Assembly: GCF_002872335.1 (NCBI RefSeq) | Contig: NZ_NJAG01000043.1 | Location: 1 to 38,651 of the forward strand | DNA: 38,651 nt | From: Siphonobacter sp. BAB-5405 | GTDB lineage: Bacteria; Bacteroidota; Bacteroidia; Cytophagales; Spirosomataceae | Direction of reading: 5' to 3' | Shown here: positions 1-38,651 of the stretch, in pieces | Layout of the letters: every line of letters starts with the position of its first letter | Numbering within the stretch: position 1 is the stretch's first letter | The notes under the pieces: model-generated | Told to the model about the DNA's origin: nothing | Databases searched by the model: none | Seen by the model: only the letters and a program-made list of their open reading frames with translations | Position numbers and translations under genes: made by a program

Positions 1-3000
1 TCGTTGCTGGAAGATCAGCGGCATTTGTATCTGGCCACGGGTGGCGATGGCCTCTGGCGACTGCCCTACCAGCCCGAACGCAACAGCTACGGAAAAGCAG
101 AGCCTCTGCATCACTTTCCCGGCCAGACGCTGGCCCATACGCAGATTTTTGACCTATGCAAATCACCCGATGGAGCTTTCTGGCTGGGTACGGATCGGGG
201 ACTAGCCCGACTCGAAGCCCTCGATTCACCACAAGTACGACTTCGCTGGTACCGAACCAACCCCAGCAATCCGCAGAGTCTGAGCAATAATCTGGTGTAT
301 CGCCTCTTTCTGGACCGTACGCAACGACTCTGGTGCGGTACGGAGCAACAGATCAGTACGCTTGATTTAAGTGGGCTGCCTTTTCAGTCGTATACCTTTC
401 CCTCCGGTACTGCCGAAGATCAGGTGCGTAGCATTGCGGCGGGGCCGGGGGCAACGGTTTGGCTGGGGATGGGCAAAACCGGATTGTACCGTTACAACCT
501 ATCGAATGGTGCAACGGAGCGGTTCCGGCTGGAAAGTCAATCCTCGTTCTGGAACGAGCACCGGGCCTTGTTACGAGCCTCCAGCGGTGACCTTTGGATC
601 GGTACGCTTGGTGGGGCGGTGCGAATGACGGCGAGTCAGCAAGTACACGCCGAACTGGAAGGGTCCGCCGTTTTTTCTTTCCTAGAAGATTCACAAAAGA
701 ACATCTGGTTAGGCACCAACCACGGCTTATACCGGCGAACGCCCGATGGGAAAAAGAGCCGTATTCGTCTCGGTAGTAGCGATACGGAATTCATTCGCTC
801 CTTACTGGAAGATCAGGCGGGTTTGCTCTGGATTGGTTTCGATAATAGCGGACTGGGCCGGTACAACCCCAAAACCGGCGTTTTTGAGTGGATCAAAGAC
901 GCTAGTCATACGCTAGGAAGTGCGATTTACGCACTCGTTGAATTCCCTAAACAGGTGATCTGGGCGGGCTCTGAATCGGGTTTACACCAAATTACAGCCG
1001 ATCCGAAAGGAGCCTGTCACGTTAAAACCTACTCCGAAAAGCAGGGGTTACTGCATCCTTCGGTAAATGGAATCGTATCCGATGCCCAGGGTTTTCTCTG
1101 GATCAGTACTATCAAAGGGCTCATGCGTTTTCAACCCGCTTCGGGGCGTTTTCAGACGTACCTACCCAACCAGCGGTTCAGCTATAATGTCATGAGTCGG
1201 TTGAACAAAGGACAATTACTGTACGGACTGACGAATGGTTTTCTCCGGTTTGACCCCCGCCAGCTTCAACACTGGGTTTCATTGCCTACCGTTGTCTTGA
1301 CGGACTTCAAACTTTTCAATGAAAGCGTGGGAATCGGTCAGGTCAGTCAGGGCGATACCGTACTACGGCAGTCCCTAAGCGAAACGCAGGAAATTACGCT
1401 CCATTATAAAAACAACGTATTCAGTGTTGACTTTGCGGCTCTGGACGTGGCAAATCCGGAGGGAACGACCTACGTCTACCAAATGGAAGGCTTTGATCAG
1501 GCCTGGATTCCGGTCGATGCCCAGCACCGTTCGGCCACGTATACCAACCTGAGTGCCGGAACCTACACCTTTCGCGTAAAAGCCGCGAATAGCTTCGGTG
1601 AATGGAGTGCCAAACCGGCGGCCCTTACCTTCCAGATTCTACCACCACCCTGGAAAACCTGGTGGGCCATTACGGGATACATTGTGCTTTTTCACGTATT
1701 GCTCCTCATCTTCATCCGTTATCTGCTACTACAAGCCCGGCAACGGGATGCCCTGGCCTTGGAACAGATTGAAAAAGAGCAGCTCAAAAATCTGCATCAG
1801 CTTAAACTCCGCTTTTTTACGGACATTTCGCACGAATTCCGGACGCCCCTTACCCTCATGGCGGGGCCGATTGAAGAGCTAATGAATAGCTCGGAAGTAC
1901 GGGGTAAGGTTCGCGAAAAAGTACAGTTGCTGCAACGCAATAGCCGTAAATTACTGCAACTCATTGAAGAACTGATGACGTTCCAGAAGCTGGAACAGGG
2001 CAAAGTACAGCTTCATAAACGGACGTTGAATCTAGTGGACTGGGTAGAGGAAATGTATCAGAATTTTGTACCGTTGGCCGAACGTCGGCAGATTACCTTT
2101 GAACTGACGGCTCCAACTTCCGAAATCCGATCGGATATAGACCCCGTTCAGCTGGAAAAAGTACTGAATAACCTCTTATCCAATGCCTTCAAGTTTACGC
2201 CGGCGGGTGGGCAGGTACGTCTGGATCTGTTCCTGTCCGAACCGGATGGGGTGTGTCTGCGGGTGCAGGATACCGGTAGTGGACTGACCCCCGAACAGCA
2301 AAGCCACCTTTTCGAACGCTTTTATCAGTCAGACCCCAACCGGGGAGGGTCGGGTGTGGGTTTATCGCTGGTGAAAAGTCTGATTGAACTACACGGGGGC
2401 CGGATTACCGTGACCAGCGAACCGGACGTGCAGACGGAATTCACGGTATGGCTGCCCCTGCAAAACGCTCTGTTGGAATCGCAACCGCTTCACCTCCGTA
2501 CGGAGCCGCTGGTACAGAGCGAAGTCGGAGCCATTCGCTGGTTAGGAATGCCCGAAGACGAGAAACCCGAATTATTACTGGTGGATGATAACGACGAAGT
2601 ACTCGAATTTTTAAGCCTGCTTTTTCAGGATCACTATCGCATTACCCGGGCCCTGAATGGTCAGGAAGCACTGGCTCGCGTACAGCAACGCGAACCGCAG
2701 GCGATCATCAGTGATGTCATGATGCCCGTGATGGATGGGCTGGAGTTATGCCGGAATCTGAAAAGTAACCTGGATACCTGCCACGTACCCCTGATTTTGC
2801 TCACGGCACGAGCCCGCGTGGAGAGCGAAATGGAAGGTATTGGCGTTGGGGCGGATGATTACGTCGCCAAACCCTTTCACCCCGATTTGTTACGCCTCCG
2901 GGTACAGACGCTCATCGAAAATCGGCAGCAGCTTATTCGAAAATATCAGTCGGCTGAAGAGATCATTCCAAAAGATCTGACTCGCAATCCGCTCGACGAG

Positions 3001-3333
3001 GCCTTCCTGCAAAAAGTCATTCAATCCATCGAACAGAATCTGAGTAACGAAGAATTTAGCGTGGAAGAACTCGGCGAATGCGTGTGCATGAGTCGCAGTA
3101 ACCTGTTCCGAAAACTGAAAGCCCTGACTGGGCAGACCCCGTTGGAATTCATTTATTTCATCCGGCTAAAACACGCAATGCAGCTCCTGCTGGAACGTAA
3201 ATACAGCATTTCTGAAATTACCTACGAGGTGGGTTTCAAAAATCCTTCCTCGTTCAGTAAGTCCTTTCGCAAACAGTTCGGGAAAGCTCCCACCGAGTAC
3301 CTACAGGAGCAAATCGCCCGACAGAAAAACTAA
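1..3333 (+). CDS. Hybrid two-component system sensor/regulator (HTCS), 5' end outside window
   Basis: An inner-membrane one-protein signalling system that typically senses an oligosaccharide in the periplasm and activates the adjacent susCD operon. The reading frame is open from the first base, so the N-terminus and signal peptide lie off the window. Visible in order: two-component propeller (reg_prop) repeats with recurrent 'LWIG/IWLGT' strands over roughly residues 1-440; a Y_Y_Y domain (about 455-545, 'YVYQMEGFDQAWIPV'); one membrane helix (about 555-578); HisKA with phospho-acceptor His in 'DISHEFRTPL' (codon 1831-1833); HATPase with N box, 'DTGSG' and 'GGSGVGLSL'; a receiver with 'VDD' and Asp in 'SDVMMPVMDG' (codon 2713-2715); and a C-terminal AraC-type HTH ending 'GKAPTEY'. 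All catalytic residues of the visible part are present. It is followed by a terminator and then susC, the usual order for a PUL regulator. Confidence 0.96.
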   Translation, partial: SLLEDQRHLYLATGGDGLWRLPYQPERNSYGKAEPLHHFPGQTLAHTQIFDLCKSPDGAFWLGTDRGLARLEALDSPQVRLRWYRTNPSNPQSLSNNLVYRLFLDRTQRLWCGTEQQISTLDLSGLPFQSYTFPSGTAEDQVRSIAAGPGATVWLGMGKTGLYRYNLSNGATERFRLESQSSFWNEHRALLRASSGDLWIGTLGGAVRMTASQQVHAELEGSAVFSFLEDSQKNIWLGTNHGLYRRTPDGKKSRIRLGSSDTEFIRSLLEDQAGLLWIGFDNSGLGRYNPKTGVFEWIKDASHTLGSAIYALVEFPKQVIWAGSESGLHQITADPKGACHVKTYSEKQGLLHPSVNGIVSDAQGFLWISTIKGLMRFQPASGRFQTYLPNQRFSYNVMSRLNKGQLLYGLTNGFLRFDPRQLQHWVSLPTVVLTDFKLFNESVGIGQVSQGDTVLRQSLSETQEITLHYKNNVFSVDFAALDVANPEGTTYVYQMEGFDQAWIPVDAQHRSATYTNLSAGTYTFRVKAANSFGEWSAKPAALTFQILPPPWKTWWAITGYIVLFHVLLLIFIRYLLLQARQRDALALEQIEKEQLKNLHQLKLRFFTDISHEFRTPLTLMAGPIEELMNSSEVRGKVREKVQLLQRNSRKLLQLIEELMTFQKLEQGKVQLHKRTLNLVDWVEEMYQNFVPLAERRQITFELTAPTSEIRSDIDPVQLEKVLNNLLSNAFKFTPAGGQVRLDLFLSEPDGVCLRVQDTGSGLTPEQQSHLFERFYQSDPNRGGSGVGLSLVKSLIELHGGRITVTSEPDVQTEFTVWLPLQNALLESQPLHLRTEPLVQSEVGAIRWLGMPEDEKPELLLVDDNDEVLEFLSLLFQDHYRITRALNGQEALARVQQREPQAIISDVMMPVMDGLELCRNLKSNLDTCHVPLILLTARARVESEMEGIGVGADDYVAKPFHPDLLRLRVQTLIENRQQLIRKYQSAEEIIPKDLTRNPLDEAFLQKVIQSIEQNLSNEEFSVEELGECVCMSRSNLFRKLKALTGQTPLEFIYFIRLKHAMQLLLERKYSISEITYEVGFKNPSSFSKSFRKQFGKAPTEYLQEQIARQKN

Positions 3334-3341
3334 ATGACCAT

Positions 3342-3368
3342 CGTCCACCCGCTCCGGTGGACGTTTTT
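3342..3368 (+). terminator. Rho-independent terminator after HTCS gene
   Basis: A perfect 8-bp stem CGTCCACC/GGTGGACG (3342-3349 with 3356-3363) and a 6-nt loop are followed by TTTTT. It starts 8 bp after the HTCS stop codon and separates the regulator from susC. Confidence 0.9.
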
Positions 3369-3610
3369 GTTTCTAAACCCTCTTCCAGACCGAAGGAATT
3401 CACAGAAAAGGCTTTCATTGAAGCAATACGCAACATTTCCATCGGCTTTTGCAACATCTCCATCCCTGGTTTCAACCGCTCCGGTAGTTACTTTACCTCG
3501 TCTTTTATTGCATTTTTCTAGGATAAATTATGATCCGTTATATGCAGGGTTTTCAGGAGCGGGAAAACCCCAAAGACTGGTTGGTCCATTCATCTAAACC
3601 TATTTTTTGT

Positions 3611-6600
3611 ATGCGTTTATTAGTATACTTTTCTCTTTTACTGATCTTACCTCTGGCGGGATGGGCTCAGGAACGAACCCTTTCGGGTCGGGTGACGGCC
3701 GAAGGTGGACAAGGCTTACCCGGCGTAAACGTACTACTCAAAGGCACGTCCATAGGTACCTCCACGGACGCCGAAGGGCGGTTTACCCTGCGAACCACCA
3801 CAACGGACGGTACACTGATTTTTCTTCGATTGGCTACGTAAAACAGGAAATTGCCGTAGGCAGTCGCACCGCTATTGATGTGGCGATGGTAGCCGATGCC
3901 CAGGCCCTGAACGAAGTCGTCGTTGTTGGGTACGGGGAACAGAGTCGCAAGGCCTTGTCCACGGCGGTGAGTTCCGTTTCGTCCAAACAACTGAAAGATA
4001 TTCCGGTAGCCAATCCGGCCCAGGCTCTGGCGGCTCAGGTGTCGGGCGTGAACATTGCCCAGACGGGTGGGCAGCCGGGAGCGGCTCCCGTCATCCGGAT
4101 TCGGGGCGTGGGTTCGCTCGGGGCCGGAAATAGTCCGCTGTACGTGGTCGACGGCTATCCGCTGGCGGGTGCCGACAATTTCAACCAGATCAATCCCGGC
4201 GATATCCAATCCATCGAAGTATTGAAAGATGCCGCCGCCGCGGCCATTTACGGGTCGCGGGGCGGTAACGGCGTAATTCTGGTCACGACCAAACGCGGTA
4301 CGCCCGGCAAAACGCGGATCAACTTTAACACCTTCGTTGGGGTACAAAACATTGCCCGGAAAATTCCGCTGATGAACAACGTCCAGTTCATTGATTTCTC
4401 GAAGGAATCGGCGGTAAATGCAGGACTCAAGTACTACGCGTTTTACGACAACCCACCCGCCGATCTGCCCCAAACGGACTGGCAGGATGCCATCTATCGG
4501 CAGGCTCTGATGACGCAACAGGAATTGTCGGCTTCGGGTGGCAGTGAGAAAATTCGCTACCACGTGTCGGGCTCGTATCTGAAACAGGAAGGAATTCTAA
4601 AGGCCACCGAATTTGAACGGTTCACGCTACGGGCCAATCTGGAAGCCCAGCTTTCGAAACGCGTACGGGCGGGAGTCGTACTGGCTCCTTCGCTAACCAA
4701 TACGAAGTACCAGACCGTCGCCGGAACGAACGACGCCTCCGTCATTGCCGTGGGTACTGACCCGATTGCGGCGGCTCTGGTGATGCCCTCGCTGTTTCCC
4801 GAACGCCTGCCCAACGGCGATTACGCCAATACGAACAATTATCCGCTGACGCAGGGAGCCAATTCCATTTCGCCCAATTTCCGCGGACCAACGGTGCAGT
4901 TCGATCAGTACCGGGATCGGGGGAGTAGTCCCCGGTTTCTGGCCAACTCTTTCGTCGAATGGGAGATTATTCCGGATTTAAGCGTCAAAACCAGTTTTGG
5001 CGTCGAGTACAATACCGATACCCGGAATCAGTTCGTGCCCGCAACCATGCCTTCCAATACGGCTCCAACGGCTAACATCAGTAATCCTTTGGTGAATAAT
5101 ATCGCGGCGGCCAAGCGGTTGAATACCAGCTCTAACTGGCTCTGGGAAAATACTTTACACTACCGCAAAACCATCGGAGCGGATCATTCCTTCGATCTTT
5201 TGGCGGGGTATACCGCTCAATCTGCGGTGGGTTCGGGTAATGTGATCACCGGCGTGAACGGCAGTTTTGTCAACGATCTGATTACGAACATCAGCGGGGC
5301 GGGTACCACGACGGCGACCAATTCGTATTCCAAAAACAATCTGGTTTCCTGGCTGGGTCGGGTGAACTACAGCTACAAGGACAAATACCTGTTGTCGGCG
5401 GCCCTTCGTCGGGATGGTTCCTCCCGGTTTGGGGCGAACAACCGCTACGCTACCTTCCCTTCGGTATCGGCAGCCTGGCGATTGTCGGAAGAGAACTTCA
5501 TGAAATCCGTAGCAATCATCAGCGATCTGAAAATTCGCGGCAGTTACGGTCTGACGGGTAATAACAACATTGGCAATTACGCCTCGCAAAGCTACGCGAC
5601 GCAGGCGAACTACGCCTTTGGTTCGGGAGCGGGGAATCGGGTGTACGGCTACGCAGCAACCAACATTGCCAACGCGGGCCTGACCTGGGAAACCAACCAG
5701 CAAACTGATCTTGGACTGGAACTGGGCCTGTGGAAAGACCGGATCTCTTTAACTGCCGACGTCTACCAACGCCTCACGACGGGACTGCTCAATAACCGAA
5801 ACGTTCCGGCAACTGTGGGAATCGCGGGTTCGGTGCTGGAAAACATTGGTAAGATTGAAAACAAGGGGCTGGAACTGTCGATTACGTCCCGCAACGTGAG
5901 CGGAAGAGATTTGAACTGGACGACCAACGGTAACATTTCTTTCAATCAGAATCGTGTCGTCTCGCTGGTGACGGACAAACCCATTTACTACAGTGCGGGT
6001 GGGTTCACCAACTACGCCATCGTGATTCCGGGCATGCCGCTGGGTGAATTTTACGGCTACCGGCAGATTGGCGTATTCCGTGATCAGTCGGAGGTGGATG
6101 CGGGAGCAACCTGGGCCAGCGGCGGTTCCAAGCCCGGAGATATCAAGTACGAAGATGTGAATGGCGACGGCAAAATCAACGCCTCAGACTTGACCTACCT
6201 CGGCAATCCGCTACCCAAATTCACGTACGGACTTACCAATACGCTGAGCTGGAAAGGTTTCGATCTGAACATCATCCTGCAGGGTTCACAAGGGAATAAA
6301 ATCTGGGCTCAATGGTTGCGTTCAGGTTATTTCTTCAACGGCAATGCCAATACCATCACCGATGTCGCCAACCGCTGGCGTTCGCCGAGTGACCCGGGTA
6401 ATGGCTGGCAACCCCGGGCTACGAATACCGCGTCGGGCGGAGCCAACAACCCGTCGAGTCGCTATGTCTACGATGCTTCGTTTTTGCGAATCCGTACGGT
6501 TTCGTTCGGCTACAGTCTGCCTTCGGAAGTCATAAAACGCTGGAAATTCGAACAGGCACGTCTCTACGTGAGCGGTCAGAACCTCTACACCTTCACCAAG

Positions 6601-6723
6601 TACATCGGCTACAACCCCGAAGCCAACGACAACGGCAATACCACGGCTCCAACCTACGGCTACGATTCGGCTTCTTATCCGTTGGCTCGTACCATCACCG
6701 TTGGTCTCAATCTGGGTTTTTAA
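3611..6723 (+). CDS. susC: SusC/RagA family TonB-dependent receptor, with one-base frameshift near 3819-3823
   Basis: Outer-membrane TonB-dependent importer of oligosaccharides, working with the SusD protein encoded next. The start at 3611 gives a clear signal peptide (MRLLVYFSLLLILPLAGWAQ) followed by a CarboxypepD_reg-like domain ('LSGRVTAEGGQGLPGVNVLLKGTSIGTSTDAEGRF'). That frame ends at 3841. The remainder of the protein (from 'SSIGYVKQEIAVG', then 'EVVVVGYGEQ', the plug domain 'RIRGVGSL..PLYVVDGYPL' and the long beta-barrel to the C-terminal 'ITVGLNLGF') is in another frame. Adding one T to the five-T run at 3819-3823 rejoins them as 'GTLIFSSIGYVKQE', the family consensus, giving a protein of about 1037 residues, the usual length. 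I read this as one gene with a missing base, from sequencing error or a recent mutation. A start at 3607 in the second frame gives no sensible N-terminus. The 240-bp leader upstream shows no motif I can name. Confidence 0.93.
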
Positions 6724-6742
6724 TTATAAGACATTCAATCGT

Positions 6743-8251
6743 ATGAAACGACTTTTGCTCCTACTCCTGCTGGTTACGGGCTTTCTGGTTTCCTGTCAGC
6801 AAAGCTTCATGGAATTAACGGACCCTACCAAAATTCCTACGGATAAACTCTTCAGCACGGCTACCAACGTATCCGCTGCCGTGACGGGCGTGTATAGTCA
6901 GTTACAGCCTATTTACAACAACAGCTATTTTATATTTGGGGAGATGGCGAGTGACAACGCCTACGAACCCGTTTCTGCCAATGCCCGCTATTTCTTCTCC
7001 ATTTTTAATGTGGAAGAAAACAACCCTAACCTGCAAACCATGTGGACGGATTCGTACCGCTGCATCAGTCGGGCAAACACCGTACTGGCTCGGGCCGGAA
7101 CAGTAGCCATGGACACAACGCTGCGGAATCGGTACCTGGCCGAAATGAAATTTATCCGGGCCTTGAATTACTTCAATCTGGTCCGTATCTGGGGAGCGGT
7201 TCCCTTGGTAACGGAAGATCTGGGCGACAATTACCAGAAAGCCTACGACTATGGTCGCACGCCCGCTACCGAAGTATACGCTCAGATTACCAAAGATTTA
7301 CGCGAAGCCGCTGCCGGATTACCCATTACCTATCCAGCGGCTGATCTGGGCCGGGCCACCCGTACGGCGGCCAAGGGATTGCTGGGGAAAGTACTGCTGA
7401 CGCAGGGCCAGTACCAGCAGGCCGCCACGGTACTGGGCGAGCTGATTCCGGGTACTCCGACAGCAGGAAATCTGGCGAGTGTACATACGCTGGAAACGAA
7501 TTACGACAACGTGTTCTCAACGGCGAATGAAATGAACAAGGAAATTCTGTTTGCGGTACGGTATCTGTCCGGCGGCGTGAGTCTGGGGAGTGGCTTTGCC
7601 AGTAATTTCCTGCCGACGTATTCGGGTACGGACATCATCCGGGTGGGTTTGTCGGGTGGTCCCATGATCCGGCAGGATCTGGCCAATGCCTTCCCGGAAG
7701 GGGATCGGCGGAAGGCGGTATCGGTCGGTTATTACACGAAAGGAAACAGTGCTGCTACGTCCGATTATTATACCCGTAAGTACATCGTCAACGGGGCTCC
7801 CTTTGCCCGAAATGATGGCGACAATGACTGGATTGTGCTGCGGTACGCTGACGTACTGCTGATGTACGCGGAGGCCCTGAACGAAGGGGGACAAGCCACG
7901 GAGGCTCTGCCGTATCTGAATACCGTTCGCACGCGGGCCGGACTGTCGCCGCTATCGAATCAGAGTCAGGCTCAGCTACGATTGGCTCTGGAAAACGAAC
8001 GCCGCCTGGAACTCAGTTACGAAGGACACCGCTGGTTTGATCTGGTACGAACGAATCGCCTGTTGCCCGTACTAAATGCCTTTTACGCCAAGTATGCTGC
8101 TATTCCATCTACGCCTCAGGTTCCGAATAACGGCTTGTTTGTGAACAGTGGCGGTAGTGTGGTGCAGGTACAGGCCTATCAAACCTTATTCCCCCTGCCT
8201 TTGTCCGAACGTCAGTATAACCCCAAACTCACCCAAAACGAAGGGTACTGA
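6743..8251 (+). CDS. susD: SusD/RagB family glycan-binding lipoprotein
   Basis: Surface lipoprotein that binds glycan and caps the SusC barrel. I chose the ATG at 6743, 19 bp after the susC stop, because it gives a lipoprotein signal MKRLLLLLLLVTGFLVSC with the lipidated Cys at about residue 18. The upstream in-frame ATG at 6701 overlaps susC and would bury the signal. The body of about 502 residues has the SusD alpha-helical TPR-like core ('SYRCISRANTVLARA', 'YLAEMKFIRALNYFNLVRIWGAVPLVTE') and the usual C-terminal region ('LRYADVLLMYAEALNEGG', 'LENERRLELSYEGHRWFDLVRTNRL', 'LFPLPLSERQYNPKLTQNEGY'). Partner of the preceding SusC. Confidence 0.97.
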   Translation: MKRLLLLLLLVTGFLVSCQQSFMELTDPTKIPTDKLFSTATNVSAAVTGVYSQLQPIYNNSYFIFGEMASDNAYEPVSANARYFFSIFNVEENNPNLQTMWTDSYRCISRANTVLARAGTVAMDTTLRNRYLAEMKFIRALNYFNLVRIWGAVPLVTEDLGDNYQKAYDYGRTPATEVYAQITKDLREAAAGLPITYPAADLGRATRTAAKGLLGKVLLTQGQYQQAATVLGELIPGTPTAGNLASVHTLETNYDNVFSTANEMNKEILFAVRYLSGGVSLGSGFASNFLPTYSGTDIIRVGLSGGPMIRQDLANAFPEGDRRKAVSVGYYTKGNSAATSDYYTRKYIVNGAPFARNDGDNDWIVLRYADVLLMYAEALNEGGQATEALPYLNTVRTRAGLSPLSNQSQAQLRLALENERRLELSYEGHRWFDLVRTNRLLPVLNAFYAKYAAIPSTPQVPNNGLFVNSGGSVVQVQAYQTLFPLPLSERQYNPKLTQNEGY

Positions 8252-8321
8252 ATGCCCCCGAAGCGGCAACGAAACATTTGCCGCTTCCGTAGGTTTAGGC
8301 GTACAAACGAAAGTCAAGTGC

Positions 8322-9581
8322 ATGAAGCGTTACCTGCTATTCTTTTTTCTTTTCCTGTCAGGACTCGTACGAGCTCAGTCCGATTCACTGGAGAATGCCC
8401 GTTTACTCCGATCGCGGCAGGGATTGCCCTTCTTTTTTCAGAAAATTAAAGCCGGGAAAAACCTGACGATCGGTTACCTCGGCGGTAGTATCACCGAAGC
8501 GGGGAAAGGCTGGCGGGAGCAGTCGGTACAAGGCTTACAGAAACGCTATCCCAAAGCTCAATTTTCGGGCATCAATGCGGGTGTAGGCGGTACAGGGTCC
8601 GATTTGGGCGTGTTTCGGGTTCAGCCGCAGGTACTGGATCAAAAACCCGATCTGGTCTTCGTGGAATTTGCTGTGAACGACAACGGCAAAAAGCCCGAGC
8701 AGATTTACCGGGCGATGGAAGGGATTGTACGCAAAATCTGGCGGCAAAATCCGCAGATCGACATTTGTTTCGTGTACACAATCACGGCCGATCTGGCTCC
8801 GTATTTCCAGCGGGGAAAACTGCCGCCTTCCGCACTGGCCATGGAACAGATTGCCGAGCACTACGGCGTGCCGAGTGTGTGTATGGGTTTAAAAGTAGCG
8901 GCTCTGGCGAAAGAAGGAACGTTACTTTTCAAGGGAAAACGTGAAGAACATCCCGATAAAATCGTCTTTTCCCCGGACAACGTACACCCTTACGCCGAAA
9001 CCGGTCACGCTCTGTACGCGGAAGCACTGGATGAGGCTTTACAACAACTTTCCTCGCAACAATCTACGCTGAAGGCTCACCTCCTCCCCAAACCGTACGT
9101 CGCGGATCACTGGGAAGCCGCCCGGATGGTTCCTTTCGAACAACTCAAACGGCAGGGCAACTGGCAGGTACTGACGCCCGAAACGGATACGGTGGCCCGG
9201 TTGATGAAAAACCGTTTTACTCGTTTGCTCAAATCCACCCAACCTGGCGATTACCTGGAAGTACGCATGAAAGGGCAGGCCTGCGGCTTGTATGACGTCA
9301 TGGGACCCGGCTGCGGTCAATACGTGCTGGAACTTGATCAGGATTATCAGCAGAAAATTGACCGCTTTGACGCGTATTGTACGTATTACCGCTCTAATTT
9401 CTTTGTACTCCCCATCGACCCGCAAAAGGAGCATACCTTCCGGTTCCGGGTTTCCGGCGAAAAACTGGACAAGGCCAATATTCTCAAGGCCCGCAATGAA
9501 ACCATCGATGAACCGCGTCGGTACGAAGAAAACGCCTGTTACGCCGGGCAGCTGTTACTGGTGGGTGAACTCATTCCCTGA
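8322..9581 (+). CDS. SGNH/GDSL-type hydrolase, probable exported carbohydrate esterase
   Basis: Likely an exported esterase that removes acyl (for example acetyl) groups from a glycan; the substrate is inferred from context only. The start at 8322 yields a signal peptide (MKRYLLFFFLFLSGLVRAQ); the frame is open further upstream into susD, but that part lacks a signal. Block I is 'GYLGGSITEAGKGW' with nucleophile Ser near residue 56. A conserved Gly follows in 'GINAGVGGTGSDLG', Asn in 'VFVEFAVNDNG', and the Asp-x-x-His block in 'SPDNVHPYAETGHALYAEAL'. The 419-residue length leaves about 130 residues after the catalytic domain, beginning 'KPYVADHWEAARMVPFEQL', which look like a beta-rich appended domain. 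It lies 70 bp after susD and 4 bp before the fucosidase gene, so it is in the same operon. Confidence 0.9.
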   Translation: MKRYLLFFFLFLSGLVRAQSDSLENARLLRSRQGLPFFFQKIKAGKNLTIGYLGGSITEAGKGWREQSVQGLQKRYPKAQFSGINAGVGGTGSDLGVFRVQPQVLDQKPDLVFVEFAVNDNGKKPEQIYRAMEGIVRKIWRQNPQIDICFVYTITADLAPYFQRGKLPPSALAMEQIAEHYGVPSVCMGLKVAALAKEGTLLFKGKREEHPDKIVFSPDNVHPYAETGHALYAEALDEALQQLSSQQSTLKAHLLPKPYVADHWEAARMVPFEQLKRQGNWQVLTPETDTVARLMKNRFTRLLKSTQPGDYLEVRMKGQACGLYDVMGPGCGQYVLELDQDYQQKIDRFDAYCTYYRSNFFVLPIDPQKEHTFRFRVSGEKLDKANILKARNETIDEPRRYEENACYAGQLLLVGELIP

Positions 9582-9585
9582 ATCC

Positions 9586-10926
9586 ATGAAAAAAACGATT
9601 TTCCTGCTTCCTCTAGTCCTATGGGCCGCGATAGCCGCAGCCCAGCAAACAAGTAACAAGCCCGAACGCGAAGCCTGGTTCATGGATCTGGGCTTTGGTA
9701 TGTTTATCCACTGGAGCCTGGATTCGCAGGTCGGAGCCGTGATCAGTCATTCCATGGCTGGAGCGTCCAATGATTACCTCCAGCGGTTTACCACTGAATT
9801 ACCGAAAACCTTCAACCCTAAAAAATTCGACCCCGAGGAATGGGCCGTACTGGCGAAACTCGCGGGCATGAAATACGTCGTCTTTACGGCCAAACACCAT
9901 TCGGGTTTTTGTATGTGGAATACGCAAACGACGAAATTCCAGGTCATGCAGACGCCCTTTAAACGGGATATTCTTAAGGAAGTGATTGAGGCGTTCCGGA
10001 AGCAGGGGATTGCCATTGGGCTGTACTTTTCGCCCGAAGATTTTTATTTCCTGTACCAGCATCAAATCCCCATTGGTCGTTTGCAGCACCCGCAGCACTA
10101 CCCGGCCAACAATGCCGAACTGATGGCCTACGACAAACGGCAAATCAAAGAACTACTGACCAACTACGGTACCATTGACGTACTCTTTTTCGACGGCCCG
10201 GCGGAAGGGTTAAAGGAATACGCCTGGCAGTTACAGCCAAATGTGGTCGTGACCCGTGGGCAGATGAATACGCCCGAACAAACGCTACCCGACCAGCCCA
10301 TTCCCGGTCCCTGGGAAGCCTGTTTTACAATGGGCACCGACTGGCAGTACAAACCCACCAACGATCCCCATAAATCGGGTACCGAGATTATCAACATGCT
10401 CATCGAAACCCGGGCCAAGGGTGGCAATCTGCTGCTTAACGTGGGTCCTAAACCCAGCGGCGAAATCCAGATCGAGCAGGAAGCTTTACTTCGCGAAGTG
10501 GCTCTGTGGCAGTTGGTAAATCAGGAAAGCGTTGCCACCATTCGGCCCTGGCCGCTGATTCGGGAGGGGCACTACTGGTTTACGAAAGCGAAAGAGGAGA
10601 ACACCGTGTACGTGTTTGTGCCCGGCGGCAAGGAATGGAAGTACGGCGAGCGGAAAGACTTTATTTTTCACTCGCTGGAAGGTACTGCTCAGACGAAGGT
10701 ACAGGTACTCGGTTACGCCAGTGAGCTGGTCGAATACCGGCAGGGCTTTGACGCCAGTGTATCGGTACAACCCACGGCATTTGGCTTGGCGGTGAGTGCC
10801 GTGAACGGGCAGCGATTATATACCAATAATCAGTGGCCCAATCCGGTGGTTCTGAAAATTACGAATGTGACCTATAAACCCGTGCTTACCAAAGAAAAGC
10901 GGGATACAATCGACGGAGCCCATTGA
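9586..10926 (+). CDS. GH29 family alpha-L-fucosidase
   Basis: Exported exo-glycosidase that removes terminal alpha-L-fucose. The start at 9586 gives a signal peptide (MKKTIFLLPLVLWAAIAAAQ) and lies 4 bp after the esterase stop. The catalytic barrel shows 'GFGMFIHWSLDSQVG', 'MKYVVFTAKHHSGFCMWNT', 'DILKEVIEAFRKQGIAIGLYFSPEDF', and 'IDVLFFDGPAEGL', where Asp about 203 is at the GH29 nucleophile position. The near-invariant 'GGNLLLNVGPKPSGEIQ' follows. The product is 446 residues, full length for a GH29 with a short C-terminal domain. 'W' in the usual 'LWFDG' is replaced by Phe here, a mild variation. The acid/base residue cannot be assigned by eye, and linkage preference cannot be predicted. Confidence 0.93.
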   Translation: MKKTIFLLPLVLWAAIAAAQQTSNKPEREAWFMDLGFGMFIHWSLDSQVGAVISHSMAGASNDYLQRFTTELPKTFNPKKFDPEEWAVLAKLAGMKYVVFTAKHHSGFCMWNTQTTKFQVMQTPFKRDILKEVIEAFRKQGIAIGLYFSPEDFYFLYQHQIPIGRLQHPQHYPANNAELMAYDKRQIKELLTNYGTIDVLFFDGPAEGLKEYAWQLQPNVVVTRGQMNTPEQTLPDQPIPGPWEACFTMGTDWQYKPTNDPHKSGTEIINMLIETRAKGGNLLLNVGPKPSGEIQIEQEALLREVALWQLVNQESVATIRPWPLIREGHYWFTKAKEENTVYVFVPGGKEWKYGERKDFIFHSLEGTAQTKVQVLGYASELVEYRQGFDASVSVQPTAFGLAVSAVNGQRLYTNNQWPNPVVLKITNVTYKPVLTKEKRDTIDGAH

Positions 10927-10935
10927 CGAGAGACC

Positions 10936-10974
10936 ACTACTGGCACAGTTTGTTTCGGGCTTGCTGTCAGTAGT
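10936..10974 (+). other. Intra-operon hairpin between GH29 and GH2 genes
   Basis: ACTACTG pairs with CAGTAGT (10936-10942 with 10968-10974) and ACAG with CTGT (10945-10948 with 10964-10967). A two-base bulge separates the two helices and a 15-nt loop closes the structure. No T run follows, so this is more likely an mRNA-stability or processing element than a terminator. Confidence 0.45.
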
Positions 10975-10996
10975 ACGTACATAACTCTTGTTAACG

Positions 10997-12832
10997 ATGG
11001 AGCTGGATCATGGGACCGGGCATCCGAACTACGGATTAGCCAAATGTAAAGAAGAAGACCTCGCGGAAGACACGTTTGTAAGCCCCCTGCCGCGAGCCGT
11101 TATACGCCCCAACGATTTTATTTTGCTGGATGGCACCTGGCGATTTGCTCTGGATCTGGAAGATAAAGGTTTGCAGGAAAACTGGTATGTCAACCATCCC
11201 TACGAGGATGAAGCCCAGTGGCCCGGCAGTGTGGAAGCTCATTTAGCTCAGGGTAAGCGAGAACAGAAAGGCTGGCGGGATCAGGTAGTAGTTTGGTACG
11301 AACGGGATTTTGAATGGCCGGTATCCGTCGGTGAAAAAGAAAACTCGCTTCTGCAACTCACCTTTGGAGCCTGCGGCTACGAAACGCAGGTCTGGCTGAA
11401 TGGCTTTCCGTTGGTGACGATTGAAGGAGAAGCTAAACACATTGGCGAGTACACCTCGTTTTCGTACGAACTGGAAGAAAAAATCCTGCGACCCAGCAAC
11501 CGCCTTACGGTACGCATTGTCAGTACCATGAACGCCGATATTCCACGGGGCAAGCAGGAATCTTACGTGTACAAGCGGGGCGGCATCTGGTACCAGACCT
11601 ATACGGGACCGGTACGGAGCGTTTGGCTGGAAACCGTCGAGCGGAATCGGCTGCGTTCCCGCGTCGGCGTCGTCAGCATCATTGAAGATAATCTGGTTCG
11701 GTTTACCGTGACCACTCGTATTCATGATCCGGGCACGTACCGGATTCGCCTGAAAGTCTTTGACAAAACACCCGATACCCCGCCCGTTGCCGAGGATGAA
11801 TTTACACTGGTACTCGAAGCGGGTCAGAAAAATCAGCGACTGGTACTGGCCATTCCAGATGCTCAGTACTGGTCGCCCGAATCACCTTATCAGTATCGAC
11901 TCGAAGCGGAGCTGGTGGATGCGAACGATTATGCCGCCACCATTGAAACGCTGTTTGGACTACGCAAATTCGAAGCCCGCGGTTCCCGCCTGTATCTCAA
12001 CCACGAACCCGTTTACCTGGATGGTATTCTGTATCAGCCCGGAGCAGCCAGTTACGAAGAGATCAAACAGCACATGTACGCGATGAAGGAGCTGGGCTGT
12101 AATCTGGTACGTATCCACATTGCCGGAGTTGATCCCCGCATTTACAAACTGGCCGACCGCATGGGTCTGCTGTTGTGGGTGGAGGTACCGAGTCCGCACC
12201 GTTCCAGTCCGGAAAGCCGGGCCAACCATCGGGAAGAACTCATGCGAATGCTCGCTTTAATTGCCACGCACCCGTCGGTAGTGATCTGGAGTCTGTACAA
12301 TGAAGACTGGGGGGCTCAGGATATTGCAACCAATCCCGAAACCCGGCAGTACATTATGGATATGTACCACTTCATGCAACTTGCGTATCCGCAGTTTCTG
12401 GTGGTAGACAACGACGGCTGGCGGCATATCTCTTTTGAAGGTCGCTTGAAGTCAGATTTGATGACCGCCCACATCTACGCCAATGAGCTGGAACGCTGGA
12501 AACAACAGCTCGACGAACTGGTGGCTGGTAATCTGGACCGGGTGGCGGCTTTTCCGCTCGTGGTGGGCGATCCTTTCTTTTTCCGCAAGCAGGTACCCCT
12601 GATTGTGAGTGAATGGGGTGGCTTTGGATTCGCGGATTACGGTGGTCCTCAGGACAATGAGCAGCGGGCCGAGCAGATTCGGCTCTTCAAAGAAGAACTC
12701 CGAAAGCGTCCTATTTCGGGTGACGTATATACACAAGCGACCAATATTGAGGATGAAAAGAACGGTCTGATCGATGCTACAACGGGGGAACTATACGTTC
12801 CGCCGCGACTGCTCGATTCCCGGAATACCTAG
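10997..12832 (+). CDS. GH2 family glycoside hydrolase (beta-galactosidase/beta-glucuronidase-like)
   Basis: A retaining beta-glycosidase of 611 residues. The N-terminal jelly-roll sugar-binding domain has 'DGTWRFALDLEDKGLQENWY' and 'LQLTFGACGYETQVWLNGFPL'. An immunoglobulin-like domain ends 'YWSPESPYQYRLEAELVD'. The TIM barrel has 'LYLNHEPVYLDGILYQPG', 'LGCNLVRIHIAGVDPRIYKLADRMGLLLWVEVP', the acid/base Glu about 436 in 'VIWSLYNEDWG' and the nucleophile Glu about 539 in 'IVSEWGGFGF'. The ATG at 10997 is preferred to a TTG three codons upstream. There is no signal peptide, unlike the two enzymes before it, so it may act in the cytoplasm or leave by another route. Whether the substrate is a galactoside, glucuronide or other sugar cannot be told from motifs alone. 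Confidence 0.88.
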   Translation: MELDHGTGHPNYGLAKCKEEDLAEDTFVSPLPRAVIRPNDFILLDGTWRFALDLEDKGLQENWYVNHPYEDEAQWPGSVEAHLAQGKREQKGWRDQVVVWYERDFEWPVSVGEKENSLLQLTFGACGYETQVWLNGFPLVTIEGEAKHIGEYTSFSYELEEKILRPSNRLTVRIVSTMNADIPRGKQESYVYKRGGIWYQTYTGPVRSVWLETVERNRLRSRVGVVSIIEDNLVRFTVTTRIHDPGTYRIRLKVFDKTPDTPPVAEDEFTLVLEAGQKNQRLVLAIPDAQYWSPESPYQYRLEAELVDANDYAATIETLFGLRKFEARGSRLYLNHEPVYLDGILYQPGAASYEEIKQHMYAMKELGCNLVRIHIAGVDPRIYKLADRMGLLLWVEVPSPHRSSPESRANHREELMRMLALIATHPSVVIWSLYNEDWGAQDIATNPETRQYIMDMYHFMQLAYPQFLVVDNDGWRHISFEGRLKSDLMTAHIYANELERWKQQLDELVAGNLDRVAAFPLVVGDPFFFRKQVPLIVSEWGGFGFADYGGPQDNEQRAEQIRLFKEELRKRPISGDVYTQATNIEDEKNGLIDATTGELYVPPRLLDSRNT

Positions 12833-12840
12833 TGCAAAGC

Positions 12841-12872
12841 AACGCCGGCTCTGAAAAGGGCTGGCGTTTTTC
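12841..12872 (+). terminator. Rho-independent terminator closing the PUL operon
   Basis: AACGCCGGC (12841-12849) pairs with GCTGGCGTT (12860-12868) with one G-T/C mismatch and a 10-nt loop, followed by a T run. It starts 8 bp after the GH2 stop. Confidence 0.85.
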
Positions 12873-13189
12873 CTGAAGAAGTCCCTGTGGCTTCCGCTCA
12901 GGCTGGAATATTAAGAAATTTTTAAAAACAGAGGAAGTAGGCTGCGATTGAACTGCATTTTTAGAGAAATAGAAGATAAATGAAAATTTAAGGATTGAGA
13001 CGAATGTTTTCCTTCAAAAAATTGTAAAGAAAGTAGTATCTTGTGAGACGGTTGCACACCTCATCCAAACGACTCCTTCAATCTTAATTCCTTAGTTATT
13101 TATTGGCTGTACAGGTATCTATTCCTAGCATCTGGTATGCCTGAACATTTCCTATTGCCTAACGCGTACCTAACTTTTTACTACCGAAA
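12873..13189. other. AT-rich intergenic region
   Basis: A stretch of 317 bp without a credible ORF. It must carry the promoter for the next gene, but I find no clear Bacteroidota -33/-7 pair. 'TATCTTGT' near 13037 resembles the -7 element TAnnTTTG with a mismatch, and no well-spaced TTTG lies upstream. No repeat was seen. Confidence 0.5.
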
Positions 13190-14383
13190 ATGACTCAAAC
13201 CAGTACCCTCGATGAACAACGGTTCATTGCCCCACTAGAAACCATTGCCGCAACCAACGAAGGAGCTATCCAGGCCAATCAGGCTTTTGATGAGCAAATG
13301 CGTGTGTTTCTGAATAAATGGATTGATCAGGGTACGGAATCGAATACTGGCGACGCGAATAGTCGCGAGGAGTTTATTGAAAACGGAGCCTTGCGAAGCT
13401 TTTTTCAGCACCGCGAAGACGCTTTTGAATACTTACTGCAGGACGAGGCGATTGCCCGGCACCTGCTTCGGCCCGCCAGCGAGGTATATTTTTCGCTGGA
13501 CGCCTACGAGCCATTGTTATCGACTTTTGAGAAACGACTATACAACCTGGCCGCTCACCGCGAGCACCGGGAAGTTTGTTTCCGCTATCATTCCGTTACC
13601 CGGCAGGATGTTCACGGTAATACCGTGGAACATACGAGCGGCGGGGAGGAAAACATTGGTATGTACTTTGGTACGCGTCGAACGGATGCTATGGCCCTGC
13701 AACTACTGGCAGATCAGCTGAAACAGGATGCGAAAGAAACGTCACAACTGCCCATTCATGTCATTACGGAAGGGTACATGATGGAATCCCTGTACCTGGT
13801 AAAAGAACAAACCGAAGCACTGGCAGCGAAGGGCGTGGAACAGACGCAGTGTTTTGTGATCCAGCGGCGGCATGCGGCGGATGACCGACACCTCGGAGCG
13901 GCTCTGTTATTGATGAATCCTCACCAGCCAGCGTTGCCCCAACGTGTATTGTTTTGTGATACCCTGCGACCGGGTGCGTTGCCGCCCTGGTGGGATAAAT
14001 TCAAACATAAACTGGATCTGGCCTTTCCACAGCCGGAAGAAAACCTGCGGGCTTCGGATCTGCTGGAGGATGGCTCGGTGACGTTGCAACGTTTGCACGA
14101 TGGCGTACCAATCCGGCATCAGGACATTGACTGCGGGTTCTATACCTTTTCGATGGTTCGGGCCCTGATTCAGCTCGCTCAGCAAGATCCTGAACGTTTA
14201 GTGGCAGGAACAACGGCGGAAATTGTAACGGGAATGACGGGTTTGATGAAAGATTATTATCAGGAACCTGACCAGCCCAAAGATCCGGAAGTGGTACGGA
14301 AGATTAATATTCTGAATCGCTGGAATCTGGGTCGTGATGCCCTGAGCCTGATGAAAGATTCCTTCGCAGTGATAAACGCATAA
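13190..14383 (+). CDS. Uncharacterised protein with Ulp1/YopJ-like (clan CE) His-Asp-Cys pattern
   Basis: I do not recognise this 397-residue protein as a named family. Its C-terminal half has an arrangement like clan CE cysteine peptidases/acetyltransferases. His234 is in 'RHLGAALLLMNP', where the His begins a hydrophobic strand. Asp257 is in 'RVLFCDTLRPG', comparable to the 'YDSL' of Ulp1-type enzymes. Gln311 and Cys315 are in 'HQDIDCGFYTFSMVRAL', comparable to 'Q...DCG.F'. The spacings (23 and 58 residues) are close to those in SUMO proteases, but Gln is 4 rather than about 6 residues before Cys. The first 130 residues are helical and acidic with no matching motif. There is no signal peptide or membrane helix, so the protein is cytosolic or secreted by a specialised route. 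It is transcribed alone, with its own leader and a strong terminator. Function as protease, deubiquitinase-like enzyme or acetyltransferase is conjecture. Confidence 0.75.
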   Translation: MTQTSTLDEQRFIAPLETIAATNEGAIQANQAFDEQMRVFLNKWIDQGTESNTGDANSREEFIENGALRSFFQHREDAFEYLLQDEAIARHLLRPASEVYFSLDAYEPLLSTFEKRLYNLAAHREHREVCFRYHSVTRQDVHGNTVEHTSGGEENIGMYFGTRRTDAMALQLLADQLKQDAKETSQLPIHVITEGYMMESLYLVKEQTEALAAKGVEQTQCFVIQRRHAADDRHLGAALLLMNPHQPALPQRVLFCDTLRPGALPPWWDKFKHKLDLAFPQPEENLRASDLLEDGSVTLQRLHDGVPIRHQDIDCGFYTFSMVRALIQLAQQDPERLVAGTTAEIVTGMTGLMKDYYQEPDQPKDPEVVRKINILNRWNLGRDALSLMKDSFAVINA

Positions 14384-14424
14384 AAAAACGGCCGTTTTCT
14401 CTCAGTGGAAACGGCCGTTTCTTT
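14384..14424. terminator. Bidirectional terminator between convergent genes
   Basis: AAACGGCCGTTT occurs in both arms (about 14386-14398 and 14409-14421), giving a stable stem with an A run on one side and Ts on the other. It serves the + gene ending at 14383 and the - gene ending at 14432. Confidence 0.85.
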
Positions 14425-14431
14425 ATGCGTA

Positions 14432-14893
14432 CTATTTTGTATTCGTCAGTACATAGCGATTGCCCTCGCCATCAGTTACGGTCAGCGTAAGCGTTTTTCC
14501 CGCGGTTGTGGCCAGCTGGTTGCCGTTAGCACTGAGGATGTATCCGCCACCCGAGCCTTCGGTCACGGCCAGATTGTCTACCACCTGATTGAGAAAATCG
14601 GAATTGTCATCCGTATGCTGAATTTTAACGGCCATGGACACTTTCGAAGTAGCTTTACGCGTCAGCGTAATCGAGCCCTGCATCCCCGCCTCTTCTGCGG
14701 TATATTCCAGCTTACCATTAACAACGATTTTCCTGAAGACATACTTACCCGCCACCTTCGTGGCTAAGTCTGTTACGGGCTCTGGCTCGGGTTCAGGTTC
14801 CGGATCTTTTTCGGATTTCTGACAGGAACTGAGACTGGCCAGCAACACTAAGAGTACGAAAAACGACTTACTGACGAAGGAAAAAGCATTCAT
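14432..14893 (-). CDS. Small lipoprotein, probable lipocalin-like fold, unknown function
   Basis: The ATG at 14893 gives a lipoprotein signal (MNAFSFVSKSFFVLLVLLASLSSC) with the lipobox Cys near residue 24. It is followed by a Pro-Glu spacer 'DPEPEPEPEPVTD' that probably keeps the domain off the membrane. The remaining ~110 residues alternate polar and hydrophobic positions ('GKYVFRKIVVNGKLEYTAEE', 'GSITLTRKATSKVSMAVKIQH', 'KTLTLTVTDGEGNRYVLTNTK'), as in small beta-barrel lipocalin-like lipoproteins of Bacteroidota. An in-frame ATG 36 bp upstream would add residues before the signal and is rejected. It is convergent with the preceding gene, and no partner is evident. Confidence 0.75.
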   Translation of the reverse strand: MNAFSFVSKSFFVLLVLLASLSSCQKSEKDPEPEPEPEPVTDLATKVAGKYVFRKIVVNGKLEYTAEEAGMQGSITLTRKATSKVSMAVKIQHTDDNSDFLNQVVDNLAVTEGSGGGYILSANGNQLATTAGKTLTLTVTDGEGNRYVLTNTK

Positions 14894-15097
14894 AGAATGA
14901 AAAGATTGAAGGTTGATTGTCGGCAGCAAAGATGCTCGTATTGCTTAGACCTGTAGTAGGACAGGGTTCGTCAATTGTCGGGAATGATGGTTTAACCGCA
15001 GAAAGGTGGTGTTGAATTGGGGATGAAGTTTAGGTATTGCCCTGGCCGTTTTAGAAGTTCGTTATTCATCTAGACTAGGTTTGTTCCTGCAGCCATG
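14894..15097. other. Intergenic region, nothing recognised
   Basis: First part of a 750-bp gap without genes. No ORF, terminator or promoter motif that I can defend. The rest of the gap is described in the repeat, operator and promoter entries that follow. Confidence 0.5.
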
Positions 15098-15244
15098 GCT
15101 GTTCGGTAGCCCCTGAGCCTTCCAGGCTGGACCCCTACGTAACTGCCTAGCTTAGCTCCAGGCCACCGCATTGCTTCCACCATGGGATGACCCCATGGAA
15201 TGGCCCAGCATGGAATGCTCAATGGCGGGAGAGGCTTTCATCTT
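15098..15244 (+). repeat. Structured intergenic repeat, copy A
   Basis: It contains the core GGCCACCGCATTGC (15161-15174), preceded by GCTC at 15155. A long imperfect outer stem pairs 15109-15130 with 15205-15226 (18 of 22 positions match). A second hairpin, CCATGGG/CCCATGG, lies inside it. The left edge 'GTAGCCC.TGAGCC' and right edge 'GGCGGGAG..TTTCATCTT' recur in copy B at 18389-18503. No ORF crosses it. Confidence 0.75.
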
Positions 15245-15312
15245 AGGGCAGTAATCGATGGTTGTTAGTTGTTGGCTATTAACAGGTTAGTATAGTGGAC
15301 GGAATAAAACCG

Positions 15313-15403
15313 GACCCCGTCCTATCGCGATAAGCTGCCTATTTCCTCAGCAATGCGGTGGCCCTGAGCAAGAGGAAATCAGCAGCGTTCGCGATACGGA
15401 CTA
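15313..15403 (-). repeat. Structured intergenic repeat, copy C (inverted, core only shared)
   Basis: On the minus strand it carries the same core GGCCACCGCATTGC (plus-strand 15350-15363). The core sits in the loop of nested stems ATTTCCTC/GAGGAAAT (15341-15348 with 15372-15379), GCTGC/GCAGC (15334-15338 with 15382-15386), ATCGCGA/TCGCGAT (15324-15330 with 15389-15395) and CCGT/ACGG (15317-15320 with 15396-15399). The stem sequences are unrelated to those of the other copies. Confidence 0.72.
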
Positions 15404-15491
15404 AAAAAACCAGCCGTCTTCAAAGAACCAAGCTCGCTCTGTCCAAGGCGAAATAACCTAAAAAATCATCCATACACCCGTCAGGACAAGC

Positions 15492-15507
15492 CGTGCGATT
15501 TGACACA
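15492..15507. promoter_or_regulatory. Imperfect upstream operator half of a tandem activator site
   Basis: CGTGCGATTTGACACA matches 12 of 16 positions of the perfect palindrome centred 19 bp downstream. It is probably a weaker second site for the same regulator. Confidence 0.45.
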
Positions 15508-15509
15508 AC

Positions 15510-15527
15510 GTGTGCGATATCGCACAC
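15510..15527. promoter_or_regulatory. Perfect 18-bp palindrome, likely binding site of the sigma-54 activator
   Basis: GTGTGCGATATCGCACAC is fully symmetric. It is centred about 88 bp upstream of the start site expected from the sigma-54 promoter at 15580-15595, a normal distance for an enhancer site of an NtrC-family activator. The activator encoded at 23507-24873 is the obvious candidate (inference). Confidence 0.7.
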
Positions 15528-15579
15528 TTTTAGGAGTCACTGATTTTGGTAAGGTATTGAAATACAGTAATATACACTG

Positions 15580-15595
15580 TGGCACGCTTGTGGCA
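15580..15595 (+). promoter_or_regulatory. Sigma-54 (-24/-12) promoter of the efflux operon
   Basis: TGGCACGCTTGTGGCA matches the consensus TGGCAC-N5-TTGCA except for one base in the -12 box, with the invariant GG and GC correctly spaced. Transcription would begin near 15606, 36 nt before the adaptor ATG at 15642. A GTG at 15579 in frame with the adaptor lies within this promoter and cannot be the start. Confidence 0.75.
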
Positions 15596-15641
15596 TGTAG
15601 GAAAGGGTAGTATCACTTCATTTTTCAACCTTTTAGTACCA

Positions 15642-16889
15642 ATGGATCGGGAAGTACAGGCAGAATACCGAACGCGACAACGCAACCGACGATGGCTGGT
15701 AGCCTCCGGCCTACTGCTGGCTCTGATAGCTGGTATCTACGGCGTGCGGTCTACGCTACAAAGCTCTATCGAAGGCTCGCGGATACGGACCGCTTCGGTG
15801 AGCGTTGGCGACGTAGAAAATACGCTGACCGCTACGGGGGAAGTCATTCCGGCGTATGAGCAAATTATGACCAGTCCCATTCGGGCGAGTATCAAACGGG
15901 TACTGCTTACGACGGGTACACCCGTCGAGCCGGGTAAGGCCATTTTGGAACTAGACAAATCGCTAACGCAGATTGAATACGAGAAAATGCAGGATCAGTT
16001 GGAGCTAAAACGCAACGGCATCGATCAATTGCGAATGAAACTCAACAAGAACCTCTACGACGCCGAAATCAGTGACAAAATCAAGTCACTCAATATCAAC
16101 AAGCTTCGGGCGGACATTGAAGATTCTCGTCGCTTGCAGAAAGTAGGCGGCGGTACCCGTGAAGACATCACCCGGGCGGAAAACGCCCTGAAAATTGCCG
16201 AACTCGAAAAGCAGCAGCTCGAAAACGATTTGACGTACAATCGGCAGTCGATGGGAGCTAGCTTGCGGGAAACCGAACTGGGGGCCCAAATCGAAAGCAA
16301 AAATCTCAAAGAGCTGGACCACAAATTAAAACGGGCGGACATCGTGGCCGACCGCAAGGGGGTCCTCACCTGGGTCAATGAAAATATTGGTTCATCCGTC
16401 AACGAAGGCGAAATGCTGGCGAAAGTGGCCGATCTGGGCAGTTTCCGGGTGGATGGTTCTTGTTCCGACATCTATGCCGATCAGGTGAAAGTCGGCTTGC
16501 CCGTCATCTTAAAAATAAACGATACGACGCTGCGGGGACAGATTACTCAGGTAAAACCTGCCATCAGCAATGGGATCGTCAAGTTTGTTATCCAGCTCGA
16601 TAACGCCCAGAGTACGCTGCTACGGCCCAACATGAAAGTGGACGTATTTGTCGTCACCGATCGCAGTACGCGAACCCTGCGGGTAGCGAATGGCCCTGCA
16701 TTCACGGGTAAACGCAAGCAGTACGTCTACGTGCGGGAAGGCAACAAAGCATACCGGCGGGAAGTAGAAATCGGACGCTCCAACTTTGATTTCGTGGAAA
16801 TTAAAAGCGGATTGAAGGAAGGCGATCGGGTCATTCTGACGGACTTAAATCAGTATCAGCACCTGGAAGAAATCAGTATCAAGCCATGA
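15642..16889 (+). CDS. Efflux periplasmic adaptor (HlyD/MacA-type membrane fusion protein)
   Basis: Bridges an inner-membrane ABC exporter to an outer-membrane channel. The 415-residue product has one N-terminal membrane anchor (about 17-35, 'RWLVASGLLLALIAGIYGV'). The first half of the lipoyl/barrel-sandwich domain is 'ASVSVGDVENTLTATGEVIPAYEQIMTSPIRASIKRVLLTTGTPVEPGKAILELD'. A long charged coiled-coil hairpin (about 105-235) follows, then the second lipoyl half 'ADIVADRKGVLTWVNENIGSSVNEGEMLAKVADLG' and the beta-barrel and membrane-proximal domains. The stop overlaps the TolC start (ATGA), showing translational coupling. The ATG at 15642 is chosen because it lies just downstream of the sigma-54 promoter and puts the membrane anchor at the N-terminus. 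Confidence 0.93.
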   Translation: MDREVQAEYRTRQRNRRWLVASGLLLALIAGIYGVRSTLQSSIEGSRIRTASVSVGDVENTLTATGEVIPAYEQIMTSPIRASIKRVLLTTGTPVEPGKAILELDKSLTQIEYEKMQDQLELKRNGIDQLRMKLNKNLYDAEISDKIKSLNINKLRADIEDSRRLQKVGGGTREDITRAENALKIAELEKQQLENDLTYNRQSMGASLRETELGAQIESKNLKELDHKLKRADIVADRKGVLTWVNENIGSSVNEGEMLAKVADLGSFRVDGSCSDIYADQVKVGLPVILKINDTTLRGQITQVKPAISNGIVKFVIQLDNAQSTLLRPNMKVDVFVVTDRSTRTLRVANGPAFTGKRKQYVYVREGNKAYRREVEIGRSNFDFVEIKSGLKEGDRVILTDLNQYQHLEEISIKP

Positions 16890-18334
16890 AAATCTACGCG
16901 TTTCTCCTGCTGATGCTGTGGAATGTTGGTACACTCTGGGCTCAGGAGTACAAACTTACGCTGGTCGAGGCCGTCGAGCAGGCTCGCCATCAGTCGATCG
17001 CCGCTAAACAGGCCATTACCCAGAAAAAGACCACGTACTGGCAATACCGCTCGTTTCTGGCGGATTACCGGCCCCAACTGAGTCTGGATGGTACGCTGCC
17101 GGGTTTCACGCGTTCGTACATTGAAGTCGTGCAACCCGACGGTACCATTGCCTTTCAGCCCGTATCTAACAACAATTCCCTACTAAGCCTGTCGCTAAGC
17201 CAGAGCATTGCCCCGACGGGCGGTACGCTGTACGTGCAAAATCAGTTGCAACGCTTCGACGACTTTGCCCGCGACAACACGCGGTACAATGGCGTTCCTT
17301 TTGAAATGGGTATTCGTCAACCCCTGTTTCGTTACAATGCCATGCGATGGGACCGCCGCATCCAGCCGCTGAAGTATCAGGAAGGCATGCAGCAGTACCT
17401 TTCGTCAATGGAAGAAGTAGCTCTGCAGGCCTCAGGATATTATTTCGATCTGCTGGTAGCTCAGGTGAACTTACAGATTGCCGAGAAAAACCGACAGAAT
17501 AACGACACGCTCTATAAAATTGCCCAGCATAAACTGGAGTTGGGACGTATCTCGCAGAATGACCTGTTGCAATTACAGATGGGAGTACTGACGGCAGAGA
17601 AAGACCTGGCCTCGGCCCAGCAATCGGCTACGGTAGCTTCGCTGCAACTGAATCGGTACATCGGTTTTCGGAATGATCGCATGCCCGAACTGGAAATTCC
17701 AACACAACTGCGGGAGTTTGTCGTGGAGCCGCAAAAGGCCATTGATGAAGCCTTCGCAAACCGGGCCGATGCCGTAGCCTTTAGTCGCCGCCTGCTGGAA
17801 GCCGAACGCGATGTACAGCAGGCCGTGAAGGAGAATGGATTGAACGCCTCGCTGAACGCCACATTCGGGCTATCGAACCGGGGTAGTCAGCCGATGGATG
17901 TCTACCGTAAACCGCAGGATCGGGAGTTTGTGGAGTTGCAGTTTACGCTGCCCATTCTGACCTGGGGCCGGAATAAGGCTCGAACGGAGGTGGCTAAAGC
18001 GAACCGGGAGTTTGCCCAGCAGTCGGTAGAGCAGGATAAGCTGACGTTCGAACAGCAGATTTTCACGCAGGTTACGCTCTTGCAGATGCTCCAAAAACAG
18101 GTACGGCTTACGCGGCTGGCCGACGAGATTGCGGCCAACCGCTACCAGATTGCTCAGGAACGGTTTATCTTAAGCAATCTGAGCGTAACGGATCTGGCGA
18201 TTGCTACGCAGGAGAAGGACCGGGCCAAACGCGATTACATTCTGGCTCTGCGGGATTACTGGCAGTCGTATTACAGCCTGCGGTTGCTGACGCTGTATGA
18301 TTTTGAGCGGAGGGAGAAGATTTGGTATGAATAA
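16886..18334 (+). CDS. TolC family outer-membrane efflux channel
   Basis: Outer-membrane exit duct for the ABC efflux system. It has a signal peptide (MKIYAFLLLMLWNVGTLWAQ), followed by 'YKLTLVEAVEQARHQSIAAKQA', the opening typical of TolC-like repeats. Two long helical repeats follow ('SSMEEVALQASGYYFDLLVAQVNLQIAEKNRQNNDTLYKIAQHKLELGRISQNDLLQLQMGVLTAEKDL' and the related segment in the second half, 'VTLLQMLQKQVRLTRLADEIAANRYQIAQERFILSNLSVTDLAIATQEKDRAKRDYILALRDYWQSYYSLR'). The 482 residues are within the family range. It starts inside the adaptor stop codon. A 347-bp gap holding a copy of the structured repeat separates it from the ATPase gene. Confidence 0.94.
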   Translation: MKIYAFLLLMLWNVGTLWAQEYKLTLVEAVEQARHQSIAAKQAITQKKTTYWQYRSFLADYRPQLSLDGTLPGFTRSYIEVVQPDGTIAFQPVSNNNSLLSLSLSQSIAPTGGTLYVQNQLQRFDDFARDNTRYNGVPFEMGIRQPLFRYNAMRWDRRIQPLKYQEGMQQYLSSMEEVALQASGYYFDLLVAQVNLQIAEKNRQNNDTLYKIAQHKLELGRISQNDLLQLQMGVLTAEKDLASAQQSATVASLQLNRYIGFRNDRMPELEIPTQLREFVVEPQKAIDEAFANRADAVAFSRRLLEAERDVQQAVKENGLNASLNATFGLSNRGSQPMDVYRKPQDREFVELQFTLPILTWGRNKARTEVAKANREFAQQSVEQDKLTFEQQIFTQVTLLQMLQKQVRLTRLADEIAANRYQIAQERFILSNLSVTDLAIATQEKDRAKRDYILALRDYWQSYYSLRLLTLYDFERREKIWYE

Positions 18335-18388
18335 TGTAGAGCGGATTATTGATCTGGTTATACTAAGACGGCACTCGCACTCATTACT

Positions 18389-18503
18389 GGCTGCTAGTAG
18401 CCCATGAGCCACTCCATGCCTGACGACAGTCTGCTCTGGGCCACCGCATTGCGACTGTCGTAGGGCATTCCGCGGCTCACGGGCGGGAGGTATTTTCATC
18501 TTT
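18389..18503 (+). repeat. Structured intergenic repeat, copy B
   Basis: The core GGCCACCGCATTGC (18439-18452), preceded by GCTC at 18433, lies in the loop of a perfect 9-bp stem ACGACAGTC/GACTGTCGT (18423-18431 with 18453-18461). Outside this come GGCAT/ATGCC and TGAGCC/GGCTCA pairings. It opens with GTAG at 18397 and ends in 'GGGCGGGAGG..TTTCATCTTT', like copy A. It lies between the TolC and ATPase genes of the efflux locus. The remaining 180 bp up to the ATPase gene show no promoter that I can identify. Confidence 0.78.
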
Positions 18504-18681
18504 AGCATTTAATGACTGTTCTTCGTCAAGGCTTAGTGGCATTAATTGTACTAAAAGTATAAATGAATGAAATACAGGTGTAGGCTTGGAAAGTAAGTGT
18601 ATAAAGGCTGGTCCTGCGACTAAAAAATGAATTCAAAACATCAGTATTAATAAAACATCAGTAGTTAACCTGACAAACCTT

Positions 18682-19344
18682 ATGATCAAGTTACAGAACG
18701 TTGAGAAAGTGTACCGAACCAGCTCGGTGGAAACGCTGGCCCTGAATAATATTAACCTGACGGTGAACCGGGGCGAATTTGTGTCCATCATGGGGCCTTC
18801 GGGTTGCGGCAAAAGTACGCTGCTGAACATCATGGGATTACTCGACGAGCCTTCCAGCGGACACATTGAAATTGACGGTAGCCGCGTCGAACGGTACCAG
18901 GACAAGGCTCTGGCCCAGTTACGGAATCAGAAGCTAGGTTTTATCTTCCAGAGCTTCCACCTGATTAATGATCTGTCGGTACTCGACAATGTAGAGATTC
19001 CTTTGCTGTACCGGGATAGCACCGCGAAACAACGCCGCGAACTGGCTCAGCAGGCCTTGGAAAAAGTGGGTTTGAGCAACCGGATGAAACACTTTCCCAA
19101 GCAACTTTCGGGTGGACAGAAACAACGCGTAGCCATTGCCCGGGCCATTGTCGGACAACCCGAAATCATTCTGGCCGATGAGCCTACAGGAAACCTGGAC
19201 AGTGCGATGGGCAACGAAATCCTTTCCATTCTGCAAAAACTCAATGAGGATGGAGCCACCATCGTCATGGTTACCCACGACGATGCCATGGCCAAGCGTA
19301 CCCACCGCCTCATTCGCCTCTTCGACGGTACCCAGGTACAGTAA
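18682..19344 (+). CDS. ABC transporter ATP-binding protein (MacB/LolD type)
   Basis: Cytoplasmic ATPase that powers the FtsX/MacB-type permeases encoded next. The 220 residues form one complete ABC domain. Walker A is 'GPSGCGKST' (about 38-46), followed by the Q-loop in 'GFIFQSFHLINDLSVLDNVEIPL', signature 'LSGGQKQRVAIARA', Walker B with D-loop 'IILADEPTGNLDS' and H-loop 'MVTHD'. The 'FQSFHLI..L.VLDNVE.PL' and 'ADEPTGNLDS' wording is typical of the LolD/MacB/FtsE branch, whose members act by mechanotransmission rather than transport through the membrane domain. It lies 38 bp before the first permease gene. Confidence 0.96.
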   Translation: MIKLQNVEKVYRTSSVETLALNNINLTVNRGEFVSIMGPSGCGKSTLLNIMGLLDEPSSGHIEIDGSRVERYQDKALAQLRNQKLGFIFQSFHLINDLSVLDNVEIPLLYRDSTAKQRRELAQQALEKVGLSNRMKHFPKQLSGGQKQRVAIARAIVGQPEIILADEPTGNLDSAMGNEILSILQKLNEDGATIVMVTHDDAMAKRTHRLIRLFDGTQVQ

Positions 19345-19382
19345 GTACGAACCTTTTTGTCACGATTGATCGGATTGATCCT

Positions 19383-20630
19383 ATGCTACTCAATTACATC
19401 AAAATAGCCTGGAAAGTGCTGCTCCGGCACCCTTTCTATACCTTCATTACGCTGTTCGGCATCAGCGTTACGCTGACCGTACTAATGGTGATTACGTCTT
19501 TTTTGGATCACTTACTGGGCTCGCACTATCCCGAAAACAAACGCTACCGGTCGCTGTACGTCACTATGCTGACCCAGACCGATTCATCCCGAAATAGTCG
19601 CAGTCAGGGACCGCCCAGCTTTCGATTTATTAATACCTACGTCAAAACCCTGCAAACGCCCGAGCGGGTAGGCATTTCATCCCAGTTTAGCTTTGCGAAC
19701 GCGTACGTTAATGGGAAACGTATCAAGCTCAATACGAAATACACGGATGCCGATTTCTGGCGGGTAACGGATTTTGAATTTCTGGAAGGAAAACCCTTCA
19801 GCGAGCCACAAATCAAAGGGGGCGATCGCGTCGCCGTCATTACGGATAAGTTACGCAAAGAGTATTTCGAAGACGATGGCAAATCCACCGTTGGTCGGGA
19901 TATTGAAATTGAAGGACTGCGGTATCGGGTAATGGGTGTGGTAAAGGGCAGTCCGGTTACGCGACTGTATACCTATGCCGATGTTTATTTCCCGTATACG
20001 GCTCCTAAAAGCAATTACGAAAAGGGACAAATGCGGGGCAATTTCGTAGGGATCATTCTCGCTAAAACCCCCGCCGATCGTCAGGCGATTCAGGCTGAAT
20101 TTGATCAGGTCATCGGTCGTCTTCCCGCTTCCGGGGAAGAATCCGGCTTTCGTTATAGTCAGTTTGTGGTTAAAGCAGATACCTACATCAATCAGTTTCT
20201 AACGCCCTTTTTTGGCACGGATGACAGTAAGAAGATCTTCTTTTACAGCATCGTCGGTATTATCGTTCTGATGTTCATGTCTTTACCGGCGATTAATCTG
20301 GTGAATGTCAACGTTAGTCGCATTCTGGAACGAGCCTCGGAGATTGGGGTACGGAAAGCCTTCGGAGCACCGGCCCGCACGCTGCTGTGGCAGTTTATTA
20401 TCGAAAACATCTTCATCACCTTTCTGGGCGGCGTACTGGCTCTGATCTTTTCCTATGGTATCATCCAGCTGATCAATCAAAGTGGCTGGATTGCCTATGC
20501 CGACCTGACGATTAACGTTACCGTATTTCTCGTCAGCATCGGTGTATGTCTGGTATTTGGTCTGCTTTCGGGCGTACTACCGGCCTTCCGCATGTCGAAA
20601 CTGAACATTGTAGATGCTCTCAAATCATAA
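19383..20630 (+). CDS. ABC transporter permease, FtsX/MacB type (first of three)
   Basis: Inner-membrane subunit of 415 residues. One N-terminal helix ('PFYTFITLFGISVTLTVLMVITSFL') is followed by a periplasmic MacB-PCD domain of about 230 residues. Three C-terminal helices follow ('IFFYSIVGIIVLMFMSLPAINLVNVN', 'FIIENIFITFLGGVLALIFSYGIIQLI', 'INVTVFLVSIGVCLVFGLLSGVLPAFRMSKLNIVDALKS'). 'RILERASEIGVRKAFGA' is the hallmark coupling region of FtsX domains. It is more distant from the two downstream permeases than they are from each other. It lies 48 bp before the next permease. Confidence 0.93.
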   Translation: MLLNYIKIAWKVLLRHPFYTFITLFGISVTLTVLMVITSFLDHLLGSHYPENKRYRSLYVTMLTQTDSSRNSRSQGPPSFRFINTYVKTLQTPERVGISSQFSFANAYVNGKRIKLNTKYTDADFWRVTDFEFLEGKPFSEPQIKGGDRVAVITDKLRKEYFEDDGKSTVGRDIEIEGLRYRVMGVVKGSPVTRLYTYADVYFPYTAPKSNYEKGQMRGNFVGIILAKTPADRQAIQAEFDQVIGRLPASGEESGFRYSQFVVKADTYINQFLTPFFGTDDSKKIFFYSIVGIIVLMFMSLPAINLVNVNVSRILERASEIGVRKAFGAPARTLLWQFIIENIFITFLGGVLALIFSYGIIQLINQSGWIAYADLTINVTVFLVSIGVCLVFGLLSGVLPAFRMSKLNIVDALKS

Positions 20631-20678
20631 ATCCTCAGGTGTACGCTAACGACGACTCACCTTAAAACATACCCTTCC

Positions 20679-21841
20679 ATGCTTCGCCATTTTTTTACCC
20701 TGATCTGGAATAAACGGAGAACGCACGCACTACTGATCATCGAAATCTGGGCTTCGTTCCTGGTGCTCTTCGGCGTGCTGACCTTCCTGATTTCCAACTT
20801 CCGCAACTACCGCGAGCCCATCGGTTTTTCCTACGAAAACGTATGGGTACTCGAACTGAACAACAACGAGGACACCACGAATATTGGCGACAAAGTACAA
20901 GCATCATGCAACGCATTCGCTCCTACCCGGAAGTGGAAAGTGCCTCCCGGATGAGTTCCAACACGCCGTTTAGCATGAGTAATATGAACAATGGGATCAC
21001 GTATAACAATGTTCATACCATGGCCGAGTTTTACCGTTCAGACGAAGCGTTAGCCCAAACCTTGGACCTGAAGCTAGTTGCGGGCCGCTGGTTCGGTCCC
21101 CAGGATCGGGCTGCTCAGTATACTCCCCTGGTGATTAATAGGAAATTTCAGGAAAAGCTTTTTCCGAACGAAAATCCGATTGGGAAGGTGATTAAACAGG
21201 ATGACAAACACGTCTGGAAGGTGGTCGGAATGGTCGACCATTTCAAAGGAAAAGGTGAATTTACGGGAAATACCCCCGCCGTATTTGAGTCGCTCATGAA
21301 TACGGATTGGGATAAGAATATCCTGATCAAAACGCGTCCCGGCACGGATGCCAACTTCGAAGCCCGGCTCGTCAAAGAGGTGCTGGGGGTCGGTCAGGGC
21401 TGGGGGGCGGAAGTCACGTACCTCACGGAATCCCGTAAAAACCAGCACAACCTGACCTTGGTACCCGTCATCGTTTTTGTAATCATCAGTACTTTTCTGC
21501 TAATTAATGTAGGATTGGGCCTGTTCGGTATTCTAAATTTGAACATTGCCCGTCGAAAAAGTGAAATTGGCCTGCGGCGAGCCATGGGTGCTACGGAGAA
21601 AACCGTATCCATGCAATTTCTGGGTGAAATCTGGGTACTGGCGACGTTTAGTTTGCTCCTGGGCTTACTCTTTGCGGTACAGTTTCCGCTGATGAATGTC
21701 TTCGATATGGATGCCAATATTTACGTGCTGGCCATTATCGCTGCGGTAGGCGTTATTTATCTGCTCGTTACGCTGTGTGCCTGGTACCCGAGTCGTCAGG
21801 CGTCGCTGGTCCAACCAGCGGTGGCGTTGCATGAAGAGTAA
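20679..21841 (+). CDS. ABC transporter permease, FtsX/MacB type (second), with one-base frameshift near 20903
   Basis: The first frame (from 20679, 'MLRHFFTLIWNKRRTHALLIIEIWASFLVLFGVLTFLISNF') fails after 'NIGDKVQA', and the rest is in a different frame from 'IMQRIRSYPEVESASRM' to 'YPSRQASLVQPAVALHEE'. Lined up with its neighbour at 22101-23330 ('EQKKALLQRIRSYPEV'), the two frames join residue for residue as 'DKVQA-IMQRIRSYPEV' if one base, probably an A after the GCA at 20901-20903, is restored. The intact product would have about 387 residues with one N-terminal and three C-terminal helices and 'NIARRKSEIGLRRAMGA'. I read it as one gene with a missing base. It partners with the ATPase at 18682. 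Confidence 0.9.
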
Positions 21842-22100
21842 GGGGGGACTAGTTGATAGTTTTTAGTTGTTTGGTGGTGAGGCAGAGGGTTGGTGTAGGA
21901 GAAAGGTAACAAATCCGATGCCTGGATGGGCCCCTTGTAGCTGATTAGGACGCCTCAAACGAAAGAATGGAATCAGAAAAGGGACAGTTTGTATTATGCT
22001 AAGTGCGATTCCGCCTACTTAAAAAAAGATTGTTGACAGGCCAAAGGCCTAAAGAGGGGGGTGATCAGGTAACCGTGCTTTTCACTGTAAATCTGTTTTT

Positions 22101-23330
22101 ATGCTTCGGCATTTTTTTACATTAATCTGGAATAAACGGAGGGCTCATACCTTACTGATGATTGAAATAGGAGCTTCGTTTCTGGTGCTTTTTGGGGTAT
22201 TCTCTTTGCTGATTGCCAGTTTTCGCAGGTACTGGGATCCGATCGGCTTCAGTTATGAAAACGTTTGGGTACTCAAACTCAGCCAGAAAGAGGGAGCAGG
22301 TGATACCAGAGAGCAGAAGAAGGCCCTTTTGCAACGCATTCGTTCGTATCCGGAGGTGCAACGTGCTTCACTGACGAATCAATCTTTTCCAGAAGGTACT
22401 CAGTCGGACAGCATTAATTACAAGCAACAGGTCAAAACCTCTGCTATCGTTTACGATGCAGACGAAGAATTACTACCTACGCTACAGCTACAATTGAAAG
22501 CAGGCCGCTGGTTTGGGGCTCAGGATCGGGTTTTTGAGATCCCCGATAACTGGGCTCCCAGGGGTGCTAAAGATTGGGCTAGCCTGCCGCGTCCTTCTTA
22601 CGATTACCGCCCTGTGATTGTAAATAAGAAGTTCCAGGAAACCCTGTTTCCGAACGAAGATCCCATCGGGAAGGTCATTAACAGAGGGGCTATGGCCGAA
22701 TGGAGAATCGTTGGAATGGTGGACCATTTCCGAAAAGATCCCCTGGCGGAGGAAGTACCGGTCATGTTTGAAACAGCGGTTGGGCAGTATGGTGCCAGAG
22801 AAATGAGTATGTTGATTAAGACGCGTGCCGGTGTAGACGCTACGTTTCAATCGCAATTGATGAAAGAGGTATCCCAGATAGCAAAGGATGTGGATGCGGA
22901 AATGATCTTTCTGGACGACATCCGCAAACAGGAGTTTAACGATGTAATGGTGCTGATTACTATTTTCCTGTTGATCAGTGGGTTTTTGCTGATGGACGTG
23001 GTGCTGGGTCTGTTTGGTATTTTACATTTGAACATGATTAGCCGGAAAAGCGAAATTGGTCTGCGTCGGGCCATGGGGGCTACGGAAGGAGCGATAACCC
23101 TTCAGTTTATGAGTGAAATCTGGGTACTGACTACCTTTAGCATCGCCGTCAGTCTGGTGGTGGCTCTGCAATTTCCTTTGCTGAATGCCTTCGATATGGA
23201 TGCGAGTGTTTACCTGACGGCAATCCTCGCTGCGATCATTAGCCTTTACGTGCTTGTAACGCTCTGTGCCTGGTACCCCAGCCGTCTGGCCTCACGGATT
23301 CAACCGGCTGTGGCGTTGCACGAGGAGTAA
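22101..23330 (+). CDS. ABC transporter permease, FtsX/MacB type (third, tandem paralogue of the second)
   Basis: 409 residues with the same architecture as the second permease and nearly identical wording at both ends ('MLRHFFTLIWNKRR', 'GFSYENVWVL', 'SRKSEIGLRRAMGATEG', 'LVTLCAWYPSR.AS..QPAVALHEE'). It therefore arose by tandem duplication. Compared with its sister it has an insert of about 20 residues in the periplasmic domain near 'ENWAPRGAKDWASLPRPSYDY'-like sequence (22535-22610). The 259-bp gap between the two copies has only a small AGGCC/GGCCT palindrome (22038-22050) and a G-run, with no clear promoter. The pair may form a heterodimer in the exporter (inference). Confidence 0.92.
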   Translation: MLRHFFTLIWNKRRAHTLLMIEIGASFLVLFGVFSLLIASFRRYWDPIGFSYENVWVLKLSQKEGAGDTREQKKALLQRIRSYPEVQRASLTNQSFPEGTQSDSINYKQQVKTSAIVYDADEELLPTLQLQLKAGRWFGAQDRVFEIPDNWAPRGAKDWASLPRPSYDYRPVIVNKKFQETLFPNEDPIGKVINRGAMAEWRIVGMVDHFRKDPLAEEVPVMFETAVGQYGAREMSMLIKTRAGVDATFQSQLMKEVSQIAKDVDAEMIFLDDIRKQEFNDVMVLITIFLLISGFLLMDVVLGLFGILHLNMISRKSEIGLRRAMGATEGAITLQFMSEIWVLTTFSIAVSLVVALQFPLLNAFDMDASVYLTAILAAIISLYVLVTLCAWYPSRLASRIQPAVALHEE

Positions 23331-23506
23331 CGCTAGTTGTACGTTAGGGGTTGATGGGCCTGGATTGGGTTTATAACATCCCTCAATTGCTTTGATGAGT
23401 GAATCAAACCGGTACATCAATTCATTAGCCTTTCAAGCAATACCTAAAGCGTCAAAAGAATCAGCAGTCACTATCAACCAAAAACCATCCACGAACAACT
23501 AAAAAT

Positions 23507-24873
23507 ATGATTCTTATTGTTGACGATGATCTGGCTATTCGCACTTCGCTGGCCCTGCTACTCAAAAAAGAGGGGTTCCGGGTCATGGGAGCGAGTTCAC
23601 CCGTCGAAACGTTCGACGTACTTCGTCAGCATACACCGGAATTAATTCTACTGGATCTCAACTTTTCGATTGAAACCTCCGGTCGGGAAGGGATGCATTT
23701 ACTGGATCAGATTCGGGAGGCGTATCCCGCTATTCCAGTGATTCTGATTACGGGCTGGGGCAGTATCGATCTGGCGGTACAGGGCATGAAAAAAGGAGCC
23801 CGCGATTTCATTACCAAGCCTGGCAGAACGATCATCTGGTGCAGTCGGTCCGTACCATTCTGAACCTGTCTCAGCCCGTAACATCCTCGCCGGAACGTCA
23901 GAAATTACAGGAAAAATATCAGTTTCAGTACATCGTCGGGCAAGACCCCAAGCTGCTGGACATCCTGCAGACCATTGGCCGCGTGGCTCCTACGGATGCT
24001 CCGGTGCTAATTACGGGCGAAAGTGGTACCGGCAAAGAACTCATTGCCGAAGCCATTCACCTTAACAGCCGCCGGAAAAGTAAACCTTTCGTGAAGGTGA
24101 ACCTCGGCGGAATTTCGGCTACCTTGTTCGAAAGCGAACTATTTGGACACGTACGCGGAGCCTTCACCGACGCCAAAACGGATCGAATCGGGCGTTTTGA
24201 ACTGGCTCACCGGGGTTCCATTTTTCTGGATGAAATCGGCGAGCTGGATTTGTCGAGTCAGGTAAAATTGTTGCGGGTTTTGCAGGAACGGAGCTTCGAG
24301 CCGCTGGGCAGCAGCAAGAGCCGTACCGTAGACGTGCGAATCATTTGTGCGACCAACCGAAATTTGGAGGAAATGGTTGCGAAAGGAACCTTCCGGGAGG
24401 ACTTGTACTATCGCATTAACCTTATTTCGGTGAAACTGCCGCCCCTTCGCGAACGACCCGAGGATATTCCCCTGCTGGCGGAATTTTTCATGAATAACCT
24501 GAAGGAAATCTACCATCGGCCCGCTTTACAACTGAGTCCTACGGCCGTACAATGGCTGAGGACACTGCCTTTACCCGGTAATATTCGTCAGCTAAAAAAT
24601 CTGGTGGAACGAACGGTGCTTCTGTCCGGTCAGGATCGTCTGGAAGTAAAAGATTTCCAGATCAATCTGACCGCGAACACCAGTGCCCCGCGTAGCCTGC
24701 CCGAAGTTGGTACGCTGACCCTGGAAGAAATGGAGTACCACATGATTCAGCGGGCCATGGATTTTCACCAGAATAAGGTAGCCCGGGTTGCCCGTTCGTT
24801 GGGGATTACGCGGTTTGCCCTGTACCGAAGACTTGAAAAATACGGAATTTCCTACGACGCCGACGATGTATGA
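23507..24873 (+). CDS. Sigma-54-dependent response regulator (NtrC family), with one-base frameshift near 23819
   Basis: Phosphorylation-controlled activator of sigma-54 RNA polymerase. The receiver has 'LIVDDDLAIRTSL', Asp50 in 'LILLDLNFS' and Lys in 'DFITKP'. The frame then breaks. Restoring one C to the CC at 23819-23820 gives 'TKPWQNDHLVQSVRTILNL', normal for the family, and continues without further interruption. The AAA+ domain has Walker A 'GESGTGKELIAEAIH', the sigma-54 contact loop written GAFTDA (24157-24174) instead of GAFTGA, Walker B 'GSIFLDEIGEL', and the arginine-finger region 'FREDLYYRINLISVKLPPLRERPEDIP'. The C-terminal Fis-type HTH is 'NKVARVARSLGITRFALYRRLEKYGI'. It overlaps the kinase gene by 4 bp. 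Its likely target is the promoter at 15580. Confidence 0.93.
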
Positions 24874-26150
24874 GGCTAACTACCCGCATGAAGTATATTC
24901 TGTACATGATCGCCCTGCACGTTTTGCTGACGGGGCTGGTCTATCAGGTATTCTTTCAACATAAACTGCTCTTCATAGCGGCAGAAGTGATTCTGTTTAT
25001 CTCTATTGCCATTGCTGCTCAGTTGTACCAGGATTTCAGACAGCCCGTCGCGTTCATTCGCTCGGGCATTGAGGCCATCAAGGACCAGGATTTTACGATC
25101 CGGTTCGTACCCACGGGCAAAGGTGAAGTGGATACGCTGATTGAAGTATACAACCTGATGATCGATCAGCTACGCCAAGAGCGGACGCGGTTGCAGGAGC
25201 AGCATTTTTTTCTGGAGAAACTGATCGAAGCCTCTCCCGTGGGTCTGCTTGTACTGGATTTCGACGAACGCGTGGTTCAGCTCAATCCCACCGCAACCCG
25301 ACAATTCAGTGATAGGATACTCGGGAAAAAGCTCGAGGAAACCGATCAGGGCTTACTCCAGCAAATGAGTACCATGCCCGATGGCGAATCCCGAACGCTC
25401 AAAACGACGGGCATACAAACTTACAAGGTACAGCGTTCCCACCTGATGGATCAGGGTTTTCGACGTTCTTTTTTCATGCTTGAAGAACTGACCAGCGAGC
25501 TGTACGAAATTGAAAAAGCAGCCTACGGAAAAGTCATTCGGATGATGGCTCATGAAGTGAACAATACGCTGGGAGCAACGGACTCGATTCTGCAAACAAC
25601 GCTTGATTTTCTGACCGAGCCGGAATTTTCCGACCTGAGCGAAGCCCTGCGTATTGCCAGCGGCCGCAACGGACGACTAACCCAGTTTATGCGGAATTTT
25701 GCGGATGTGGTACGCCTGCCCTTACCCCGACGGGAAGCCGTTTCACTAAACCGACTGGTGGAGCAGGTAAGCCTGTTTATGCGGGCAACGGCTCTGAATC
25801 AGGGAAGCAGTATTCATACGCCTGAACCGAACGAACCCTGTACACTATACGCGGATACCGCTCAATTGGAACAGGTACTGGTCAACGTTCTGAAAAACGC
25901 CATCGAAGCCGGGGGCACTGAAATCCGCGTTGAAATTCAGAAATCCGAACTGGCGATTCTGAATAACGGCAAGGCGATCACGTCCGAAGAATCAACCCAG
26001 CTATTTAATCCTTTCTACAGTTCGAAACCCCAGGGGCAGGGCATTGGATTGACACTGATTCGGGAGATTCTCGTCAACCACGGTTTTTCTTTTACGCTGA
26101 AAACGCAGGCAGATGGCTGGACGGCGTTTCGGATTCAGTTTGAACGTTAA
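24870..26150 (+). CDS. Sensor histidine kinase (NtrY/NtrB-like), partner of the sigma-54 regulator
   Basis: 426 residues. Two N-terminal helices with almost no periplasmic loop ('YILYMIALHVLLTGLVYQVFF', 'LLFIAAEVILFISIAIAAQLY') suggest sensing inside the membrane or cytoplasm. A HAMP-like segment ('PVAFIRSGIEAIKDQDFTIRFVPTGKGEVDTLIEVYNLMIDQL') and a PAS-like domain ('LIEASPVGLLVLDFDERVVQLNPTATRQF') follow. The H box has His228 in 'MMAHEVNNTLGATDSIL', and the HATPase domain has 'QVLVNVLKNAIEAG' and 'GQGIGLTLIREILVNHG'. The G1 box is short ('LAILNNGKAI'), as in some NtrY-like kinases. The ATGA overlap with the regulator gene fixes the start at 24870 and shows coupling. Confidence 0.94.
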   Translation: MRLTTRMKYILYMIALHVLLTGLVYQVFFQHKLLFIAAEVILFISIAIAAQLYQDFRQPVAFIRSGIEAIKDQDFTIRFVPTGKGEVDTLIEVYNLMIDQLRQERTRLQEQHFFLEKLIEASPVGLLVLDFDERVVQLNPTATRQFSDRILGKKLEETDQGLLQQMSTMPDGESRTLKTTGIQTYKVQRSHLMDQGFRRSFFMLEELTSELYEIEKAAYGKVIRMMAHEVNNTLGATDSILQTTLDFLTEPEFSDLSEALRIASGRNGRLTQFMRNFADVVRLPLPRREAVSLNRLVEQVSLFMRATALNQGSSIHTPEPNEPCTLYADTAQLEQVLVNVLKNAIEAGGTEIRVEIQKSELAILNNGKAITSEESTQLFNPFYSSKPQGQGIGLTLIREILVNHGFSFTLKTQADGWTAFRIQFER

Positions 26151-26176
26151 CCCTAGTCACTTTAATGCGAGTGTGT

Positions 26177-26575
26177 ATGAAACGTAATCTTCTTATTGTG
26201 TTTTTTGCCTTAATCGGTTGGGAAAGCGTAGCTCAGGTACCGATAAGTCAATCTACGTACCAGATTAAAAAGGTAGAAAAGTTGCTCAACGGAAAAGATG
26301 CGATTCTTTACATTGAAGGCAGGTATGCCGACGATACAACGCAGACCTGTCCAGTTTTATGGACGTTTTATCGTAAAAAAAAGGTCAATGCGGGGATTAG
26401 TTTAGCAAAAGGAGCATCGTTTTTTATAACCGATCGTACTTTGAAGCAGCTACGTGTTGAAGGGATAGGTTACTTGCCCGTCTCTATCCCACTTAAAAAG
26501 CAGTACTGGGGCCAAAGCGTATCCATTACCGTATATCTGGCTCCCGATCCCAAGCCACTTCATGACGATTTTTAA
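26177..26575 (+). CDS. Small exported protein of unknown function
   Basis: Not recognised. The ATG at 26177 gives a signal peptide (MKRNLLIVFFALIGWESVAQ); an in-frame ATG 12 bp upstream is also possible. The mature part of about 112 residues is beta-rich. It ends in 'IGYLPVSIPLKKQYWGQSVSITVYLAPD', which recalls a carboxypeptidase-regulatory-like/TonB-associated beta-sandwich. It starts 26 bp after the kinase gene, so it could be the last gene of the efflux operon, but nothing in the protein ties it to efflux. A terminator lies 120 bp downstream. Confidence 0.65.
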   Translation: MKRNLLIVFFALIGWESVAQVPISQSTYQIKKVEKLLNGKDAILYIEGRYADDTTQTCPVLWTFYRKKKVNAGISLAKGASFFITDRTLKQLRVEGIGYLPVSIPLKKQYWGQSVSITVYLAPDPKPLHDDF

Positions 26576-26693
26576 CAGGTCTTCTTGGATCTTTAAAAGG
26601 AGGCTTTCATGATTCGCTATAAACCGTTAGTAACATTAATTCCTATTTAGCGATTAAACGTAAACCCATAAAATCTGTATTATTTATCAACAC

Positions 26694-26725
26694 AAACGAA
26701 CGCTGCTATCGGCGTTCGTTTTTCT
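26694..26725 (+). terminator. Rho-independent terminator
   Basis: A perfect 9-bp stem AACGAACGC/GCGTTCGTT (26695-26703 with 26712-26720) is followed by a T-rich tail. It ends the transcription unit that begins with the efflux genes or with 26177. Confidence 0.88.
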
Positions 26726-26879
26726 TTTTATCCGTCTGAAAAGAGGACAGTTCCAGCTCTCCGTTTTTAAGATCATTTTAAGCGTATTTATACTTCAATT
26801 TAAAACCCGACCAAGAGCTTTGGTCACACAAAAGCAGTACGAAAAACAAATTCAACGCTATCAATTATGCATGTCACGC

Positions 26880-27467
26880 ATGAAAACGCAATGGTTTTTT
26901 CTAGGTGTTATTCTGCTCTGGATGAGTGGATGCACCGCCGTTCAGGTACAGCAAAAAAGTGCGGTCAACTTTGATGAGTATCGGAAATTCACGTTCGTCA
27001 AACCAGATATTCAGGGTAATAAAAATCCCTTGTATAAAAGTGGCATTACCGACGAAATGATTCAAAATGCGATTGCTTCCGAACTCACGAAAAAAGGATT
27101 GGTTCAGGACGATAACCAACCTGATTTGTTAGTATCCACGCACGAGTATTTTGAAAATAAAACCCAGCAAGTCGCGAATCCCGCTTACCCCTATCCGTAT
27201 TACGTTCCCTATAACATCTGGTACCGAAGCCGCTGGATGCCCGTTGGCTACAGTTACTATTATCAGCCCTGGAACAGCGGTTATCATACCGAACACTACA
27301 CCGAAGGAACGCTGATCGTCGATGTCATTGACGCGAAAACGCAGCAATTACTGTGGCGTGGTTCGCTGGAGAATCCGGTAAATGATCCGGCTGGACTGGC
27401 TAAACAATTTGCCCACGAGGCCGAGAAAATTCTGGCCCGTTACCCCGAACATCTTCAACACTCCTAA
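26880..27467 (+). CDS. DUF4136 domain lipoprotein
   Basis: The start at 26880 gives a lipoprotein signal (MKTQWFFLGVILLWMSGC) with Cys near residue 18; a short in-frame extension upstream is unlikely to be translated. The body matches the DUF4136 pattern. It opens with 'VNFDEYRKFTFVKPD', has 'ITDEMIQNAIASELTKKGLVQDDNQPDLLVSTHEY', a Tyr/Pro/Trp-rich middle ('YPYPYYVPYNIWYRSRWMPVGYSYYYQPW') and the closing 'YTEGTLIVDVIDAKTQQLLWRGS...LAKQFAHEAEKILARYP'. Family function is unknown; members are envelope lipoproteins common in Bacteroidota and Proteobacteria. It lies 16 bp before the next lipoprotein gene, so the two are probably cotranscribed. Confidence 0.88.
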   Translation: MKTQWFFLGVILLWMSGCTAVQVQQKSAVNFDEYRKFTFVKPDIQGNKNPLYKSGITDEMIQNAIASELTKKGLVQDDNQPDLLVSTHEYFENKTQQVANPAYPYPYYVPYNIWYRSRWMPVGYSYYYQPWNSGYHTEHYTEGTLIVDVIDAKTQQLLWRGSLENPVNDPAGLAKQFAHEAEKILARYPEHLQHS

Positions 27468-27483
27468 TTAAATCGATCAAACC

Positions 27484-28125
27484 ATGAAATCCAATCTGTT
27501 TGCGATCGGCCTGATGCTGGTACTAGCCTCCTGCCAGTCCTCTCCCAAAAAACAGGAAGCTCAAACTTCCACTACGGATACAACGCTCATTGCAGCCGAA
27601 GAAACGCAGGTGATTGAAAATCCTTCGGACGCGTATTTCGATCAGGCCCTGATTGCCCTCCAAACCAAAGCTCCCGAAACAGCAGTGAAAGATATGGAAT
27701 CGGGGATCGCGGCTCTTCAACAGGAGGGGAGAAATCTGAAAGGTGAAAACCTGACGAATTTCAATACTCACCTGAAAGACCTGGAGAAACTGGTAGAACG
27801 GGCCAAAGCGAAGAAACTGACGGAAGAGGAGCTGAATCAGGCAGTAACGGCCGCCGAACTGACGGTAGGGCACCAGGCCATCGAAGACATTCTGGTACTG
27901 CCGGAAGTGACGACTGATCCGCTGAAAGTTACCCTCAACGATCTGGAAAAACACGTGGGTAAACTGGACAAAACCAGCAAAGATGAGGGACTCAAACTGA
28001 TCAGCACGGCTCGTACTTCGCTCGAATCCAGAGAAAAAGCAACTAAAGAAGAAGCCAAGAAAATGGATGAACGCCTGCGTCAGGATTTAAAAAATATTCA
28101 GGCTTACATTAAAAAACACGCGTAA
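27484..28125 (+). CDS. Helical coiled-coil lipoprotein, unknown function
   Basis: 213 residues. Lipoprotein signal MKSNLFAIGLMLVLASC with Cys near residue 17, a Thr/Ser/Gln linker, and then an almost entirely helical, Lys/Glu-rich body ('FNTHLKDLEKLVERAKAKKLTEEELNQAVTAAELTVGHQAIEDILVL', 'SREKATKEEAKKMDERLRQDLKNIQAYIKKHA'). No catalytic motif is visible. Codon use resembles that of its neighbours. It shares a transcription unit with the DUF4136 gene and is closed by a terminator 20 bp downstream. An envelope-stress or adhesion-related role would be a guess. Confidence 0.8.
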   Translation: MKSNLFAIGLMLVLASCQSSPKKQEAQTSTTDTTLIAAEETQVIENPSDAYFDQALIALQTKAPETAVKDMESGIAALQQEGRNLKGENLTNFNTHLKDLEKLVERAKAKKLTEEELNQAVTAAELTVGHQAIEDILVLPEVTTDPLKVTLNDLEKHVGKLDKTSKDEGLKLISTARTSLESREKATKEEAKKMDERLRQDLKNIQAYIKKHA

Positions 28126-28144
28126 AACCCATTCTGTAAGGATT

Positions 28145-28186
28145 AAAAAAGGCCAGAGGCGTGCGTTCTGCATACCTTTGGCCTTT
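28145..28186. terminator. Terminator after lipoprotein pair
   Basis: AAAGGCCA pairs with TGGCCTTT (28148-28155 with 28179-28186), with AGG/CCT continuing the stem, flanked by an A run and Ts. Confidence 0.8.
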
Positions 28187-28204
28187 CATCTGTGATTGAT
28201 TGAT

Positions 28205-28633
28205 ATGCTTCCCGTCTTCCACATTCAATTAATATCTGCTCAAGAAACCTACTCCTTACGTCATCGGGTACTTTGGCCCGATCGACCGCTGACATCCGTA
28301 AAACTTACCGATGATGAGCAGGGCCTGCACTACGGAGCTTTTCACGAAGGTCAACTGATTGGTGTTATTTCGGTGTTTGCCGAAACCAGCGATCGCTTTC
28401 GCTTTCGAAAGTTTGCCGTCGATGCGTCCTGGCAGGGGAGGGGTGTCGGTTCAGCCCTGCTTACGGAAGTGATTGCCCAGGTGCGTACGAAAAAAGCCAG
28501 CGTACTCTGGTGCGATGCTCGCCTGACGGCCCGGTCGTTTTACGAGCGGTTTGGTATGCAAATGGAGGGAGAGGTATTCTACAAAAGTGAAGTGGCTTAC
28601 GCGAAGTATCGGCTTGAGATGACTTCTTTGTAG
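28205..28633 (+). CDS. GNAT family N-acetyltransferase
   Basis: About 142 residues, a single GNAT domain that transfers an acetyl group from acetyl-CoA to an unknown amine. Visible: 'ETYSLRHRVLWPDRPLTSV' at the N-terminus, motif A 'FRKFAVDASWQGRGVGSALLTEVIAQV' with the Q/R-x-x-G-x-G/A acetyl-CoA loop 'QGRGVG', and motif B 'LWCDARLTARSFYERFGMQMEGEVFYKSEVAYAKYRLEM'. The ATG at 28205 is preferred to a TTG three codons earlier. It is transcribed alone after a terminator. Confidence 0.92.
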   Translation: MLPVFHIQLISAQETYSLRHRVLWPDRPLTSVKLTDDEQGLHYGAFHEGQLIGVISVFAETSDRFRFRKFAVDASWQGRGVGSALLTEVIAQVRTKKASVLWCDARLTARSFYERFGMQMEGEVFYKSEVAYAKYRLEMTSL

Positions 28634-28794
28634 CACGTCCGCTTTTTCGGCGAGCTAGCTTATGCGGAGAAGCTAGGTAAATACGGATCAATTTTGAGTA
28701 CAAAGAGACTCTCCGAAGCAGAGGAATACGGAAGGACTTCGTACAGCAGTCTACGGCGGATTAACAAAATAAAACAACTACTGAGTAAAGTGAC

Positions 28795-29064
28795 ATTGGT
28801 AGATCCAACCAAAAACACAACGACGCAGGCAAAAGCCTGAAAGAGTGGAATAGAATAGTAAAGCAAGCAGCCTGGACTCTTCCCCAAGATATTCTTCAGG
28901 ACTTTCCGAGGGCAAAGATTTTAAACGGAGAGAGAGCACGGTTTACGATCAAAGGAAATAGTTATAGACTGGTGGCTGAGATCAATTTCAGAGACAAGGT
29001 AGTCGAAGTCCGATTCGTCGGCACGCACGCAGAATATGATCGTATAGATGCTCTTACCATCTAA
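28795..29064 (+). CDS. higB: HigB-like mRNA interferase toxin, 5' end degenerate
   Basis: An open frame of about 90 codons that lacks a normal start codon; the in-frame stop is at 28786 and the first sensible codon is ATT at 28795. The protein reads 'NQKHNDAGKSLKEWNRIVKQAAW', then 'FPRAKILNGERARFTIKGNSYRLVAEINFRDKVVEVRFVGTHAEYDRIDALTI'. These are the HigB family blocks (the 'HxDA..L..W' helix and 'F.IKGN.YRL...I.F....V.VRFIGTH.EYD.ID'). The usual 6-10 N-terminal residues with Met are missing, so the gene may be 5'-truncated or have lost a base upstream. A GTG at 28790 is in another frame. It ends 13 bp before the HigA-like gene, the toxin-first order typical of higBA. It would cleave mRNA on ribosomes if functional. 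Confidence 0.8.
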   Translation: MGRSNQKHNDAGKSLKEWNRIVKQAAWTLPQDILQDFPRAKILNGERARFTIKGNSYRLVAEINFRDKVVEVRFVGTHAEYDRIDALTI

Positions 29065-29077
29065 CGAAACCAAAAAA

Positions 29078-29461
29078 ATGACCAACCAACCGTGGTTTAT
29101 CATTGAAAGTGAAAATGATTACGAGGCTGCAATGGCCCGTTATCAGGAAATCAAGTATGCTGACCCAGGAAGCATCGAGCATAAAGAGAAAATGCTTCTG
29201 GTTCGGTTGATAAGCGATTACGAACAAAAGCTGGTAGAAGATGAACTACCCGAGGCCGATCCGGTGGAGCTAATAAAAATCCGGATGGAAGATTTCGGCT
29301 ATAAGCCAGCGGATCTAGCTCGCATTTACGGAGACGATTCGACGGTTAGCAAGGTGCTGCACTACAAACAGGCTCTTTCACTGACCATGATTCGTAAATT
29401 CAGTGAACTCCTACGCTTACCTGCCGAATTGCTCATTAAGCCGTATGCCTTAAAACGATAA
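29078..29461 (+). CDS. higA: HigA-like antitoxin with XRE-type helix-turn-helix
   Basis: 127 residues starting at ATG 29078; a longer frame from 29048 would overlap the toxin gene and is not needed. The N-terminal half is a helical segment ('ENDYEAAMARYQEIKYADPGSIEHKEKMLLVRLISDYEQKLVEDELPEADPVELIKIRMEDFG') of the kind found in HigA proteins of this subtype. The C-terminal half is the HTH 'YKPADLARIYGDDSTVSKVLHYKQALSLTMIRKFSELLRLPAELLIKPY'. It should neutralise the HigB-like toxin and repress the operon. Immediately followed by a very strong hairpin terminator that overlaps the stop codon. Confidence 0.88.
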   Translation: MTNQPWFIIESENDYEAAMARYQEIKYADPGSIEHKEKMLLVRLISDYEQKLVEDELPEADPVELIKIRMEDFGYKPADLARIYGDDSTVSKVLHYKQALSLTMIRKFSELLRLPAELLIKPYALKR

Positions 29462-29499
29462 AGAGCAATGGCCTACCAGGTGGTAGGCCATTGCTCTTT
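29460..29499. terminator. Perfect 18-bp hairpin, bidirectional terminator (H1)
   Basis: AAAGAGCAATGGCCTACC (29460-29477) pairs perfectly with 29482-29499 around a 4-nt loop AGGT, with T and A runs on both ends. It ends the higBA unit on + and the lipoprotein/protease unit on -. Its sequence is related to the hairpin at 32130-32169. Confidence 0.9.
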
Positions 29500-29538
29500 A
29501 AGCTAGGATTCAAATTAGTGACTTAATAGTAGGTCTTT

Positions 29539-29916
29539 CTATCTAGCTTTAACCTCCGTTATTTCAAGATAACCTAGATCGCACCCCGTAAAACGGCAGG
29601 GTTCGTTGCTACATTTCAATTTTCCACTTACTAAAAGGTTATATTCATCAAAGTAGATGACCCCATTCTCGCGTTCTTTGTTGAAAACGCCTTTAAAGGG
29701 AATAAGTTTGGTGGAATCACATACTACGAAGGCGGATAAACCTTTACCCGGTGTAAAGAGGAATCCTCTCGATCCTCTTGCATTGAAACTCATGGGGACG
29801 TCGGTAAGGGTTTTAATAGTTGGCCCCTGACACGAGCATTCTTCTGGCCTATCCTTGTCACAGGAAATAAAAATGCCAGTTATCAATACGAGTCCTAAAA
29901 TGAACTGCTTTTTCAT
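29539..29916 (-). CDS. Small Cys-rich lipoprotein downstream of the M4 protease
   Basis: 125 residues, not recognised. Signal MKKQFILGLVLITGIFISC with lipobox Cys near residue 19, then 'DKDRPEECSCQGPTIKTLTDVPMSFNARGSRGFLFTP'. The body is beta-rich with two Cys-containing turns ('LKCSNEPCRFTGCDLGYLEITEV') that could form disulphides. It starts 7 bp after the stop of the metalloprotease on the same strand, so the two are cotranscribed. A cognate inhibitor or binding partner is possible but unsupported by motifs. AT-rich codon use, like the protease gene. Confidence 0.78.
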   Translation of the reverse strand: MKKQFILGLVLITGIFISCDKDRPEECSCQGPTIKTLTDVPMSFNARGSRGFLFTPGKGLSAFVVCDSTKLIPFKGVFNKERENGVIYFDEYNLLVSGKLKCSNEPCRFTGCDLGYLEITEVKAR

Positions 29917-29923
29917 AATATTT

Positions 29924-31996
29924 CTATTGATTGATAATCACTTTGTGTGTATAAATACCTTTAGGAGTTTGAGCTTTTAAGGTATAAATTCCTGGAACAA
30001 GACCTTTTGTAGCGAAAGTAATAGTACTTTCTTTCGTATTCCAAGCTTTAATAACTTTGCCTGTCATATCGTACAGTTGTAGATCTACAGTAGTTATTGG
30101 ATCAAAAAGTTGTATAGTCACAAAATCTGTTGCAGGATTAGGATATACTTTCATGATGCTTTCAGCTGAATTCTCAATTTGTTCTGCTGCTATTCTACCA
30201 CCACTTCCAGGGCAAACAGGAGAAATAACATTCACAGCATTCCATGCAGCAATAACGGCTCTGTGTTCATTAGAGCATTCACCATAAATATCTCGGGCAG
30301 CGGCCATAGTGCTCCACCGAGCATCACTGTAAGTAGACTGTGATTGTAAGTAATTGGCCAAAGCCCAATAAACGATTTGTTGGGCAGCATGAGGGCCAAT
30401 GGCATTTACATTTTGACCGTTGAAGGTTCCGCCAGTGGATACTAGATGAAACCATTTGTTCATTACACCACTATTTGTATGTACCCAACAATAATCATTC
30501 CCTAAGAAAGGAAAGGGACAGTTACCGGGAGATTCCCAACCTGGTCCTTCAAATCTTGAAGGCTGGGAGTATATTTCAGGAGTCCGCATATCCCTTATAG
30601 TTACTGCATCTTCCCCCAAAGTCCAGTTCCAGTTATTAGGCAACATATAGCGTTCAAGCATTGTACCCATAATATCGGCAATACTTTCATTAAGTGCTCC
30701 TGACTCATATTGATAAATTAAACCAGCCGTCTTTTTTACTAGTGCGTGAGTTATTTCGTGGCCTATAACGTCTATAGTTACCATTGATATACCATTTACT
30801 GAACCAATGTGATAATATGGAAGGTTATCAGCTTCATGTACGTATCGAACATCATCGTCACTTGCTCCTACCATAATTCTTCCGATTTTATAGTCGTTGG
30901 AATTAATCATTATACCCTTACGACCATAATTGTATACTAAGTAATCAAAATATTTAGAACCAATCCAGACAGCATTGGTAGCTAGACCGAACTGTGTTCC
31001 AAAATCCGTAGTATAGCTTGTTCCTCTATAACCGTTAGGATAGGAATGGATGCCATAATTAGCTCCAACATACCATGCTTCCGCTACCCAATGCCAAGTT
31101 CCTCCTACAAAGGCTTCAGTGGATGTATAGTATTTATTGTCAAGAGTACTTCGTTTGGAGTTAAATGTTTGTTCGCTTAGTCCAGCCAGATACCTTTGAT
31201 GAATTGGATAAAAAGTAGCAGTTGCTGAAGGAGGTAATTTGTAAGAGATTAAACGAGTAGGCTGTTCGATCTTTACGTTATCCTTATAAGGTACTCTAGT
31301 AGGACTTAAAAGCGGAATACTGCGTTCTAATGTATTTATAGTCTCACCGCTAATAGCATCAATGTAGACATCTGCTAAAATTGCTGATGACGTTCCAACG
31401 GGTACTTGCCAAGCTAAGTGCCAATCTCTCCCCGAATAACTAGCATTGTAATTTTTGACAATGGTTAACTTAGGCTGTTCTGATAATTTATCCGCTGTTA
31501 CTTAAAGGCTTCTTTTATGCTGACTCCCACTTTTCATATAAGATGCTACAGAAGCTTGGAAAGCAGAGTTTTTAGAAATAACAGGTTTGGTATCTATATT
31601 TAAACTTTCTGCAATCTTACCATTGACCTGGTATACCCTGCCATTTTTTAAGTGTATCGTGTAATCTGCTCCCATTACTGGTATGCCTTTATGATATTGC
31701 TTATACTTAATGTGTACATTTTTTTGCAGATCAACCACCGTATCAACTGGTGTCAAGACATCACTGTTTGTTAAACCAAGCTCTGTACTATATCTACTTA
31801 TAAAAATGGCAGGCGTTATGCTAACGCTATCTTTGATACGTAACCATCCATTTTTAAATCCATCATCTACTGCGATTTTTAGAAGAGAAGACCTTGGATT
31901 CATTTCATAGCTTGGTACATGGTTTACCTGTCCTGATGCTAATGTGCTTGCTAAGGAAGCGGTAAGTAAAATGAGAGGAAGGTATTTTTTTTTCAT
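29924..31996 (-). pseudogene. M4 (thermolysin-like) metalloprotease with T9SS sorting domain, interrupted by in-frame TAA
   Basis: A secreted zinc endopeptidase. Read from 31996: signal peptide 'MKKKYLPLILLTASLASTLASGQ'; FTP propeptide ('VVDLQKNVHIKYKQYHKGIPVMGADYTIHLKNGRVYQVNGKI'); then TAA at 31502-31504 ending '...QHKRSL'. The same frame continues without another break: 'VTADKLSEQPKLTIVKNYNASYSGRDWHLAWQVPVG' (PepSY-like); the catalytic domain 'AEAWYVGANYGIHSYPNGYRG'; zinc site 'VIGHEITHALVKKTAG'; the second Glu in 'ESGALNESIADIMG'; and a C-terminal Por/T9SS domain ('VYPNPATDFVTIQLFDPI..LYDMTGKVIKAWN..GIYTLKAQTPKGIYTHKVIINQ'). Everything except the stop is intact, about 690 codons in all. 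Either one base has mutated (for example from AAA, GAA or TTA), or there is a base-call error. Without correction the product would be propeptide only. Confidence 0.9.
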
Positions 31997-32129
31997 ACTA
32001 TTTAGGTTGTGTTTGTTTTAAAATCGCAGGTAATTTCATGCTAAAACAGTACACATCCTATACGTATTTATACGTGTTATTGTTAATTTATCTTAAACAT
32101 TTTTACACTTTATAACTAACATACCGTTT

Positions 32130-32169
32130 AAAGAGAAATGGCTTACTATATGGTAAGCCATTTCTCTTT
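32130..32169. terminator. Hairpin H2, related to H1, between protease and small membrane ORF
   Basis: A 17-bp stem AAAGAGAAATGGCTTAC (32130-32146) pairs with 32153-32169 around a short AT-rich loop. It is the same length as H1 and matches it at 33 of 40 positions; two differences are on paired positions and keep the pairing. It would end the minus-strand unit at 32188. Confidence 0.85.
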
Positions 32170-32187
32170 AATATTTTATAATAATAA

Positions 32188-32400
32188 TTAATAGCACAGT
32201 GTCAAGTGGAAACATCCAAGTAAGAATGCCATTACCGTCATAAAAGCTGGTTTCTTGAGATTATCCCACAGTTTGGGTTTGATGTTTTTTAATAGAACTG
32301 CATAGATTAAAACCTTTCCGATTAACACAATGTTGGCGATTGGGATTGAAAAACCAGTCGTGTTTGCAGGACGATATAGTGATTCCCTAACACTTGTCAA
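32188..32400 (-). pseudogene. Short membrane-protein ORF or remnant
   Basis: About 70 codons without an ATG (TTG at 32400; the frame is open back to a TAG about 20 bp upstream). It encodes two probable membrane helices ('GFSIPIANIVLIGKVLIYAVLL' and 'PAFMTVMAFLLGCFHLTLCY'), is followed by the H2 hairpin and has composition like its AT-rich surroundings. It reads like the C-terminal end of a larger membrane protein whose front is gone, but I cannot name the family. The rest of the 470-bp gap (31997-32465) holds a TATACGT direct repeat near 32060-32075, about 70 bp upstream of the protease start, which might be an operator. Confidence 0.4.
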
Positions 32401-32465
32401 TGGATGTTCAAGTTTCTAGATATAAATAATAGACGGGTCAAAAAACCTTTATCAAATAAAACCAA

Positions 32466-34828
32466 TCATTTCCCCGATTTCCCACCTATTGCTCCCTGCG
32501 AAGATTTCGGCTCCTGCATCGGATTCAACGGACGTTTAAACTCGCGTTGTTTGAACATCTGAAAACGGGTGGGCTGACTGGGTTGTCGCGGGAAAGCATT
32601 GTTCTCCGTATCAATATCGGCGATTTCGTAGTAAGGGTCCAGCGTCCATTGGGTTACTTTTTTATTCGTTGGAATGACCTTCAGAATTTGCTTGTCATTC
32701 ATCCGCCAGATTTCTGCCGGAAAGCGGAACACTTCACTGGTGCCGTCTTCGTACTCAGCCTTCACAATGACGGGCATCACCAGACCGCCCTTGTTTTCGA
32801 TGCTAAGCGTATAAAAGTTCTTCCCGGATTGATACAGCTTTTTCTCTTCTTCACTCAGCGTGCCCAGTAAATCAGCGTATTGCTTGTTCTCGGCCTCGGT
32901 GGGAGCGTAGCGATCGTAGGTATTGTAAAAATCCTTCATCTCCGGATTTGCTTCTACGACGGTCTGCTTAATATCCGTTTTATTCCGCTCCACCGCCATC
33001 GTTTGGCGACGTTTCTCATCGGCTTCTTTCAAACGAGCCTTCCGGGCAGCCGGGTCCTGAGCGTCGATGGCAAACCATTTTACTTCGGCCAGATTCTGAT
33101 CGGCGGGCTCGACGGTGTAGAACCAGCCCTTCCAGAACCAGTCCAGATCTACACCCGAGGCATCTTCCATCGTCCGGAAAAAGTCGGCGGGCGTAGGCGA
33201 TTTGAAGGCCCAGCGACGAGCGTATTCCTGAAAAGCATAATCGAATAACTCCCGACCCATGATCGTTTCCCGCAGCATATTCAAGCCAGCCGCGGGTTTG
33301 GAATAGGCATTAGGTCCGTATTGCATGATGTTGTCTGATGAGGTCATGATCGGTACCTGTGTATGAGCCGCCGACTGCATGTAAGGCACAATCTTCTGTG
33401 GCTCGCCGTAGCTGCTGGGGAAATCGCGATCCCATTCCTGTTCAGCCAGGTACTGACAAAAGCTGTTAAGTCCTTCATCCATCCAGGCCCACTGGCGTTC
33501 GTCGGAGTTGACGATCATTGGGAAAAAGTTATGGCCCACCTCGTGAATGATGACCCAATGGTGCTGTACTTGGTGCGTTCGGAATAGGTACCATCGGCTT
33601 CGGCCAGTCCACCGTTGAAGCTAATCATCGGATACTCCATCCCACCACCGGGACTGCCGCTGTTTACGGAAATCGCTACCGGATAAGGGTATGGAATAGT
33701 ACGGGCTCCGTAACTTCGCAGCGTATGAGCCACGGCTTGCGTCGAGTACTGCCCCCACAGCGGATTGCCCTCTTTCGGATAATACGACATCGCCATGGAC
33801 TTCTTCCCGTTCAGATCCACGTTCATGGCATCCCAGATGAACCGGCGACTACTGGCAAATGTAAAATCCCGTACGTTGTCGGCTTTGTAAATCCAGGTTT
33901 TTTTACCCGTAGTCTTATTCTTCGAAGCCGCAATGGCTTCCTCCTGCGTGATCATCAGGACGGGCGTTTTGTAGCTATTTTTAGCCTCCTGCCAGCGTTT
34001 CTGTTGAGTAGCCGTAAGGATGTCCTTGCTATTCTGCAATTCACCCGTGGCGGCTACCACGTGTCCGGCCGGTACGGTGATGGCCACTTTGTAATTGCCG
34101 AAGATCAGCGTAAACTCACCCGCTCCCATAAACTGCTTATGCTTCCAGCCGTCCACATCGTCGTAAGCGGCCAGTCGTGGAAACCACTGAGCGATGTAAT
34201 ACGCGTAGTTGCCGTCGGCGGGGTAATATTTGTAATTGCAGCGGCCCTGCGGGGGAACCAGAAAATCCCAGTCAACCGAAAATACAACTTTCTCTCCGGG
34301 CTTAAGCGGCTGGACCAGATCCACCCGCATCATGGTTTCGTTGACCGTAAACTTTAGGTCCTTCCCACGGGTGACATCCTTCACCGAATGAATAGTGTAC
34401 CCGTACGCTTTCGCTGGCGTATTCGCCAGTCGGGCCAACTCGCCCGTACTCATCCCTTCCGGGTTAATGCCGCTACTCATAGAGGCTTTGCCCGCCGCGG
34501 CATCGGCCCGGAAGCGGTTCTGCTCGACCTGCAACCAGATGTAAGGCAAGGCATCCGGCGAATCATTGTGGTACGTAACCGTCTCCGTACCCGTAATTTT
34601 CTGCTGTTCGTCGTCGAGTTCTACTTTAATGTCGTAATCGGCCCGTTGCTGCCAGTAGGCTTTGCCAGGAGCACCGGAAGCCGATCGCGTGTTCGTAGGC
34701 GTAGGCAGGAGCGTACCCAGTTGTTCAAAACGGGTATTGGATTGGTACGTCGGAGCCGCCGGAGTTTGGGCCAGTAACGCCAGATGCGTACACAGGCCGA
34801 GGCTTAGGGTAAGGAAACGTTTTTTCAT
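32466..34828 (-). CDS. M1 family metallopeptidase (aminopeptidase N-like), with one-base frameshift near 33554
   Basis: A secreted or periplasmic zinc peptidase. Start ATG at 34828 with signal peptide '[21 protein letters not shown]'. The N-terminal beta domain ('[40 protein letters not shown]') and '[19 protein letters not shown]', a variant of the GxMEN substrate motif, follow. The frame breaks after 'ERTKYSTIG'. Restoring one base to the CCC at 33554-33556 (GGG on the coding strand) gives '[14 protein letters not shown]', and the rest continues to 32466. The zinc site is then HEVGH-x18-E ('[18 protein letters not shown]'), the exact M1 pattern. The C-terminal region is about 300 residues, charged, ending '[15 protein letters not shown]'. 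Total near 787 residues. Without the correction the break falls inside the active site. Confidence 0.92.
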
Positions 34829-35133
34829 ACGGGAAAGAAAAACAAGAGTTAAAGCAGGTCTCCAAGATAAAAGAGAACTGAATTACGGATTTGGTATAAA
34901 GCTAAAAGGAACTTGTTTGTGGGAGGTAAGTGGCTCAAGGTACAAAAGAAACAGGAAGTCAGGAGGGAAAAAGACAGCTTTTTATTTGAACGGCTTGATC
35001 CGCTTTCAGCTCTGTTTCAGTCTAACAAATTAGTTGTTCGTTAAGTCGCTGACGCAGAAGCAATGATTGCGTTTTTAGCTTAGTTTTAGACATCAATCAA
35101 ACCTCCGTACTGTACTTCTAAACACGTTTATCT
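34829..35133. other. Divergent intergenic region
   Basis: 305 bp between the minus-strand M1 gene and the plus-strand VOC gene, so it must hold promoters for both. I see AT-rich stretches, but no TTTG/TAnnTTTG pair with proper spacing, no palindromic operator and no ORF with coding character. Confidence 0.5.
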
Positions 35134-35562
35134 ATGACGGCTTTAACGCTCCATCCCTATCTGTTTTTCGGCGGAAACTGCCGGGAGGCCATGGACTTTT
35201 ACCGAACCATTTTTGGCGGAGAACTAACGGTATCTACTTACGGCGAGGGGCCAGCGGATGCTCATCAGGACCCCAAAGCCAACCGTGAGGAGATGAAAAG
35301 TAAAATCATGTTTTCCCGATTGCAGGGCGAAGTAATCTTACTGGCCAGTGACCATCCCTACTATACGGAAACGCAAAACAACGGGCCCTTCAGTTTATCC
35401 CTCGAAGGTTCAGAAGACGAAAAATTGACGAGGTATTTTGAACAGCTTTCGCAAGACGGTCAGATCACTGCTCCACTCATCAAACAATTCTGGGGAGAAA
35501 CGTTTGGGATGGTCAAGGACCGATACGGCATTCACTGGATGATTACCATCAAGGCAGGTTAA
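35134..35562 (+). CDS. VOC superfamily protein, PhnB/glyoxalase-like
   Basis: 142 residues forming one beta-alpha-beta-beta-beta VOC unit pair. The opening 'LHPYLFFGGNCREAMDFYRTIFGGEL' is the PhnB-like signature. 'SKIMFSRLQGEVILLASDHPYYTETQNNGPFSLSLEGSEDEKLTRYFEQLSQDGQITAPLIKQFWGETFGMVKDRYGIHWMI' follows the family pattern to the C-terminus. PhnB-like proteins are mostly of unknown substrate, and metal ligands cannot be assigned with confidence. Single gene, convergent with the prolyl oligopeptidase gene and separated from it by a bidirectional terminator. Confidence 0.92.
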   Translation: MTALTLHPYLFFGGNCREAMDFYRTIFGGELTVSTYGEGPADAHQDPKANREEMKSKIMFSRLQGEVILLASDHPYYTETQNNGPFSLSLEGSEDEKLTRYFEQLSQDGQITAPLIKQFWGETFGMVKDRYGIHWMITIKAG

Positions 35563-35586
35563 TAGTCATGAAAAATGGATTATAAA

Positions 35587-35620
35587 AGAACGGAGCTTCA
35601 TTCAGATGAAGCTCCGTTCT
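35587..35620. terminator. Bidirectional terminator between convergent genes
   Basis: A perfect 15-bp stem (35587-35601 with 35606-35620) and a TCAG loop, with As before and Ts after. It serves the VOC gene (+) and the prolyl oligopeptidase gene (-). Confidence 0.9.
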
Positions 35621-35624
35621 CCGT

Positions 35625-37670
35625 TTAGTAGACCTCCAGGCCCATGTTCCAGAATACAAAGGCCCATTTATCGGCCTGTTCTTCAATGATTTTAGCCGTA
35701 GGCTTACCCGCTCCGTGGCCAGCCGAGGTATCGATGCGAATCAATACCGGATTGGTTCCAACGTGTTTTTCCTGTAACGCCGCCGCAAATTTGAAGCTAT
35801 GGGCGGGCACCACCCGGTCGTCGTGGTCGGCGGTGGTAATCATCGTGGCGGGATAGGACGTACCGGCTTTCAACTGATGCAGGGGCGAATAGCCGTACAG
35901 GTTTTCAAAGCTCTCTTTTGACTGAGCACTCGATCCGTATTCAACCACCCAGCCCCAGCCCACGGTAAACAAATGAAAGCGTAACATATCCAGTACGCCC
36001 ACGGCGGGCAGAGCAACCCGAAATAGCTCTGGCCGCTGCGTCATTACAGCACCTACGAGCAGACCTCCATTGGACCCCCCGGCAATCGTCAGCCGCTCCG
36101 GACGAGTATACTGTTCGCGTTGGAGGTACTCCGCCGCCGCAATGAAATCATCGAATACGTTCTGTTTGTTTTCCAGCATTCCGGCTTTGTGCCAGCTCTC
36201 GCCGTACTCGCCGCCGCCCCGCAAATTCGCCTGAGCGTAAATACCTCCGTTTTCGAGCAAAATGAGATTGGATGTGCTAAAGGCTGGACTCAGACTGATG
36301 TTAAAACCCCCGTAGGCATACAACAGCGTAGGAGCAGAGCTGTCGCGAACCAGTCCTTTCTTATGCGTCAGAAACATCGGAACCAGCGTGCCATCCTTAC
36401 TGGGATAGAACACCTGATTCGTTTCGTAATCTTCGGGGTTAAACTGTATTTCGGAGGAACGAAAGAGCACCGATTCTCCCGTCTTAATGGTGTACCGAAA
36501 AATCGTGGGCGGGTACAGAAAAGAAGTGAACGTGTAAAATAGCTCCTGATCATCTCTGTTGCCTGACCAGCCGTAAGAAGAACCCAGCCCCGGCAGACGT
36601 ACCTGCCGATCGAGCTGGCCCGTTGCCAAATCGTACTGGAAAACCTGATCGGTGACATCTTTCAGGTAATTCACGAAGAGTTTGCCACCACTCGTCCCGG
36701 CTGATTCCAGCTTTTCAGGCTTTTCCGCCACAAAAATGGATTTTTCCCGGGTGAATGGATGGATTAGTACTAAGTGATAGTTCGAGGCATTTTCATTGGT
36801 ATGAACTAGTAACTGATCCCCCCGATTATCAACAACGGCGTAGTTGTACTGAAATCCTTCGTAAAGTTGGATAAATGCACTGCCTTCCTGCTGCAAATCT
36901 TTCACCCAGATTTCAGACCCGTCCGTACCTTCCGAACTATTGATGATCAGAAACCGCTCATCTTCCGTCGTTTGGGCAAAAAAGTAGCGATAGGGATGTT
37001 CCGGATCTTCAAAAATCAGCTGGTCTTCTTCCTGCGGGGTACCCAGTTGATGATAGTAGACTTTATGGAACTGGTTAGCCGCGGATAGCTCTTCACCGGG
37101 TTTCGGCTCGTCGTAACGACTGTAGTAAAAGCCGTTTTTATGCCAGGCGGCACCGCTGAATTTAAGCCACCGTAAGGCATCGGACGTTTTTTCGCGGGTG
37201 GAAATTTCCATGACTTCCATTTCCTGCCAGTCTGAACCCGCCCGGTTGATACTCAGGGCCGCATACCGATGGTCGTGCGAAAATCCGGCGAAGTTGGCCG
37301 TCACCGTTCCATCACTTGACCAGGTATTCGGATCCAGAAATACTTCCGGTTCCGCCGCTAATCCTTTCTGGTAATAAACGACCGCCTGGTTTTGCAGACC
37401 GTCGTTCTTGGAGAAAAAGTAGTAGTCACCGACGCGAAACGGCGAGCCGTAGCGGGGATAATTCCAAAGCTTTTCGAGGCGTTCTTTGATACGATCCCGA
37501 AAGGGAATTTGCTCTAAATACTGAAAAGTTACTTTATTTTGCTCAGCCACCCAAGCCAGCGTTTCGGGAGCCGTATCGTTCTCCAGCCAGCGGTAGGGAT
37601 CTGCGACGGTGGTTCCGAAATAATCATCTGTAACGCTAACATCCTGCCGGGTTTTGGGGTAATGAATCAT
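35625..37670 (-). CDS. Prolyl oligopeptidase (S9A family)
   Basis: Serine peptidase that cleaves short peptides after proline. 681 residues, normal family length. The N-terminal part 'YPKTRQDVSVTDDYFGTTVADPYRWLENDTAPETLAWVAEQNKVTFQYLEQIP' is the canonical start, followed by a seven-blade propeller to about residue 410. The C-terminal alpha/beta-hydrolase domain has 'PTLLYAYGGFNISLSPAFS', 'NLRGGGEYGESWHKAGMLENKQNVFDDFIAAAEYL', nucleophile Ser533 in 'IAGGSNGGLLVGA', Asp in 'TTADHDDRVVPAHSFKF' and His in 'TSAGHGAGKPTAKIIEEQADKWAF'. No signal peptide, so probably cytoplasmic, although related Bacteroidota enzymes can be periplasmic. Confidence 0.97.
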   Translation of the reverse strand: MIHYPKTRQDVSVTDDYFGTTVADPYRWLENDTAPETLAWVAEQNKVTFQYLEQIPFRDRIKERLEKLWNYPRYGSPFRVGDYYFFSKNDGLQNQAVVYYQKGLAAEPEVFLDPNTWSSDGTVTANFAGFSHDHRYAALSINRAGSDWQEMEVMEISTREKTSDALRWLKFSGAAWHKNGFYYSRYDEPKPGEELSAANQFHKVYYHQLGTPQEEDQLIFEDPEHPYRYFFAQTTEDERFLIINSSEGTDGSEIWVKDLQQEGSAFIQLYEGFQYNYAVVDNRGDQLLVHTNENASNYHLVLIHPFTREKSIFVAEKPEKLESAGTSGGKLFVNYLKDVTDQVFQYDLATGQLDRQVRLPGLGSSYGWSGNRDDQELFYTFTSFLYPPTIFRYTIKTGESVLFRSSEIQFNPEDYETNQVFYPSKDGTLVPMFLTHKKGLVRDSSAPTLLYAYGGFNISLSPAFSTSNLILLENGGIYAQANLRGGGEYGESWHKAGMLENKQNVFDDFIAAAEYLQREQYTRPERLTIAGGSNGGLLVGAVMTQRPELFRVALPAVGVLDMLRFHLFTVGWGWVVEYGSSAQSKESFENLYGYSPLHQLKAGTSYPATMITTADHDDRVVPAHSFKFAAALQEKHVGTNPVLIRIDTSAGHGAGKPTAKIIEEQADKWAFVFWNMGLEVY

Positions 37671-37877
37671 ACGAAAAGGATAGTTTTAAAGGCGAATCAA
37701 AAGATAAATAAGTTATGATAAGAATCGAGTAATGCGATTAATTTTCGTGGAATCTAGGTGAAAACAACTTTGATTGTTAAGTACAATATTTTGAATAAAA
37801 TCGACTTTAATTTTGGTAATGATGAAGGACATTAAACCATCAACCAACAACAAATAACCATTAACTAATTTTCCCAC

Positions 37878-38405
37878 ATGGAGCATCTTAAATTTCCCAT
37901 TGGACCCTTTCAATTAAAGGAGAATTATACTGAAGAGGAACTTCAAAAATGCGTTGAAATTATTCGAACTTCACCCACTACCTATCGCAGCTTAGTACAA
38001 GATCTTTCCGAAGCAGAAATGTGTAAAACGTATCGGGAAGGCAGCTGGACTATTCGGCAGCTGGTCCATCATGTAGCTGATATTCAACTGCTGCATTATT
38101 TCCGAATGAAAAAGGCAATAACTGAACCGGACTATGCCGAGGCGACCCTTATTGACATGGGCGGTTGGGCCCATACTGCCGATAGTGTGTCCGCACCCGT
38201 AGAAGACTCACTCCTGCTTTTCGAGGGCGTACACCAGCGGTATGCCTATCTGATTGAATCTTTAACGCCTGAACAACTAGAGCTTAGCTATTTTCACCCT
38301 GTCCGCAACATTTACTTTAATCAAAAGCAGGCCATCGCCATTTCAGCTTGGCACGTGCAGCATCATTTGGCCCATATTGAGTTGGCTTTGGGAATGCGGG
38401 TTTGA
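37878..38405 (+). CDS. DinB/YfiT-like putative metal-dependent hydrolase or thiol transferase
   Basis: 175 residues. The start 'MEHLKFPIGPFQLKENYTEEELQKCVEIIRTSPTTYRSLVQDLSEAEMCKTYREGSWTIRQLVHHVADIQLLHYFRMKKAIT' is typical of the YfiT branch of the DinB superfamily, with the first His ligand region in 'LVHHVADIQ' and the other His pair in 'ISAWHVQHHLAHIELAL'. The four-helix bundle binds a divalent metal through three His. Known relatives include bacillithiol S-transferases and maleylpyruvate isomerase-like enzymes; the reaction here cannot be told. The 207-bp leader upstream contains a TAnnTTTG-like box at 37808-37815. Confidence 0.9.
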   Translation: MEHLKFPIGPFQLKENYTEEELQKCVEIIRTSPTTYRSLVQDLSEAEMCKTYREGSWTIRQLVHHVADIQLLHYFRMKKAITEPDYAEATLIDMGGWAHTADSVSAPVEDSLLLFEGVHQRYAYLIESLTPEQLELSYFHPVRNIYFNQKQAIAISAWHVQHHLAHIELALGMRV

Positions 38406-38490
38406 TGGAGTTTGAAGTTTGAATTTGGTTTAAGGCTTGAATGTCGTTTGAGTAGGGTTTAAGGTTTGGAATAGTGTTTTAGGTTTGAAT

Positions 38491-38510
38491 TTTAACCTTT
38501 GGAGGTTAAA
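38491..38510. terminator. Small hairpin after DinB-like gene
   Basis: TTTAACCT/AGGTTAAA (38491-38498 with 38503-38510), loop TTGG, flanked by T- and A-rich sequence. A weak terminator is possible about 85 bp downstream of the stop. Confidence 0.5.
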
Positions 38511-38523
38511 TAAAAATAATTAA

Positions 38524-38640
38524 ATTTCAAACATTTCAAACATTTCAAACATTTCAAACATTTCAAACATTTCAAACATTTCAAACATTTCAAACATTTC
38601 AAACATTTCAAACATTTCAAACATTTCAAACATTTCAAAC
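38524..38640. repeat. 13-copy perfect 9-bp tandem repeat (ATTTCAAAC)
   Basis: Thirteen head-to-tail identical copies of ATTTCAAAC, ending 11 bp before the window edge. Degenerate copies of the reverse complement (GTTTGAA) lie upstream at about 38409-38490. Noncoding by appearance. Every copy is identical, so it is either recent expansion or under homogenisation. It may also be an assembly limit. Confidence 0.95.
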
Positions 38641-38651
38641 ATTCATATATT

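Follow-up and report, generated by a model that had tools for sequence, protein, structure and literature searches.

What kind of element carries one invariant loop on stems that have nothing in common? The window analysed here, a stretch of 38,651 nucleotides from Siphonobacter sp. BAB-5405, contains a 14-nt core at 15161-15174 (+), 15350-15363 (-) and 18439-18452 (+), all three positions being as given in the original prediction, and an exact search of the window returns these three matches only; if up to three mismatches are allowed, there are 7 matches versus 3.04 expected. GCTC stands two bases upstream of all three exact cores, and the perfect stems at 18439 (ACGACAGTC/GACTGTCGT) and 15350 (ATTTCCTC/GAGGAAAT) are unrelated, both as claimed. 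The statement that the core occurs only around the adaptor and TolC genes is correct inside the window and does not extend to the genome, where 26 exact cores are found, versus 1 occurrence of a reversed control. The prediction depended on further copies with covarying stems; these were sought genome-wide and in relatives, and both copies and covariation were found. We regard it as probable, though with moderate confidence, that the family is an old, non-autonomous, MITE- or REPIN-like intergenic hairpin DNA family, the copies of which swap interiors at fixed sites.

Two elements of the window and their genomic family

Element 1 is an inverted pair, consisting of an L unit, a spacer and an R unit, that lies 5' of an HlyD-type adaptor gene (15058..15457, +) and was delimited by alignment with other loci. 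It begins with a conserved outer block, the L head TTCGTTATTCATCTAGAC..GGTTTGTTCC..GGCTGTTCG (15058..15105, +, from a multi-copy alignment), followed by the L unit (copy A; 15106..15244, +) with an outer stem, an TTCCAGGCTGGA insert, a 5' inner arm of the GTAACTGCC type and the exact core loop GGCCACCGCATTGC (15161..15174, +). In copy A, CCATGG/GGAATGG blocks replace the matching 3' inner arm, so that the inner stem is broken; its predicted DNA fold (15106-15234) reaches a z of only -1.87, a value equalled or bettered by 9 of 200 shuffles, and this weak fold suggests that the hairpin of copy A is broken. Beyond the spacer (15245..15291, edges approximate, no strand) lies the R unit (15312..15408, -), with an outer stem GTCC.TATCGCGA/TCGCGATA.GGAC, the inner stem ATTTCCTC/GAGGAAAT and the inverted core loop (15350..15363, -, exact match). 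It scores 111.8 bits with model R2, being one of the sequences from which R2 was built, and folds with a z of -4.90 (0 of 200 shuffles as good). The R head GGACTAAAAAAACCAGCCGTCTTCAAAGAACC... (15398..15457, -), aligned by eye, resembles the L head inverted. Copy A and the inverted copy at 15350 are thus two halves of one element.

Element 2 (18370..18505, +, outer edges approximate) consists of one L unit without an R partner. It lies in the gap that separates the TolC gene from the ABC-transporter gene, both of which point the same way, and is recognised by models R1 and R2. Its outer stem is GCCC.TGAGCC/GGCTCA.GGGC, its inner stem ACGACAGTC/GACTGTCGT, and its core loop an exact match (18439..18452, +). 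The score is 109.5 bits with R1, of which it is a building sequence, and 54.1 bits with R2, which was built without it; the DNA fold has a z of -4.35, again with 0 of 200 shuffles as good.

Throughout the host genome (G000), the copies group into 41 loci, and at least four further copies were noticed besides; nine spurious core-like matches in this genome were removed by hand before units were counted. Twenty-nine loci contain an L unit and an R unit in facing orientation, with core starts 156-266 bp apart, while 12 loci hold a single recognisable core. An element measures about 300-400 bp and its units about 100-130 nt, with a shared conserved loop of 14-20 nt, a conservation that is partly ascertainment, as copies were collected by searching for the core or with a single copy as BLAST query. 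Inverted heads stand at both ends and have diverged in the genus of the window. Searches of plasmid and phage collections with one element gave no match, and the one literature collection searched yielded no description of the family. A pattern of 18 specified bases, scanned across bacteria and viral contigs with the window's own or near genomes possibly excluded, returned 37 single stretches in many phyla and 4 on viral contigs; we take these scattered stretches as chance and reject a single motif common to bacteria.

Covarying stems and the level at which pairing is kept

Is base pairing in the stems maintained? In a joint alignment of L and R units with 61 distinct rows, 93.3% of cells are paired, versus 71.6% after shuffling and 30-54% after sliding, and 289 cells carry double-sided changes, versus 80.3 shuffled and 23-58 slid; these cells are not independent events, because a few stem types recur many times. 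Taken separately, the L units (15 of 36 aligned, the compact forms) have double-sided changes in 14 of 25 pairs (39 cells versus 9.7 shuffled), and the R units (12 of 34 aligned) in 6 of 28 (15 versus 4.4). Further standard pair types are not in excess, neither in the L set (22 versus 20.3 shuffled, 115 of 500 shuffles as high) nor in the R set (6 versus 7.4, 500 of 500 as high), and pairs with double changes in the joint set number just 21 versus 18.1 (12 of 500). The arms change as modules: among 34 R units, outer arms are matched in 17 + 10 and mixed in 4 + 3 (Fisher p 0.0014), and inner arms matched in 15 + 15 and mixed in 4 (p 2e-6), the copies not being independent in either count. When arms are crossed between copies, own arms pair better on average, but a unit pairs best with its own 3' arm in only 12 of 36 L units, 8 of 34 R units and 5 of 20 rows from other genera, three of these 20 resembling chance or reverse readings. 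The conserved loop and covarying stems proposed at the outset thus belong to a real family, and the data support base pairing being subject to constraint or homogenisation.

Covarying stems are often read as strong evidence for a selected RNA. A structured non-coding RNA or a cis-acting mRNA element would account for the strong covariation and the conserved loop, and would suit the position of element 2, whose neighbours on both sides are transporter genes of the same direction. The wobble pairs tell against it. Mismatches in the L-model alignment (A5) comprise 25 G-U, 49 A-C and 48 other among 1440 cells. The R-model alignment (A6) does have a raw excess of G-U over A-C (87 versus 54), but this comes from one fixed column with U-G in 56 of 60 rows, without which the count is 31 versus 53. 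No preference for G-U over A-C therefore remains in the stems once that column is removed, relatedness being uncorrected in these counts. Moreover, the L and R units of one element lie on opposite strands, and the ORF-based directions of the genes flanking the 41 loci reveal no clear orientation preference (25 same-direction, as 14 + 11, 10 convergent and 6 divergent). None of 4227 families of Rfam 15 matches at gathering score, no intrinsic terminator (a stem followed by a T-run) is present in 14950-15700, and the hairpins of both window sites are missing in the sister species (G001) even though the genes are kept. The small structured RNA of the original prediction thus becomes less likely, and we consider any such RNA reading improbable. 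Since covariation without wobble preference favours DNA over RNA, the stems point to DNA more than to RNA, and the family serves as a warning for covariation-based RNA discovery. A single Rfam match below gathering score, to a trypanosomatid snoRNA (23.3 versus 35 bits), was taken as chance.

Turnover at orthologous sites in the sister species

How do stems come to differ while staying paired? For 23 of the 41 host sites a matching stretch was present among those fetched from the sister species, 22 by both flanks and one (L115) by the left only, and the comparison covers these 23, the other 18 having no matched stretch. Matched flanks are 90-99% identical, except for two at 88.7 and 83.4%. At the matched sites, 30 unit positions are filled in both species, of which 4 are unchanged (around the core, 90% identity or more with no more than 4 gap columns) and 26 changed, and 13 are filled in only one species; these counts are approximate, as L and R were assigned by position, which mixes in reversed elements, and they include a spurious entry, L097, among the R units. 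The own counterpart is the best match for 9 of 29 sister-species units, although the remaining 20 may overstate exchange, since one alignment was made per pair and indels of 14-30 nt depress the scores of true counterparts. Of the 19 elements that could be scored for orientation, 5 are reversed. Whole stems are swapped on both arms at single sites (L108/L167, L112/L175 and L091/L157); at L112/L175 the R outer stem has changed and the inner one is kept, at L108/L167 the inner stem has changed and the outer one is largely kept, and the changed stretches vary from site to site. At the site of element 1, the sister species retains the outer portions of the element together with a small block of its interior. 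In another genome (G003), the gap between the TolC and ABC genes is about a dozen bases, but the genome is too diverged to yield the junction.

These observations suggest a scenario in which initial spread by transposition, MITE- or REPIN-like and driven by an enzyme reading the hairpin and its loop (none is evident), would have been followed by a phase in which copies swapped their interiors through ectopic gene conversion or recombination. The exchange would be anchored in the conserved blocks, that is the heads, the core loop and the stem bases. Stems would change with pairing kept because both arms are copied together, and a donor may enter either way round because the two heads are inverted repeats. 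Pairing itself would be maintained at the DNA level, as a hairpin, a cruciform or through arm homogenisation by template switching, and not for an RNA product. The family would thus be a large natural case of block-wise covariation without wobble preference, seen at orthologous sites and fitting DNA-copy exchange, and it offers a ready test system for stem change without broken intermediates.

Palindromes are prone to template switching, and stems might also change in place during replication, one arm templating the other with no donor copy required. Multi-base compensatory changes with few intermediates, as seen here, are the pattern described for this process (PMC8794818). Against this, many loci share a small set of stem types (CATCC/GGATG, CCTCT/GAGG, GTAACTG/CAGGTTAC), which requires copying between loci. 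We therefore judge in-place change rather unlikely as the full account; it may have produced the first version of each stem.

Alternatively, a site-specific recombinase could recognise the folded hairpin through its loop and exchange hairpin cassettes between sites, in the manner of attC. The conserved loop over variable stems and the altered and reversed hairpins at fixed sites are in line with such an enzyme, but a search confined to Y1_Tnp identified none, the changed stretches vary between sites, and the attC sites of integrons, which are folded single strands of variable sequence and conserved shape, conserve boxes at the stem ends and not the loop. The family shares the folded strand and variable sequence with attC, whereas no cassette genes are seen at its copies. 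Recombination of this attC-like kind appears to us to have little likelihood. Somewhat less doubtful, yet still speculative, is a broader DNA shuffling system, in which an enzyme would read the loop and exchange or flip hairpin cassettes between fixed sites, leaving stems free to vary if paired, with a drifted loop in at least three genera. The conserved loop may also help to find a new DNA enzyme of these bacteria that recognises hairpins.

Mobility and relatives

Could the family be a set of REPs or REPINs, mobilised by a RAYT (TnpA-REP, a Y1 transposase) acting on single-stranded hairpins? Like REPs and BIMEs (GTAG- and CGTC-tagged repeats, PMC3733652) and REPINs, its copies are intergenic, palindromic, present in tens and arranged as inverted pairs, often of non-identical units (pairs in 29 of the 41 loci). 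Y1_Tnp genes are at hand as well, three of them in the host, with matches in 10 of 13 genomes searched, G018, G020 and G046 included. However, none of the three host genes is flanked by the element (about 1.5 kb on each side, by eye; other short palindromes are present), and the sister species, which like G005 and G006 has no Y1_Tnp match, has 40 model matches; on these two grounds RAYT-driven REPs were rejected as the present driver. The units of about 100-130 nt, with loops of 15-20 nt, are far larger than REPs, for which PMC3733652 gives 20-40 bp and stems of 5-13 bp; in the window family, unlike in REPs, the long loop is the conserved part and the stems differ as blocks between orthologous sites. 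Nor do the units have the REP form of a small palindrome ending in an unpaired GTAG or CGTC tetranucleotide, and the predicted resemblance to a GTAG start looks superficial: GTAG or a variant adjoins the outer stem of the L unit with no equivalent in the R unit. REP families of the CGTC type have been reported without a flanking transposase (PMC3733652). On a sister-species contig, the orientation of 21 elements listed by hand (16 to 5 overall, p 0.027) does not follow GC skew, being 10 to 2 and 6 to 3 either side of the flip, which speaks against a RAYT and led us to reject a replication-strand bias too. Altogether, we hold mobilisation by a RAYT to be unlikely. One of the 10 exact cores in the sister species (L138) apparently lies in coding sequence, as judged by eye.

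The family also has the outward features of MITEs, being short, non-coding, multi-copy and dispersed, with inverted repeats as terminal blocks. As no transposase is linked to it, we infer its mobile origin from dispersal and the terminal inverted heads. Might it then be a MITE, derived from a DDE or HUH transposon not yet seen, that re-inserted at the same permissive sites and later lost hairpins by deletion, with no exchange between copies? Elements inserting again and again at the same hot spots could produce what looks like exchange, and the inverted heads at both ends as well as the loss of hairpins that the sister species shows at the sites of the window agree with it. So does the spacing in other genera of the bacterial family, two of which have a comparable architecture and a related-looking loop: G020 and G046 contain similar inverted pairs and G018 contains units, the loop being TGCGCAARGCCNNCGCACA, and the paired ends are 327-359 bp apart in 10 of 11 G020/G046 loci examined. 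Conversely, a search of G020 and G046 with one end pattern (at most 2 mismatches) found ends at 327-359 bp only and never at transposon length, so that the search for an autonomous element or relative came out empty; the flanks of 10 elements in these genomes show no target-site duplication by eye, and no clean empty site was seen. The partial changes at L112/L175 and L108/L167 are not easily explained by re-insertion, and internal hairpins that turn over at fixed sites, with neither parent transposon nor target duplication seen in G020/G046, set the family apart from MITEs. Re-insertion without exchange thus seems to us a minor possibility, and exchange of interiors within an old hairpin DNA family the better account.

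Two further systems combine a constant loop with variable stems. In rolling-circle origins of ssDNA replicons, the loop is conserved and the stem that carries it varies in sequence, whereas the family described here is not part of a replicon. The organelle palindromes of Volvox carteri, elements of about 50 nt with loops of 3-5 nt, lie in organelle DNA, and the passages of PMC2670323 consulted describe no inverted L/R architecture for them; like the present family, they are hairpins of intergenic DNA that share a loop, differ in their stems and include palindromes within palindromes.

Hairpin pairs across the genome

The three loop cores claimed in the original prediction are all exact and lie where it placed them: at 15161 and inverted at 15350, the left (L) and right (R) hairpin halves of one element (15058-15457), and at 18439 in a lone L unit (18370-18505). 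When folded as single-stranded DNA, the 15350 and 18439 units outperform shuffled sequence by a wide margin (z -4.90 and -4.35); the copy at 15161 reaches only -1.87, with 9 of 200 shuffles equally good, and carries CCATGG/GGAATGG blocks where its 3' inner arm would be expected.

Further copies exist elsewhere in the genome. Across 246 contigs (6.49 Mb), the exact 14-nt core occurs 26 times against one occurrence of the reversed pattern, and BLAST with one copy as query returns 58 pieces; grouped with the core matches, these give 41 loci, namely the two sites in the window and 39 others that were fetched. At least four extra copies found later (C188:60195, C193:17285, C43:322334 and C190:54732, as contig:position) stand outside all counts. 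With up to three mismatches allowed, an L core and an inverted R core occur together in 29 of the 41 loci, their starts separated by 156-266 bp, while seven loci have L only and five R only. L and R units differ in stem and tail and have in common the loop, a GCTC-like motif preceding it and similar outer heads; a structure model built with R units only, R2, also detects L units (54.1 bits at window 18393-18491). Mean identity is 87% at loop positions (92-100% in the CCACCGC.TT part) and 74% in the stems, a comparison qualified by the collection of copies via the core.

Pairing and linkage of the stem arms

Can the stems be said to covary, as had been claimed? Double-changed cells exceed shuffles in every set. 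Among 15 compact L units out of 36, both sides changed in 14 of 25 pairs (39 cells versus 9.7 shuffled), and among 12 R units out of 34 in 6 of 28 pairs (15 versus 4.4). The joint alignment takes in all 63 L-model matches, L as well as R units of the two species, from 61 sources and with 61 distinct rows; having been fitted to the structure, it is biased towards it. In it, 93.3% of cells are paired and 289 are double-changed; shuffling gives 80.3 double-changed cells, and sliding the partners 23-58. Further pair types in the L and R sets show no excess over shuffles (as high in 115 of 500 for L and 500 of 500 for R), since a small number of stem types keeps recurring.

Mismatches on the L-model alignment show no G-U preference (25 G-U versus 49 A-C). 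The R-model alignment gives 87 versus 54, of which 56 G-U cells fall in a single, almost uniformly U-G column; excluding it leaves 31 versus 53. Such a lack of preference would follow from pairing maintained in DNA, or from joint copying of the arms. In the separate unit alignments, read in core orientation, A-C mismatches exceed G-U in L (16 versus 4) and in R (6 versus 0, excluding one fixed U-G column), a skew that may stem from strand-biased mutation.

In the 34 R units, modules predict each other across the arms, both outer (17 + 10 matched, 4 + 3 mixed, p 0.0014) and inner (15 + 15 matched, 4 mixed, p 2e-6), the p values being nominal for related copies; the mixed units show that one arm can also differ by itself. 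Own arms pair better on average than crossed ones (9.9 versus 6.5, 70 units), with the own arm the single best partner in just 20 of the 70, because stems are common to several copies.

Changed interiors at shared sites and distant relatives

Counted over 99 genomes, the host's among them, the exact core has multiple copies in the host (26) and its sister species (10), and five of the remaining 97 hold it once or twice. When the 41 loci are compared with 32 fetched sister stretches, some overlapping, 23 are matched, 22 through both flanks and L115 through the left flank only, and 18 are unmatched among those stretches; matched flanks are 90-99% identical, except for two at 88.7 and 83.4%. By approximate counts, 4 of 30 unit positions filled in both species are unchanged and 26 changed, and 13 more are filled in one species only. 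Of 29 sister units searched for their best match in a pool of 102, 9 pick their own counterpart and 20 fit another locus better, a figure that may be too high owing to indels between true counterparts. At one shared site (L108/L167) the inner stem reads GTAACTGTC../..GACAGGTTAC in one species versus ACGACAGCC/GGCTGTCGT in the other, and outer stem and tail are mostly retained; L112/L175 has a changed R outer stem and a retained inner one, and L091/L157 a changed R hairpin and a retained L. Both window sites keep their outer blocks in the sister species and lack the hairpins; in another genome compared, G003, the TolC-ABC intergenic gap is about a dozen bases. The elements in L101 and L168 are nearly identical except that one species has two and the other three copies of a 14-nt block around CCCCATGGAATGGC; such blocks are common among copies.

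Orientation is reversed relative to the flanks in 5 of 19 scorable elements, four more not being scorable. At L104/L183, the left part with its head and the right flank are colinear, and the interior lies the other way round (72% identity); reversed interiors elsewhere are 63-72% identical in three elements and 88% in L113/L199. Because divergence of the interior exceeds that of the flanks in four of the five, donor replacement in opposite orientation fits those four better than simple inversion; L113 is compatible with both. The L-type head (TTCGTTATTCACCTAGAC) on one R-type hairpin (L100, near 2100) is what a past reversed insertion of its interior would produce.

R2 finds no match at E 0.01 in G002-G005, though G002 shows a single decayed copy; among 37 genomes besides host and sister it gives one match each in G018 (E 9e-5) and G020 (E 0.004). 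A second set, reached from these two matches, comprises 2 BLAST pieces in G018, 12 in G020 and 16 in G046, the latter two from other genera of the family and showing a similar inverted two-unit architecture with ends GGGTAATGC..TTTCGCCCTC. By eye, its loop TGCGCAARGCCNNCGCACA aligns with TGCTCAAGGCCACCGCA; several stems are mutually unrelated (TTTTACAGCC/GGCTGTAAAA, ATCTTTTGGC/GCCAAAAGAT, TTTTATGGGCC/GGCCCATAAAA). Over 20 rows, of which three are probably spurious, own arms pair at 9.1 versus 5.9 crossed on average and are the best partner in 5. That the two sets are probably homologous we infer from their loop, stem base (CGCCGCT/AAGGCGGCTT) and head. In G020, loci L177 and L253 show hairpin pairs of this related-looking second family, inverted and with GGGTAATGC..GCCCTC as their ends.

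Mobility and gene surroundings

By ORFs, flanking genes run in the same direction at 25 of the 41 loci (14 one way, 11 the other), converge at 10 and diverge at 6. Element orientation has no link with GC skew on a 3.7-Mb contig of the sister species. Near the 15058-15457 element no terminator-like site was found, and shuffles give as many promoter-like sites as the one there. No Rfam family reaches its gathering score. Y1_Tnp has no match in the sister species and three genes in the host, each amid other short palindromes by eye. On these grounds we take the family to be an old, non-autonomous DNA element that swaps interiors between fixed sites. Its loop may be maintained by a protein, or only as a recombination anchor. 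The three RAYT-like genes (L139 at C187:7280, L140 at C9:42401, L141 at C1:129249; palindromes nearby include CCCCGGGTTGCACCCGGGGC and GTAGGCACAGCCTAC) perhaps represent three separate REP systems.

The literature searched contained no description of the family itself. Among known repeats, REP and REPIN elements, MITEs and Volvox organelle palindromes come closest. REP/REPIN repeats are described as 20-40 bp with two tag superfamilies, CGTC families lacking a flanking transposase (PMC3733652), and the Volvox palindromes as having a frequent common loop and nested insertions (PMC2670323); multi-base compensatory change through template switching is also on record (PMC8794818).

Genes near the window elements match an HlyD-type adaptor, an outer membrane efflux protein, an ABC ATPase and a MacB/FtsX permease. 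A perfect 18-bp palindrome, GTGTGCGATATCGCACAC, stands at 15510-15527 upstream of the adaptor gene, closely preceded by GTGCGATT; the sister species retains most of it, and a regulator of the efflux genes could bind there.
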